Below, one piece after another: positions 1 to 52,060 of a stretch of 52,060 nt of DNA. The stretch covers positions 1 to 52,060 of the forward strand of contig JADGJT010000142.1 of NCBI GenBank assembly GCA_027604005.1. Direction: 5' to 3'. Position 1 is the stretch's first letter; every line of letters starts with the position of its first letter. A model generated the notes under the pieces. It did not search any database. It was not told the origin of the DNA and saw only the letters and a list, made by a program, of their open reading frames with translations. Origin of the DNA: Dinochytrium kinnereticum (taxonomy: Eukaryota > Chytridiomycota > Chytridiomycetes > Chytridiales > Chytridiaceae). The translations under genes were made by a program, and so were the position numbers.

Positions 1-539
1 CAAGTCAAAGTAAGCAGACGCTTCCCAGCCCCCGCTGGCACTTGCCAGCGGGGAGATTCTTTATTGAATTTTCAACACGATGACTTTCAGCCTTCTCGGT
101 TGGTTGTTGATCAAGGCAGTTGAGCGTGGAAAGGTGGTTACGATCATAAAACCGGACTAAAGGAAGCAGCAAGCAATCTGATCTGTTATGTTTGACGAAC
201 ATAAGTCTTTAGATTCATAGTGATGCGTAAGCATCCTGGTCCACTTCCTGTCCGTTCGTCGCATCTCCTCTTCAGTCAGCCATTCTAAACACTTGAGGAT
301 TAGGACGCTAGAGGTTCTTCGGAAGTGCAGCAAACATCTTTCGGCGAATAATACCCTGGTAGTCCTCTGGCGTATTAGCGAAGTAGTCAATGCCATCAAA
401 AGCGTTGATTCTTTTTGTGGTTGCGTCTCGGCACGATGCGTCGCACGCGTAGGTACAGCCCAGGCAGGGGCCAGGTGTGAGGTGACACGGACCACTACTG
501 GGTCTTTTGTCCTGTCGTCCCTGAGGAGACCAGCAGACG
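1..539. other. Left edge, no confident gene
   Basis: No gene model can be supported here. Two open frames on the minus strand (about 308-595 and 157-297) have protein-like composition, but I found no splice junction that joins them in phase and no family match. The first exon of the Cys-rich membrane protein gene starts at about 540. An upstream exon carrying its signal peptide would have to lie here, but I could not find one. Confidence 0.3.
30..53. repeat. Perfect 11-bp inverted repeat (hairpin)
   Basis: Positions 30-40 (CCCCGCTGGCA) are the exact reverse complement of 43-53, separated by two bases. The sequence can form a GC-rich hairpin. It is followed on the plus strand by AT-rich sequence. 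Its role is unknown. Confidence 0.8.
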
Positions 540-2092
540 ATGCCAGCAACCCCCGGAGGCCGCGCTAACCCGTTCCCCTGCGCATGGCAGATCACGAACC
601 AGAACTATCTTGGCGGTAGTCAATGCTTTTGCAACGACGGCCAGTTTCTTGTTGATCGGACGGCTGTGAGTGGTTTGATTTTTTGCCGTTCGGTGTGGGG
701 TTAGGTGAGGTTAAGCATCTTTCTTTCTTTAAACAGTGCTGCTCGCAATGGGGAATCATTAAGGTGTGTGTAGTTTTGGGAGCTTTCTCGATGTTGCCGA
801 TCATGCAAGCAATGCTGATAAAAGGTGCTGGCAGCCAAATACTCGTGAGTGCCAGTGTCCAGATAACGCCTCCTTCACCAACAACGCATGCGTTTGCAAC
901 AGTGGATTCACAATACGTCCGTCAACAGGGACGGTAAGCATTTCGACCATTAAGGCTTTCTGTTGTTGTCTTTGCTTGCATCGCTTCAAATCGTTATTCG
1001 CAGAATCTCTTCAACATCCTGTTTACTTGATATTGATAGTGCGAGCGCCTACCTCCGCCGCCTCCTCCGCCACCTCCTCCTCCTCCACCTCCACCTCCAC
1101 CTCCACCTCCGCCTCCGCCCCCGCCTCCGTCCCCACTTCCCCCATCCACATCAGCTCCACCTTCACCCCCACCCCCTCTTCAATCTTCTTCGTCACCATC
1201 ATCACCCGCCTCTTCAACCTCTCAAGCCCCTACATTCGAATCAGATTCGTCAATAACCTCCGCAAGCACGCTCATTATCACCTCCATCCCCAGCAACGAC
1301 ACATTAATCATCACTTCTTTCTCGAACCTAACCATAATCTCACCTTCTCTTGGTTTCATCCCCAACACGTCGGGCGGCATCGTTGGTGTTTTACCATCTT
1401 TGTCTGCAGCCCCTGAGACGCAGTCAACCTCCAGCTCTTCCCCGGCTGTCGCGGTAGGGGCTTCACTAGGGGCGCTAGCGGTGCTAGGTGCGATTGGAGC
1501 CTTGATTTTTGCCATGTCCAGGCGTCGTAAGATGTCCTCTGATAAAGGTATTGGAGGTGGAAGCTTCAATAGTCCTGCAAATGTTAGTCGGAATAATGTC
1601 GGTGGATCCGAGGCATCTAGGTCACTTGCTCCACTCGGAACGAGTTCGGGCAATGGGGAGGCTGTGTATCAGACCATAGGCGCAACTACTTCAATTCAAA
1701 CTGGCGTAGCAAGTCCCGTTCATGTTCAACCGTTCTCATCCAATCCCGCCGGTCCAAATGGATTTGCTGCATCAGCTTCCACACCTCAACTATCTCAAAA
1801 CGCCGTCATCATTTCGCAGCCAGTGGCGGTCTTCACCGATAAGGACACAAAGGAACCACTATCTCCCGTATTTTCCATTGCGCAACCCCCGACGCAGGTA
1901 ACTATCGGAGGATCGTATGAGAAAGCTCAATTAGCCTCTGGGGCTCGTTACGGAGTCCAGACCCCAGGATTGCTTAGGAACGGGACTGCGGTTGGAACGA
2001 GATCGGAGGCTGGTGATGCATTACCGCTTTATGAAGATGTTGTGGTGGGAGAGAATGGGAGAAGGTTTGTCTTGCATACGCTTAAGTTTTGA
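540..2092 (+). CDS. Cys-rich, polyproline, single-pass membrane protein
   Basis: Exons 540-665, 737-763, 835-933 and 1040-2092 give about 434 residues. The first three exons encode a Cys-rich extracellular part with closely spaced cysteines (QCFC, ACC, ECQC, ACVC), resembling a degenerate EGF-like or WSC-like fold. Exon 4 opens with 26 consecutive prolines (residues 89-114), then a Ser/Thr-rich stalk. A single membrane segment follows at about 221-243, then the basic stop-transfer stretch SRRRK. The tail of about 190 residues is Ser/Thr/Gly-rich. The layout is that of a surface sensor or adhesin. The ATG at 540 lacks a signal peptide, so an upstream exon is probably missing. The junctions between the small exons at 737-933 are the weakest part; the last exon is solid. 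No named family recognised. Confidence 0.6.
1052..1129 (+). repeat. CCN trinucleotide tract encoding 26 prolines
   Basis: Twenty-six consecutive CCN codons, dominated by CCT, CCA and CCG, lie inside the last exon of the membrane protein gene. The tract encodes a stiff polyproline rod between the Cys-rich head and the Ser/Thr stalk. The third bases vary, so it is not a pure microsatellite, but it is likely length-variable between strains. Confidence 0.85.
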
Positions 2093-2892
2093 TCCTGTGC
2101 TTTGTTTTTATATAGGATTTCTTAACAATTCCTTTACCTCCTTCCATGTCATAGCACAATCCCTCGCCCTTCGCACCCTTTTTCGGCAAGCGACAAAAAA
2201 CTTGAGCCTCTCATCTCCATCCACAATAATAGTTAAACATGTGACGAGAAGCAGCGTCGTTTTTTAATCATTCATTCTTTTCCATTTTCTTTTTCCACTT
2301 CTTTCTTGCCGCTATTTTACATCTTATGGCCGGCTTTTCCTCCTGCGTTTTTCTTTTCTTTTTATGCAGAATTCAGATAGAATTAAGATTTGGACCAGCA
2401 GTCCTCACTTATTTGCTTTCCTGTCATAAATGATGGGGGCGAGGAATAAATAGCGACTTTCTCTAGGAACCTTCTCCGGCGCTTTCGCTCTCATGTCCCA
2501 CATTGGCTGGAGTCAAAGAGAGAATGTCAGTCTGCATACCAATGAGCCGTATGTTAATAGAATCGTGTGTTCATTTTTTATCTGAAGCCATCCCAGCATT
2601 CACTTGCAAGCCTCATGTGTCCAATCATCGATGCTTCAACTCAAGCAGGCGATACATCGACGAGCGTCAAAGGCCGGCTCCAGCAGGCCTCATAGCGGGG
2701 CGTCACGATCGCCACAAGTCAATCGAGAACAGAGTTGGCAAAAATTCCGACCACAGAAAGGCGCGATTCAAGACACCCTTTCCCCCTGTTGCACCTGAGT
2801 AGCTGTCGGATAAACCAAGCCAAGCGGTATAAGACCAGGACGTCGGAATATTGCTTTGAAATCTCTTCACACCTCACACCTCTGCAGCAACG
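2093..2892. other. Intergenic, 3' flank and peroxiredoxin promoter
   Basis: About 800 bp with no supported gene. The left part is pyrimidine-rich with AATAAA-like sequence near 2445, as expected for a 3' end. A TATAAG sequence at 2828-2833 lies about 60 bp before the peroxiredoxin ATG. A 99-codon open frame near 2503 has no family features and no ATG at its start. Confidence 0.5.
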
Positions 2893-3826
2893 ATGATGTC
2901 CTCCTCTGTCCAGGTTGGCGACTTGATCCCCGAGGGCATCGTGCTCTACACCTCCGGGAATGCCACCGAGAAAGTGAGGATGGGCTTGGGCGTGCTGGTC
3001 GATCTGGCACGCATGGATGCTCGCCTTTTGCTAACAATCTGGTTTGATTCCATCTGTGCATAGGGTGCCTGCGCCCTTCCCAAGAAGACTGACACCACCG
3101 AGCTCTTCAAGGGCAAGAAGGCTGTGTTGATTGGTATCCCCATTCCCTTCTCCCCCACCTGCTCCATCCAGCAGCTCCCTGGTAAGGCCCTCCCTCCCCT
3201 CTGGATTGAATGCCCATATTAAATGTCGTCGGTTGTGGGTTTCTAACGTTTCCCCTCTGCAGGCTTTGTCCACAAGGCAGCTGAGCTCAAGGCCAAGGGT
3301 GTCGATGTTGTTGCCTGCATCAACGCCTACAACAGTTGAGTGTCCATTGCCCTCCTACCAATTCGATCCCGTCTCCGCATTTCTTCTCTCCCTGACTTTT
3401 TTATTTCAGTCTTTGTCCAGGACGCTTGGGGCAAAAACCAGGGTGCTGACGGTAAAGTGGTAAGTATTTCCTTCGTTCTCGATTTCGACCTCGGTCCTGT
3501 TTGATCGATTCGGGTTGAGTCTTTACATTGCCTTGTCCGTAAACCAAATCTCACATCCTTTGTAAATCCAGCTCATGCTTTCCGACGGAAACGGTGAGCT
3601 CCTCAGTGCTCTCGGCATGGTCCAGGACCTTTCCAAGCGTAAGTCATCTTCATCTGCATCAGGCTGCATCATAGATCTGACGTTTCACATAGTCCCCATG
3701 CCCCTTGGCAGCCTCGTCTCGAAGAGGTTCGCCCTCGTCATCGAGGATATGAAGGTCACCTACGTTGGCCTCGACCCCCAGGGATTCGAGCACTCCTCTG
3801 TCGAGTCCATCCTTTCTCACCTGTAG
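2893..3826 (+). CDS. Peroxiredoxin-5 / PMP20-type thiol peroxidase
   Basis: Six exons: 2893-2973, 3064-3181, 3263-3334, 3410-3459, 3572-3638, 3693-3826; 173 residues. It is a thioredoxin-fold peroxidase that reduces H2O2 and alkyl peroxides. The catalytic motif PxxxS/TxxC is present as PIPFSPTC, with peroxidatic Cys60. The motif QQLPGF follows it, as in the Prx5 subfamily. Other cysteines are at 30 and 85. None sits near the C-terminus, where animal PRDX5 has its resolving cysteine, so a 1-Cys mechanism like fungal Pmp20 is likely. The protein ends in Ser-His-Leu, which fits the PTS1 consensus and suggests peroxisomal location. A second ATG follows the first directly. The next gene is a GST-like protein, also ending in a PTS1-type tripeptide. 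Confidence 0.93.
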
Positions 3827-4261
3827 GAAGCAGAATCTCGCGAGTGATTCCCGCCTAGATTAGCTTGGAATGCCTCTCACTTTTCTGTCAGTCAAAGGCC
3901 ACCCTTCCATTCACCCATCAGTCCAGTTGATTTTTCACTGTATCTCATCTCCAACATGTGTTTCATTTGGACGCAATGCATGCTCCTTGTCGTGTTTCTT
4001 TTCGTAAATCAACGAAAGAATATAGTTTGATTCTGGCCCCTTTAAACTTCTTCGGTTCCGGATGTCTGGCCTATGTTATTTTTAAATGTGTTCTTCTGTG
4101 ATAAGGCGTCAAGCGCTGGCTAAATGCCGGAGACAAGCATTTTTGCATGGACGATCTGGTGTCAGGAGGAATTCTGCTACACTTCAGACGTTCCAGCTGT
4201 CGTGTTAAAAAAACACTCCAACGGAGCCTCCTTGAACAAGCATTGAAAGAAAGACGAGAAA
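3827..4261. other. Intergenic, peroxiredoxin 3' flank to GST promoter
   Basis: 435 bp between two genes on the same strand. I see no open frame with protein character and no RNA gene. Confidence 0.5.
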
Positions 4262-5720
4262 ATGTACATCCTGGTCGGCTCAGAGCTCTCCTACTACACG
4301 GCCAAAACCCGAGCCTACCTCCGCCACAAAGGCATTCACTTTGAAGAAACGCTCTCAACATCAACCCTCTACGCAAACCTCATCATTCCGCAAGCCAAGA
4401 TCGCCATGATCCCCATTCTAATCGACACGACGGCCACCAAAGTCATTCAAGACACCAAGCGCATCGTTGAATACCTCGAAGCCCTCCACCCGAATCCCTC
4501 CGTCGCCCCAACCACACCCCTTTCCCATCTCCTCACCAATCTTTTGGAGCTCTGGGCAGATGAATGGCTGGTGCTCCCTGCCATGCACTACCGCTGGAGT
4601 TTCATGAATCAGCGAGATTGGTTGATTCATGAGTTTGGTAAGAGCACGATGGGGGACGTGGGAGGGGTTAAAGAGAGGATGGAGGCTGGGAGGAAGGCCT
4701 TTGTGAGGTTTGAGAGGTCGCTTCCTGTTCTTGGAGTTTCTAGGAAAACTGCGGCGGCTGTTGAGACCCAGTTGATGGAGGTCATTGGAGTCTTGGATAT
4801 TCATTTGAGGGAGAATGGGTAAGCTTCTCGCTCGCCTTTTTTATGTTTTCATGAGTGGGATTTGAGTTTACTCAAAAACGCGGATCCATAGATATCTTTT
4901 TGGAGATTCGCCAACACTTGCTGACTTTGCCCTCATGGGGCCGTTTTACGCCCATCTCTTCAGGTAAGTTAATGTTCTGGGGCTCCACCAAACAAACCCT
5001 TCAAACAAAGATGTATTCAGCGAACCCATTTCACAATCTTTACCGGCAACTGACGCTAAACCGCTTAACCTCACAAACAGAGACCCCATTCCAAGCCAAA
5101 TAATTAAACTAACGTCCTACCTCCTCTCCGACTATATCGAACGCGCACACGGCATGACCCCCGCCCGTGGTTCGTCAACCCGCATTACCAATGTCAAAAC
5201 CTCTTCCCAGGCCTTCTTACCGACGTACACTATAAGCGCACCAAACCCTCAACTCCCGCCATCAACTCTCCTTCCTCTTCTTCAAATAATACTGCGAGAC
5301 CAGATCCCAGTTCTGTTAGCCTCAGCAGAACACCTGAGAAATCACGCACGAACGAAAGGTATGAAGCCAGGATCGCCTCTAAACCGAATGATAGGAACGC
5401 ATGATTTCGCCATGTATGATTCAAAGTTAAAGGCGTGGTCATGGTCCAAGCGTGCCGTGTTTCCCTACCCACTTTGGATGGCTCTCCGTGTGGTGAAGGT
5501 GTGGAAGGGCATGACTGCAGCTGAAAAACAAGGAGTTGAGGTGTGGTTTGAAGGAGTTGGGGATATTGAATGCTGGCCGGAGAAAGGGATGCATGTGGCT
5601 CGGAGGCAGAAAAAGGCGGTTGAGGTTTTAAAAGAGTTTTTGGAGGGGTTTAATGGAATCGAGTTGGATTGGAGGGATGGGGCGACGATTTGGCTTGGGA
5701 AAGACGGGGCCAAACTGTGA
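4262..5720 (+). CDS. Glutathione S-transferase-like protein with PTS1-type C-terminus
   Basis: Exons 4262-4818, 4892-4963 and 5081-5720 give 422 residues. The N-terminus is a GST thioredoxin fold, with SYYTAKTRAYLRHKGI at residues 10-25 and the glutathione-binding segment VIQDTKRIVEYLE. The helical C-terminal domain has GYLFGDSPTLADFALMG, the typical GST aspartate motif, spanning the first splice junction. The last 200 residues follow the extended fungal GST-like pattern (LLPLLQ, RDQIPVL, RAVFPYPLWM). At about 422 residues it is longer than classical GSTs (about 220). The final residues are Gly-Ala-Lys-Leu, a canonical AKL peroxisomal signal. Substrate unknown. The stretch just after 5154 is less conserved-looking and could hide a small intron. 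Its neighbour is a Pmp20-like peroxiredoxin, so a shared glutathione-linked peroxisomal role is plausible. Confidence 0.85.
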
Positions 5721-6197
5721 TTGTTCGATGAATCCAGTGAAATTTAACGTGCATTGCTGGGGGGAGTATCCCGTCCCAGATGATGCAGTTTAACTGTGCA
5801 CTTCTGAAAAATCTAGGTGTGGAGGGCATAACAGCAGCAAGGTTGAGACATCAATAAGTTCAAACTTGACTTGATTAGAAAAGTGCAGTCATAAAGGAAT
5901 ATACAGGCATCTGAGACCATGCTGTGAGAATTCAAGAAAGATAAGGAAGGATTTGACGGGATATTGACGACTGTAGAAATGTCGCGGCGGTTTGCGTGGG
6001 GCTTATGGGGCGGGTCAAATGCCAGCTCAGGTTGGCGATGGGGATAATCGGATGACGACTGGGTGGAAGGGCCCCTCCCTTTGCTTGTCATGCAGTGAGT
6101 GGAATTCTTCCTCCAAATCATGGGAATAGAATCCAGTCATCCAGCGTAGCCATCCATCCAGCCCGATTTACAACCAGAATCAAGCACGCTCTCGATC
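5721..6197. other. Intergenic between convergent genes
   Basis: 477 bp between the 3' ends of the GST-like gene (+) and the DUF1294 gene (-). Nothing recognisable beyond untranslated flank. Confidence 0.5.
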
Positions 6198-6628
6198 TCA
6201 TATAAATCCTAGAGACATCGAAAGAAGAGCGACAGCAATGTTTCCCGCTATGGCAGCAAAGTAAACGATGCGAAAGGATCTGAATGAAGGAAACATGAGT
6301 TTTGAGGGGGGAAAAATGCAAACATGTACGAGAAATGAAGCACCCACGTCTTAATGGTCTTGTGTCTAAAGAGGCGCATCCCCAAAACACCTCCCATCCA
6401 CCCTCCACAGAGAGCAACCAGATGTAAAAAGAACTCTGGGACCCGTAATCGACTCAACCCACACGTCGCCATGAGTTTATCGAATCCCATCATGCACAGT
6501 GAGATGGCATTGATGAGAGAAAGGTGCCAGAGGATTGAATAGGCGTTGTTTGTTATCGAAATGACCATCTCGCAGAGGGTGGATGTGAACACTGCGAGGA
6601 AAAAAACTTTCGGTTTCGGACATGACAT
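6198..6628 (-). CDS. DUF1294 membrane protein (paralog 1)
   Basis: On the minus strand, exon 1 is 6628-6348 and exon 2 is 6279-6198; about 120 residues. DUF1294 is a small family of membrane proteins of unknown function, common in bacteria and found in some fungi. The hallmark is present: an aspartate-lysine pair after a first membrane helix (GFDKLMA), then RLRVPEFFLHLVALCGGW, a Gly-rich helix, and FRHKTIKT before the last helix. The intron splits the Thr codon after FRHKTIK in phase 2. The ATG at 6628 is my choice; an in-frame ATG at 6694 would add 22 residues. A second DUF1294 gene at 13.7 kb has its intron at exactly the same place. Confidence 0.82.
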
Positions 6629-7241
6629 CCTGATTGTTGTGTTGGGGTTAACTGAGTGGAGTCGGTTACCTTTGCACGCATTGTTGCAGCACACTACAAA
6701 CTCACGCGTTTATCAGATCGCTGGATGGACATTGAAGGCTAGCGCTTGATTCAGGAGAATAGTATATCTCTTCGTTGCTCTTGGGACTATCCGAAGTAAC
6801 TTGGGAATAAGTAAGGAGTTTATCCTCCTGCAGTACCAGGCAAGAGATGCGCGCCATCCACTCTCCAGCAGCAGAGGCGAAATCGCCGTGAGGCATCCAC
6901 TCTTCCCTGAATGGTGTCTGCCAAGTGTGATCATTATTTTCAAGCCCCGAAGACAATTCCGCGATTCAAAACAAAGCGACCAACAAGCCAGCTCTGTAAT
7001 CCTCAACGACGGCTCAGGGCGTGAAGGCGGGCGGGGGTCAAAAAGCAGAAACGAAAACAAACAGTAAAAGTGCAACAAACATCTGTTTTGGCTTCTTGGC
7101 TGCTGTGGTGTCTGAAGTGAAAAAAAAGATCCAGGCTCACTTCCAAACATCACGCCCGCAGAAACAAAACACACGGCATCGGCAGAGACCATCAACAGAG
7201 TCATCACCTCTGCAACTCTCTCTCACCTGAGTGAAATAATC
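6629..7241. other. Divergent intergenic region
   Basis: 613 bp between the starts of the DUF1294 gene (-) and the GH26-like gene (+). A long open frame on the minus strand (6713-7207) looks like chance: no motif, and it starts next to unrelated sequence. It probably holds both promoters. Confidence 0.5.
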
Positions 7242-9033
7242 ATGCATCCAGAACTGGTGACTGTCTCCCTTCACGAGGGCTTATCATCCACTGCTCTGCC
7301 TGGTCTCGATCAGGAATTACCAATGGCCACTCACACCACAAACTCAAGGCGTACTCCACGACGGATCATGCTATGCCAGATGCTCTTCTGGCTAAAAGCA
7401 TCTTTTGCTTTCTCGATGGCAGTCGGCATCCTATCCTATCAGTAAGCTCCATATATTCTTCAGATAGGGATACTTAAACGAAATCAATACAGAATCGCTC
7501 TAGTCTTCCAACTCCACTCTCGAGCCATGCAAGCTCTTGCCTCCAAGCCGAAAGTCCAGGCAAACCCCTCAAATCCCTTACCCCCGCTGTTCAACACATC
7601 CACTTCCAACATCACAGGGTGGGAGAACCTCGAGCTGTGCGTTCGATCCGGCGATTCCCCATCAAAGCCCTTCCAAGTCCCCATTTCTGGCGAACCCCAG
7701 CCCTCGTTATTTGGTCGGCTTAATCCCGGTCCTGAAGTTTTATGGTGGGGTGGGGAAATTGATTGGGAGGCTGATACTCCAACAACGATGAAGGTCAGGT
7801 TGAACCAGACTCCGGCAGTTATTACAGCGTCAGTTGGTAAGTCTGCTGCTCATCAATCTTCCAAGGCTCTAACTCGTTGTGAATGTGGAAGACGTTTACG
7901 ACACAGGATTTGACGCTAACCAGGTGACATGGAAAGCGCGAGAGATTTCAAGAATAGGGTCTATGATGCATTTGAGGGTTATTCCAGGGTCCGCCATTGA
8001 GACGATCGATGACAATATTTTACTGGAGATTGCTAGGCTTATGAGGCAGATCAACATGGAGTATCGACTTCCCATCTTTCTCAACTACGCGCCAGAAATG
8101 AACGGTAATATTTTGTTTCTGTTTCCTCATCAGCATCTCACTATTTATAAGATGCTACTAATGGACCATACGGGATGAAACCTCGCGCCTTCATTCAAAG
8201 CTTCCAATCCCTTACAAATCTTTTGCGATTTGAGACCAATATGACTGGTAAGCAAATATTTAAACACTTTCTCTACAAGAAATCCTCTAATACCAGTGAC
8301 ACTTTGTAATAAGCTATGGTCTGGTCTCCGAAAAGTAGTGAAGGATATCCTGGCCAACGGACGGTACCTTACGACGACGAAACACTTAACCTCCTAGACA
8401 CAGACTTTAACGGATTTGTTAACGACAACGATGACGCTTATGGGTGAGTGCCTATTAGAAAGAGGTGCAACAAAAAGGACTCACCCAACCAATTTATTCA
8501 CAATCGTGCCTATTCAATAAAGGCCATTTTACCCTGGGGACGAGGTACGTACTATAATCCCATACCCTTAAAAGAAGCCTCTAATACCAAGATCATCATC
8601 ACAGTTTGTAGACTGGGTCGGCCTTACTCATACCCCAACGTCGGAAAGCTCCCTATCAACACCACTAAGGCAAATTCTCCAATCGGGCCCGCAGACTCCC
8701 CTAAAAAACTTCTATTCGAGATTTTCTGCAACCCCCCTCAAACCTCTCCTCCTCACCACAGCCATTGGCTATACCCACAACGCCACCATCTTCTCCATCC
8801 AAGAAGAAATTAGCGTTAAGCGGGATTGGTGGGGCCAATGGATGGGTATTAGAAACGAAATGCCGAATGTTAGGCTTGTGAATGGAGTTGAAAGGGTTCG
8901 AGGAGCTTTCGACTTTTCGGTTGGTGAGAAAGGGGAGGTGAGGGATGCTTTTTTGAGGGATGCGGGAAGGGCTGGAGTTGGATGGGGGAGAGTTGAAGTT
9001 AGCTGCCGGGGTGACGTTTTGGTCAAGATCTGA
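7242..9033 (+). CDS. GH26-like (mannanase-like) TIM-barrel protein, membrane-anchored
   Basis: Seven exons: 7242-7441, 7493-7836, 7892-8104, 8152-8247, 8314-8443, 8523-8544, 8605-9033; 477 residues. A hydrophobic segment at about 50-66 suggests a type II membrane anchor or uncleaved signal. The rest resembles family 26 glycoside hydrolases: MMHLRVIPGS, then NYAPEMNG with the presumed acid/base glutamate. AMVWSP and GYPG come next, then FYPGDEFVDWVGL, and a late KRDWWGQW. Where active relatives carry the nucleophile glutamate in a late strand, this protein reads LLLTTAIGYTH, so the residue may be missing. The 22-nt sixth exon is required to keep FYPGDE in phase. Substrate unknown; it may act on mannan or a related glucan, or be a non-catalytic binder. 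Confidence 0.75.
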
Positions 9034-9175
9034 TATGGGAATGCCTTCATTTTCTTAGTTTCTACATACTTATTTTCTCTGTGCTTTAACGAAACATATG
9101 TACTTATCTTAATCAAAACCAAATCTATACACTTTTATTTAACAACCAACAAAAATAAAATAGACGAGCCTAAGG

Positions 9176-11448
9176 CTAAGCCAATAAATCCTCATGATCC
9201 TCTTCCGTCTTCCGTGCAAAAACCTCCACCGAGTCTACTGTCGGCATAAACAAGGGATACGGATACGGAGCGCTCGAAAACGCTGCAGGGTGAGTTTCAA
9301 TCCCCAAAAGATCCTTAGGGGGATGAACAGTAGATGGAGAAGCTTTCTGAGTGTGAAGTGGGGAGGTTGAATCGCCAAGAGCTAAAAGATCGGCTTTATC
9401 TTTAAACGCGTTGTGATTAGAAGTAGCGGATGGGGCTCCCTCAGTAATAGGTGAATTGCAGTTGGTTTGAGATACAGGCGATACGTCAATAAGGCCTGAC
9501 TCATTCGCCGCGTGACCTTCCGGCACCGTCACATCATCAAAGTTGGGCTTTTCCCTGTCCTTCAAAGGGCCCAGCAAGCTGCCACCGAGCGCCGACCCCC
9601 CCGTAGCCGCTAAGGCAGCGGCGGCGGCGGCGGCCAACAAGTCAGACTTTGCTCTCGTAGCACTCTTCCTAGCCGGGGCATCCAACTCTGCTTCGACCCT
9701 CGCAGCCGTTTTGGCGGCCCCTCCAACTGGATCAACCACACTAGGCACATAGCCCGCCTCGTCTGCTTTTGAGAGCCACATTCTCGCTTCATCTGGATCT
9801 CTTGGCACTCCAAAACCACGTTGTAGGCAGAGTCCAAGCACATACATGGCACGCGGGACACCCGTTTCCGCTGCTTTGCGTAAAAGTCTAACGCCTTTCA
9901 CAGCTCGAGCACTGATATCCTCCATGTCTTCATACGAGGATGAGGCATGCATAGATTCGTCACTAAAACCCCCAGCTGCTGCCTTTCTTAACCATTTAGC
10001 AGCATCGTCATCACTCCGTTTACACCCTAACCCATGTCGATAGCAATGTCCCAGCACAAACATAGCGCGTGGGACACGATCTGCTGCGGTAGTGAGAAAT
10101 CGAAAAGCTTTATCAAGATCCGGGTGGGAGTTATCCAGACCAGCGAGTTTGGTTTCACCATAGGCTGCCATGCTGCGGTGGTGGCCCTTTTCAACTCCTC
10201 GGGCCCACCACAATGTTGCCTGGGCGGGGTCGCGGAGGACGGGTTTCTGAGAAGCTAGGGAGGGGTCAATGATACCCCATGGAACGTAGTTTTTTCCTTC
10301 ATCCACTTCTTCTTCTTCTTCTTCGCCATCGTCATCGGCGTCCTGCTTGTCATGGCTAGTGCCTGTCTCCTTGTCACTACCCTTAATGCCCAACAAATCA
10401 CCCTCATCATTCCATGCCTTTCCATCTTTCTTCCCGGTATTTCCATGCGCCCTCCTAGGTAAGCCCCCATTCGAAAAAATACACCCAATAAAAAAAGCAG
10501 CATCAGCATCCCCAGTCAATTCCCAAGCGCGATGCAACCAGGCCATAGCCTCACCAGGATCCGTCGCCGCCAATCGTTTCGCATACTCTAAAGTAGCAGA
10601 TCCGCTACCTCCCTCTGCTCCTTTCTTCAGCCACTGCAATCCAAGTCCTTCCTCCCCACGGTCCATCAAGAGCGTCCCGAGATAGGATGCTTGAGTGGGG
10701 TTTTTGAGTGGGGACGTTGCGGGATCTACGAAGGATTTGGCGGGGACAAAGCCTATGGATGCTAGATGGACGATTGTTGCGAAGGCTGATGAGTAGAAGC
10801 CCCAATGAAGGTTGGACATGGCGGCATCTGTAAAGGCGATCAGCTCTGGCACAGATTGGAGACGCAATGGATACGATATCAAATGTTCCTACCGAAATCC
10901 TTTCTCGGATTTCCTTGAACCTTGACGCCGTCTGGCGGCGGCTGGATAGCAAAAGGGCTCAGAAGCAGTGAATGGTTGGATTGAGAGACTTTGAAATGAT
11001 GCGGATGAGAAGCTTTCGACGACACGATTCCAGGAGCAAGCGACCACCGAAAGAATGGATCACATGCCGAATGATGCTCCCCCGTAATCCTATACCCCAT
11101 CAATCCCGCATCCAGAATCTCGGCACGGGAGATGATGGTCAGTTGAATCGCCAGCGTCGAAGCCTCCGCATCGGTCGGGTCCATCCGTATGGCCAGAGTA
11201 GATCTAGGCGCATTCACACGTTCGTCTTCCACGTCTTGATCGTCCCCATCGGCAGGCAAAAGCTCGATGCCCTCCTCCCCGTCACCGCGACCCACCATTT
11301 CCTTTGGCACCAGATCCGCAACCGCCTCTGCAATGAAGCGACTCGTCTCAAAAAACGACATCCCATGCGCCCCACCATCCACCCTTCCATTCGACATCCC
11401 CAACCCTCCCGTCGCCTCTGGTAAGTGCAGGCCGTCGTCGTCGTCCAT
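9176..11448 (-). CDS. Sel1-repeat (SLR) protein
   Basis: The main coding exon on the minus strand runs from about 10888 to the stop at 9176. It carries several Sel1-type alpha-solenoid repeats, shown by AMFVLGHCYRHGLGCKRS with DDAAKWLRKAAAGG, and AMYVLGLCLQRGFGVPRD with DEARMWLSKADEAG. Earlier, more degenerate copies flank an acidic insert with a run of glutamates. Such proteins scaffold signalling or ER-degradation complexes, and fungal examples often act in chitin synthase regulation. The C-terminal 150 residues are disordered. The 5' part is uncertain. An open frame from the ATG at 11448 to about 10920 is the likely first exon, and the acceptor at 10889-10890 is good, but I could not fix the matching donor. 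The methyltransferase gene starts divergently 117 bp away. Confidence 0.72.
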
Positions 11449-11565
11449 CTCGGTGAAGAAGGCTCGTCTTCTAGACCAAAGTTTTTTCTTCAACACATTA
11501 TTTGTCGACAAGCATTCCGCCTCAGCTCACCATTGTTTTTTCTTCTCCTTTCGCCACCGCAGACG

Positions 11566-13399
11566 ATGCCGCCGCCGCTGAACCTTCATGACAGCATTCC
11601 GCCATCGACGTTTCCTTTGTCGAGGCTGTCGCATCGACGGTCGTTTCAGGATGGGCTGGGTGGGAGAGGTGCTGCTGGGGGACTGCATGCTCGCAGTGCA
11701 GATCAGACGCTGAGGAGCGACACGACAGGAGCTCTAACCGTTGCTCAAGCTTATGCATCCATCATTGACGTCTACGGTGGGTTGAGAGATAGCGGTTCCT
11801 TCCACTGGGCTGATGGGTTGGTGGCCGCTGGCTAACCTTTCTTTCTTTCTTTTTTGCGGGGGATGGCAGACCTTATCTACCCAGACTGGAAAGGAACCGT
11901 CAAGCGCCAGGCTCGGTCTCTTCATTCCCTCATAATCAATCTCCTCTCCGAAAGTCCACTATCCACACACTCCAGCGCACATCACTCATCATCCACCTCT
12001 CACTCCCAAACCTCGAAGCCATTCCTGTCCTTTTCGTCCCTCTCCATCCTCGATGCTTCTTGCGGTATCGGAACGCAAACTCTTGGACTGTCGTCTTTAG
12101 GATGTCAGATGTCGGGCTCAGATGTTTGCCCAGAGGCGGTGGAAAGATGCAGAAGAGAGGCTCGTGCAAGGCAGCTCAACGTTGAGCTTGTCGTCGCCGA
12201 TATGCGGGAACTCCGACCAGAGATGTTCAAGCGCTCAACACCAAACCCCCTCGACTCAACTATCAACCCCAACGGCGACTCGACGCAACCAGAAAATCGA
12301 TCAACAGGTTTTGACGTGGTCCTGTCTCTTGGCGATTCCCTTCCCCACCTCCTCTCCCGAAGAGACATGGTCGCAGCCCTCTCCTCATTCTATCAATGCC
12401 TTCTCCCCGGTGGCCTCGTTCTAGTGTCCTTCACTGACAGAGCCAGCCACAACAAAAGCGACGAAAGAGGTCACTCATCCGGTATGCGAGCATGTGGTGT
12501 CAGACCAATGACAAGAACACACATTGACGGCCTCCCATCAAAACGATACATCGTTTGGCAAGTGTGGGATTGGGTAAGACCGCAACGAAAGTCTCGTCCA
12601 GTGGCTTCGTCGTCAAACATGGGAGGCGTTGGTGGGTGGCATGGAGGTATGGTTGGGATGGTCACTGGGGGTATGCTTGGCAGTGGAACTGTGCATCATG
12701 TTGAAGGAGACCTTGGAATCGACGCTTCGGCCTCCAGAGGGTCACAAGAGGATGACACGGAGACGAGTCAAACGGACGGAGGCAATGAGGATGATATGGA
12801 TGAGGATTTGGCGGATGATTGGCTTCCCCAAGATGATGATCCGATGGGTTTAAGGCCACCTGACGTTCGGGATGAGGTCTGGTTGGCTCCGAATGGATTG
12901 GCTTCGACTGCGAATAAGGGGTCGCTGAGAACGAGGTCTCGTCAGCCATCGCTTACGTCAGTTGCCACGTTACCTCTGGCCGCATCGCAAGGAGCTCTTG
13001 CAACCATTTCGGGTCTTGCTAGACCCATGCTTGAATCGGAACCAGCAACTGTATCCATTCCCATGGTGGGTTTTTGTCCGAGCTTATTCGAAACCGGCTT
13101 TTGCTCCTGCTCCCTCACTTTCCCGTGTCATGGGCTCCTCCACCTATGTTTTTCTTATTCTAACCTTTTTGAATAAGGTCGACTTACAAGTCAGCCTTTA
13201 CGACCTCTCCCTCTACTTTCTCGAAGATGACGGCGCATCCTCCTCCGCAACCGCAAAAATAATGAGAACCCGCTGTCGAGCCTGGAGCAGCACAGAAGTC
13301 ATGAGTCTCATGCAAGAAGTTGGATTCCTTCACGTCAATCGTGCTCCCGACAACGCGTTCAGCCAGCCTCTCTTTTACGGTTACAAGCCCAGTGCTTAG
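11566..13399 (+). CDS. Class I SAM-dependent methyltransferase with acidic insert
   Basis: Exons 11566-11776, 11870-13065 and 13178-13399; 542 residues. The intron at 11777 joins IIDVY directly to DLIYPDWK, a pattern typical of bacterial-type methyltransferases of the glycine/sarcosine N-methyltransferase group. Motif I is ILDASCGIGTQTLGL, followed by the acidic SGSDVCPEAVERCRREA and LVVADMREL (motif II). Motif IV is DVVLSLGDSLPHLL and the post-motif is LLPGGLVLVSF. After VWQVWDW a low-complexity acidic insert of about 150 residues interrupts the catalytic domain. The terminal beta strands (VSLYDLSLYFL and VMSLMQEVGFLHVNRA) come only in the last exon. Substrate unknown; a small-molecule amine is likely by family. 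The insert is probably a disordered loop. Confidence 0.82.
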
Positions 13400-13745
13400 G
13401 GCCCTATCTCTTTTTCTTTTCATGTACTTCTACCCGTGTAATATTTTCGCTGGTGATGGTGGTGTTGGTGGTCCCGGTCGGCTTCTTTGGGTGCTTTTAG
13501 TGTTTTTGCATTTGCTAGTCGCCGTGATGCTTGTAGTTGAAGGACGGATACGGCGTCCTTTTATCTTTATTCAATCCTCATTCGCATGCCTCATGGGCCG
13601 TCTTTCCCCTTACCGTCCCTGATCCTTCACCGTTGACGCCATGAAAAAACGAGCTCGCGTCCCAAAAGCAAGGGCATTGGCCTCGCCCGAGACCATCACA
13701 TGCATGACAATTTGCACTTTTTCCCGCCCAATGCCCTTCCCAACG
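13400..13745. other. Intergenic, methyltransferase 3' flank to DUF1294 promoter
   Basis: 346 bp, no gene seen. An in-frame ATG at 13641 and another at 13731 could lengthen the next protein, but both would bury its presequence. Confidence 0.5.
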
Positions 13746-14393
13746 ATGCGTCCGCTCCTCGCCCGTCTCCAGAACCGCACCTTCAGCACCACATCCGCAT
13801 CACGAGCAGCTCAAAGACGGCGATCACCAAGGCAGCAGCAGGTCGAAAATGCTCAACACCCGCTGTCCTCCTCCGCTCCCGTCGCCGACAACATGATGCC
13901 CCCCGCCCCGGTTGTGTATGTCGTGGGAGGATATCTTGCTCTTGTGAACGCGGCTGCCGTGGGGTTGTTTTGGTACGATAAGTTCCAGGCGACTTCGAAG
14001 GGTTGGAGGGTGCCTGAGAGGCAGTTGCAGCTTACAGCGTTGCTGGGGGGATGGGTGGGGGGCATGTGGGCTATGGAGCAGTTCAGGCATAAGACAGCGA
14101 AGAAGTGAGTGGCCGCGCTGCCTTTCTCTTTCATGCTGACACTGCATGGTCGTTCTTTCAACATTCTCTTTTTCTTAAAACCTGCTGCTGGTCATCCCTC
14201 TCCATTCAACTAACTACTGTCCACTCCTTCCTACCGTGAAACTTCATCAATAACCAGGGCGTTCCGGGAGCCCTATTTCCTGGCTGTGGCGGCCAACGGT
14301 CTGCTGATGGCTGGGGCAGCGGGATTATGGGTGGCGAGCCCCGCAGCAAGGGCTTCAGTGGCTCGTATGAGCAGATCCATCACTGGCATGTAA
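13746..14393 (+). CDS. DUF1294 membrane protein with mitochondrial-type presequence (paralog 2)
   Basis: Exons 13746-14104 and 14258-14393; 164 residues. From the ATG at 13746 the protein opens with an Arg/Ser/Thr-rich, acid-free N-terminus (MRPLLARLQNRTFSTTSAS), a good mitochondrial targeting sequence. The DUF1294 signature follows: a membrane helix, LFWYDKFQA, WRVPERQLQLTALLGGWVGG, then EQFRHKTAKKAFREPYF and a last hydrophobic helix. The single phase-2 intron splits the codon just after FRHKTAK, the same position as in the paralog at 6.2 kb, so both descend from one intron-bearing ancestor. Function unknown; an inner-membrane location is inferred. Upstream in-frame ATGs exist but would hide the presequence. 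Confidence 0.85.
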
Positions 14394-14731
14394 ACCGCCA
14401 AGCTCGCGATGCTGGATGTTCTGTCACGACAAGGAAATAAAGCGGGGAGGGAAGCATATACTCGAAACATATATCTTTTCTGTTTTACTACAAGAAGGAG
14501 AGGGTTGGAGGGAAAAGGGCGGGAGGAAGTCAAGAAGAAAGGACGAAAGAAAATGGGGATAGACCTTCACAACAACTTTTGGTCAATTGAATGATCAATC
14601 TCAACCAGAGGAACGAATAAATACACATTCCACATTTCCACAGAGGAAAAGAACAAAAACACACAACTATAACTATAACAAAAGCTATCTTCCAGTAACT
14701 CACCAAAGAAAAAAGAAACAAAAAAAATATC
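14394..14731. other. Convergent intergenic region
   Basis: 338 bp between the 3' ends of the second DUF1294 gene and the AAA+ gene. Purine-rich, with AATAAA-like sequences near 14435 and 14616. No gene seen. Confidence 0.5.
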
Positions 14732-17514
14732 TCACATCGCCTTGACCTTAACCTTCAACGCCTTGTAGGTATCCCTCGCAACAACACCCTCAGCAGTCTC
14801 ATAAAAACATTTGCGGCCAACAATCCGCCCAATATGCCTCTCCTGCCCTACAAAAACGGCACCCACATACTCATCCTCTTCAAAAGGGTTTCGAACAGCC
14901 CCGGAAGGCAAATCCCCATTCTTCATATCAACTAAAATGCCGGCAGCATTGTCTTTGATCGACAGAACAAATAGACCTTGCTTCGTATGGTCGTAATGCT
15001 TTTGGCCGTTTAAGGATGAAATCTTCAACGGGTTCCTCTCACACATGGCCGAGTTGATGTGTGGCTTCTTGTCGTCTCCATGCACGAGGATACCGAAAAA
15101 CATAGATTTATCGAGAGTCTGGTATGAAATGAAATGGCAGCATAAGTATATAGGGAATGAAGATGGGGTTATCACGAAAGTGAGCTAGAAATCACTATTG
15201 ATCCGTGGGAAAGAACAAGAACATAACTCACTTGACTTACTGCAACTGACAAAGACGAAGGCCATTCCGAGACAACGGCAACCCAATGATAGAGAGAGTT
15301 CATGGCCGGCTAGACCGAAAGGTTGGTCTATTTTTTACAGCCTTTTGAAAACAACAAACCTTTTTATCCACCAAAACCTGCATACCAATCCCGCAAAGCT
15401 CCATCCCCGTCTTGCACCTAACAAAAACCCGGACTGAATCCCTAACCGGGCTCAACAGAGCCGCAATTTGCCTCACCTTCAAACCAGACCAAACTTCAAC
15501 CACCCCATCCTCAAGTGTTCTCAAAATGATGACAATCTCATTCTCCTCAATGCATGTTCCTGTCGTGACCTGGTAAAAGATGGACGAGAGGTTGACAAAC
15601 GGGGCCTTCATTTGCATGAGAGTTTCAAAAACGGTCGTATTGTGATTCTCAAACACGGCGAATCGGTCTGTATCAGTAAACTCAACGCAAATGTCATCAC
15701 CATCGTCATAATCGAGGTCGTGAAACACTAAGGCAGACTTTGTAATCAATGGGTCCCCAACAGCCTGAACAAGCACCGTGTATCCAAACGTTCGCAATTC
15801 CTCTGCAGAAAAGTCTTCAATAATAACACGGGCAGCATCATCCATGACAAACAACGTCTCATCATTCCTTTGGAGGACAATGACGGCTCTGTTTTGAGGT
15901 ATCTTTCCAGAAACCTTTTCAATGTAGACACGTTCAGAAATGTTCAGCCTCATACGTGAAGCCAGGAGCTTGCTGAGTTTTGTTGGGGCGATGTCATTCG
16001 AGATGACAGAAAAGTGGTCCAGAGATAGTTTCCAATCAAGCTTCTGGGCCCCACTCATTCCTTGAGACCTAACAATAAATGAAGAGGTCTCCGTTGAGAC
16101 ATTCAAAATTCCACTCAATTTTTCGCACTTGCAATAAACCTTCATGATTGATTACGTTAGCAGATATCAAGAAAAGAAAAGGAAGAAAGAAAAAAAAGAG
16201 AAGAAAAAATAAAATCAGAATGCATAAGGAAATGAACGAGGGAGGGTAGAAGACATACCTTGTACGTCTCAAACAGATCCTGAAGGCCAGAATCGCCATT
16301 AAACTTACTGCGAAAGGTATGGCAAGTCGCATACTCTCCAGATACGCTTACTAGGATAAGCGTATGAAGGACCCCATCATCAGGATGCTCTGTAATCTCA
16401 CGGTAAAAGTCGCCAGGCGAAGAATCAAAGTTCCAGTTATAGCGGGCAACAAGAGACCTAAAAGATCCTGATCCGGTCTTGGAAGCCTTAACAGCGACAG
16501 TGGTGTACTGAAATGCCTTTGGAAGTGGTCTGGGTCTTTTGGAGGACACCCGAATTCTGACCCCATCAAGAAGAGCCTCAAACGGGTTCATACCCTGGGT
16601 CGTGAGGACAGCAGAATGAGCGTACTCGATGATCCGCTCAACACCTCGAATGGAGATATGTGGAAACGACATTTTGGAGAGACTCGTCCACTTTCCCTCG
16701 TCCATGCATTCACCAAGATTCCACTCGGGAAAGCGGTCGCTTGCGATCCGAGGGTAAAGCAAGGACATTTCATCAATAGTCGGAAGTTGGACCCCGACAC
16801 AGTGAAACCTATCAGCAATCCCAGCCTCGACCTTGTCCAAGCAGGTGGCGGTAGCCACAACACATATGCCAAAGATAGGATTCTCTGTCTTAGAAATGAG
16901 CTTCATCAAGATACTTCGGTTGCGGTCCTTCCAGTCTTGCAGCGAATACCCCTTGGCAGGGCAGGCGGAGATGTTATCAAGGTCGTCGAAGAAGAGGAAG
17001 GTGCGGGCATTCTGGGGGCAGTCCGCCGTGTGCTTGAAGATGTCATGGAGACGCTTTTGGGTGTCAAAGGTATCTTTGACGAGAAGATCGTTCATGTCAA
17101 TGTACTGACACCCCTCACCAAAGGATGTGAAGAATGCCTTTGCCAGATGTGATTTGCCACAACCTGCATTGCAAGGAGAAGGTAAGTGACGGCGGCGATA
17201 CGCGTAAAAGAAACTAGTTAAGCAGCTAACTCATGATCTTCATCACCTGGAGGTCCATGGATGAGGATGCGTAGAGATTCCTTTGACTGCCTCAATATCT
17301 TCAACGTCCTGATGGGCTCAATGAGGCCAACCATCCCTTCAAAGCTAGGCAAGTCCTCCAGCTCCTCCCTCGGCACCAGCACCGCCTGAATCCCATCTTG
17401 CCTCTCCAGCGAGCCCTCTGAGGATGCCGCGGCCTCTGCAGCGGGAGGCAGCGGTGGCCATTGATGCTCGAGCAGGGGGACGCCGTCTTTCCCATCGCCC
17501 ATTCTTCCTGACAT
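14732..17514 (-). CDS. AAA+ ATPase with long unrecognised C-terminal region
   Basis: Proposed exons on the minus strand: 17514-17247, 17163-16259, 16139-15360, 15309-15241, 15184-14732; about 824 residues. Walker A is GPPGCGKSHLAK (residues 87-98), completed only after splicing. Walker B is TFLFFDDLD (144-152), with DD where most AAA proteins have DE. VVATATCLDKV sits at sensor 1, ADRF carries a candidate arginine finger, and ISIRGVERIIEYA fits sensor 2. About 500 residues after the ATPase core match nothing I know. The junction at 16258/16140 is well supported: a GTATGT donor and a CTAAC branch point. The last two junctions are weaker; if wrong, the ATPase ends at 15300 and 15303-14732 is a separate small gene. 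Their start and stop codons would then overlap by four bases, so I prefer one gene. Function unknown. Confidence 0.7.
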
Positions 17515-18045
17515 TTTCGGACAAAAAGTGAATGAAATTCACCTCTCCCTCTCACTCACCCAATCCCACCTGCCCATGACCTGCATGCCGTCGCATCGCA
17601 GGAAATGCTGGCGAAGCGCAGAGGGCATTTCGAGAGCATTTGAGCATTGCAGAAAGCCATGCAGACGATTCGTCTTTACTACAGTCTTCCTTGTAGTTGA
17701 CGGCTGATGAGAGTGAAGGAGGCCGTGAGAGCACACCCGCGTTGAATGCCACCAGTCCACCGCTCGTGTCCCTTCCTCAACCACGGCTGCGCACAGATCC
17801 GCAGAGGCTCGTCGCTTTTTGACGTTTTTGACGCGCTGCTTTCGGTGGCCTGGAATGGGCCAGAGGTAAAAAATCTATTCCACAAATAAAGGCCAGGGGG
17901 TTGGTTTGGTTGTCGCCCGCGTTCGCTGCAAGGGTCAACTGCAAACCACCGACAACAGACGACGAAACGAGCAGACGACCACCTCGCTAGTGCTCCGCTT
18001 CACCTCCTTCACCCGCCGTCGCCTCCTTGTCCCGGTCTTGCGGCT
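17515..18045. other. Divergent intergenic region
   Basis: 531 bp between the starts of the AAA+ gene (-) and the disordered-protein gene (+). It probably holds both promoters. No gene or RNA recognised. Confidence 0.5.
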
Positions 18046-20205
18046 ATGGCGGATGCCGTCTCAGCCGGCATGGACGTGATGGCGATTGCCCAGAGCTATC
18101 AATGCGACCCTGTCATTCTGAAGCGCACCTCAAGGGGGGAAACAGAGACAAAGGTTCCATCCACTCCTCATTCGCTGATGCCGTCTCCCGGGACCACCCC
18201 AGCAAGCACTCCAAAAGCCAGCAAGAACTCCGCCCAACCTCTCCCCAACCTCTCAATGGACACCAGCTCCTACGTGGAAGCATTCAGCCAGCCATCCGGC
18301 CCAGGACATCCTGGGACACCGACTTCCTTCATCTCGCTTCTGGACAGATACATGGACCCATCCCCTCAGGAGATTGAGGCCGCACTGACAGAGGCGGCTG
18401 TAGTGATGGTGGCGGGGAAGGCTGAGTCCGTTGTGGAAAAAGAGGTCCAGCAAGTTCCGAGCGTCAAGGCGGTGGTGGAAAGCGGGTTGGCTTCAGCGGA
18501 AGCAGACCCTCCTGTCGCTTCGTCCCTGCGACGTGTGAAGAGAATGGGTGGCTACTTTGAGGAGGTTGAGAAAGTTTCGGACGGTAAGGAGGCACTTTTG
18601 CAAGCCAAAAAGGATGCAGGCAAGGAAGCAGGTCTGTTAAAGTCATTTCAGTTTAACAGGTTACATTTACTTTCGGCATCGACCTGACCCTTTTATCAGC
18701 AGATGATATTAAAAAGGCAGTAGGGCCAATCAGCACCCCAAGTGTTCCGGCAGAAAAGGACTTAGTGCTGGTGGTCGAGGCGGAGAAGAAGGGAAAAGGA
18801 AAGAAGCGCAGACCATCTTTGATCAAGCGGTTATTTGGACTCGCAAAGAGGAAATCGGGGGATGTCGGGAAGGAAGCGGCAGTTGAGGCGCCAGTAAGGC
18901 CAGTTTTGGTTTCTTCAAGAAGGCATGAGCATGGAATAGAAGGTTAGGATCCATGTTGTCCACCAAGAGTTTAACATATTCATTCGTATCTGTTTCTTTT
19001 TTCCTGCGCTTTCGCATCCCTCCGTTCTAACTCATACATACTTCTGACTTCTGCAAACCCCAGCAAACCTGGCGCTCCCGTCCCCAACCCCAACTCCACC
19101 AAAACCCCTTCTCTCCGCATCCAGTGATCGTGCAACCCTCTCCTCCCCATCTGCCCCAACTCAAGAACTCACCGACCCTCCCCTAATAAGCCCCCGTCCC
19201 CGAAAGCGTTCTCTCTCCGTCCCCCTCTTCCTCCGTCGTCTCTCCATCGCCTCAGTCCCCGATCTCCCAACTGAAGAGCCCCCACCAACACCTGCAAGAA
19301 GGCAAAGAAGTTTAAGCCATCACGAGGCACCTTCAACAAGCTTTTTAATTTCACCAGCTTCTCCCATGCCTGACCTTGTTGTTGAGGAAGGCGGATGGAC
19401 AGCTAAGAGGTTGAAGCGGGATGAAGAGGTTGTGAGGAAAGGAACGACTGGATGGTTAAGAGCGTCGTTGTTTGGGCTTAGAGGGTCGCTTGCTTCCCCT
19501 ACGAGTGGTGGTGCTCCAGATAAGAAGGTTTCGTTTGCTGAAAGTGCGCCGTCGCCTCCTTTGCCCGAGCTCCCGTTTCCGGTTATCGAAGCTCCCTCCG
19601 CGTTACCAGCGAAGGCTGGAAGCGAATCTGGTATTGTGAGAAATGTTGTGGAAAAATCCGCTGAGGTGGAAGAGGGCAGATCTTTGTCACCTAAGAACGA
19701 GTTTAGCGATCCAACGTCTGAACAGCCCGCGATCGTGTCAACGTTGACCGCTTTGACGACTGCAAGTTTCTTGAAGGACACGCTGAGCAGTCCATTATCA
19801 GCCTCCTCGACCACCGATGATGAGAGCATGTTCCAGCCAGTCACTGGAGCTGAACTACTTGGTCCCATTTCACCGCTTCCACTCTCCCCGACTGACATTG
19901 AGCCTCCGCACACTGATCCTGTTAATGAGGAAGATGAGGAGGAACGCGAGGAGAGGATGAACATGATGCTCCCGTTGTCTATCTCGCCTGAAGATATCAA
20001 CTTTGATACTGTTTTGAAGTCGTTGAATGAGATGTTGGGGAGGACATCGACGTCGGAGGACGCGGATGCTACACTTGTTAGGGGCTTAAGAGGTACGGTT
20101 GTGGGAAGGAGGTTATCGGTTGGGAGCTTGGGACCGGAGTTTCCGGTCGGAGAGTTGAGCAGGCTATTTACGGTGATTCCTGAACGGAAGGCTCAACCTA
20201 GTTGA
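18046..20205 (+). CDS. Disordered Ser/Pro-rich protein with basic-hydrophobic motifs
   Basis: Exons 18046-18631, 18703-18942 and 19064-20205; 655 residues. I recognise no domain. The protein is low in aromatic residues and rich in Ser, Pro, Glu and Val. Three short segments share a pattern of basic residues, Ser-Leu and an amphipathic hydrophobic run: RRPSLIKRLFGLAKRK in exon 2, then RKRSLSVPLFLRRLSIAS and GWLRASLFGLRGSLAS in exon 3. They look like peptide-binding, phosphorylated or membrane-touching motifs. Near the C-terminus, LPLSISPEDINFDTVLKSLNEML could form a helix. The exon 2-3 donor (GTTAGG) is not ideal. All three exons stay in one phase. It is likely a scaffold or regulatory protein; function not inferable. 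Confidence 0.65.
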
Positions 20206-20570
20206 TAACTTTTTTCGTTTGTTTTCTTGTGATTCCTTTTCCGATGGTTGTTCTATGTATGTGAAATTTGTTTTTTACTCTCCTTTCTTCTGTATGTTAT
20301 TTGAAATCTTTTCCTTTCCATCCCCCGTTCGGTCTGAGGTTTTCAGACTCGATCGTTAATGCAGTAGTATCCTTCCCTTTTTCTCCCTCTCTTGTTTAAT
20401 TACACCTTTTCCTTTTTACTCTTTTTTGGATTTGTTTATTTTTTATTTTATTGTTCAGTGTCAGTTACAGACAAGGGTTTAAAGAAATAGTTTCAACTCA
20501 ACATTCTCATTCCTTTCTATTATTTAAACCTTCATATCTACATCTTGTCGAAGCCTTGGATGCGAGGCCA
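20206..20570. other. Convergent intergenic region
   Basis: 365 bp, T-rich on the plus strand, between the 3' ends of the disordered-protein gene and the carrier gene. TTTATT sequences near 20435-20450 are candidate polyadenylation signals for the minus-strand carrier. No gene seen. Confidence 0.5.
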
Positions 20571-22055
20571 TCATGATAGAGCGAATCGCCCTGCGGACGA
20601 CACCGTCTCAAACACAAAGATGGCTGCAGCGTTTGTGGGGAATGATCGGAGGAGGCACGGGGTGAAGCCGCGGTAAAAGCCCTTAAATCCCTCTGCATTT
20701 TTGGTGCATGGAGAAGGGTAAGAGATAAATAGATGGGCAAAAGGAAACGAGTGGGAGGACAAGAGATGTAGCGAGTGTTTTAGTTGGAAACATGCCTTTT
20801 GCGACAATGTCCTTGGCGCAGCTGTACATGCTAGGGTATCGATAGGCAGATAAAGGAGCCCCACGTCCAGGATCAGGTTGAGTCATGATCTTGTTTTTTA
20901 CGAGGTCAGCCGGAAAGGCGATGATCCAGAACGTTGTTGCCGCCAGACCACCTTTTAATCATTAAGGTTCAGAAGAAGGGAAACCAGTGCTTTCAACCGT
21001 TTTTTATTACCTGCCATAAAAGCTGTCAGGCCTGTGCTTAATCCAGCTTGGGTCAATTTGGTTGAATACACCTTTAAAGAACCACCATCAAGATAAGTAT
21101 CTAGTATAAAAATCGTAGCAAGGTATCGACCAAAAAACTCACCTCATAAGATCCCCACAGAACCCAAAAGAAGCTACGAAATACCAGACATGGCCTTAAT
21201 CCTTGGAAAAGGCCAGCCACCCCATGATTTGAATACTAAATCGACAAGGTAAGGGAAATGAGCCTCCTCCTCTCTCACTTACAAGCTTCTTTGCACAGTC
21301 TACAGGCCCATTATAAGCCCGCTTCCCCTTGCCCTCGTACTGAATTTGGAGCTTCCCTTTCAACAGTTCCACCGGGGTCGCGACAAAGCTAACAACGAGA
21401 CCAGCGCCTAGTCCCGCCAGCGAATGCTGGCCAAGGGATAGCGGGGCCGAGTTTCTATAAGCGTCGTTATATTGTCGGAAAAATACTCGAAGATTCGTCA
21501 AGGTGAGCATCTGAGTTGAATCCATCAGACTCCATCCGATAAGGGGTGGGGTTGCTCCTGTATTGTGCAAAAAGTGTCAGAGGCAGAGCAGGTCAAATGC
21601 ATGCAGCCCAACCTTTATAAAGCGCTCGAAATCCTTCCTACAAATGGCCAGACAAGGGAATCAGAATGGTTGTCGAAAAAGGATGGAAGAGGAAGGCATA
21701 GGATTCGGTCTTAACTTTTCGTATCGTCTGAAGCAAGCAATCGAGAGGCCCCTTGAACCGTCCAAATCCACCCTCCGTCTGCATCCTGACCTTAACAGTA
21801 TCTGCATAGGATGAGTCCAATGATGTCCCTCTGCGGTTTGATCGTACCAAAGGGATGCCCAACCAACAGCTTTGTTGCGCCTGAAAGGATCCCTGCAGGC
21901 AGGCCGATAATCCTCTGAGCATGGCGGCGAGATAAAGATCAGATCTCAGACTTTGTTGCGCACGCATGAGACGTGCTCACCTCCACATTGTAGTTGACGG
22001 CATTCTTCTTCGGCCTGACCGATGATGGGCTGTCATCGACGGGGACAGAGGCCAT
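20571..22055 (-). CDS. Mitochondrial carrier (SLC25) family protein
   Basis: Nine exons on the minus strand: 22055-21981, 21914-21848, 21801-21716, 21637-21613, 21557-21283, 21235-21143, 21071-21011, 20951-20796, 20692-20571; 319 residues, normal for the family. All three PX[D/E]XX[K/R] signatures appear in order: GHPFDTVKVRMQ, ATPVELLKGKLQ and AFPADLVKNKI. Each belongs to one of the three two-helix repeats. It transports a metabolite across the inner mitochondrial membrane. The glycine-rich, acylcarnitine/amino-acid-like signatures do not fix the substrate. Exon 4 is only 25 nt. The intron between exons 8 and 9 starts with GC rather than GT; the phase and the continuity of AKEGFKGFYRGF require it. 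An in-frame ATG at 22172 could add 39 residues. Confidence 0.92.
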
Positions 22056-22673
22056 GACCGTCGAGAATTTCTCTTGATTTTGATGAACCCGTTTCGAGCC
22101 TGAGAGGGCTCTCATCCTTACTGCCTTTGCACACGCGTTAAACGCTGAAACTCTGCAAGCTGACGCGTCCATCTCATTCGACGCTTTGCATTCTTTTTTT
22201 GGCCCCCGGCTTGCTTTGGAGGTGGTTTGGATATCATCTGAAGCAAAAATGGATCAACCTATGGCACCTTCCGGTTGCTGCAGTATAGACGGTACGTGAG
22301 CGCATTATGCAGAACTAATGTGAATTGCGAAAGAATCAGCAGATAGTACCACTGAGGCAGCCGAAATAATGCTCACTTCCGTGACTCGCACCTCTTCAGG
22401 AAGCCCTCTCTTTCTCTCTTTCCCCAGAGGCGAAACCGCGAGACAACCACAAAGCAAACACACAGCCTCTCACCGTCATCCCAGCCTCGCGCGTCCCGCG
22501 ATGTCTCGCAACCAAGCGATGGGCGTCAACCCCCCCGCGTCCCATGAAGCAGCGTCTGATAGCGGCGCCTTTGGCCCATGCAGCAAAAATCATGGCTAAA
22601 GTCACGTGAGTTAAGGGGTTTAAAGGCCCCATCCAACACAGCAACGCATTGGCAACGCATCGCACGATCCGTC
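22056..22673. other. Divergent intergenic region, carrier / P450
   Basis: 618 bp between the starts of the carrier (-) and the first P450 (+). No gene recognised. A shared regulatory region is possible but no motif stands out. Confidence 0.5.
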
Positions 22674-24647
22674 ATGCATTCCATCACAACCGTCATCGTG
22701 GTGACGGCCGTCGCTGTCCCTGCTGCCATCGCTGCGTACCTCCACATCACAACAAGGAAGCCAAGGATCAAGGTGCCGTTCCCAAAGCCTTCGCCTGTCA
22801 TTGGAAACGTGCCAGAGATTCTCAACAATATACATCGGTACAATGAGTTGTTTCATGATCATGCGAGGATGTATGGGCCGACATGGTGAGTTCTGGTCTG
22901 CTCTGATATTTCTTTTTTTTTTCTGTTAACCCAGTGTTGATGCGTAGGGCCCTCCTGTCGCCCACGTTCAACCAGACCCAGTTTCTGATGACGGTGGATC
23001 CGGCTATTGTGGAGCATGTCTTGAAGACTAACTTTGATAACTACATCAAAGGTATGTTTCGTCTTTCCCTTCATAATGACTGTTCTAAAGCCTTGTTTTT
23101 ATATAGGGCCATACTTCTATGAGGCACTAAAGCCAATGTTGGGCGATGGGATATTTAATGTCGATGGAGAGCATTGGAGGTGGCAGAGGAAAGTCTCGTC
23201 TCATATCTTTACAACAAAGAACTTTAGGGCGTCATTGAGGTTGGTCCCTGGATTGATTCCTGGGTTAACCTTTTCTGATTTTATAGCAAAGTCATAACGG
23301 AAGAGATCCATATCATGATCGACCAGCTTCAAGCAGTCTCCCGGACGAAAGGAGAGGTTGATCTCTATGCACTTCTTCATAACTTTACAATGGATACGTA
23401 AGCCTATCTTCACGCTTAAACCCTCTAAATTACAGCAACACAGCTTTGGCAAGATCGCCTTTGGATCCAACCTCAACACCCTCACCTCATCCCCTACCCC
23501 TTTTGTTCAAGCATTCGACAAAGCCAATAGCATTCTTGCATTCCGGTTCGCTGACCCCGTCTATTCACTCACAGAGTGGTTCACAGGTGCACGATCTGAG
23601 CTCGACAGATGTGTGACTGTCATCAATCGATTTGCTGAAGATAGAATCAAGGAGAAGAGGGAGGCGTTGGCGGGTGGCGGTGGAGATTCTGATAAGGGAT
23701 ATAAGGATTTGTTGGATTTGTATTTGGAGGTGAAGGTTGAAGGTGAAAGTTTAACGGATAAGCAGTTAAGGGATATGGTGCTTAACATGATGATTGCTGG
23801 TGAGTTAGTGCCAGCGCTCTTTCAAACAGGGCTTAATGTGCATCGTTACATTCTAGGTCGGGACACCACTGCTCAGGCATTATCATGGGCATTTTATGTT
23901 CTCTGGGAAAGGAAAGACATTTTGGAGAAGATCAGACAAGAACTGGAGATGGTGACGAACGGCCAAATTCCTACCTACGACGAAGTTGCATCCTTGAAAT
24001 ATGGGAACGCTGTGTGAGTTTCAATTTTTTGAAATCCACTACTTTATTCAGCACTAATTATTCTGGGCTGTCAGCTTCCTAGAAGTTCTCCGCCTTTACC
24101 CTAGTGTCCCAGCTGACCTCAAAACGGCAGTAAACGATGTAAGCACGCGAAGCCCTTTCGGACTTACAGCGCCATTTTGTATAAAAACTAACATCATACT
24201 TCTTGCAAAGGACATTCTCCCCGGCGGCATCTTTATTCCGAAAGGAACAGAAGTGAACTGGCTACCTTACTCCATGGGCCGCATGGAATTCATCTGGGGC
24301 CCCGACGCGTGCGAGTTTAAGCCAGAGCGATGGATCGATGAGTCTGGCAACGTGAAGAGAGAGTCACCGTTCAAGTTTACCGCATTTAACGCAGGGCCGA
24401 GGTCTGAAATCAAATCCTGCAGTTTTTGTTTTTTGCCATCGGTTGGCTTACTAACGAATATTTTCTTATGAATTGCAGGACGTGCCTTGGGCAACAGATG
24501 GCCATGGTTGAGGGAGTAATGGCACTCGTGGCATTAGCTTCAAATTTTGACTTTATGCTTTCACCTGACGCGAACGTTGTTCAAGGGGTTGGGTTGACAT
24601 TCAGCATGTTGCATGGGTTGAAGATGCAAGTTCTGCCTCGTAGCTAA
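22674..24647 (+). CDS. Cytochrome P450, CYP52/CYP86-clan type (copy A)
   Basis: Nine exons: 22674-22885, 22948-23051, 23107-23239, 23287-23397, 23444-23799, 23857-24013, 24075-24138, 24211-24401, 24479-24647; 498 residues. A hydrophobic N-terminal helix (about residues 4-24) and the proline hinge [11 protein letters not shown] anchor it in the ER membrane. The I-helix motif AGRDTTA is at 305-311, ExxR as EVLR at 361-364, and the heme loop FNAGPRTCLGQ has Cys445 as the axial ligand. These forms are typical of fungal fatty-acid or alkane omega-hydroxylases. A near-identical copy lies at 39.0-41.1 kb on the other strand, with the same exon lengths. AATAAATAAA about 75 bp after the stop is a likely polyadenylation signal. 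Confidence 0.95.
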
Positions 24648-25339
24648 CCCTTCAACTTTGGCACGGAGATCTCCCATCTTTTCCTATTTTCATCACCCAA
24701 TTTCACAACCTCATGCGAAAATAAATAAAAATATGTGTTGGCTTTGGCTTTGCAAAGCTTTAAGAGTGCATTGAAATCCACTTTCGTATCTGGGCGTCAT
24801 ATGCATTGTGCATCAAAAACCTCTTCAATAGCACATTAACGTATTCTTTTAAAAGAGACCTGGCATACTTCACCGAATGATCGATATCACAGGGATAACA
24901 GCTGAAAAAATATGTCAACTGCGTTCAAGATCGAACAGGGTAAGCATGGGAAAAGCAAAGTGTATTGTAGCTTTTCCTTTGAAATTGGGAGAATGAAAAA
25001 AAGTAATGGAGCGCTTTTGATCTACCGGGTAAGGAAAGGTAATAGTAATGCACGGGGAGACCATGAATGATAAATGCAAGCAAGGGTATGCGGAAACATG
25101 AAGATAGAACGTGTAATGAGCAGCAAAAGAAAGATAAAGGATATTCAAGAGGTATAGCAAAATCATCGAATCATACAAAGTCATTATAATGAAAGATAGT
25201 ATGGAGCATAAAACAAAAATAATATATGAGCGAGGAAAGTAGAAAAATAACCAAGGAACAACCCATCCCAATGCAAAAATATGACTTTCATCCAAACACC
25301 ATCAACCAATCTTCAAACCTCGCCGCCTCTCGACTCCGC
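24648..25339. other. Convergent intergenic region
   Basis: 692 bp, AT-rich. It holds the P450 3' flank (poly(A)-type signal at about 24718-24729) and the 3' flank of the charged-repeat gene. A hydrophobic 126-codon open frame on the minus strand (24915-25295) has no ATG start and looks like a composition artefact. Confidence 0.5.
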
Positions 25340-27630
25340 TCACTCCTTCGAAAATCTAAGCGTCCCTCTACCTCTACCCCTATCCTCACAATCCCCATCC
25401 ACCCGGAAATTCTTGGTAGACTCAATAGCAGGCCACCCTGCATGCACCCTCCCATACCCAATTGCAGCAACCTTAGCCTCCCTATCCAATCGATCCACTG
25501 TTTCACCACGACTCGTCCCATCCGAAGTTCCAAGCAATCCAAACCGATCCCGGTCCCAAGCAAGGTCGCCACGGCGTTTAGCGTTTTCAATCTCACGCAT
25601 GCCCCGATCGATAGCGGCTTTTTTGCGGCGCTCAATCTCTTCAGCGTAGGATTGCACGCGACGGCTTTGAGGGGTTGTTGAGGAGGTGGTTGACGAGCTT
25701 GAGGGGGGCCTTTGGGCCTGGCTGGGGTTACGGGTTGGGTTGGAGTAGAAGTGATCGCTGTTGTTTCTGTTACTGGTTGAAACGCTCGGCCGGGGATGGC
25801 CATTCTTGAAGTTGTGAGACGACGCGTCTCCGCTTCTTCCGCTGCTACCGTTATAAAACGAAGCATCCTCCCTCCTCCCCCTACTTCCTTCGTTATAACG
25901 GTTATCTTCATTCCTCCTATCACTTGTTTCAGAGAACCGGCGGCTCTCTACACTCTTCCTATCGCTCGCGCTACTTCTGTCATCTTCTCTAGTTCCTCCC
26001 TTATAACCATTTCCACCCTCTCTCCTCCTATAAGCTTCTTCACCCTTTCCACCACTACCACCACTCCCACCTCCACCAAACTTTCCAGAGTCGGGATACG
26101 GGGCCGGTCTTGCGGACGCAGAGGATCTCATCTGAAGCGAACTAGACGGCCTCGATCCTTGCTGGGACTTTGGCTGCTGCTGGGTCCTTTTATCATTTTG
26201 CGGGGACCTGGCCGAACTAGGAGAAGAATGAGTTCTCCCATCTCTCCCAGTACTCGAGCTATTTGCTGATTGCCCCCGAAGACTTTTCTTAGCGTCAGTC
26301 GTAAGCTTCTCAGATTCACCCATGTAACGGTCTTGCTGATGTTTCTTTGGGGGCCCCGCTATATATCAAGGTTGTTAGCTTATCCAAAAACTTGAAAGAA
26401 AAATGACCTACCTGTATCTAATCGACCAGGCTCGTCCATACGTTTCCCCGACATTTCACGAAGACGGTCAGGCCCATCTCGGGTGGTGGTAGGAAGGGCT
26501 CTGGTTCGATTATCTGATTTCACCGAACCTTCACGGCCACGTTGTTCTTGGTTACTATCGCGATCCACTGACTTACTAGATGGTTCTCTAATACGAGGAT
26601 CGCTACCGTGTCCGTCAGGATTGTGGGGTCGTTGTTCAGGTTTCAATGAGGCTTCCCGACCGCGATGTATGTCAGGAGCATTGGAGGGTTTCATTGATGA
26701 ATCACGACCGTGATAGGTTTCAGAAGGGTTAGAGGGTTTCACGGGTGGGTCACGTCCTCTCTGGGGAGAATCGTCGCGTCCATGTTGTTTGGTGGAGGGT
26801 TCACGTCCTTGGTCACCAGCAGTTAATCCTGATCCATTCATTCTGCCTTCAGTCTTCGTGGAAGCTTCAAGACCGCCAGATGCCGTATTCGCGTCCTGGC
26901 GGCTTGAGCTATCGCCTCCGCGGTCGAATTTTTGAGGAGACTCTCGCTCGCGTTGTTGTTGGGTGATATCTTCTCTAGGAGAATGCCTGCTGTCTTTTCG
27001 ATCATCGCGATACCGTGAACTCAAATCCCTGTCATGCGAGTCACGTTGCGGCTGGTGCTGGCGGTCATCCCGACCTCGGTCGTCTTTCTTTGCGTGATTA
27101 TGCAGAGCGTCCCGACCTAGGTCGTCTTTCTTCAAATGATGATGGTCATCCCGACCTCGGTCATCTTTCTTCAACTCTGGTTCCTTTCCAACCCTGGAAG
27201 CACCTCCCCGCGAAGCCTCCCTGCTACCCACATCTCCTGCACTCCCCTTCCTCTTTCCCCCGAGTCCCTCAGCCGAGCTCCCTGCCCCCAGCGACCCTTT
27301 ACTACCCTTCCTGTCCTCTGCTCTCACGTCCTTTGAAGCGGGGTACAGAGGCTCCTTAGAGCCCGTTGCTTTCACAGGAAGGTCGGGTCGGTCTCTTGCC
27401 TTAATGTGGTGACGGAGATTGTCCTCAGCTTTGACAATGGCTGCAGGAATGTTGCCATCCTCCACCTTTTTCACTAGGTCGTGGGTTGGGTTGGTGAGCT
27501 TGTTGTAGGCCATTTCCCAGAGGAGGTTAGTTGAAAACCCAGGTGGGAGGTCGGGTGCGCCTGGGATGTAGACGGATGGGTGGGTGGCGGGAGCCTGGGT
27601 GTGGTGGTTGAGAGAGGTGTGGAACTGCAT
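25340..27630 (-). CDS. Highly charged, repeat-rich disordered protein
   Basis: Exon 1 is 27630-26412 and exon 2 is 26358-25340 on the minus strand; 745 residues. The first 100 residues look folded (LLWEMAYNKL, DLVKKVEDGNIPAAIVKAEDNLRHHIKA). A long Arg/Asp/Ser/Lys-rich region follows, with two internal repeat families: KKDDRGRDDHHHL-type units, three copies, and GRDSSMKPS-type units, several copies. After the intron come Ser/Gly/Arg-rich stretches. A helical segment, SYAEEIERRKKAAIDRGMRE, lies near the end. The composition recalls RNA-processing or condensate proteins, but I recognise no domain. The ATG at 27630 may lie inside a 5' intron (GTAAGT donor at about 27670, CAG at 27625); the next in-frame ATG would then serve. 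Confidence 0.7.
27069..27171 (-). repeat. Tandem coding repeat, three 22-bp cores
   Basis: A 22-bp core beginning CCCGACCTCGGTCGTCTTTC recurs at 27069-27090, 27111-27132 and 27150-27171 with one or two changes, spaced 42 and 39 bp. It encodes the KKDDRGRDD-type units of the charged protein. Spacings in multiples of three keep the frame, so the array can expand or contract without breaking the gene. Confidence 0.85.
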
Positions 27631-28582
27631 AATGTTTTAATGGTTTTTCCCAATGCGGGAGGCACTTACGTTTCAAGGAAATTGATGGAACGTGCTGGAG
27701 CAACAAGAAAAGGACCCGTTTGGGTGTAAAAGTACTTTTACACACGTCACTGAAGAAGAAGAATCCGTTAGAAGCTGCAGCGAGCATGGCGGGACAACGC
27801 TTGTTACCTCAACGCTCACGTCCTCTAAGCAGACAGAAAGGTTCAACAATAAACCTTTTAAAAGACCCAAACTCATGAAAAGATCCAAAACGAAACAATA
27901 TGCAGTCAGGCCCCTCCTTTTGATAGGTTGTCCAAAAGTTCTTTCACGCGGACCAGCTCTCAGCCGCAGTGAGCGCGAATATTGCAGAGGAGAAACCCCG
28001 TTATTGGTTTCTTAACGCTTCGTGATTGGGGCTGACCACATGTTGGATGTTTGTTGCCTTTCCTTTTTTTTTTCCGGCAGCATTTCACCTTGGCTGCTGG
28101 TCAATCAGTGGATATTATTGGCATCCAAATGAAGTTCGTGCGTATTTTGGGGAAACACTGCGATGCGGTTGTGCTCGCATGTGAAGAAGTGCGTGTATCG
28201 GTGTAATGTTGAGCCATGATGAAGGATTGGGGGCCACTCTTAAAAAATAAAAAATAACGTGTATCTTTTGTGGTCTCTTGCTGTTGTCCTCCGCTGAAAC
28301 TCTTGCTCAGTGGGCATGCCTTAAACGTATCGATCGCATCGAACCCTTCATGAAGAGGTTATGAACCTAAAGCACCCATGTCGCTGGAACCCATGTTTCT
28401 TCTATCGTTACTTAAATGAAGGCGTTAAATTAAACTCTGGATCCCTCAAGGCTTGGTGATGGATGAAGCCAAAAACAACAACACTCTTTGAACCAATTGT
28501 TCTGGCATAAAGTCCATTGAGAAAAAGATCCTTTAATCACAACAGTATCTAGCATAGCAAAGCATCTGCACACCGACCTCAT
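27631..28582. other. Intergenic, charged-repeat gene promoter and Nudix 3' flank
   Basis: 952 bp. It contains the 20-bp palindrome listed separately. A plus-strand open frame of 107 codons at 27692-28015 shows no motif. The rest shows no gene. Confidence 0.5.
27724..27743. promoter_or_regulatory. Perfect 20-bp palindrome with adjoining ACGTCA element
   Basis: GTGTAAAAGT is followed directly by its reverse complement. ACGTCA, matching the CRE core bound by bZIP factors, follows within two bases. The palindrome sits about 95 bp upstream of the charged-repeat gene's ATG, as a dimeric transcription-factor site would. The binding factor is unknown. Confidence 0.5.
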
Positions 28583-29718
28583 CTACAGCTTTGGGTCCTT
28601 CAAATCCGCACCCGATTCCTTCCTATTTTGCTTCCCCGCCTCATCAAACCCCGACGTCGTTGTCGTTATTGCTTTTTCTGATGTGATTTCGGGTTTTGGC
28701 TGAGGAAAGGCTTGGATAAGATCTGAGCGGACAGGTGGTGGTATGAGCTCGAACCCCGGAGGACGATTGTAAGCCGCTGAAGCGATGTGTATGAGTATGC
28801 CCGCTGTGAGGCCGAATCTGAAGAAATTGATCGAGTCACTACGGCATCTGTCTCGTCATTCTTCAGAAGAAGAAAGGACAGGAAAGGAGAGAGAAAAAAA
28901 CAAAGAGTACATACATAACATAATCCCTTCCACTATCGGGATCAACCCAGTCGAACCAATGCGCACGCCAAAACCCCTTCCCAGACGACTTGGGAAAGTC
29001 CACGCACTTGTGCCCATTTGCATCGAGGAACCGCTCAAGGGGTACCTGAAAGACGGACTCGACTTCCTGAGGATTTGGTTTTGGAATGAAGGGAGAGGAA
29101 AGGTCTGTTTTGAGAAGGGCTACGATCGGCGTGACGAGGAGATTGTGCTTTGAAGTTGCAGGGGGGAACGTTGCGATGACCTGTTGTTTACAGATTTGCT
29201 TAGATTGGGGAATTTTGATTTCATTGAGGGTGGATAAGTAGGATAGCTTGGGGCTTACTTGTGCAGCACCTGGTGGAAGACCAATCTCCTCTGATGCTTC
29301 ACGAAGGGCGGTGGCAATCAGATCAACGTCCTCGGGATCTTTCTTACCTGCACAGTAGCCATTAGTATGAGTTGGTAGTCCTTAATGGGAGGATATCTCA
29401 ATTACCCCCGGGCAAAGCAACCTCTCCCCTGTGAGTCCTGAGTGAATCTGCCCTCCTTGTCAGCAGAACATTCAGGGCATGAGGATAAGCGGCAACAGAC
29501 GGAGTGGTGGTGGCAGCGGCAGCAGCATCAGAGGGAGTGAGGAGGATGAGAACAGCCGCCCGTGAATCGGGATGCCAGTTGGCAATGTCGTCGTGGTGCG
29601 CAGGCGATGCCCGCAGACGGGCAATGACGGCGTCGACCGAGGCGTGCATGGCAGAGTGCTCGGACAAATAAATCACCCGAGCGTTCCAGAAGCATTCTGT
29701 CCGACGGCCTGGACTCAT
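28583..29718 (-). CDS. PCD1: Nudix CoA diphosphatase (PCD1/NUDT7 type)
   Basis: Exons on the minus strand: 29718-29406, 29347-29259, 29180-28915, 28817-28583; 300 residues. The enzyme cleaves CoA and its derivatives to phosphopantetheine and 3',5'-ADP, trimming peroxisomal CoA in yeast and mammals. The CoA-specific signature is LLTRRADSLRTHRGEVALPGG, here with Leu where most have Phe. The Nudix helix ALREASEEIGL follows the first intron. The late segment IFGLTAGILIHIASAAY is the usual C-terminal helix of this subfamily. The protein ends in Pro-Lys-Leu, a weak, non-canonical relative of the SKL signal, so peroxisomal import is possible but unproven. Start could also be the in-frame ATG of MHASVDAV. 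Confidence 0.9.
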
Positions 29719-29770
29719 CAACAGCGGTAGCACAAGAGGGTTGATGGCCTTGAGCCAAGCACAAGATTCA

Positions 29771-29809
29771 CTGCACACCTCAACTGCACACCTCAACTGC
29801 ACACCTCAA
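29771..29809. repeat. Three perfect 13-bp tandem repeats in a divergent promoter
   Basis: CTGCACACCTCAA occurs three times head to tail, followed by two imperfect copies to about 29845. The array lies in the 201-bp gap between the starts of the Nudix and PH-domain genes, so it could bind factors acting on both. Confidence 0.85.
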
Positions 29810-29919
29810 CACGACCACCACTGCACACATCAGCTGCACACCTCCCCTCTGCCAGCTGAACACCTTCGCTGTCCTATCGGAGTTTGGACTCAGCATTGCC
29901 GCTGGTTGAAGGACGAACG

Positions 29920-32609
29920 ATGGCTCTCTCATCGTCGTCAACACCACGCCGCAACTCTACCTCCTCGGCGCTGTCCTCGTCCTCCTCCCTTAACTACCCC
30001 GACTCCATCATCTCACGGTCTCATGGCGGCGCCGATGGGCCGTTCATGATGGGTGGTATTCTCTCCTACAAGAAGAACCTGGCCACTTCCAAGAGGAGAT
30101 ATGTCGTTATTGCAAGGCCTTCTTGCGTCGATCACATTCAGGTGAGATTTCATCCCCACTTTCTGTGACTGGCGACCAAGGGCTCAAACCAATGAAGCAA
30201 ATGGAAGGGTAGACGGGATTGTATTGCGATTGCGATTTTAAAGAAGGCAGCATCGACCAAGAGGAGCAAATGCTGTTCAGATCTTGAATTGAATAACGAT
30301 TCGTCATCGGATCTGATGTTGATGTCGTTAAGAAAGGATTCTTGAGCACGATCCCTCGTCTTTAAACTCGACTAACCCCACTGAATCTCATACAAATACA
30401 GATTGTGTTCGAAAGAGTTTTTCAGGCTGCGCTGCTCACAAAGTCAGGCGGTATCCCAAATCGAAGGTCGAACGCTGAAGATAGGAGGCATTTTTCTGCT
30501 CTCAGACCTGAACAGACACCCGATATCCTTGACCCTAAAGTCTGTGCCATCTATGGCAATATCGCAAAGGTATAAAATACTTTGTTTTCCAAATGTTGTT
30601 TTCTCCAACACAAAAGCTTTAACTCGTAACAAACTTCTGGGGAAACAAAAAGGCCGCCGTCGAGAAAACCCCTCTAATGATCATCCTCACTTCCTTCGCA
30701 AAATCAATCACCCCAACCTTCATCCACATGTCCACCGTCGACTCGTTCTACTCTGAGGTCGACCTTTCGACTCCCTGCCACTTCCGAATTCGTGTGGGGT
30801 CTGATGAACTTCGATTTGTGGCCGAGACCTCACATGATTATCAGGAATGGGAGGACGCAATTAAAGAGGCAATGATGCTGGCGAATGAGGGACTGAAGTT
30901 TGAGAGACTTTCGGCGAGGGGTTTGATGAGGAATACCGGGATGACGCCGTCGCCGGTGCCTTCATATCGGCCAGAATCGCCGGCTTCGACAGCTTATGGT
31001 TCACAGTCTGATGTTTGTAGTCTTTGATTTTTTTTATTTCATTTCTTGTCTGTTGCTGGATTACATTCTCTGTTTCCTTTTCCGTTCGACAGGTTCTATC
31101 GTTTTCGGTTCTGTCTACTTTCAGTTCCTCATATCTGCTTTCATTTTCAATATCTCTCTACCTTTCCTTTTCTAATCTTTTTCATCAATTCATTTCTCTT
31201 GAATCTCACGAAAACAAACACAACAACAAAAAATTGCCATTAAATAGTCTCTTGGAAGGTCAATCTCAGCACCGAATATCTCGGCTCCCTCCACCTTAAC
31301 TACCTATTCCGACCCCTCAACCCCGAAACACCGCCCCCTCCGATGGAAATCAAGCATTAGCTCCTTCTTCTCCCGCTCAAGTAATTACCAGCAACCTCAA
31401 CCCCGCTCCGCCCCAAGTCCCCTCCCCTCCTCAACCTCCTCCTCAACAGCCTACCCATCCCCTTACATGAACCCATCGGAGGCCTCGTCGTCTGCATCCC
31501 TATTCTCAAATGGAGAAATGGTGGGAAGCACCCCACCTGTCATTGCCATGGACTTCGGGTTTGGGAGTGGCGAGGAGATACGATATTCTCCTGGACGCGG
31601 AACGCCGCCTCGCGCCGTTCGGGGTGATACCGGAAGTTTGGATGACGTTCAACCGAACAGCGCTAGAAACTCAAAGTATTTCCCTGCGACACCTCCGCCT
31701 ATTGAAGGAGAGCGAGGTCAAAAATCGTCAATGTCGTCTTCGAGTACTCCTCAGCCAGCGTCGCTTTATGAGCCGTTGCCTTACGCCGTTGTTTCGTCTG
31801 GACCTGGGGCGACGAGAAGGAAAGAGTCGAGTGATGCGATTACGGCAGGTAGGGTTGGGAAACCTGACGCTACTTCTTCGTCGTCGAGGTGGAGAGATTC
31901 CGGGATGGGAGCGTCGTCATCTGCTGAATCAACTTTTTCGACCCTGTCAGGGGACTCTTCTATCCGTCCTACGGACGGGCAAGGTTCTGTGACAGTAGAC
32001 TCGATCTATTCAAGACTTTATGATCATAGCCAGATAGAGGGAGATGCATCTGGGTCGTCACGGCCTTTATTGCAAACAGGTGTAGGGGCATTACCTTCGT
32101 CCAATAACATTGCAATGGGGAAACGAGTCGGTCCATCCGTAACCGCCAATCCCGCATCTCGACCTTCCCCAAAACCAACCTCCCTTCGAACCTCCATCTC
32201 CTCAACAGGGGGAGGAGGAGTGGCCCCATCTTCCCCCCATCCGCTAACATCCCTAGCCCTCTCAACCTCTCGACCCTCTCAAGACGACATGGATTCCCAG
32301 AGACGCCCCTCCACATCATCATACCATACTCCAAGCGGATCTCCGCAACCTGTAGCATATTATGCTCCCCAGATGTACGGGTATCCGGCTTCGGCTCAGC
32401 AGCAACAGGAGTTTGTGGTGCAGCAACAGCAGCAATATTATCAGCAGCAGCAGATGGCTTACTATGCTGCTGCTGCTGCGGCGGCTGCGGCCAATCAGAA
32501 TTACTATTATGGGTATGCACAGGTTGCGCAGGAGAATCATGGACAGGGGTATGGAAATGGTGGGAGTGGAGCGGGGGCTATTGGCGGGAAGGGTGGGGAG
32601 GGGGCGTAG
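29920..32609 (+). CDS. PH-domain protein with Gln/Ala-rich disordered tail
   Basis: Exons 29920-30141, 30402-30569, 30653-31012 and 31248-32609; 703 residues. A pleckstrin-homology fold starts at about residue 43 (GPFMMGGILSYKK, KRRYVVIA). It ends at about 225 with FVAETSHDYQEWEDAIKEAM, which carries the invariant tryptophan of the last helix. A longer than usual insertion lies between the early strands. PH domains bind phosphoinositides or proteins at membranes. The junction into exon 4 gives SLGRSISAPNIS, a possible 14-3-3 site. The rest is Ser/Pro/Gly-rich and ends in glutamine, tyrosine and alanine runs (QQQQQYY, nine Ala). The exon 3 donor (GTTTGT) is not ideal, so that junction is the weakest. 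Confidence 0.78.
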
Positions 32610-33078
32610 GGACGATAGGAGTTTTGATTATGTTTCAGTTAGATGTTTTTGTTTTGTTTCGGGGTTTGCAGATGTTCTTTAATGTGTCGAATTCTTTTTA
32701 TCACTGTGTTTTCTTTGTCGTTTTCACACAATTTTATTTTAATTTGCTTATTATTATCGAAGGCTTTTGAGCAATTGGCTGTCCTTTTCTTAGCTTCATC
32801 TTTTTAATTCACTTGCTGACTTTTTTTATTCAGTTTCTTCTATTTCTTACATTCAGCGGCCACTCCTTTTTTTTCTCTCCATTTTCCCCTAATTCTGTAT
32901 TTTGCGTGATCTTATTTTATATAAAAAAAAAAAGAAAGGCAGCTAGTTCCAGCCCTTCTTTTGCAATAAAAAAAGTTCGAGGAAATTCCAACTTGATGGC
33001 GACTTTATCTGGCTACCAACTCTTTAAATGCATTCACCCGAATTTTAGTTGTGCTACACCATCGTCCCTCTGATCAAA
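32610..33078. other. Intergenic, T-rich 3' flank to Ubc7 promoter
   Basis: 469 bp between two plus-strand genes. Pyrimidine-rich and without coding signal. Confidence 0.5.
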
Positions 33079-34613
33079 ATGAGGCAACTCTCTGGAGCTA
33101 CTGCACTTAAGCGCTTGATGACCGAGTATAAGGGTAAGCAAAGAACGTCGCGGGATGTCCGTTGCAGAAGACGTGGGATTGCTTCCCTTTACGTGGGGGT
33201 GGTTTGCGAGGAGCGCCTGCTGCGATGGCTGGTGGGGTTCTGGGGGCGGCTGTGAGGGTTGTGCGGGATCACCGGGGAAGCGGATCGTTCGCCGTATAAT
33301 TCGGCGGTGGGATGGTGGTGATTGCGGTAATTGGTGAACTGGGTTGGTTTGCGATGAGGACTTGCTTGAACTCATGCATGCTGAGTTCTCTTGTCTCAAA
33401 TCCTCCTCCGTCAGTTCCTCTTTGACATTCTCATACCTGGGATTCGCACTTTCTCGTGTGTTCTTTTTCCGCTGATTTGGTCTTTCATCATACCGACGCG
33501 CACACCTTTGGCTTCACTTCCTCTGAGCCAATTGGTATCAGACCGTTGTGGATTTTTTGGCTAACTTGTTTTGTTACTACTTTTTTCTTTATGTCAGAGT
33601 TGACGCTGAACCCTCCGGAAGGTATCACGGCTGGACCGGTTTCGGAGGATGATTTCTTTTTGTGGGAGGCTTTGATAGCGTGAGTCTCTTTTGGCTCTTT
33701 GTCTCTATGTTATTATTTTCTTTAGTCTTGCTTGGAGGAAACATAAGATGCGGTTTAGGCCTAGATGGATCCTGTAGTTTGTACCTCAGAGAGAAGGTGA
33801 TATGGAGGTGGGATAAAGATAAAAGGGAAGAGTCTATTGAAGGAGCAAGTCTTTGTTTGTTACTTTACGTGCAGGGAACGCGGGGCTAGTAATTGGAATT
33901 AAAGATCCAAAGTAGGGTTACTTGAGGACGAGGTTGACGAAAATCCTAAGATTATATAACTTGCTGAAGAAAACTTTGACGATTGATGAAAAACCGCTCT
34001 ATTTCCCAACTAATTCGCATATCGTTCCTTCCTCATTTCCAAAAATCTATCCACGCAGCGGCCCGGACGACACCCCCTACGAGGGCGGTATATTTACCGC
34101 CACTATCACCTTCCCCAAGGACTACCCCCTCTCTCCACCCGTCATGAAATTCACCTGCCCGATCTTCCACCCCAACGTTTACACAGATGGCACAGTATGC
34201 ATCTCAATCTTGCACCCCCCTGGGGACGATCCGAACATGTATGAACACGCTTCAGAGAGATGGTCGCCTGTGCAGAGTGTTGAGAAGATCTTGTTATCGG
34301 TTGTCAGTATGTTGGCGGGTAAGCTTGTTTCTTTTTTTTTTTTTCCTTTTTTTTTTTTTGGTGGGGTATCTTTTAAAGAAGGTTTGATCCCGGCTGGTTT
34401 GCGTTGCGTTCGCAATGGTTATTTTCTACTTTGGACGGATGTTGATTTTTCGCGTGTTGGATGTAGCCCCCCATTCATTTGCTTGTTTTGTTATATGCAG
34501 AACCCAACGATGAGAGCGGTGCCAATATTGAGGCATCCAAGATGTGGCGAAGCGATCGTGTGAAGTTCAACGAGATCGTTCGCAAGCAGGTTGAGGACCT
34601 TCTCGTGCTGTGA
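33079..34613 (+). CDS. UBC7: Ubiquitin-conjugating enzyme E2, Ubc7/UBE2G2 type
   Basis: Exons 33079-33133, 33598-33679, 34059-34318 and 34501-34613; 169 residues, as expected. It is a complete UBC fold: [25 protein letters not shown], then [17 protein letters not shown] with the HPN motif and catalytic Cys93. The acidic loop [17 protein letters not shown] after the active site is the mark of the Ubc7/UBE2G2 group. Next come [20 protein letters not shown] and [15 protein letters not shown]. The enzyme makes Lys48 ubiquitin chains on ER-associated degradation substrates, together with membrane E3 ligases and a Cue1-type partner. The first two introns are long for this window (464 and 379 nt). 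The N-terminus is four residues longer than human UBE2G2. Confidence 0.97.
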
Positions 34614-35125
34614 GTCTGTGTCGTGAAGGGAAGCGACGAATATAAAGATGGAACCCAAAGTATTTGTTATCTTTTTTTGCCTTCTCATCCATTGAGGGCA
34701 ATGTCCCCAGCACCAAGTCACAACGCTCGTTTCCTTCTCCCTCCCCTTTACGGGTGATTTTCAAGAACTTCATAGGGGCGAATATTCGCAGGAATGTTTT
34801 GCACGAACTGAAGATCGGGACTTTGCATTTGAAAGATTGCCGTGAAATTTTCTGACAAGACAAACGTGCTGAGCAAGAGCCGTCACTCCCCACCTCCTGA
34901 CGATCACCTCCACCCTTTGCCCAGAGATCCTGAACGAGCGAACGACGACGGTGTCCTTCTGGTATCCTTAATCTCTCTGGAGACCATCTACAGTGCGTGA
35001 GAAGGAGAAACTGTGAGCTGTACAGTCCTTCCACCAGCCTAAGAGCCATAGGATCGGCACACTAGCCAGAACCACCGCGGCCACTCGACAACCCAACCTC
35101 CATTTACCAGATATATAGAAATCAA
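34614..35125. other. Intergenic, Ubc7 3' flank to enkurin promoter
   Basis: 512 bp between two plus-strand genes. No gene or RNA seen. Confidence 0.5.
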
Positions 35126-36554
35126 ATGGCCGCCACGATCCAAACCCACCACGCCCCCTTCCCTCGCCACCGTCGTCTCCCCTCTGACCCTCTCAACGAA
35201 AGCATCTACAACCTCGTCACCAGACCAGAAGACGATCGACCTCCCCCACTTTACAAGAGCAGGTTTGCTCAACAGGTTCGAAGTGATCATGTTGCTGCGA
35301 GGAGGAATCATCCGAATGGGAGTGGGATTTTGCCTCTTTCTTCCGCTAGTTGGAGTCCGGGGAGTGCAGGGACGAGGGGAGGGGCGGGGGGACTGGCGGG
35401 GGGAAGCACGGGGGCTGTTAAGAAAGGGGTTAGCGGTAAGTATTTGGTGATTGCGGCTTTTTTTCCTACTTTTTGTTCTGTGATGGGACGAGATGTAGAC
35501 TCATTTGTTGTTTATTCTTTCGTCATTGGACATTTTCTTTTGACAGCGCAGCATTTGAGAACCGCAACAAAGACCTCCACCGGGCTGTATGTATCAAACC
35601 AAGTGGCACCTCGGCAACCAGGAATATTTCAATCCGAAAAGCGAACCCCTCCCGCAGGAAAGTCAGCTTCAAAGATCAAGCCCAAGCCAGTCACCCAAAG
35701 TAAGTTCTCCACCTTTTCACCCCAATCCTCACTTCATATTAAAAAAACAATATCCAGAACGGCAATCGACCAAAACACCACCCCAAAATCTACCCGCCAG
35801 CCGTCCAATCTCGAAGCCCACCTCTGGCCGAATCGCCATGGCCGCCGAAAAGAGGTCAAACGCCTCGACCCCTGTTGTAGCGGACCCCTCTCGATGGGAC
35901 CACATAGCGGCAGACGAAGCAGAGGCGGAGATTCTTCAACGGTTCCGAACGATCAAGATAGACGATGCTTCTCAACCTCTCAAGTGTCTTTCTTCCGTCT
36001 CTCCCGTTCCACAGCTTCGACGAGACGAAGAAGAGGTCCCCGAGGAACTGGATGAAGGTGATGAAGGTGGGGAGAGTGGTGGCCCTCTGAGGGAGATGGC
36101 TTCCTATGCTGTCGGAAATCGAAGGAGGGTGAGGGTTGGCGGTGGAGACGTATCGGTTGGTGGGGCGGAGAGGATTCCGAATGTTGTTGGGGCGCAGGGA
36201 GGTGGAAACAGAAGGATGTTACCAGAGGCGGAAAGGTTGGCGATTTTGGCGGGATTGAAGGCGAATCATGGGGCTTTGATGGAGTTGTATAATCGGATGA
36301 GTGTTACAGTTGATACGGTTTCAAAGATGAATAGGTAAGGAAAAGAAAAAGTCGCTTGCTTTGCTTCTTTTTGTTGACTTCTTTATGGGTTTGCTTTTGT
36401 TTCTTTTGGTGATTTTCTTTTTGTCTTTTCTAATGACCCGCTCAAAAACCCCGATGAAACCAATAATAGGAAAGCGTCTATGGAAAAGCAACTCCAACTC
36501 CTAGAACAAGATATAAAAAAGTTTGGGCATCCCAATATCATTGTCGACGCCTAA
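35126..36554 (+). CDS. ENKUR: Enkurin-domain flagellar protein
   Basis: Exons 35126-35435, 35547-35699, 35758-36334 and 36470-36554; 374 residues. The N-terminus has the enkurin signature ESIYNLVTRPEDDRPPPLYKSRF. The C-terminal enkurin domain is MLPEAERLAILAGLKANHG, ALMELYNRMSVTVDTVSKMN and, across the last splice, RKASMEKQLQLLEQDIKKFG. Enkurin binds inside ciliary and flagellar doublet microtubules (a microtubule inner protein) and carries an IQ-like calmodulin-binding segment in animals. The middle is a disordered, basic then acidic linker. The phase-1 and phase-2 junctions all agree. Enkurin is kept only in lineages that build motile cilia, so this organism very probably makes flagellated zoospores. 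Confidence 0.92.
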
Positions 36555-37394
36555 CCTTAACAAAAAAAGAAAAGTCGTATATATTCTTCGCTTTCCCCTT
36601 CAGCCCTTTCTTTTTACCATTACACTCCATCTACTTTCCTCTCTTTTTCATCCTGTCTGTAAATGCTGTATTGTAAGTGCATCCCCTGTTTTCTTCGATT
36701 CCAGAGTTTAAAACTGTTACTGTTTGAGTTGGATGCTTGTCCTGTTTTGTCTGTTTTTTTCTGTATAACTTTTTCATGGGGACGGGTGGATTCTCTTTTG
36801 TAGTTCATTTCACCCGGTTTTGTCTTTCGACAGGCAGTCATATGTTATTTTCTACTTTTTAACAAAAAATGCCTTAATATCTTTTGAGTGTTTGAGCCTC
36901 CTTCCCCCTCATGTGTCATGGTCTTTTTTTTTTTTCCAGTTTCCTCCTCTTTTTCTGTTTAGGGGCGGAGGCAGTGGGTTGCATTTCCGTTTTTGGGGGT
37001 TACCTTTACTTCTCTGACGACATTTTCTCACCATTATTGATCACTCCTTCATGAGCTTCTCGACTTTCTTAATACGCACCTTAAGTAGTCACTTTGTAAA
37101 AGGAGAGGCCATACGTCAATACATTCTCCCACCCCCTTCCATTCCCCCTCGCTTTAAAAGCAATAACAAACCGTCTTAATAGCCGTTTCCGAAACGAAAA
37201 AAATAGACAGAAATTGAAGGATGACCCCAGAAGCCTCCCCGATATGCTTTATTGTGAAAAAGGAGGGATCCAAGAAAAACAAAAAGCAAAGAAGAAAATA
37301 ACACGTTGGAGAGAAAACACCATTAACCACAAATATTATTTCACCACCGCAGAAGCCACTTAATAACGCAATAAGAATCAAAAGGATCACACCA
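36555..37394. other. Convergent intergenic region
   Basis: 840 bp between the enkurin and SCAMP 3' ends, T-rich on the plus strand. TTTATT at 37248-37253 is a likely polyadenylation signal for the minus-strand SCAMP gene. No coding signal. Confidence 0.5.
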
Positions 37395-38983
37395 TCACTT
37401 CCTAGTATCAGCAGCATATGCGCTCCGAATCGCCGCACCCGCCACCTCCCTCCCAACGCTAGAAGAAGCCACACCCTCAATAGCCTGCTGCTTCGCTTGC
37501 TCCATTGTAAGTCCTTTAGATCGATAATATCCTTGAACCTATCAATGCATTCACGCGTTAGAGAAAACTAAAACGAGTCGGAAGGAAAAACAACAAAGAA
37601 CTCACGGCTTTGATCTGCCATAACCCGTAAACGACTTCAAAAATAAAGAGAGAGCTTGAAATTGCGCAGAGAACACCGACGGCCAATTGACTGCCGAGTT
37701 GCGATAGACAGTAGATAACACCTGCTCCACCCCTACAAACGACGATAGTTTGGGTCAATGAAGATAAGATAGTGGTTAGAAGCGGGGGGTACGGTGGGAT
37801 TGGGATTCTTCTTCTTACCACCCGGGAATTCCGACAGCAAGCAGGGCGGAAACAGCGAGGTGGAAGCTAAAGTTGAAAAAGAAGAGGAAAAAACTGATAG
37901 ATCGATCTGTTTTCACTCCAGCTGGTTTTGTGGTAAGAAAGTTGACTATCCAATTTTCGCGTAGATGAAAGAAAATTTATATGCTTACAGTATAGAGGCT
38001 GATACCAGAACACGACTGTCATAAGGAAAATGAATGCAAAGAGGAGAAAAAAACCCAACGGTTTAGTTGATTCAGGCGCGTTCGATAAGAGAAGACAAAA
38101 TGAAACTCACAGCTAACAGGAATACCAATGAGCATGATAATCAACGCGAGTCCAAATGTTCCACCGGAGGACTCTGCCTTTACAATCAACAGCGCAAATG
38201 CGGCTGCAAAGTTCATAACATACGTCGCGGTAGACACTAAGAAAAAATTCTTAAGCCCCCCGCAAGCCAAAGTAGAAAGAGCAACGAAGCAGACCAACTT
38301 AAAGATTCTAATGAAGTACTCACACCACCAAGCCATAAAAAGCCTCTTAACAAGCCACCTAGCTTGCTCTGGGATATCATTTTGAATATCATGATAAACC
38401 AGCGGTCTGAACGGTGGGAAGTTGGGCGGTTTAAAAGTTCCAACAGTTTTCTCCCTCTCCGCAAGCTATACCATCATTCAGTCACATTAAAAAAAAACCA
38501 GAAAAAGAAATAAACCTTGGCCTCTCTCGCCTTTAACTCCTGCTCTTTCCTTTCAAGCTCTGCCTCTCTGCTTGACTTGGCAGGGGCCACCGAGTCATCG
38601 ATCTGGAAGGTTGCGCCACGGGAAGACTCAGAGGTATACTTTGATGGTGATGGCAAGGGTGGAGCCGGGGTGCGGGGTCGTGATGGAGCCCTTGATGAAG
38701 CAGCATCACTCCATGGATCTCCGTCTCCTTGAGCGCCGTCCTGATAATTGTGTAAGGGAAGGGAGGAGGGTGAGGAAGATTGGAAGATGCCCATCGTGTA
38801 AGAAGGGAAAGGGAGATTAAGGGCGTCAATGGAATCATAATGGAAAAGGGAAGGGCGCAATCTGATGGTGCCGATGGACTCATAATGCAAAGGGGAAGGG
38901 CGTCATGGGAGGATGTCGATGGAGTCGGTCTCCTCACGTACGATGAAGGGGTTTGGATCCTCGGCAAAGGGGTTGGATGACAT
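37395..38983 (-). CDS. Secretory carrier membrane protein (SCAMP)
   Basis: Seven exons on the minus strand: 38983-38942, 38740-38516, 38465-38111, 38015-37989, 37921-37822, 37732-37606, 37538-37395; 339 residues. SCAMPs are four-helix membrane proteins of Golgi, endosome and secretory vesicles. Two NPF motifs (residues 4-6 and 11-13) bind EH-domain endocytic proteins. A coiled coil follows (REAELERKEQELKAREAK). The SCAMP signature is PPNFPPFRPLVYHDI, leading into four membrane helices. The cytosolic loop IPVSFVFWYQPLYSGVKTDRS matches the conserved SCAMP loop and depends on a 27-nt exon. VGIPGGGAGVIY and YGLWQIKAVQGYYRSKG complete it. The 14-codon first exon carries both NPF motifs. Confidence 0.94.
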
Positions 38984-39045
38984 GCTGAGGTTGTCAGAAT
39001 TCTTCATTCAAGGAATTATTTTTGACAATTTGAAAAACGATGGCC

Positions 39046-41085
39046 TCAACGGCGATTGCGAGGCATCACTTGCATCTTCAACCCATGCTGCATTCCGAGC
39101 GTCAACCCAAGCCCCTGAGCGACATTCGCATCAGGCGAAAGATTAAATTCAAAGGAAGAAACCAGCGCAACAAGCGCCATCACTCCCTCCACCATCGCCA
39201 TCTGCTGGCCAAGACAAGTCCTGCAAAAACACCAGTCAGCCAAACCAACAAAAGGAGGTCAAAAACGAATTGAAAAAAAAGTAGAAATAAAGAAGGGATG
39301 ATTTTTTTGTTCCGATTTTCCCCTTTACCTTGGTCCCGCGTTGAAAGCGGTGAACTTGAATGGCGACTCTCGCTTCACATTCCCAGACACATCGATCCAT
39401 CGTTCTGGTTTGAAGTCGCACGCGTCAGGGCCCCAGATGAATTCCATACGTCCCATAACGTAAGGAAGCCAGTTCACGTCTGTGCCTTTCGGGATGAAGA
39501 TACCACCTGGGAGAACGTCCTTGTTTTTTTTATATTTAAAATTATCCCGATTTGATGAATGAGAAGGTAATGGATGCTTACATCGTTTACTGCCGTTTTG
39601 AGGTCAGTGGGCACGCTTGGATACAGGCGGAGAACTTCTAGGAACCTAATAGACCACTAGATCAGTGCTTGATCAGGCGGAGAAATACTTTAAACACAAC
39701 CCACACAGCGTTCGCGTATTTCAAGGATGCAACTTCGTCATAGCTAGGAATCTGGCCGTTCGTCACCATCTCGACTTCTTGTCTGATCTTCTCCACAATA
39801 TCTTTCCTTTCTGAGAGAACATAAAATGCCCATGATAATGCCTGAGCAGTGGTGTCCCGACCTAAAATGTAACGATGCACATTAAGCCCTGCTTGAAAGA
39901 GCGCTTGCAATAACTCACCAGCAATCATCATGTTAAGCACCATATCCCTTAACTGCTTATCCGTTAAACTTTCGCCTTCAATCTTCACCTCCAAATACAA
40001 ATCCAACAAATCCTTATATCCCTTATCAGAATCTCCACCGCCACCCGCCAGCGCCTCCCTCTTCTCCCTGATTCTATCTTCAGCAAATCGATTGATGACA
40101 GTCACACATCTGTCGAGCTCAGATCGTGCACCTGTGAACCACTCTGTGATAGGATACACCGGGTCTGCAAAACGAAAAGCAAGAATGCTATTGGCTTTGT
40201 TGAAGGCTTGAACAAAGGGGGAAGGGGATGAAGTGAGGGTGTTGAGGTTGGATCCAAAGGCGATCTTGCCGAAGCTGTTTGGAGTTGAGTCGACGATTGG
40301 AACGTTACGAGTGCCTTACGTGTCCATTGTAAAGCTGTGCAGAAGTTCGTAAAGGTCAATATTTTCCTTTGTTTCGGACGTAGCCTTAAGCTGATCGATC
40401 ATGATATGGATCTCTTCCGTTATGACTTTGCTATAAAATCAGAAAAGGTCAACCCAGGAATCAATCCAGGGAACAACCTCAATGACGCCCTAAAGTTCCT
40501 TGTTGTAAAGATATGAGACGAGACTTTCCTCTGCCACCTCCAATGCTCTCCATCGACATTAAATATCCCATCGCCCAGCATTGGTTTCAACGCTTCATAA
40601 AAGAATGGCCCTAAAAAATAGAAATAAAAAAAGGTCAGAAGCAAGTAAGGCATAGGCGTCCACAAATAATGGTCCCCTCGGAAACATGCAAACATACCCT
40701 TGATGTAGTTGTCAAAGTTGGTCTTCAAGACATGCTCGACGATAGCCGGATCCACCGTCATCACATACTGAGTCTGATTGAACGTTGGGTACAAAAGGGC
40801 CCTAAGCACAACACAACCAACAAAATCAACCAACCCCATCCCAAATAATATCAAAATAACAATCAAATCTCACCAAGACCGCCCATACATCCTCGCATGG
40901 TCATGAAACATCTCATTGTATCGATGAACGTTAGCAAGTATCTCGGGAACGTTTCCAACGATGGGGGAAGGCTTGGGAAAAGGCAAGTTGATCCTTGGCT
41001 TCCTTGTTGTGACGTGGAAGTAGATGAGGAGGGATGCAGGGACAGCGAGGACGGACAACAATATGGCAATGATGATGGAAAGCAT
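39046..41085 (-). CDS. Cytochrome P450, CYP52/CYP86-clan type (copy B)
   Basis: Nine exons on the minus strand: 41085-40874, 40801-40698, 40610-40478, 40430-40320, 40274-39919, 39861-39705, 39645-39582, 39519-39329, 39220-39046; 500 residues. It is the inverted duplicate of the P450 at 22.7 kb. Exons 1-8 have exactly the same lengths and phases, and the last is six bases longer. Motifs are conserved: [17 protein letters not shown] and FNAGPRTCLGQQ, with heme Cys445. Differences cluster in the N-terminal anchor (here MLSIIIAILLSVLAVPASLL) and the last 30 residues. Introns differ in sequence and length. All catalytic residues are intact, so it should be active. Likely a fatty-acid or alkane hydroxylase in the ER. 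It ends 62 bp from the SCAMP start codon. Confidence 0.95.
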
Positions 41086-41459
41086 TGCGATGCAATGATT
41101 TTGCAAAACCTTGGCCCAAGTGTTACTGTTACGTGGAGAGGTAGAAAGCGTTTCGGTCAACGAGAACGGCTTGCAGGGGCCTGTGAAGGTGTCGGAGGAG
41201 GGATCGTACAAGCCGCTGGCGGATGGGAGTTGGGATTCATGGAGTAATGATGGCCATGATGTGTAGACTACGCCTAATGGGTGACGGTGAACTGGAACTT
41301 GACTCAAATGGAAAAGCAACACTTTTGTTTCAAGGTCATATCTGGGCCCATGTCAGAAACAAGGGTGATAGCAGGCTAGTCTCTCTCCTAATTTCATCGT
41401 TGACGCGAGATCCGCCATGTTTTATTTTGTATCAGCGTTAAGCAACGTAGAAAAAACAC
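41086..41459. other. Intergenic, SIL1 3' flank to P450 copy B promoter
   Basis: 374 bp between two minus-strand genes. An open frame runs upstream from the P450 start to 41322, but the membrane anchor at the ATG of 41085 makes that the natural start. Confidence 0.5.
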
Positions 41460-43022
41460 TCAACACCTCTTCCCCACAACCCCCCTCAAAGCCCCCGCCG
41501 CCTCAACCTCAGCATCAAAATCCTCCTCCGCATCCCTATTAGCTATCAAAATCCTCCCTTCCATTCCAGAAAGGTACGCGCAAAACGGCGCAGAATGCTT
41601 CACAACAGCCTTTGAAGTCAAGGCGCGAATCAGCGCAAACTTTTTCGGTGCATCCGTAGAAGCCGTGTCAGGCAAAATGGAATCATCGAGGAGATCATTT
41701 ACGAGTCGCAGAACCCTCGTCCTCAGCACCTTGCGATGCCTCATAAGCGCCTTGTTATCGTCTTTCTCCAGAGCTTGAGAAAACACGGCGGAGATGACGT
41801 CCATACCGGTTTGGGATTTCTTAGCGGATCGGCTCTTTGCTGGTTCAGTCTTGTTGCTATTTTTGTAAGTTGAGCGGATGGGCTTGCGACGAGAATTTGA
41901 GGAGGATTTTGGGGAGGGTTGGTGGAATTCGTTAAGAAGTTGGACATCGCCTCGCAGGAGGGTGCCGATGGTGAAGATGAGGCTAGATTGGGCTTGAACG
42001 TCAGGCTCTTCGTCGAGATGGTGGAGGATGGTATGTAGATATCCACGGGTTAGGGCAATCTTCCTCGCGTCGGGGTTGTTCTGTGTAGAAATAGAACAAG
42101 TAAGCACGAGAAATGAAAGATGGGATACATACGGAGAAGCATGCGGACAAGACCCTAGCCGAATGAATCCGAACCAAAACATCAGAATGCGAGAGCAGGT
42201 CGTTAACAATATGATTGGAATCATCCGCCTTGAGCCTCAGAAAGTCAACACCATCGGCATAATCCCCCACAACATCCTCCAGAGCTGTCAGTCCCTCAAC
42301 AATCTCCTCTGAGTTGGATCCATAGATCGTGTATGAGACTTTGAAGGTGGAGGCATGAGACTCTGATGACGCATCGGATCCATTCTTTAGGGCCTGATGA
42401 TTGGCTTCGGGCTTGATGCTGCCTTGTCCCATAATGGAGGCCAGTATCTCATCACGAAGCTCAGCGGGAATGCCACCACGCTCCTCATCCTCTCCCTGAC
42501 GAACATAACTGAATTTGACGTCCTCCTCCGTCTCGGATGAATCCTCTGGCTGCTCCACGTTCTCTGAGGCCTCCAGGGGTGGGATAACCACAACACCATA
42601 CGCCGCTTCATCTTCTGGAGTGGAGGGAGCGATCAGCTTGGCCTCCTTCTGGCCGGTCGAAAAGTTTATGCGAACGTGGAGGCCTTTCGGAAGGCACTCC
42701 CATGGCTGAACCGTGCGGAACTCTGGATTAAAGGAAAGGTGAATACGCAAAAGGAGCGACTTTGCAATGAAGCACCTTCTGTGGGCACGAACTCTGACGT
42801 GCAGGCTGCAGCAGGGGCGGGGGCTTCTACATCGTGCTCCTCCTGCTCCTCCTGCTGCTGGGCCGGATAAGCGGATGAGGAGCCTGCCCCTGGCAGAGCC
42901 AGGATGGAGAGGATTGTGAGGATGAGGGAAAGGGTGATGAGGAGCTGCAGCGGCCGCAGACCCCTAAGCAAACCACTGCGGGTGCTGGTCGCGGTCGTGG
43001 TGGTGGTTGACGATGTGCGCAT
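41460..43022 (-). CDS. SIL1: SIL1-type ER nucleotide exchange factor
   Basis: Exons on the minus strand: 43022-42776, 42722-42133, 42080-41460; 485 residues. SIL1 is the armadillo-fold exchange factor that releases ADP from the ER Hsp70 BiP/Kar2. A basic N-terminus and a hydrophobic core (LQLLITLSLILTILSILAL) form the signal sequence. The SIL1 signature spans the first splice: CTSEFVPTE joins EFRTVQPWECLPKG, then LHVRINFSTGQKEAKL. Armadillo repeats follow (HSDVLVRIHSARVLSACFS, RGYLHTILHHLDEEPDVQAQSSLIFTIG in two stretches). A Ser/Lys-rich insert lies between later repeats. The C-terminus (VVGKRC) lacks a KDEL-like retention signal. Start at 43022 is chosen because it places the hydrophobic core about 25 residues in. 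Confidence 0.9.
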
Positions 43023-43653
43023 GTCGAGGCGGGGGGCCGATGGCGGTGCGTCTGGGGGATGAAGCACAGATGAAGCAGTTGAAGGAAAGGTAAGGAAGGA
43101 AGAATTGTCGCTGAGCACTTTCAAGTGGAACGCCATGATTGGCCTGCTGCTGTTGAGGTGGGATGGCCGTCCGTCCGTCCGACGGGCAGATGAACGGACG
43201 ACGAGCGTCATGGCGGTGAACGCTGCTCCAGCGAGACAGCTCCTCTGCAATTGCTGGGCATGCATGTTCTCAAAGGAAGTGCTCGTCCGGCTACCCCAGA
43301 CGGGAGGCCCCCGCAGGTAGAGCACGCTGCACCATGCAAGCTGGGATGACGCGAGGGGAGGAGACGCGCGGCCAGCGCAGAGCGACGCCATTGCATGCGT
43401 GAGGGCAGGAGGGCAGGAGGTGGACGGAGGCCATCAAAGGCGTGAGAAACATTTCTGAAATTTCAATAAAAGGCTCAAACGCTGCTGGCACCAGACGCAC
43501 CGACCGAGGCGAACGCTGCTGTGCTTCTTGCCGCACTGACATTTGGGCGACGGGAGGGACGGAAGCTTCGAAAAAGCCCTGGAGCAGCGGGACGCTGCTG
43601 GTGGATGCCTGCTGGTCTGTGCTGGATTGACAGTGTAGGAACCAGGCGGCCTC
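43023..43653. other. Divergent intergenic region, SIL1 / LRR-RhoGEF
   Basis: 631 bp, GC-rich, with CCGT-type short repeats near 43170. It probably holds the promoters of both genes. No gene recognised. Confidence 0.5.
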
Positions 43654-46600
43654 ATGGATTCTGGCGGCAGCATGCAGAGGCCTGCGGTGGCAGCAGCAGC
43701 GGCAACATGGAGCGCAACACCTGAACAGCTGGGGATTTCTCGGAGGAACTTGCCTGCACCACAAGCACAGGCTGCGTCTCGATCTGCCGGGGTGTCGGTT
43801 GGTGGCGCTCAAACTGCTGTCAACTTCAAGCCGTCGCCGTCACATTCCTCACAGCCGCAGCAGCTACAGCAGCGATCACAGAGTGGAAATGAGGCCGTCT
43901 CTATTGGGCGTGTGCAGGCAATGCTGCGCAAGTTGGCAGCTGCCCCATCTCCACCTCAGGTTCGTTCACCTTCTGTCTTGGCACATGATCCTTGGGGCTC
44001 TCCCCCACCCTTTCACCCCTCCACTAGCCTTGTCTCTTTCCTTCCCCTTCCACCCCACCCCACCCCATCCTCACCCGAACCGCTCACCTCTCACCCTCCA
44101 TCCATCATCCGACTCACTTCGTCTTCTCCGTATCCCGTTGCTGGCTCTCGCTCGTGCCCTTATAACTAACGAATGGTCACACTTGACAATGCCTGTGACG
44201 TTAACCGCGCCAAACCCATGCAGTCCACACTCCCAGCGCCCTCGACATCGACGCCGTCGACCCCATCAGCAAGATACGCAACGCCCGCATCCTACTCATC
44301 CCCGTCATCCCTTCGGCAGCGCCACAACCCTCTACAGCAGCCGGAGCCTCAACAGTCCCCATCATCATCATTATCACCGCCGCCTCCTCTTTCACCAACT
44401 CCATCGCAAAGAGCCAGAAGAGCCCCCTCCTCCTTGCCACCATCCCCTTTACCTCAACGGAAGGAACTTTCATCATTAGCTGCCGCATCACCAGATGTGT
44501 CCGTCTCCGCCATGGTCAAAAGCCTTATCCCCCTAACCACTTCCCTGCTTAAGGCAAACCCCTGGATCGCCGTCGCGGCCCCATGTCTTGCCCTCATCGC
44601 CTCAAAATTAGTATCATCAACATCCGCCTCTCTTCCTTCCGTTATCCCACCTCCACCTCCACCGGCTCCAACACCATCTCCCAAAGCGACAACGAGGAAA
44701 CCTGAATCTAAACCAAAAAAGAGGAAAGGAAACTCATCCTTACCGACGCCACCACCACCGGCACCAGCGCCGGCTCCTAACGGAAGCATCTCCTTGACAA
44801 CATTTATTGGAGGCGGAGGATCTGGAGGGCCTGGAGAATCTTCAGCTCATAGTCTTGCCCCTCAGCAGTCTCCGCTTATCAGATTGCTCCTCTTTCTCGT
44901 TGGATACAAGCGGAAAGAATGGTCATTCTGGTGGTCACTCACATGGAGGCTGGGGGCGCTTACCGTTGTTGTTGTCGCCTTATCGGCCGTTGTGATAACG
45001 GTTGCCGTTCGCCAGAGAATTGCTCGACGACGTCAAAGGAAGCGGTTGATCGATCCTGGTGTCAATTCTCACAATGCTGATGACGATACCTGGGGAAGCC
45101 ATGTATGGCAAATGATTATGGGTGATCACGACTCAAGGCTCGATGTTGATCTGGATGGGCCTGGAAGGATCCTAGGGCAGAGGGCACCTTCGAGCTTGCC
45201 ACCCTTATTGGAAGATGTATCAGTTAGTGCGGATCGCGGGGGATATGGAGCTGGTCTCTTGAGCCTATTGCGATACCTTTACAAGCAGCGCTTTAGACTT
45301 ATGAGGTCAGCCTCTTCTGAGGTGATAGAAACTGCCTTAGGATCTGAGAAAAAGATTTCGCGAGTTAGGGATAGCAAGTTGGACCCTGAAGTCGGCGTTG
45401 CCAGTCCTGGGCGGGTAGTGGCAGAATTCTACCTGAAACCATCCATGCCGACGAGCCCAGCCAACAGCCCTCAAAAACAAAACGCGGCTACTCCTCTGCA
45501 ACCGTTTACGGTGCCTTTACGACCTGCCCCAGAACCTCAGGCATTCACTCCCTCCCTCTACAAGTCCCCCAACGCCGATTCCCCTCTGTCGTCTTCACCA
45601 GCCCGCTCTACTTCCTCGGACGATTTTGCCCTATCTACACCTCCAAGAGGACCACCTCCGAATCCGTCATCACCCTTCTCACTGTTTTCCTCACCCCAAA
45701 AGTTGGAATCAACTCTCCTTCCTGCCATCCCCAATGTGGCTGACATCAGCCTCTCACCACTCTTCCCGAGATCAGCTCCCCCGACAAAAGTTATACAGTT
45801 TGATGACCAGTTGAAGGAGATTGAGCGTGAGATTCGCTTGCAGGAGCTTCGGATGCAGGTTGAGGAGGATATTGATAATATTCCATTGGGAAGGGGCGAA
45901 AGAGGGTCATTTGGATTGGGTGTCGGAATTGTTAAGAGAGGCCCGTCAGATGATATTGTAGGCGGGTCATCTCCACCTAATCTTCCTGCTTTCAATGCTC
46001 CAGGCAGTCTTCTTGAGAATTTCCAATCGTCCAGTACAAGCGGGGGTATTGGAAAGACCTCAGCTACAAGGTCCTCGTCACCATTCCATCGTCAAACGGA
46101 TCGTACCAACACGGTTCGGCGGTCCTCTCCCCTATCCTCCCGTGAATCCTCCCCAGTCCGCTTCGCCGAATTCACCCAAAAGTCAGCGAGTTCTGAAGAG
46201 CATCACCTCTCTTCCTCACTTAAGAACTCGTCCGCACCAATCCGTCCTCACGCCACTCTTCCCACACCACCAACCTCCCTCTTCCTTCACCCAAACACAA
46301 AATCTTATTCCTACGCTTCGATGCACCTCTCAACGCTCCCTATCTCGGCGCCACATCATCCTTACCTGACGCGACTTCACTTGCCAGGCAATTCACTTTC
46401 GTCCATCCCATCGTCATTGTTGCAGGCGCTTCCAATGTTAAAGTTTTTGGATCTTTCTGATAATCGAATCTCAGAGGTGCCCGTGGATCTTGGGAAGCGG
46501 TGCCCTGAGTTAAGGGAGGTTTATTTGCGGAATAATCGGTTAGGGTGGGTGGCTACGGATGCATTTCTGGGTTTAGTAAGGTTGGAGGTATTAGATATGG

Positions 46601-49386
46601 CTAAAAATGGGCTCTCTGTCTTTGGTGAGTTTGCTCTTTGCCCTTTGCCTGTCCCTGCTTTTGAAACTAACCATTCTTGTATCATTCTTGCAGAGCCTCA
46701 CTTTTTTAGCTCTCTGAGACGCCTTCATACCCTTATCCTCTCCGAAAATGGACTACGGACTCTCCCGGCCTCTCTAGGTCTTCTTCGCTGCTCACCTTCG
46801 ACCACCACATCCGTATCTTCCAAACTCGTAGCTTCACCGTTGACGGAGGTTGGGGGCTCTCTCACATGTTTGTTCCTCGACGGCAACACTTTCGACCCCT
46901 CTCTTCAACGTTTGACGACGCCCTTGTCTAATGCTAATCGGATGATGGAGGGGAAGGTGAACGCTATGCTGAATCTGAGGAAGGCTATTGCGAGAGATGG
47001 TGACGAGGATTTGGAGGATGGTGATGAAGAAGATGAAGAAGATTATTGGGATGATGCGGTTGGGGACGGGGTTGCTCCTGCTGCGGAGATTGGAGATTTG
47101 GGTGGGAAGAGGGTGCAGTTTGGTGGTGAGTTTTTTTGAATTGTTTCTTTTTCTTTCTTTTTTTTTTTCCTGCATCGTCTAGTTGAGTACTACAGAGAAT
47201 ATTTTCGTTAACCATTTTGTTTCTTATGGTGTCTGTTTTTTTTTTGTGGGGGTGGGCCTTTTCTCTGAATCCAGGCGTAAACGTTATTGAACACAATACC
47301 GGCACTCCCTCGCCAATGGCCACACGCGCGACGATCGTCACGTCCTCCAACCGCCCCATCAAGCGCACATCCCTCCCCGAAATGCGCTCCCCACTGGACG
47401 CTAAATCCCTTGACCCGACGTCATCAGCTCTTCTCTCAACCTCACCAATGGCAACCCTTCCCCGCCGAAACTCAGATGACTCGAGCAGCCTCACTCGAGT
47501 TCCTCAGGCCAACAACCCTGCCTACGTTCACCTCCAGCGTCTCCTCTCTCACCTTCACGACCTCTACGATCTTGACTCTCGACTCCGACTCCCTGGTCAA
47601 TCAGGTGTTGTTATGGTGTCTGGAGCTGTTGGGGTTGCTGCTGGCGGGGAGAGGAGTGGGGATGACCCTGATGCTCCCGGGTTGACGGAGAAGGAAAGGG
47701 AGAAGATATTGAAGAGACAGAGCCCGGTTAGGAGGGCGAATGTTGTTTCGGAGGTGTTGGCGACAGAGAGGACTTACGTTAGGGAGTTGCAGGCTCTTGT
47801 GGATCTTTATTTGGCGCCTTTAGAGAGGGCTGGGGATATTGTCACGGCGGCGGATGTGGGACTGATGTTTTCGAACGTTAGGAGCATATTGCTGTTTCAT
47901 CAAAGGTGAGTGGAGGATGTTTTCCTTTTTTTTTTGGTTTCTTCATTTGCCTTTTTTTTTTTTTTTTTTTCCCTTTGCCACTTGGCTCTAACGTCCAACT
48001 TCTTTTAGACACCTCTTGCCTGAACTTGAAGAAGCGATCAAGAATCCCGACCAGCCCCTTGGTGCCGTATTCCTCCGGTGCGCGCCTTTCTTCAAGATGT
48101 ACTCCCAATATTACAACAATTTCGACGTAGCAAACCAGTTCATCACTCAACTAGAGCAGTCAGCGTCAAGTTCCTCGTCCTCCTCTTCCTCGCTTATTCG
48201 ACCCCTCTCTATCCTTCCTTCCTCCCAACCTCAACAATCCTCTTCATCATCAACCCTCCTTCAGAATTCCTCGATAGGTCCTAACGTCTCCAACGCCGCT
48301 CGGAAAGCCGTGGCAAGGAGGTTGAAGAACTTTATGAAGCAGGCGAAATCCAACCCGGCCCACGGGCAGATTAGCTTGCAGGCTTACCTTATCCTTCCTG
48401 TTCAAAGACTTCCGCGTTACAGACTCCTCGTAGATCAGCTACTGGAATCGACGCCTTTGAAGCACGCGGATCGTAGGGATATGGAGCTAGCGGCTGTCGC
48501 CGTCCGTGATCGAGTTGCTGAATGCAATGATAAGAAGAGGGAGATGGAGGAGACTGAAAGGGGGCTATGGGCCATGTCAAGAGTGAAGGTTCGGTCTGGA
48601 TCGATCAACGGAGACTTGTTTTGCCATGTCAGATCTGGCAGACGGTTCTTGAGGCAAGGATCGTTCAAGATTTTGAAGATTGTGGAGGCCAAGGACCCTG
48701 CGTTGGTATCTACCAAGCCTTCAACGGCTTACCGCGTAGATGCGAACTTTGCCGTTGGACCGAGCAAGAAGGACCGATTCTTTCAAACGGCTCTTGGGCC
48801 ATTGGTTGAGACCCGCTTTGTGGATGCTGGATGGGTTCCGTCCTCCACCCCATCCATGTCGGCCACCCCGGCAGGGTCGGGACCTCCTGTTGGAGTCGTT
48901 GACTCCTCCCCTGGTGGCTTGGCAGATGCATACTCTGTGTACGGTCTCCAACGCACGACTGGGAAGGAGTTTACTCTTCTCCTTTTCTCAGACGTCCTCT
49001 GCTGGTGCCGAAAGGACCCGTCTGACTCGGGTGACGACAGCGACTTGATTCGAGCGTTTGCGATTGGGTCGCCTGCTTGCTCTGTGGAGAGGATGGTGGT
49101 CCTGGATCTGTCTACAAGTGCGACGACCACTGCGCCTACTGCACCCACTGCCGCTGTGCCCAGGGGAAGGTTCAAGCAGGCAAGGACCAGCATGTTTCAG
49201 GGGTCTATGGCGCCATTACAGAGGTCTGGATCAGTCCCGCCTGGGAGGGGCGGGGAGCCAGAGGCGGTGTTGAGGGTGTCTGATGGCGGATGTGTGGTTT
49301 ATGCTAGGGGGCCCTTGGAGGAGGTGGAGGCTTGGGTGGAGGCGATCAAGGGATTGGCGGCGAATGCGTCCGCGGGTGGGAGGTGA
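43654..49386 (+). CDS. Membrane LRR-RhoGEF (DH-PH) protein
   Basis: Exons 43654-43959, 44224-46624, 46694-47125, 47275-47905 and 48009-49386; about 1,715 residues. In order: a disordered Gln/Ser/Pro region; a hydrophobic stretch (NPWIAVAAPCLALIA); a strong membrane helix at about 342-363 (ALTVVVVALSAVVITVAV) followed by a basic RRRQRKR stop; a long disordered segment; leucine-rich repeats at about 815-960 (LRRLHTLILSENGLRTLP); an acidic stretch; a DH domain at about 1200-1440 (VVSEVLATERTYVRELQAL, AYLILPVQRLPRYRLLVDQL); and a PH domain ending EEVEAWVEAIKG. DH-PH modules load GTP on Rho GTPases. LRRs could recruit the partner. The phase-1 junction at 47126/47275 joins LRR and DH halves cleanly. 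The 69-nt intron at 46625 is in frame and stop-free; splicing restores 24-residue LRR spacing. Confidence 0.82.
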
Positions 49387-49905
49387 TGATGACTATGCCA
49401 GGAGGTGATTACTGCGACTGACTTTTGTGCATGAATTTAGGATAATGTCTTTTTTTTTGTTATCTCTTATATTCCGACACACCATCACTTTTACTGTTAT
49501 TTGTTGCAGTGTCTTGCTTGAGTCCTTTTTGAATATCCACGCGAGTGTGGAAAGAACCTCGTTCAGTGTCGTTGTTTTCCTTTTCTCTCTTTCTTTTTGA
49601 GTTTCTTCTTCTTCTTTTTTCTTTTCTTTTTTTTTCTTCTTTAAAGCGTCCGCCTCTTTCTTTGCCATTAGACCCCACGAGCATCATGTTTCTCGCTCTA
49701 TGGATTATCATTTATTCATCTTGTTTTCGTTAGCGTTTTGGTACTTCCAGTTGCCGTTTGCTGCCTTTGTTTTTTCAATAGAAGTTTTTTTTTTTGGGAG
49801 AGGAAATCTGTTTGACTCTGAACTGCATTGGATGAGGACCATGGCCTTGTGAAGAGGAATGCACCGAGCATCCTGACCACTCCACCAGCCGCCACCCCAC
49901 GACTC
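49387..49905. other. Intergenic, LRR-RhoGEF 3' flank to SP-RING promoter
   Basis: 519 bp, T-rich. The open frame of the next gene extends back to 49828, but its first ATG is at 49906. Confidence 0.5.
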
Positions 49906-51961
49906 ATGACAGCGACCACCGCAACAGCAACCAGAGGCAGAAGCAGCAGCAGGCGACACGACGGCGACGGGCATGCGATGGACACTCATAGCAATGGACA
50001 TGATGCACCCCCTGCAGCCGGCCCCTCACCTGCCGCTGGACGAGAATCTGCAGCTACTGCATGGGGGAAAGGACCTTACCACTGGATGGATGAGATAGAC
50101 CAAATAGTCATTCGGAGGGCTGCGAATGTGGGTGATCAATGGCTGAGTCTTTACTTGTCGGTGAGGAAATGAGGAGAAACCACAAGCCTTTACTTTTTGC
50201 TTCTTTAACTGAACCTTGGTTTTTTTTTTTCTCTTCTTCTTTCTCTCTCTTTCTTTACTCTCTTTCTCGTTTTCTTTTCTTTTCTTCTCTAGAGCCCTGA
50301 CCTGCTTCGCTCTTGCCTGAAGAAGGGGGATGTTGATGATGTGGATGCCGCCGTGAAACATCTTTGTATGAAGTTTGGATATCCGTTGCAGCCAGCCCTC
50401 ACTCATGAACAGTCGATCATATTCCTGGATTCAATGCTGGCATCGATCACGCGAAGGTACGAAGCGAAAGCTAAAGGGGATGAAGACCCGAAACGTTCGC
50501 AGACGGGGTCAAGACAAAACTCGACCCTCAAGTCAACACAACGACAAGGCCAACCCAGTCCCAACATTTTGCATCGCCGAGTACCGGGTGCTCTTTATCC
50601 CAGCAAACCACATCAATCCTCCTCCTCCTCCTCCTCCTCCTCAGCCTCCCGACCACGCTCTCCCAAGAAGAAAAAGTCCGAAAGAAAACAAGGTCGATTC
50701 CGTCTACCCCTTCCTAGCCTGATCGCGAAAGGGGCGCCGTCCTATCAGGAGAAGCATATCTCAAATCAATGGCGATTCATCTCCTCCTGTCGAATCGCCC
50801 CGAAACTTCACACATTCTTCAATTTCAAGGCTTACATTGAGAGCTTTGACATCCCACATGCGACCTTTGGTAATTCGTATGCCATTGTCCCGGGGACAGC
50901 GTCCGTGGTGTTTCCTATCTTAAAGGAAGTTTTGGATGCCATAAAGGAAGGACACGGGTGCTACCTCTACCTGTTTTCCGAATCATCAAGAGGGATAGAC
51001 GTTTCGCAGCTTTCGATCCTGGTGAGGGTCGGTAATGGGGAGTTTATTCGATGCGATAAGACGGTGAGGACCCTCTGCTTGGCTATTTTATTGTGGGAAA
51101 AAAAAAGGTTGGAATTGCTGACGAAGGTGTTTGTTTAGGTTGGAAGCTTTCCGCTAATAGAAGTTACTGAACCGTTTCGAGATCCTGCGGCGGCAATAGA
51201 GGGAAGATCGTCCTCTATTCACTTTTCAATATTGAACCAAAGGGCCGCCAGGTCAAAGGTTGTTGGATGCTTAATGCTTTTATCACCGTTGGATGAGATG
51301 CAAGTAGGTTATTGCTTTGATGTTTTGTCGTAGCTTCTTCTTTCCTCTGATATCTTTTTTATTCTTCCTCCCTGCCTTTTTTTCTTTTCTTTTTCTTTTG
51401 CAGCGTCTCGCCAAAGTCTATGTCAACACCGTAGCAATTGATGGTATGGCATTACTCTTTCAAATAGCTCACACAAGTCATTTTTTCAAGACTCTAACAA
51501 AAACTCGGCAGGGGACGAAGATCAAACTGTTCCCCTCGGCTTTACACTTTATTCACCATTCCCCCCCGACATAAATTACCTCCAGGAGAATCTCCTACGA
51601 TCACCTGATCTCTCCACCAAGAAAGGAAACGCCAATAAGAAGAATGTAGAGCGCTATGGCGTCGTCCTGTCTGATGGCGAGCAGGAGGAGCCGCGACCGC
51701 CGGAAACCCCTAATCTCATGGAAGATATTGAGGTTGGGGACACGATTCTATCATTCACCTGCTCGTTGTCGTTGACGAGGATTGAGCATCCGGCTAAAGG
51801 AAGACTTTGCAAGCACCAACAGTGCTTTGATGCAAAGGTTTGCTTCCTTGTTTTGGTCTTTCAGAGTATCTGATCTTGGTTTGTGCAAGGTTTTTCTCCA
51901 ACTTGCCAACATAGACGTGACGTGGAAATGTGGAGTTTGCAATGAATTCATCTTCCCCCAG
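49906..51961 (+). CDS. SP-RING (Siz/PIAS-type) SUMO E3 ligase-like protein, 3' end not resolved
   Basis: Exons 49906-50160, 50293-51063, 51139-51303, 51404-51443, 51512-51837 and 51890-51961 are visible, about 543 residues. The next exon lies at the window edge and is not resolved. The SP-RING zinc finger is LSFTCSLSLTRIEHPAKGR, then LCKHQQCFDAK and, across a 52-nt intron, VFLQLANIDVTWKCGVCNE. The CxH-x2-C and WxCxxC ligands match Siz1/PIAS proteins, which pass SUMO from Ubc9 to targets. The region at about 200-340 (WRFISSCRIAPKLHTFFNF, GCYLYLFSESSR) sits where PIAS proteins have a PINIT domain. The N-terminus is disordered with a poly-Ser tract. After 51961 a direct splice to 52022 would meet TAA at once; an alternative acceptor at 51998 stays open into the poly-C tract. 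Confidence 0.8.
50617..50640 (+). repeat. (TCC)8 microsatellite encoding poly-Ser
   Basis: Eight TCC triplets in the SP-RING gene encode most of a nine-Ser run. It lies in a disordered linker and should vary in length without breaking the frame. Confidence 0.85.
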
Positions 51962-52027
51962 GTAATCAACCCCACCACTCTTCTTATTTGGACCACAGGC
52001 TGAACATCCTCTCTTTTGCAGTAACAT

Positions 52028-52060
52028 CCCCCCCCCCCCCCCCCCCCCCAGGCGGCCGCC
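52028..52060. other. 22-C homopolymer followed by a NotI-containing GC palindrome
   Basis: Positions 52028-52049 are 22 consecutive C. They are followed by AGGCGGCCGCC, which contains the 8-bp NotI site (52052-52059). This is at the very end of the window. It may be true sequence or a library or assembly artefact. Confidence 0.8.

What the first reader, a model, noticed from the sequence alone, without database searches (positions are those of the whole stretch)
43654..49386. Membrane-anchored leucine-rich-repeat RhoGEF
One continuous gene model joins a strong transmembrane helix, LRRs, a DH domain and a PH domain. Known fungal RhoGEFs (Cdc24, Rom2, Tus1 types) are soluble and lack LRRs, as far as I know. 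A predicted integral membrane GEF whose LRRs could bind a GTPase or receptor would be a direct route from membrane to Rho signalling. Zoospores that swim and crawl need fast Rho control, which would fit.
Basis: partly seen in the sequence, partly recalled or inferred. Interest (0 to 1): 0.8.

Follow-up and report, generated by a model that had tools for sequence, protein, structure and literature searches.

The report
Membrane-anchored leucine-rich-repeat RhoGEF in chytrids
A chytrid fungus carries a gene for a Rho-protein activator that is probably fixed in a membrane by hydrophobic segments; many related chytrids have the same design, while the relatives examined from mushrooms and smuts lack the membrane part.

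Summary
Window 43654-49386 is one five-exon gene (1715 aa; Dinochytrium kinnereticum, Chytridiales) with N-terminal hydrophobic segments, leucine-rich repeats, a Dbl-homology (RhoGEF) domain and a PH domain that Pfam misses but a predicted structure shows. The strong hydrophobic segment and the first repeats share one open exon. The public model lacks exon 1, keeps an intron and is fused to the next gene.

LRR-RhoGEFs are not new to fungi: basidiomycetes and others have them as unstudied predicted proteins. The unusual part is the membrane module: at least one hydrophobic segment well before the LRR in 23 of 40 chytrid proteins, against 0 of 38 relatives from other fungi. Both segments reach the threshold in 15 of the 23. 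With none between LRR and DH in the window protein, both domains lie on one, presumably cytosolic, side, so this is an anchored GEF rather than an LRR receptor. Zoospore motility was not tested.

I rate it a new variant of a known kind: a conserved, apparently undescribed membrane-tethered form of the fungal LRR-RhoGEF. Membrane insertion and exchange activity are inferred, not shown.

The parts
43654..43959 (+). Exon 1 (aa 1-102), absent from the public model
   Evidence: Shares TWSATPEQLGI, and a similar RVQ...PSPP stretch at its end, with Blyttiomyces P0004 (by eye); the first motif is in 2 of 28 proteins looked at, the window's and P0004; donor GTTCGT, acceptor ATGCAG
44224..46624 (+). Exon 2: proline/serine-rich N-terminus, both hydrophobic segments, first repeats
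   Evidence: Within a 989-codon stop-free frame
44542..44622 (+). Hydrophobic segment 1 (aa 209-235), possible first arm of a membrane hairpin
   Evidence: KD 1.67; not significant alone; a segment in a like position in many relatives
44947..45015 (+). Hydrophobic segment 2 (aa 344-366), strong candidate transmembrane helix, followed by a basic stretch
   Evidence: KD 2.65; 0 of 5000 shuffles, highest 2.64
46315..46941 (+). Leucine-rich repeats (about aa 800-985), interrupted by intron 46625-46693
   Evidence: Pfam LRR_8 E 4.3e-19; alignment of 23 proteins
46694..47125 (+). Exon 3: last repeats and acidic linker
47275..47905 (+). Exon 4: linker and first part of DH
47742..48528 (+). DH (RhoGEF) domain, aa 1203-1430, interrupted by intron 47906-48008
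   Evidence: Pfam RhoGEF E 6.3e-41; own-genome hits 47742-47909 and 48010-48528
48547..49383 (+). PH domain with long inserts (about aa 1437-1715)
48009..49386 (+). Exon 5: rest of DH, PH, stop TGA 49384-49386

Best explanation
The gene encodes a Dbl-family RhoGEF that is held in a membrane by an N-terminal hydrophobic module, probably a helical hairpin of two segments that leaves both ends in the cytosol. After a long disordered spacer come cytosolic leucine-rich repeats, which most likely dock a partner protein, and then a DH-PH tandem that loads a Rho-family GTPase (Rac, Cdc42 or Rho) with GTP at that membrane. Shown here: gene structure, domain order, its recurrence across chytrid orders, and the DH-PH fold in predicted models. 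Inferred: membrane insertion, topology, which membrane, the LRR partner, the GTPase, and any role in cell shape or zoospore movement.
Against: No trained topology predictor was available; membrane insertion rests on hydropathy, conservation and a model whose confidence at the segments is only 40-80. Segment 1 of the window is weak; in 8 of 23 carriers the second-best segment is under 1.6 (which picks the two best by construction). Charge flanks are mixed and do not fix the topology. 17 of 40 chytrid-type proteins have no segment, though some models may be cut short. In the larger tree the carrier label needs 8 changes, 5 of them forced by well-supported branches; the two cut-short models add to that, and the label 'no segment' needs 6, 3 forced. 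No transcript or biochemical data.
Confidence: 0.6

Rival explanations
1. The hydrophobic segments do not span a membrane: they pack inside a soluble or peripherally bound N-terminal part, and the GEF is recruited to membranes like other DH-PH proteins.
For: Segment 1 is weak in the window; several carriers have segments of 1.6-1.9 at best (P0004, P0080, P0083); non-chytrid LRR-RhoGEFs have none there; 17 of 40 chytrid-type proteins have none.
Against: The stronger segment reaches 2.15-2.65 in 11 of the 12 carriers of the window's clade looked at, P0004 being 1.77; in the Entophlyctis model it is followed by a long stretch of confidence under 50, so no folded soluble domain is evident there.
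Confidence: 0.18
2. Single-pass N-out anchor: only segment 2 crosses the membrane, so the N-terminal 340 residues are outside or lumenal and could sense something.
For: Segment 2 is the only strong one in the window; it is followed by 8 basic residues in 15, which favours a cytosolic C-terminal side.
Against: Two segments reach 1.6 in 15 of 23 carriers; the N-terminus shows no evident signal peptide (my reading, no predictor run) and is low-complexity.
Confidence: 0.19
3. Two neighbouring genes were joined by a wrong gene model, and the TM part does not belong to the GEF.
For: The public model of this very gene is wrong in three places and fused to the next gene; P0021 looks like another fused model, as it carries ubiquitin-protease-type domains.
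Against: The strong segment and first repeats share one uninterrupted exon; the same order recurs in single proteins of 15 other chytrid genera.
Confidence: 0.03

Closest known systems
Fungal LRR-RhoGEF proteins (e.g. UMAG_00736; 'RhoGEF and LRR domain-containing protein' of Phanerochaete)
   Same: LRR then DH in one long protein; clear sequence kinship over the DH region
   Different: A hydrophobic segment well before the LRR was found in 0 of 38 non-chytrid members
P-Rex1 and other Dbl-family DH-PH tandems
   Same: DH-PH fold and catalytic motifs
   Different: P-Rex1 is recruited to membranes and has no LRR or TM (recalled); the PH here carries long inserts and is not found by Pfam
Naegleria RGS-RhoGEF with putative N-terminal LRRs (PMC9283941, passages read)
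   Same: LRR ahead of a DH-PH tandem
   Different: Has an RGS domain; no membrane anchor is mentioned in the passages read
LRR receptors (TLRs, plant LRR kinases)
   Same: LRR and a TM segment in one protein with a signalling domain
   Different: Here LRR and effector domain are on the same side of the hydrophobic segments
Fungal LRR adenylate cyclase (Cyr1)
   Same: LRR joined to a signalling enzyme in fungi (PMC2939053, section 5 and passages read)
   Different: Cyclase, not GEF; that paper predicts no TM helix for it apart from one likely gene-model error

Membership tests
Dbl-family RhoGEF | DH domain with conserved regions CR1 and CR3 | tested here: met
   Pfam RhoGEF E 6.3e-41 over profile positions 1-180 of 180; three alignments to P-Rex2, 8zlf and P-Rex1
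Dbl-family RhoGEF | PH domain directly after DH | tested here: met
Dbl-family RhoGEF | Exchange activity on a Rho GTPase | not testable with these tools
   Needs purified protein
Fungal LRR-RhoGEF | LRR N-terminal to DH in one polypeptide, with DH kinship | tested here: met
LRR receptor | LRR and effector domain on opposite sides of a TM helix | tested here: not met
   Both hydrophobic segments of the window protein precede the LRR; none at KD 1.6 or more elsewhere in it
Integral membrane protein | Hydrophobic helix long and strong enough to span a bilayer | tested here: inconclusive
   Segment 2 KD 2.65 over 19 residues, 0 of 5000 shuffles, highest 2.64; no trained predictor and no experiment

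The most novel reading that the evidence does not exclude
Chytrid fungi have a conserved, undescribed class of integral-membrane RhoGEFs: a hairpin anchor, cytosolic LRRs and DH-PH in one chain, so that Rho activation is tied to a membrane permanently instead of by recruitment. It would be a fungal joining of membrane helices, LRR and a catalytic signalling domain, a combination that a 2010 survey of 49 fungi did not report.
Probability: 0.5. Interest if true: 0.6.

Novelty: new variant of a known kind. Interest (0 to 1): 0.48.

Why it matters
Most RhoGEFs are soluble and must be recruited to membranes (recalled). A GEF built into the membrane would bypass that step. A 2010 survey (PMC2939053, section 5 read) found LRR proteins with a TM helix in few fungi, and in the five it kept no other functional domain; the only chytrid named in the parts I read is Batrachochytrium, and its definition asked for a single TM helix, so a two-helix protein would have escaped it. 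The family is open to test: Powellomyces hirtus and Geranomyces variabilis each have proteins with and without the segments, a natural comparison of anchored and free forms.

Tried and rejected
Rejected: that LRR + RhoGEF is itself new to fungi. Rejected: a wrong join of two genes. Rejected: an LRR receptor with outside repeats. A search for other proteins with the hydrophobic module (P0008 residues 95-245) found 2 proteins among 516 candidates, P0008 and P0009, so the module is too divergent for that method. A MAFFT alignment of 17 proteins misplaced segment 1 of the window, as I read it, because of low-complexity inserts; its likeness to the relatives' first segment is judged by eye, position and hydropathy. 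Pfam PH was found in 0 of 24 aligned proteins. Only one LRR-RhoGEF was found in the window's own genome: of 16 matches of P0019, 4 lie in this gene and the other 12 fall on the DH or the LRR part alone (only the best candidates are scored). A Ras-family search of the own genome did not bear on the question.

Results against the reading, and limits. 17 of 40 chytrid-type proteins lack a segment; P0081 (1.58) and P0082 (1.48) lie just under the cut-off of 1.6. Of the 22 carriers, 200 shuffles of each N-terminus reach the observed best in 10 or fewer for 21, but in 39 for P0080. Near-duplicates or same-species pairs (P0008/P0009, P0010/P0011, P0022/P0075, P0025/P0026, P0074/P0079) are counted one by one, so independent cases are fewer. 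The script left out the 40 residues before the first repeat it recognised. Several basidiomycete proteins have hydrophobic stretches of up to 2.12 at that edge or inside the repeats (e.g. P0036, P0043 to P0047); I count these as repeat sequence and not as anchors. In 22 of the 23 carriers the second segment of the pair ends 172 or more residues before the LRR (P0011 is the exception, where that second one is only 0.49). A first tree of 41 rows needed 3 changes of the carrier label, the larger one with more paralogues 8.

Rows. Chytrid-type list: 42 proteins. P0072 and P0073 begin at the LRR and P0008 was misplaced, leaving 39; adding P0008 back gives 40. One of the 40, P0086, is an unnamed metagenome protein near Spizellomyces, without a segment; with names only it is 23 of 39. 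Left out: P0003 (same gene), P0032 (unnamed, with LRR, no segment), P0031, P0033, P0077, P0085 and P0087 (no LRR listed). Non-chytrid list: 40 proteins, two of them unnamed (P0034, P0095); P0089 (Tieghemiomyces) and P0105 had too little before the LRR as the script saw it, leaving 38. Hits without an LRR were not counted. Both searches scored only the 7977 and 7996 candidates that share most words, within length limits, so nothing here shows that other fungal groups lack such proteins.

Papers: ten searches ran, all in one open-licence library. Among the papers listed I saw none on a TM LRR RhoGEF in fungi. Seen: PMC2939053 (section 5 and passages), PMC8146680 (passages), PMC9283941 (passages), PMC3579696 (one passage: Um_00736 called 'Conserved protein'); the others as search listings only.

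Full report
What was checked. The window is the whole contig C142 of a 22.4-Mb assembly in 558 contigs. A protein identical over residues 1150-1715 is recorded at NCBI as HDU67_001682 of Dinochytrium kinnereticum, a species of the order Chytridiales.

Gene model. Four GT-AG introns join five exons (43654-43959, 44224-46624, 46694-47125, 47275-47905, 48009-49386) into 1715 codons and a stop at 49384-49386. My own notes give the stop two bases too far on; settles it. The public model differs in three ways: it starts at a later ATG and lacks exon 1; it reads through the 69-base intron inside the LRRs; and it runs on into the next gene, whose partial MIZ zinc-finger match lies at about 51.75-51.84 kb. 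Exon 1 is supported by an 11-residue identical stretch, TWSATPEQLGI, and a second similar stretch at the exon's end, both in Blyttiomyces P0004; the motif was found in the window protein and P0004 out of 28 proteins. Removing the short intron restores the repeat spacing seen in relatives.

Hydrophobic module. No shuffle of 5000 reaches segment 2 (346-364, 2.65), though the highest comes to 2.64; segment 1 (217-235, 1.67) is not remarkable alone. Across relatives, 23 of 40 chytrid-type LRR-RhoGEFs with enough sequence have at least one segment of 1.6 or more well before the LRR (22 of 39, plus P0008, which the script misplaced). Of 38 such proteins from other fungi, that is Basidiomycota, Gryganskiella and two unnamed ones, none has; Tieghemiomyces was too short there to count. 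When the two best segments of each carrier are taken, both reach 1.6 in 15 of 23, with 19 to 110 residues between them; in the other 8 the weaker one lies between 0.49 and 1.59. Nine of the Chytridiomyces-type carriers share a pattern ALHhhSPRLS or close to it around segment 1.

Evolution. In a maximum-likelihood tree of 43 DH-PH regions the 38 chytrid proteins form one group with support 100/100, and the window's clade of 13 holds 11 carriers and two models cut at the LRR. Carriers also occur in Cladochytriales, Polychytriales and Rhizophlyctidales (orders) and in one of several paralogue groups of Spizellomyces, Powellomyces and Geranomyces (order Spizellomycetales, recalled). The carrier label needs 8 changes on this tree, 5 forced; two are owed to cut-short models. 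So losses, missed exons or repeated gains must be part of the story. Early presence in chytrids followed by loss is my preferred reading but is not shown.

Mechanism. In the window protein both hydrophobic segments lie before the LRR and none lies between LRR and DH, so LRR and DH share one side of the membrane. DH acts on cytosolic GTPases, so that side should be the cytosol. That makes an LRR receptor for outside signals unlikely and an anchored GEF with an LRR docking surface likely. Which membrane is open: plasma membrane, ER and others all fit.

Prior knowledge. PMC2939053 (section 5 and passages read) reports LRR proteins with one TM helix in few of 49 fungi, and judges two apparent cases to be likely 5' gene-model errors. 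That warning is met here by the shared exon and by recurrence in 15 other genera. Its definition asked for a single TM helix, so it does not speak directly to two-segment proteins. Searches for the combination in print gave nothing relevant among the papers listed. The plain LRR-RhoGEF is in databases under names such as 'RhoGEF and LRR domain-containing protein'; I found no study of it in those searches.

Verdict. Observation confirmed and sharpened; interpretation partly supported; new variant of a known kind.

Noticed in passing
window 49384-52060: The public model HDU67_001682 fuses this gene to a downstream gene with a MIZ zinc-finger match (PIAS/SIZ-like by recall), although the GEF frame has its own stop.
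   Followed up: yes
window 52028-52060: The contig ends in a run of C followed by AGGCGGCCGCC, which holds a NotI site; with up to one mismatch the 23-base pattern has no other match in the assembly. Possibly an assembly or library artefact.
   Followed up: partly
window 41460-42963, minus strand: Divergent neighbour gene with an N-terminal hydrophobic stretch; looks like a SIL1/Fes1-type exchange factor by recall, but Pfam found nothing in two of its pieces.
   Followed up: partly
P0017, P0020, P0029: Some LRR-RhoGEFs without the segments have a different long N-terminus: P0017 and P0020 share GHYNFLN, P0017 and P0029 share a RDKAE stretch.
   Followed up: no
window residues 484-488 and relatives: A short RDSK motif is shared by the window protein, P0004, P0023 and proteins without the segments such as P0016, P0018, P0019, P0024 and P0071, where it lies within 35 residues of the annotated N-terminus; 5' exons may be missing there.
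   Followed up: partly
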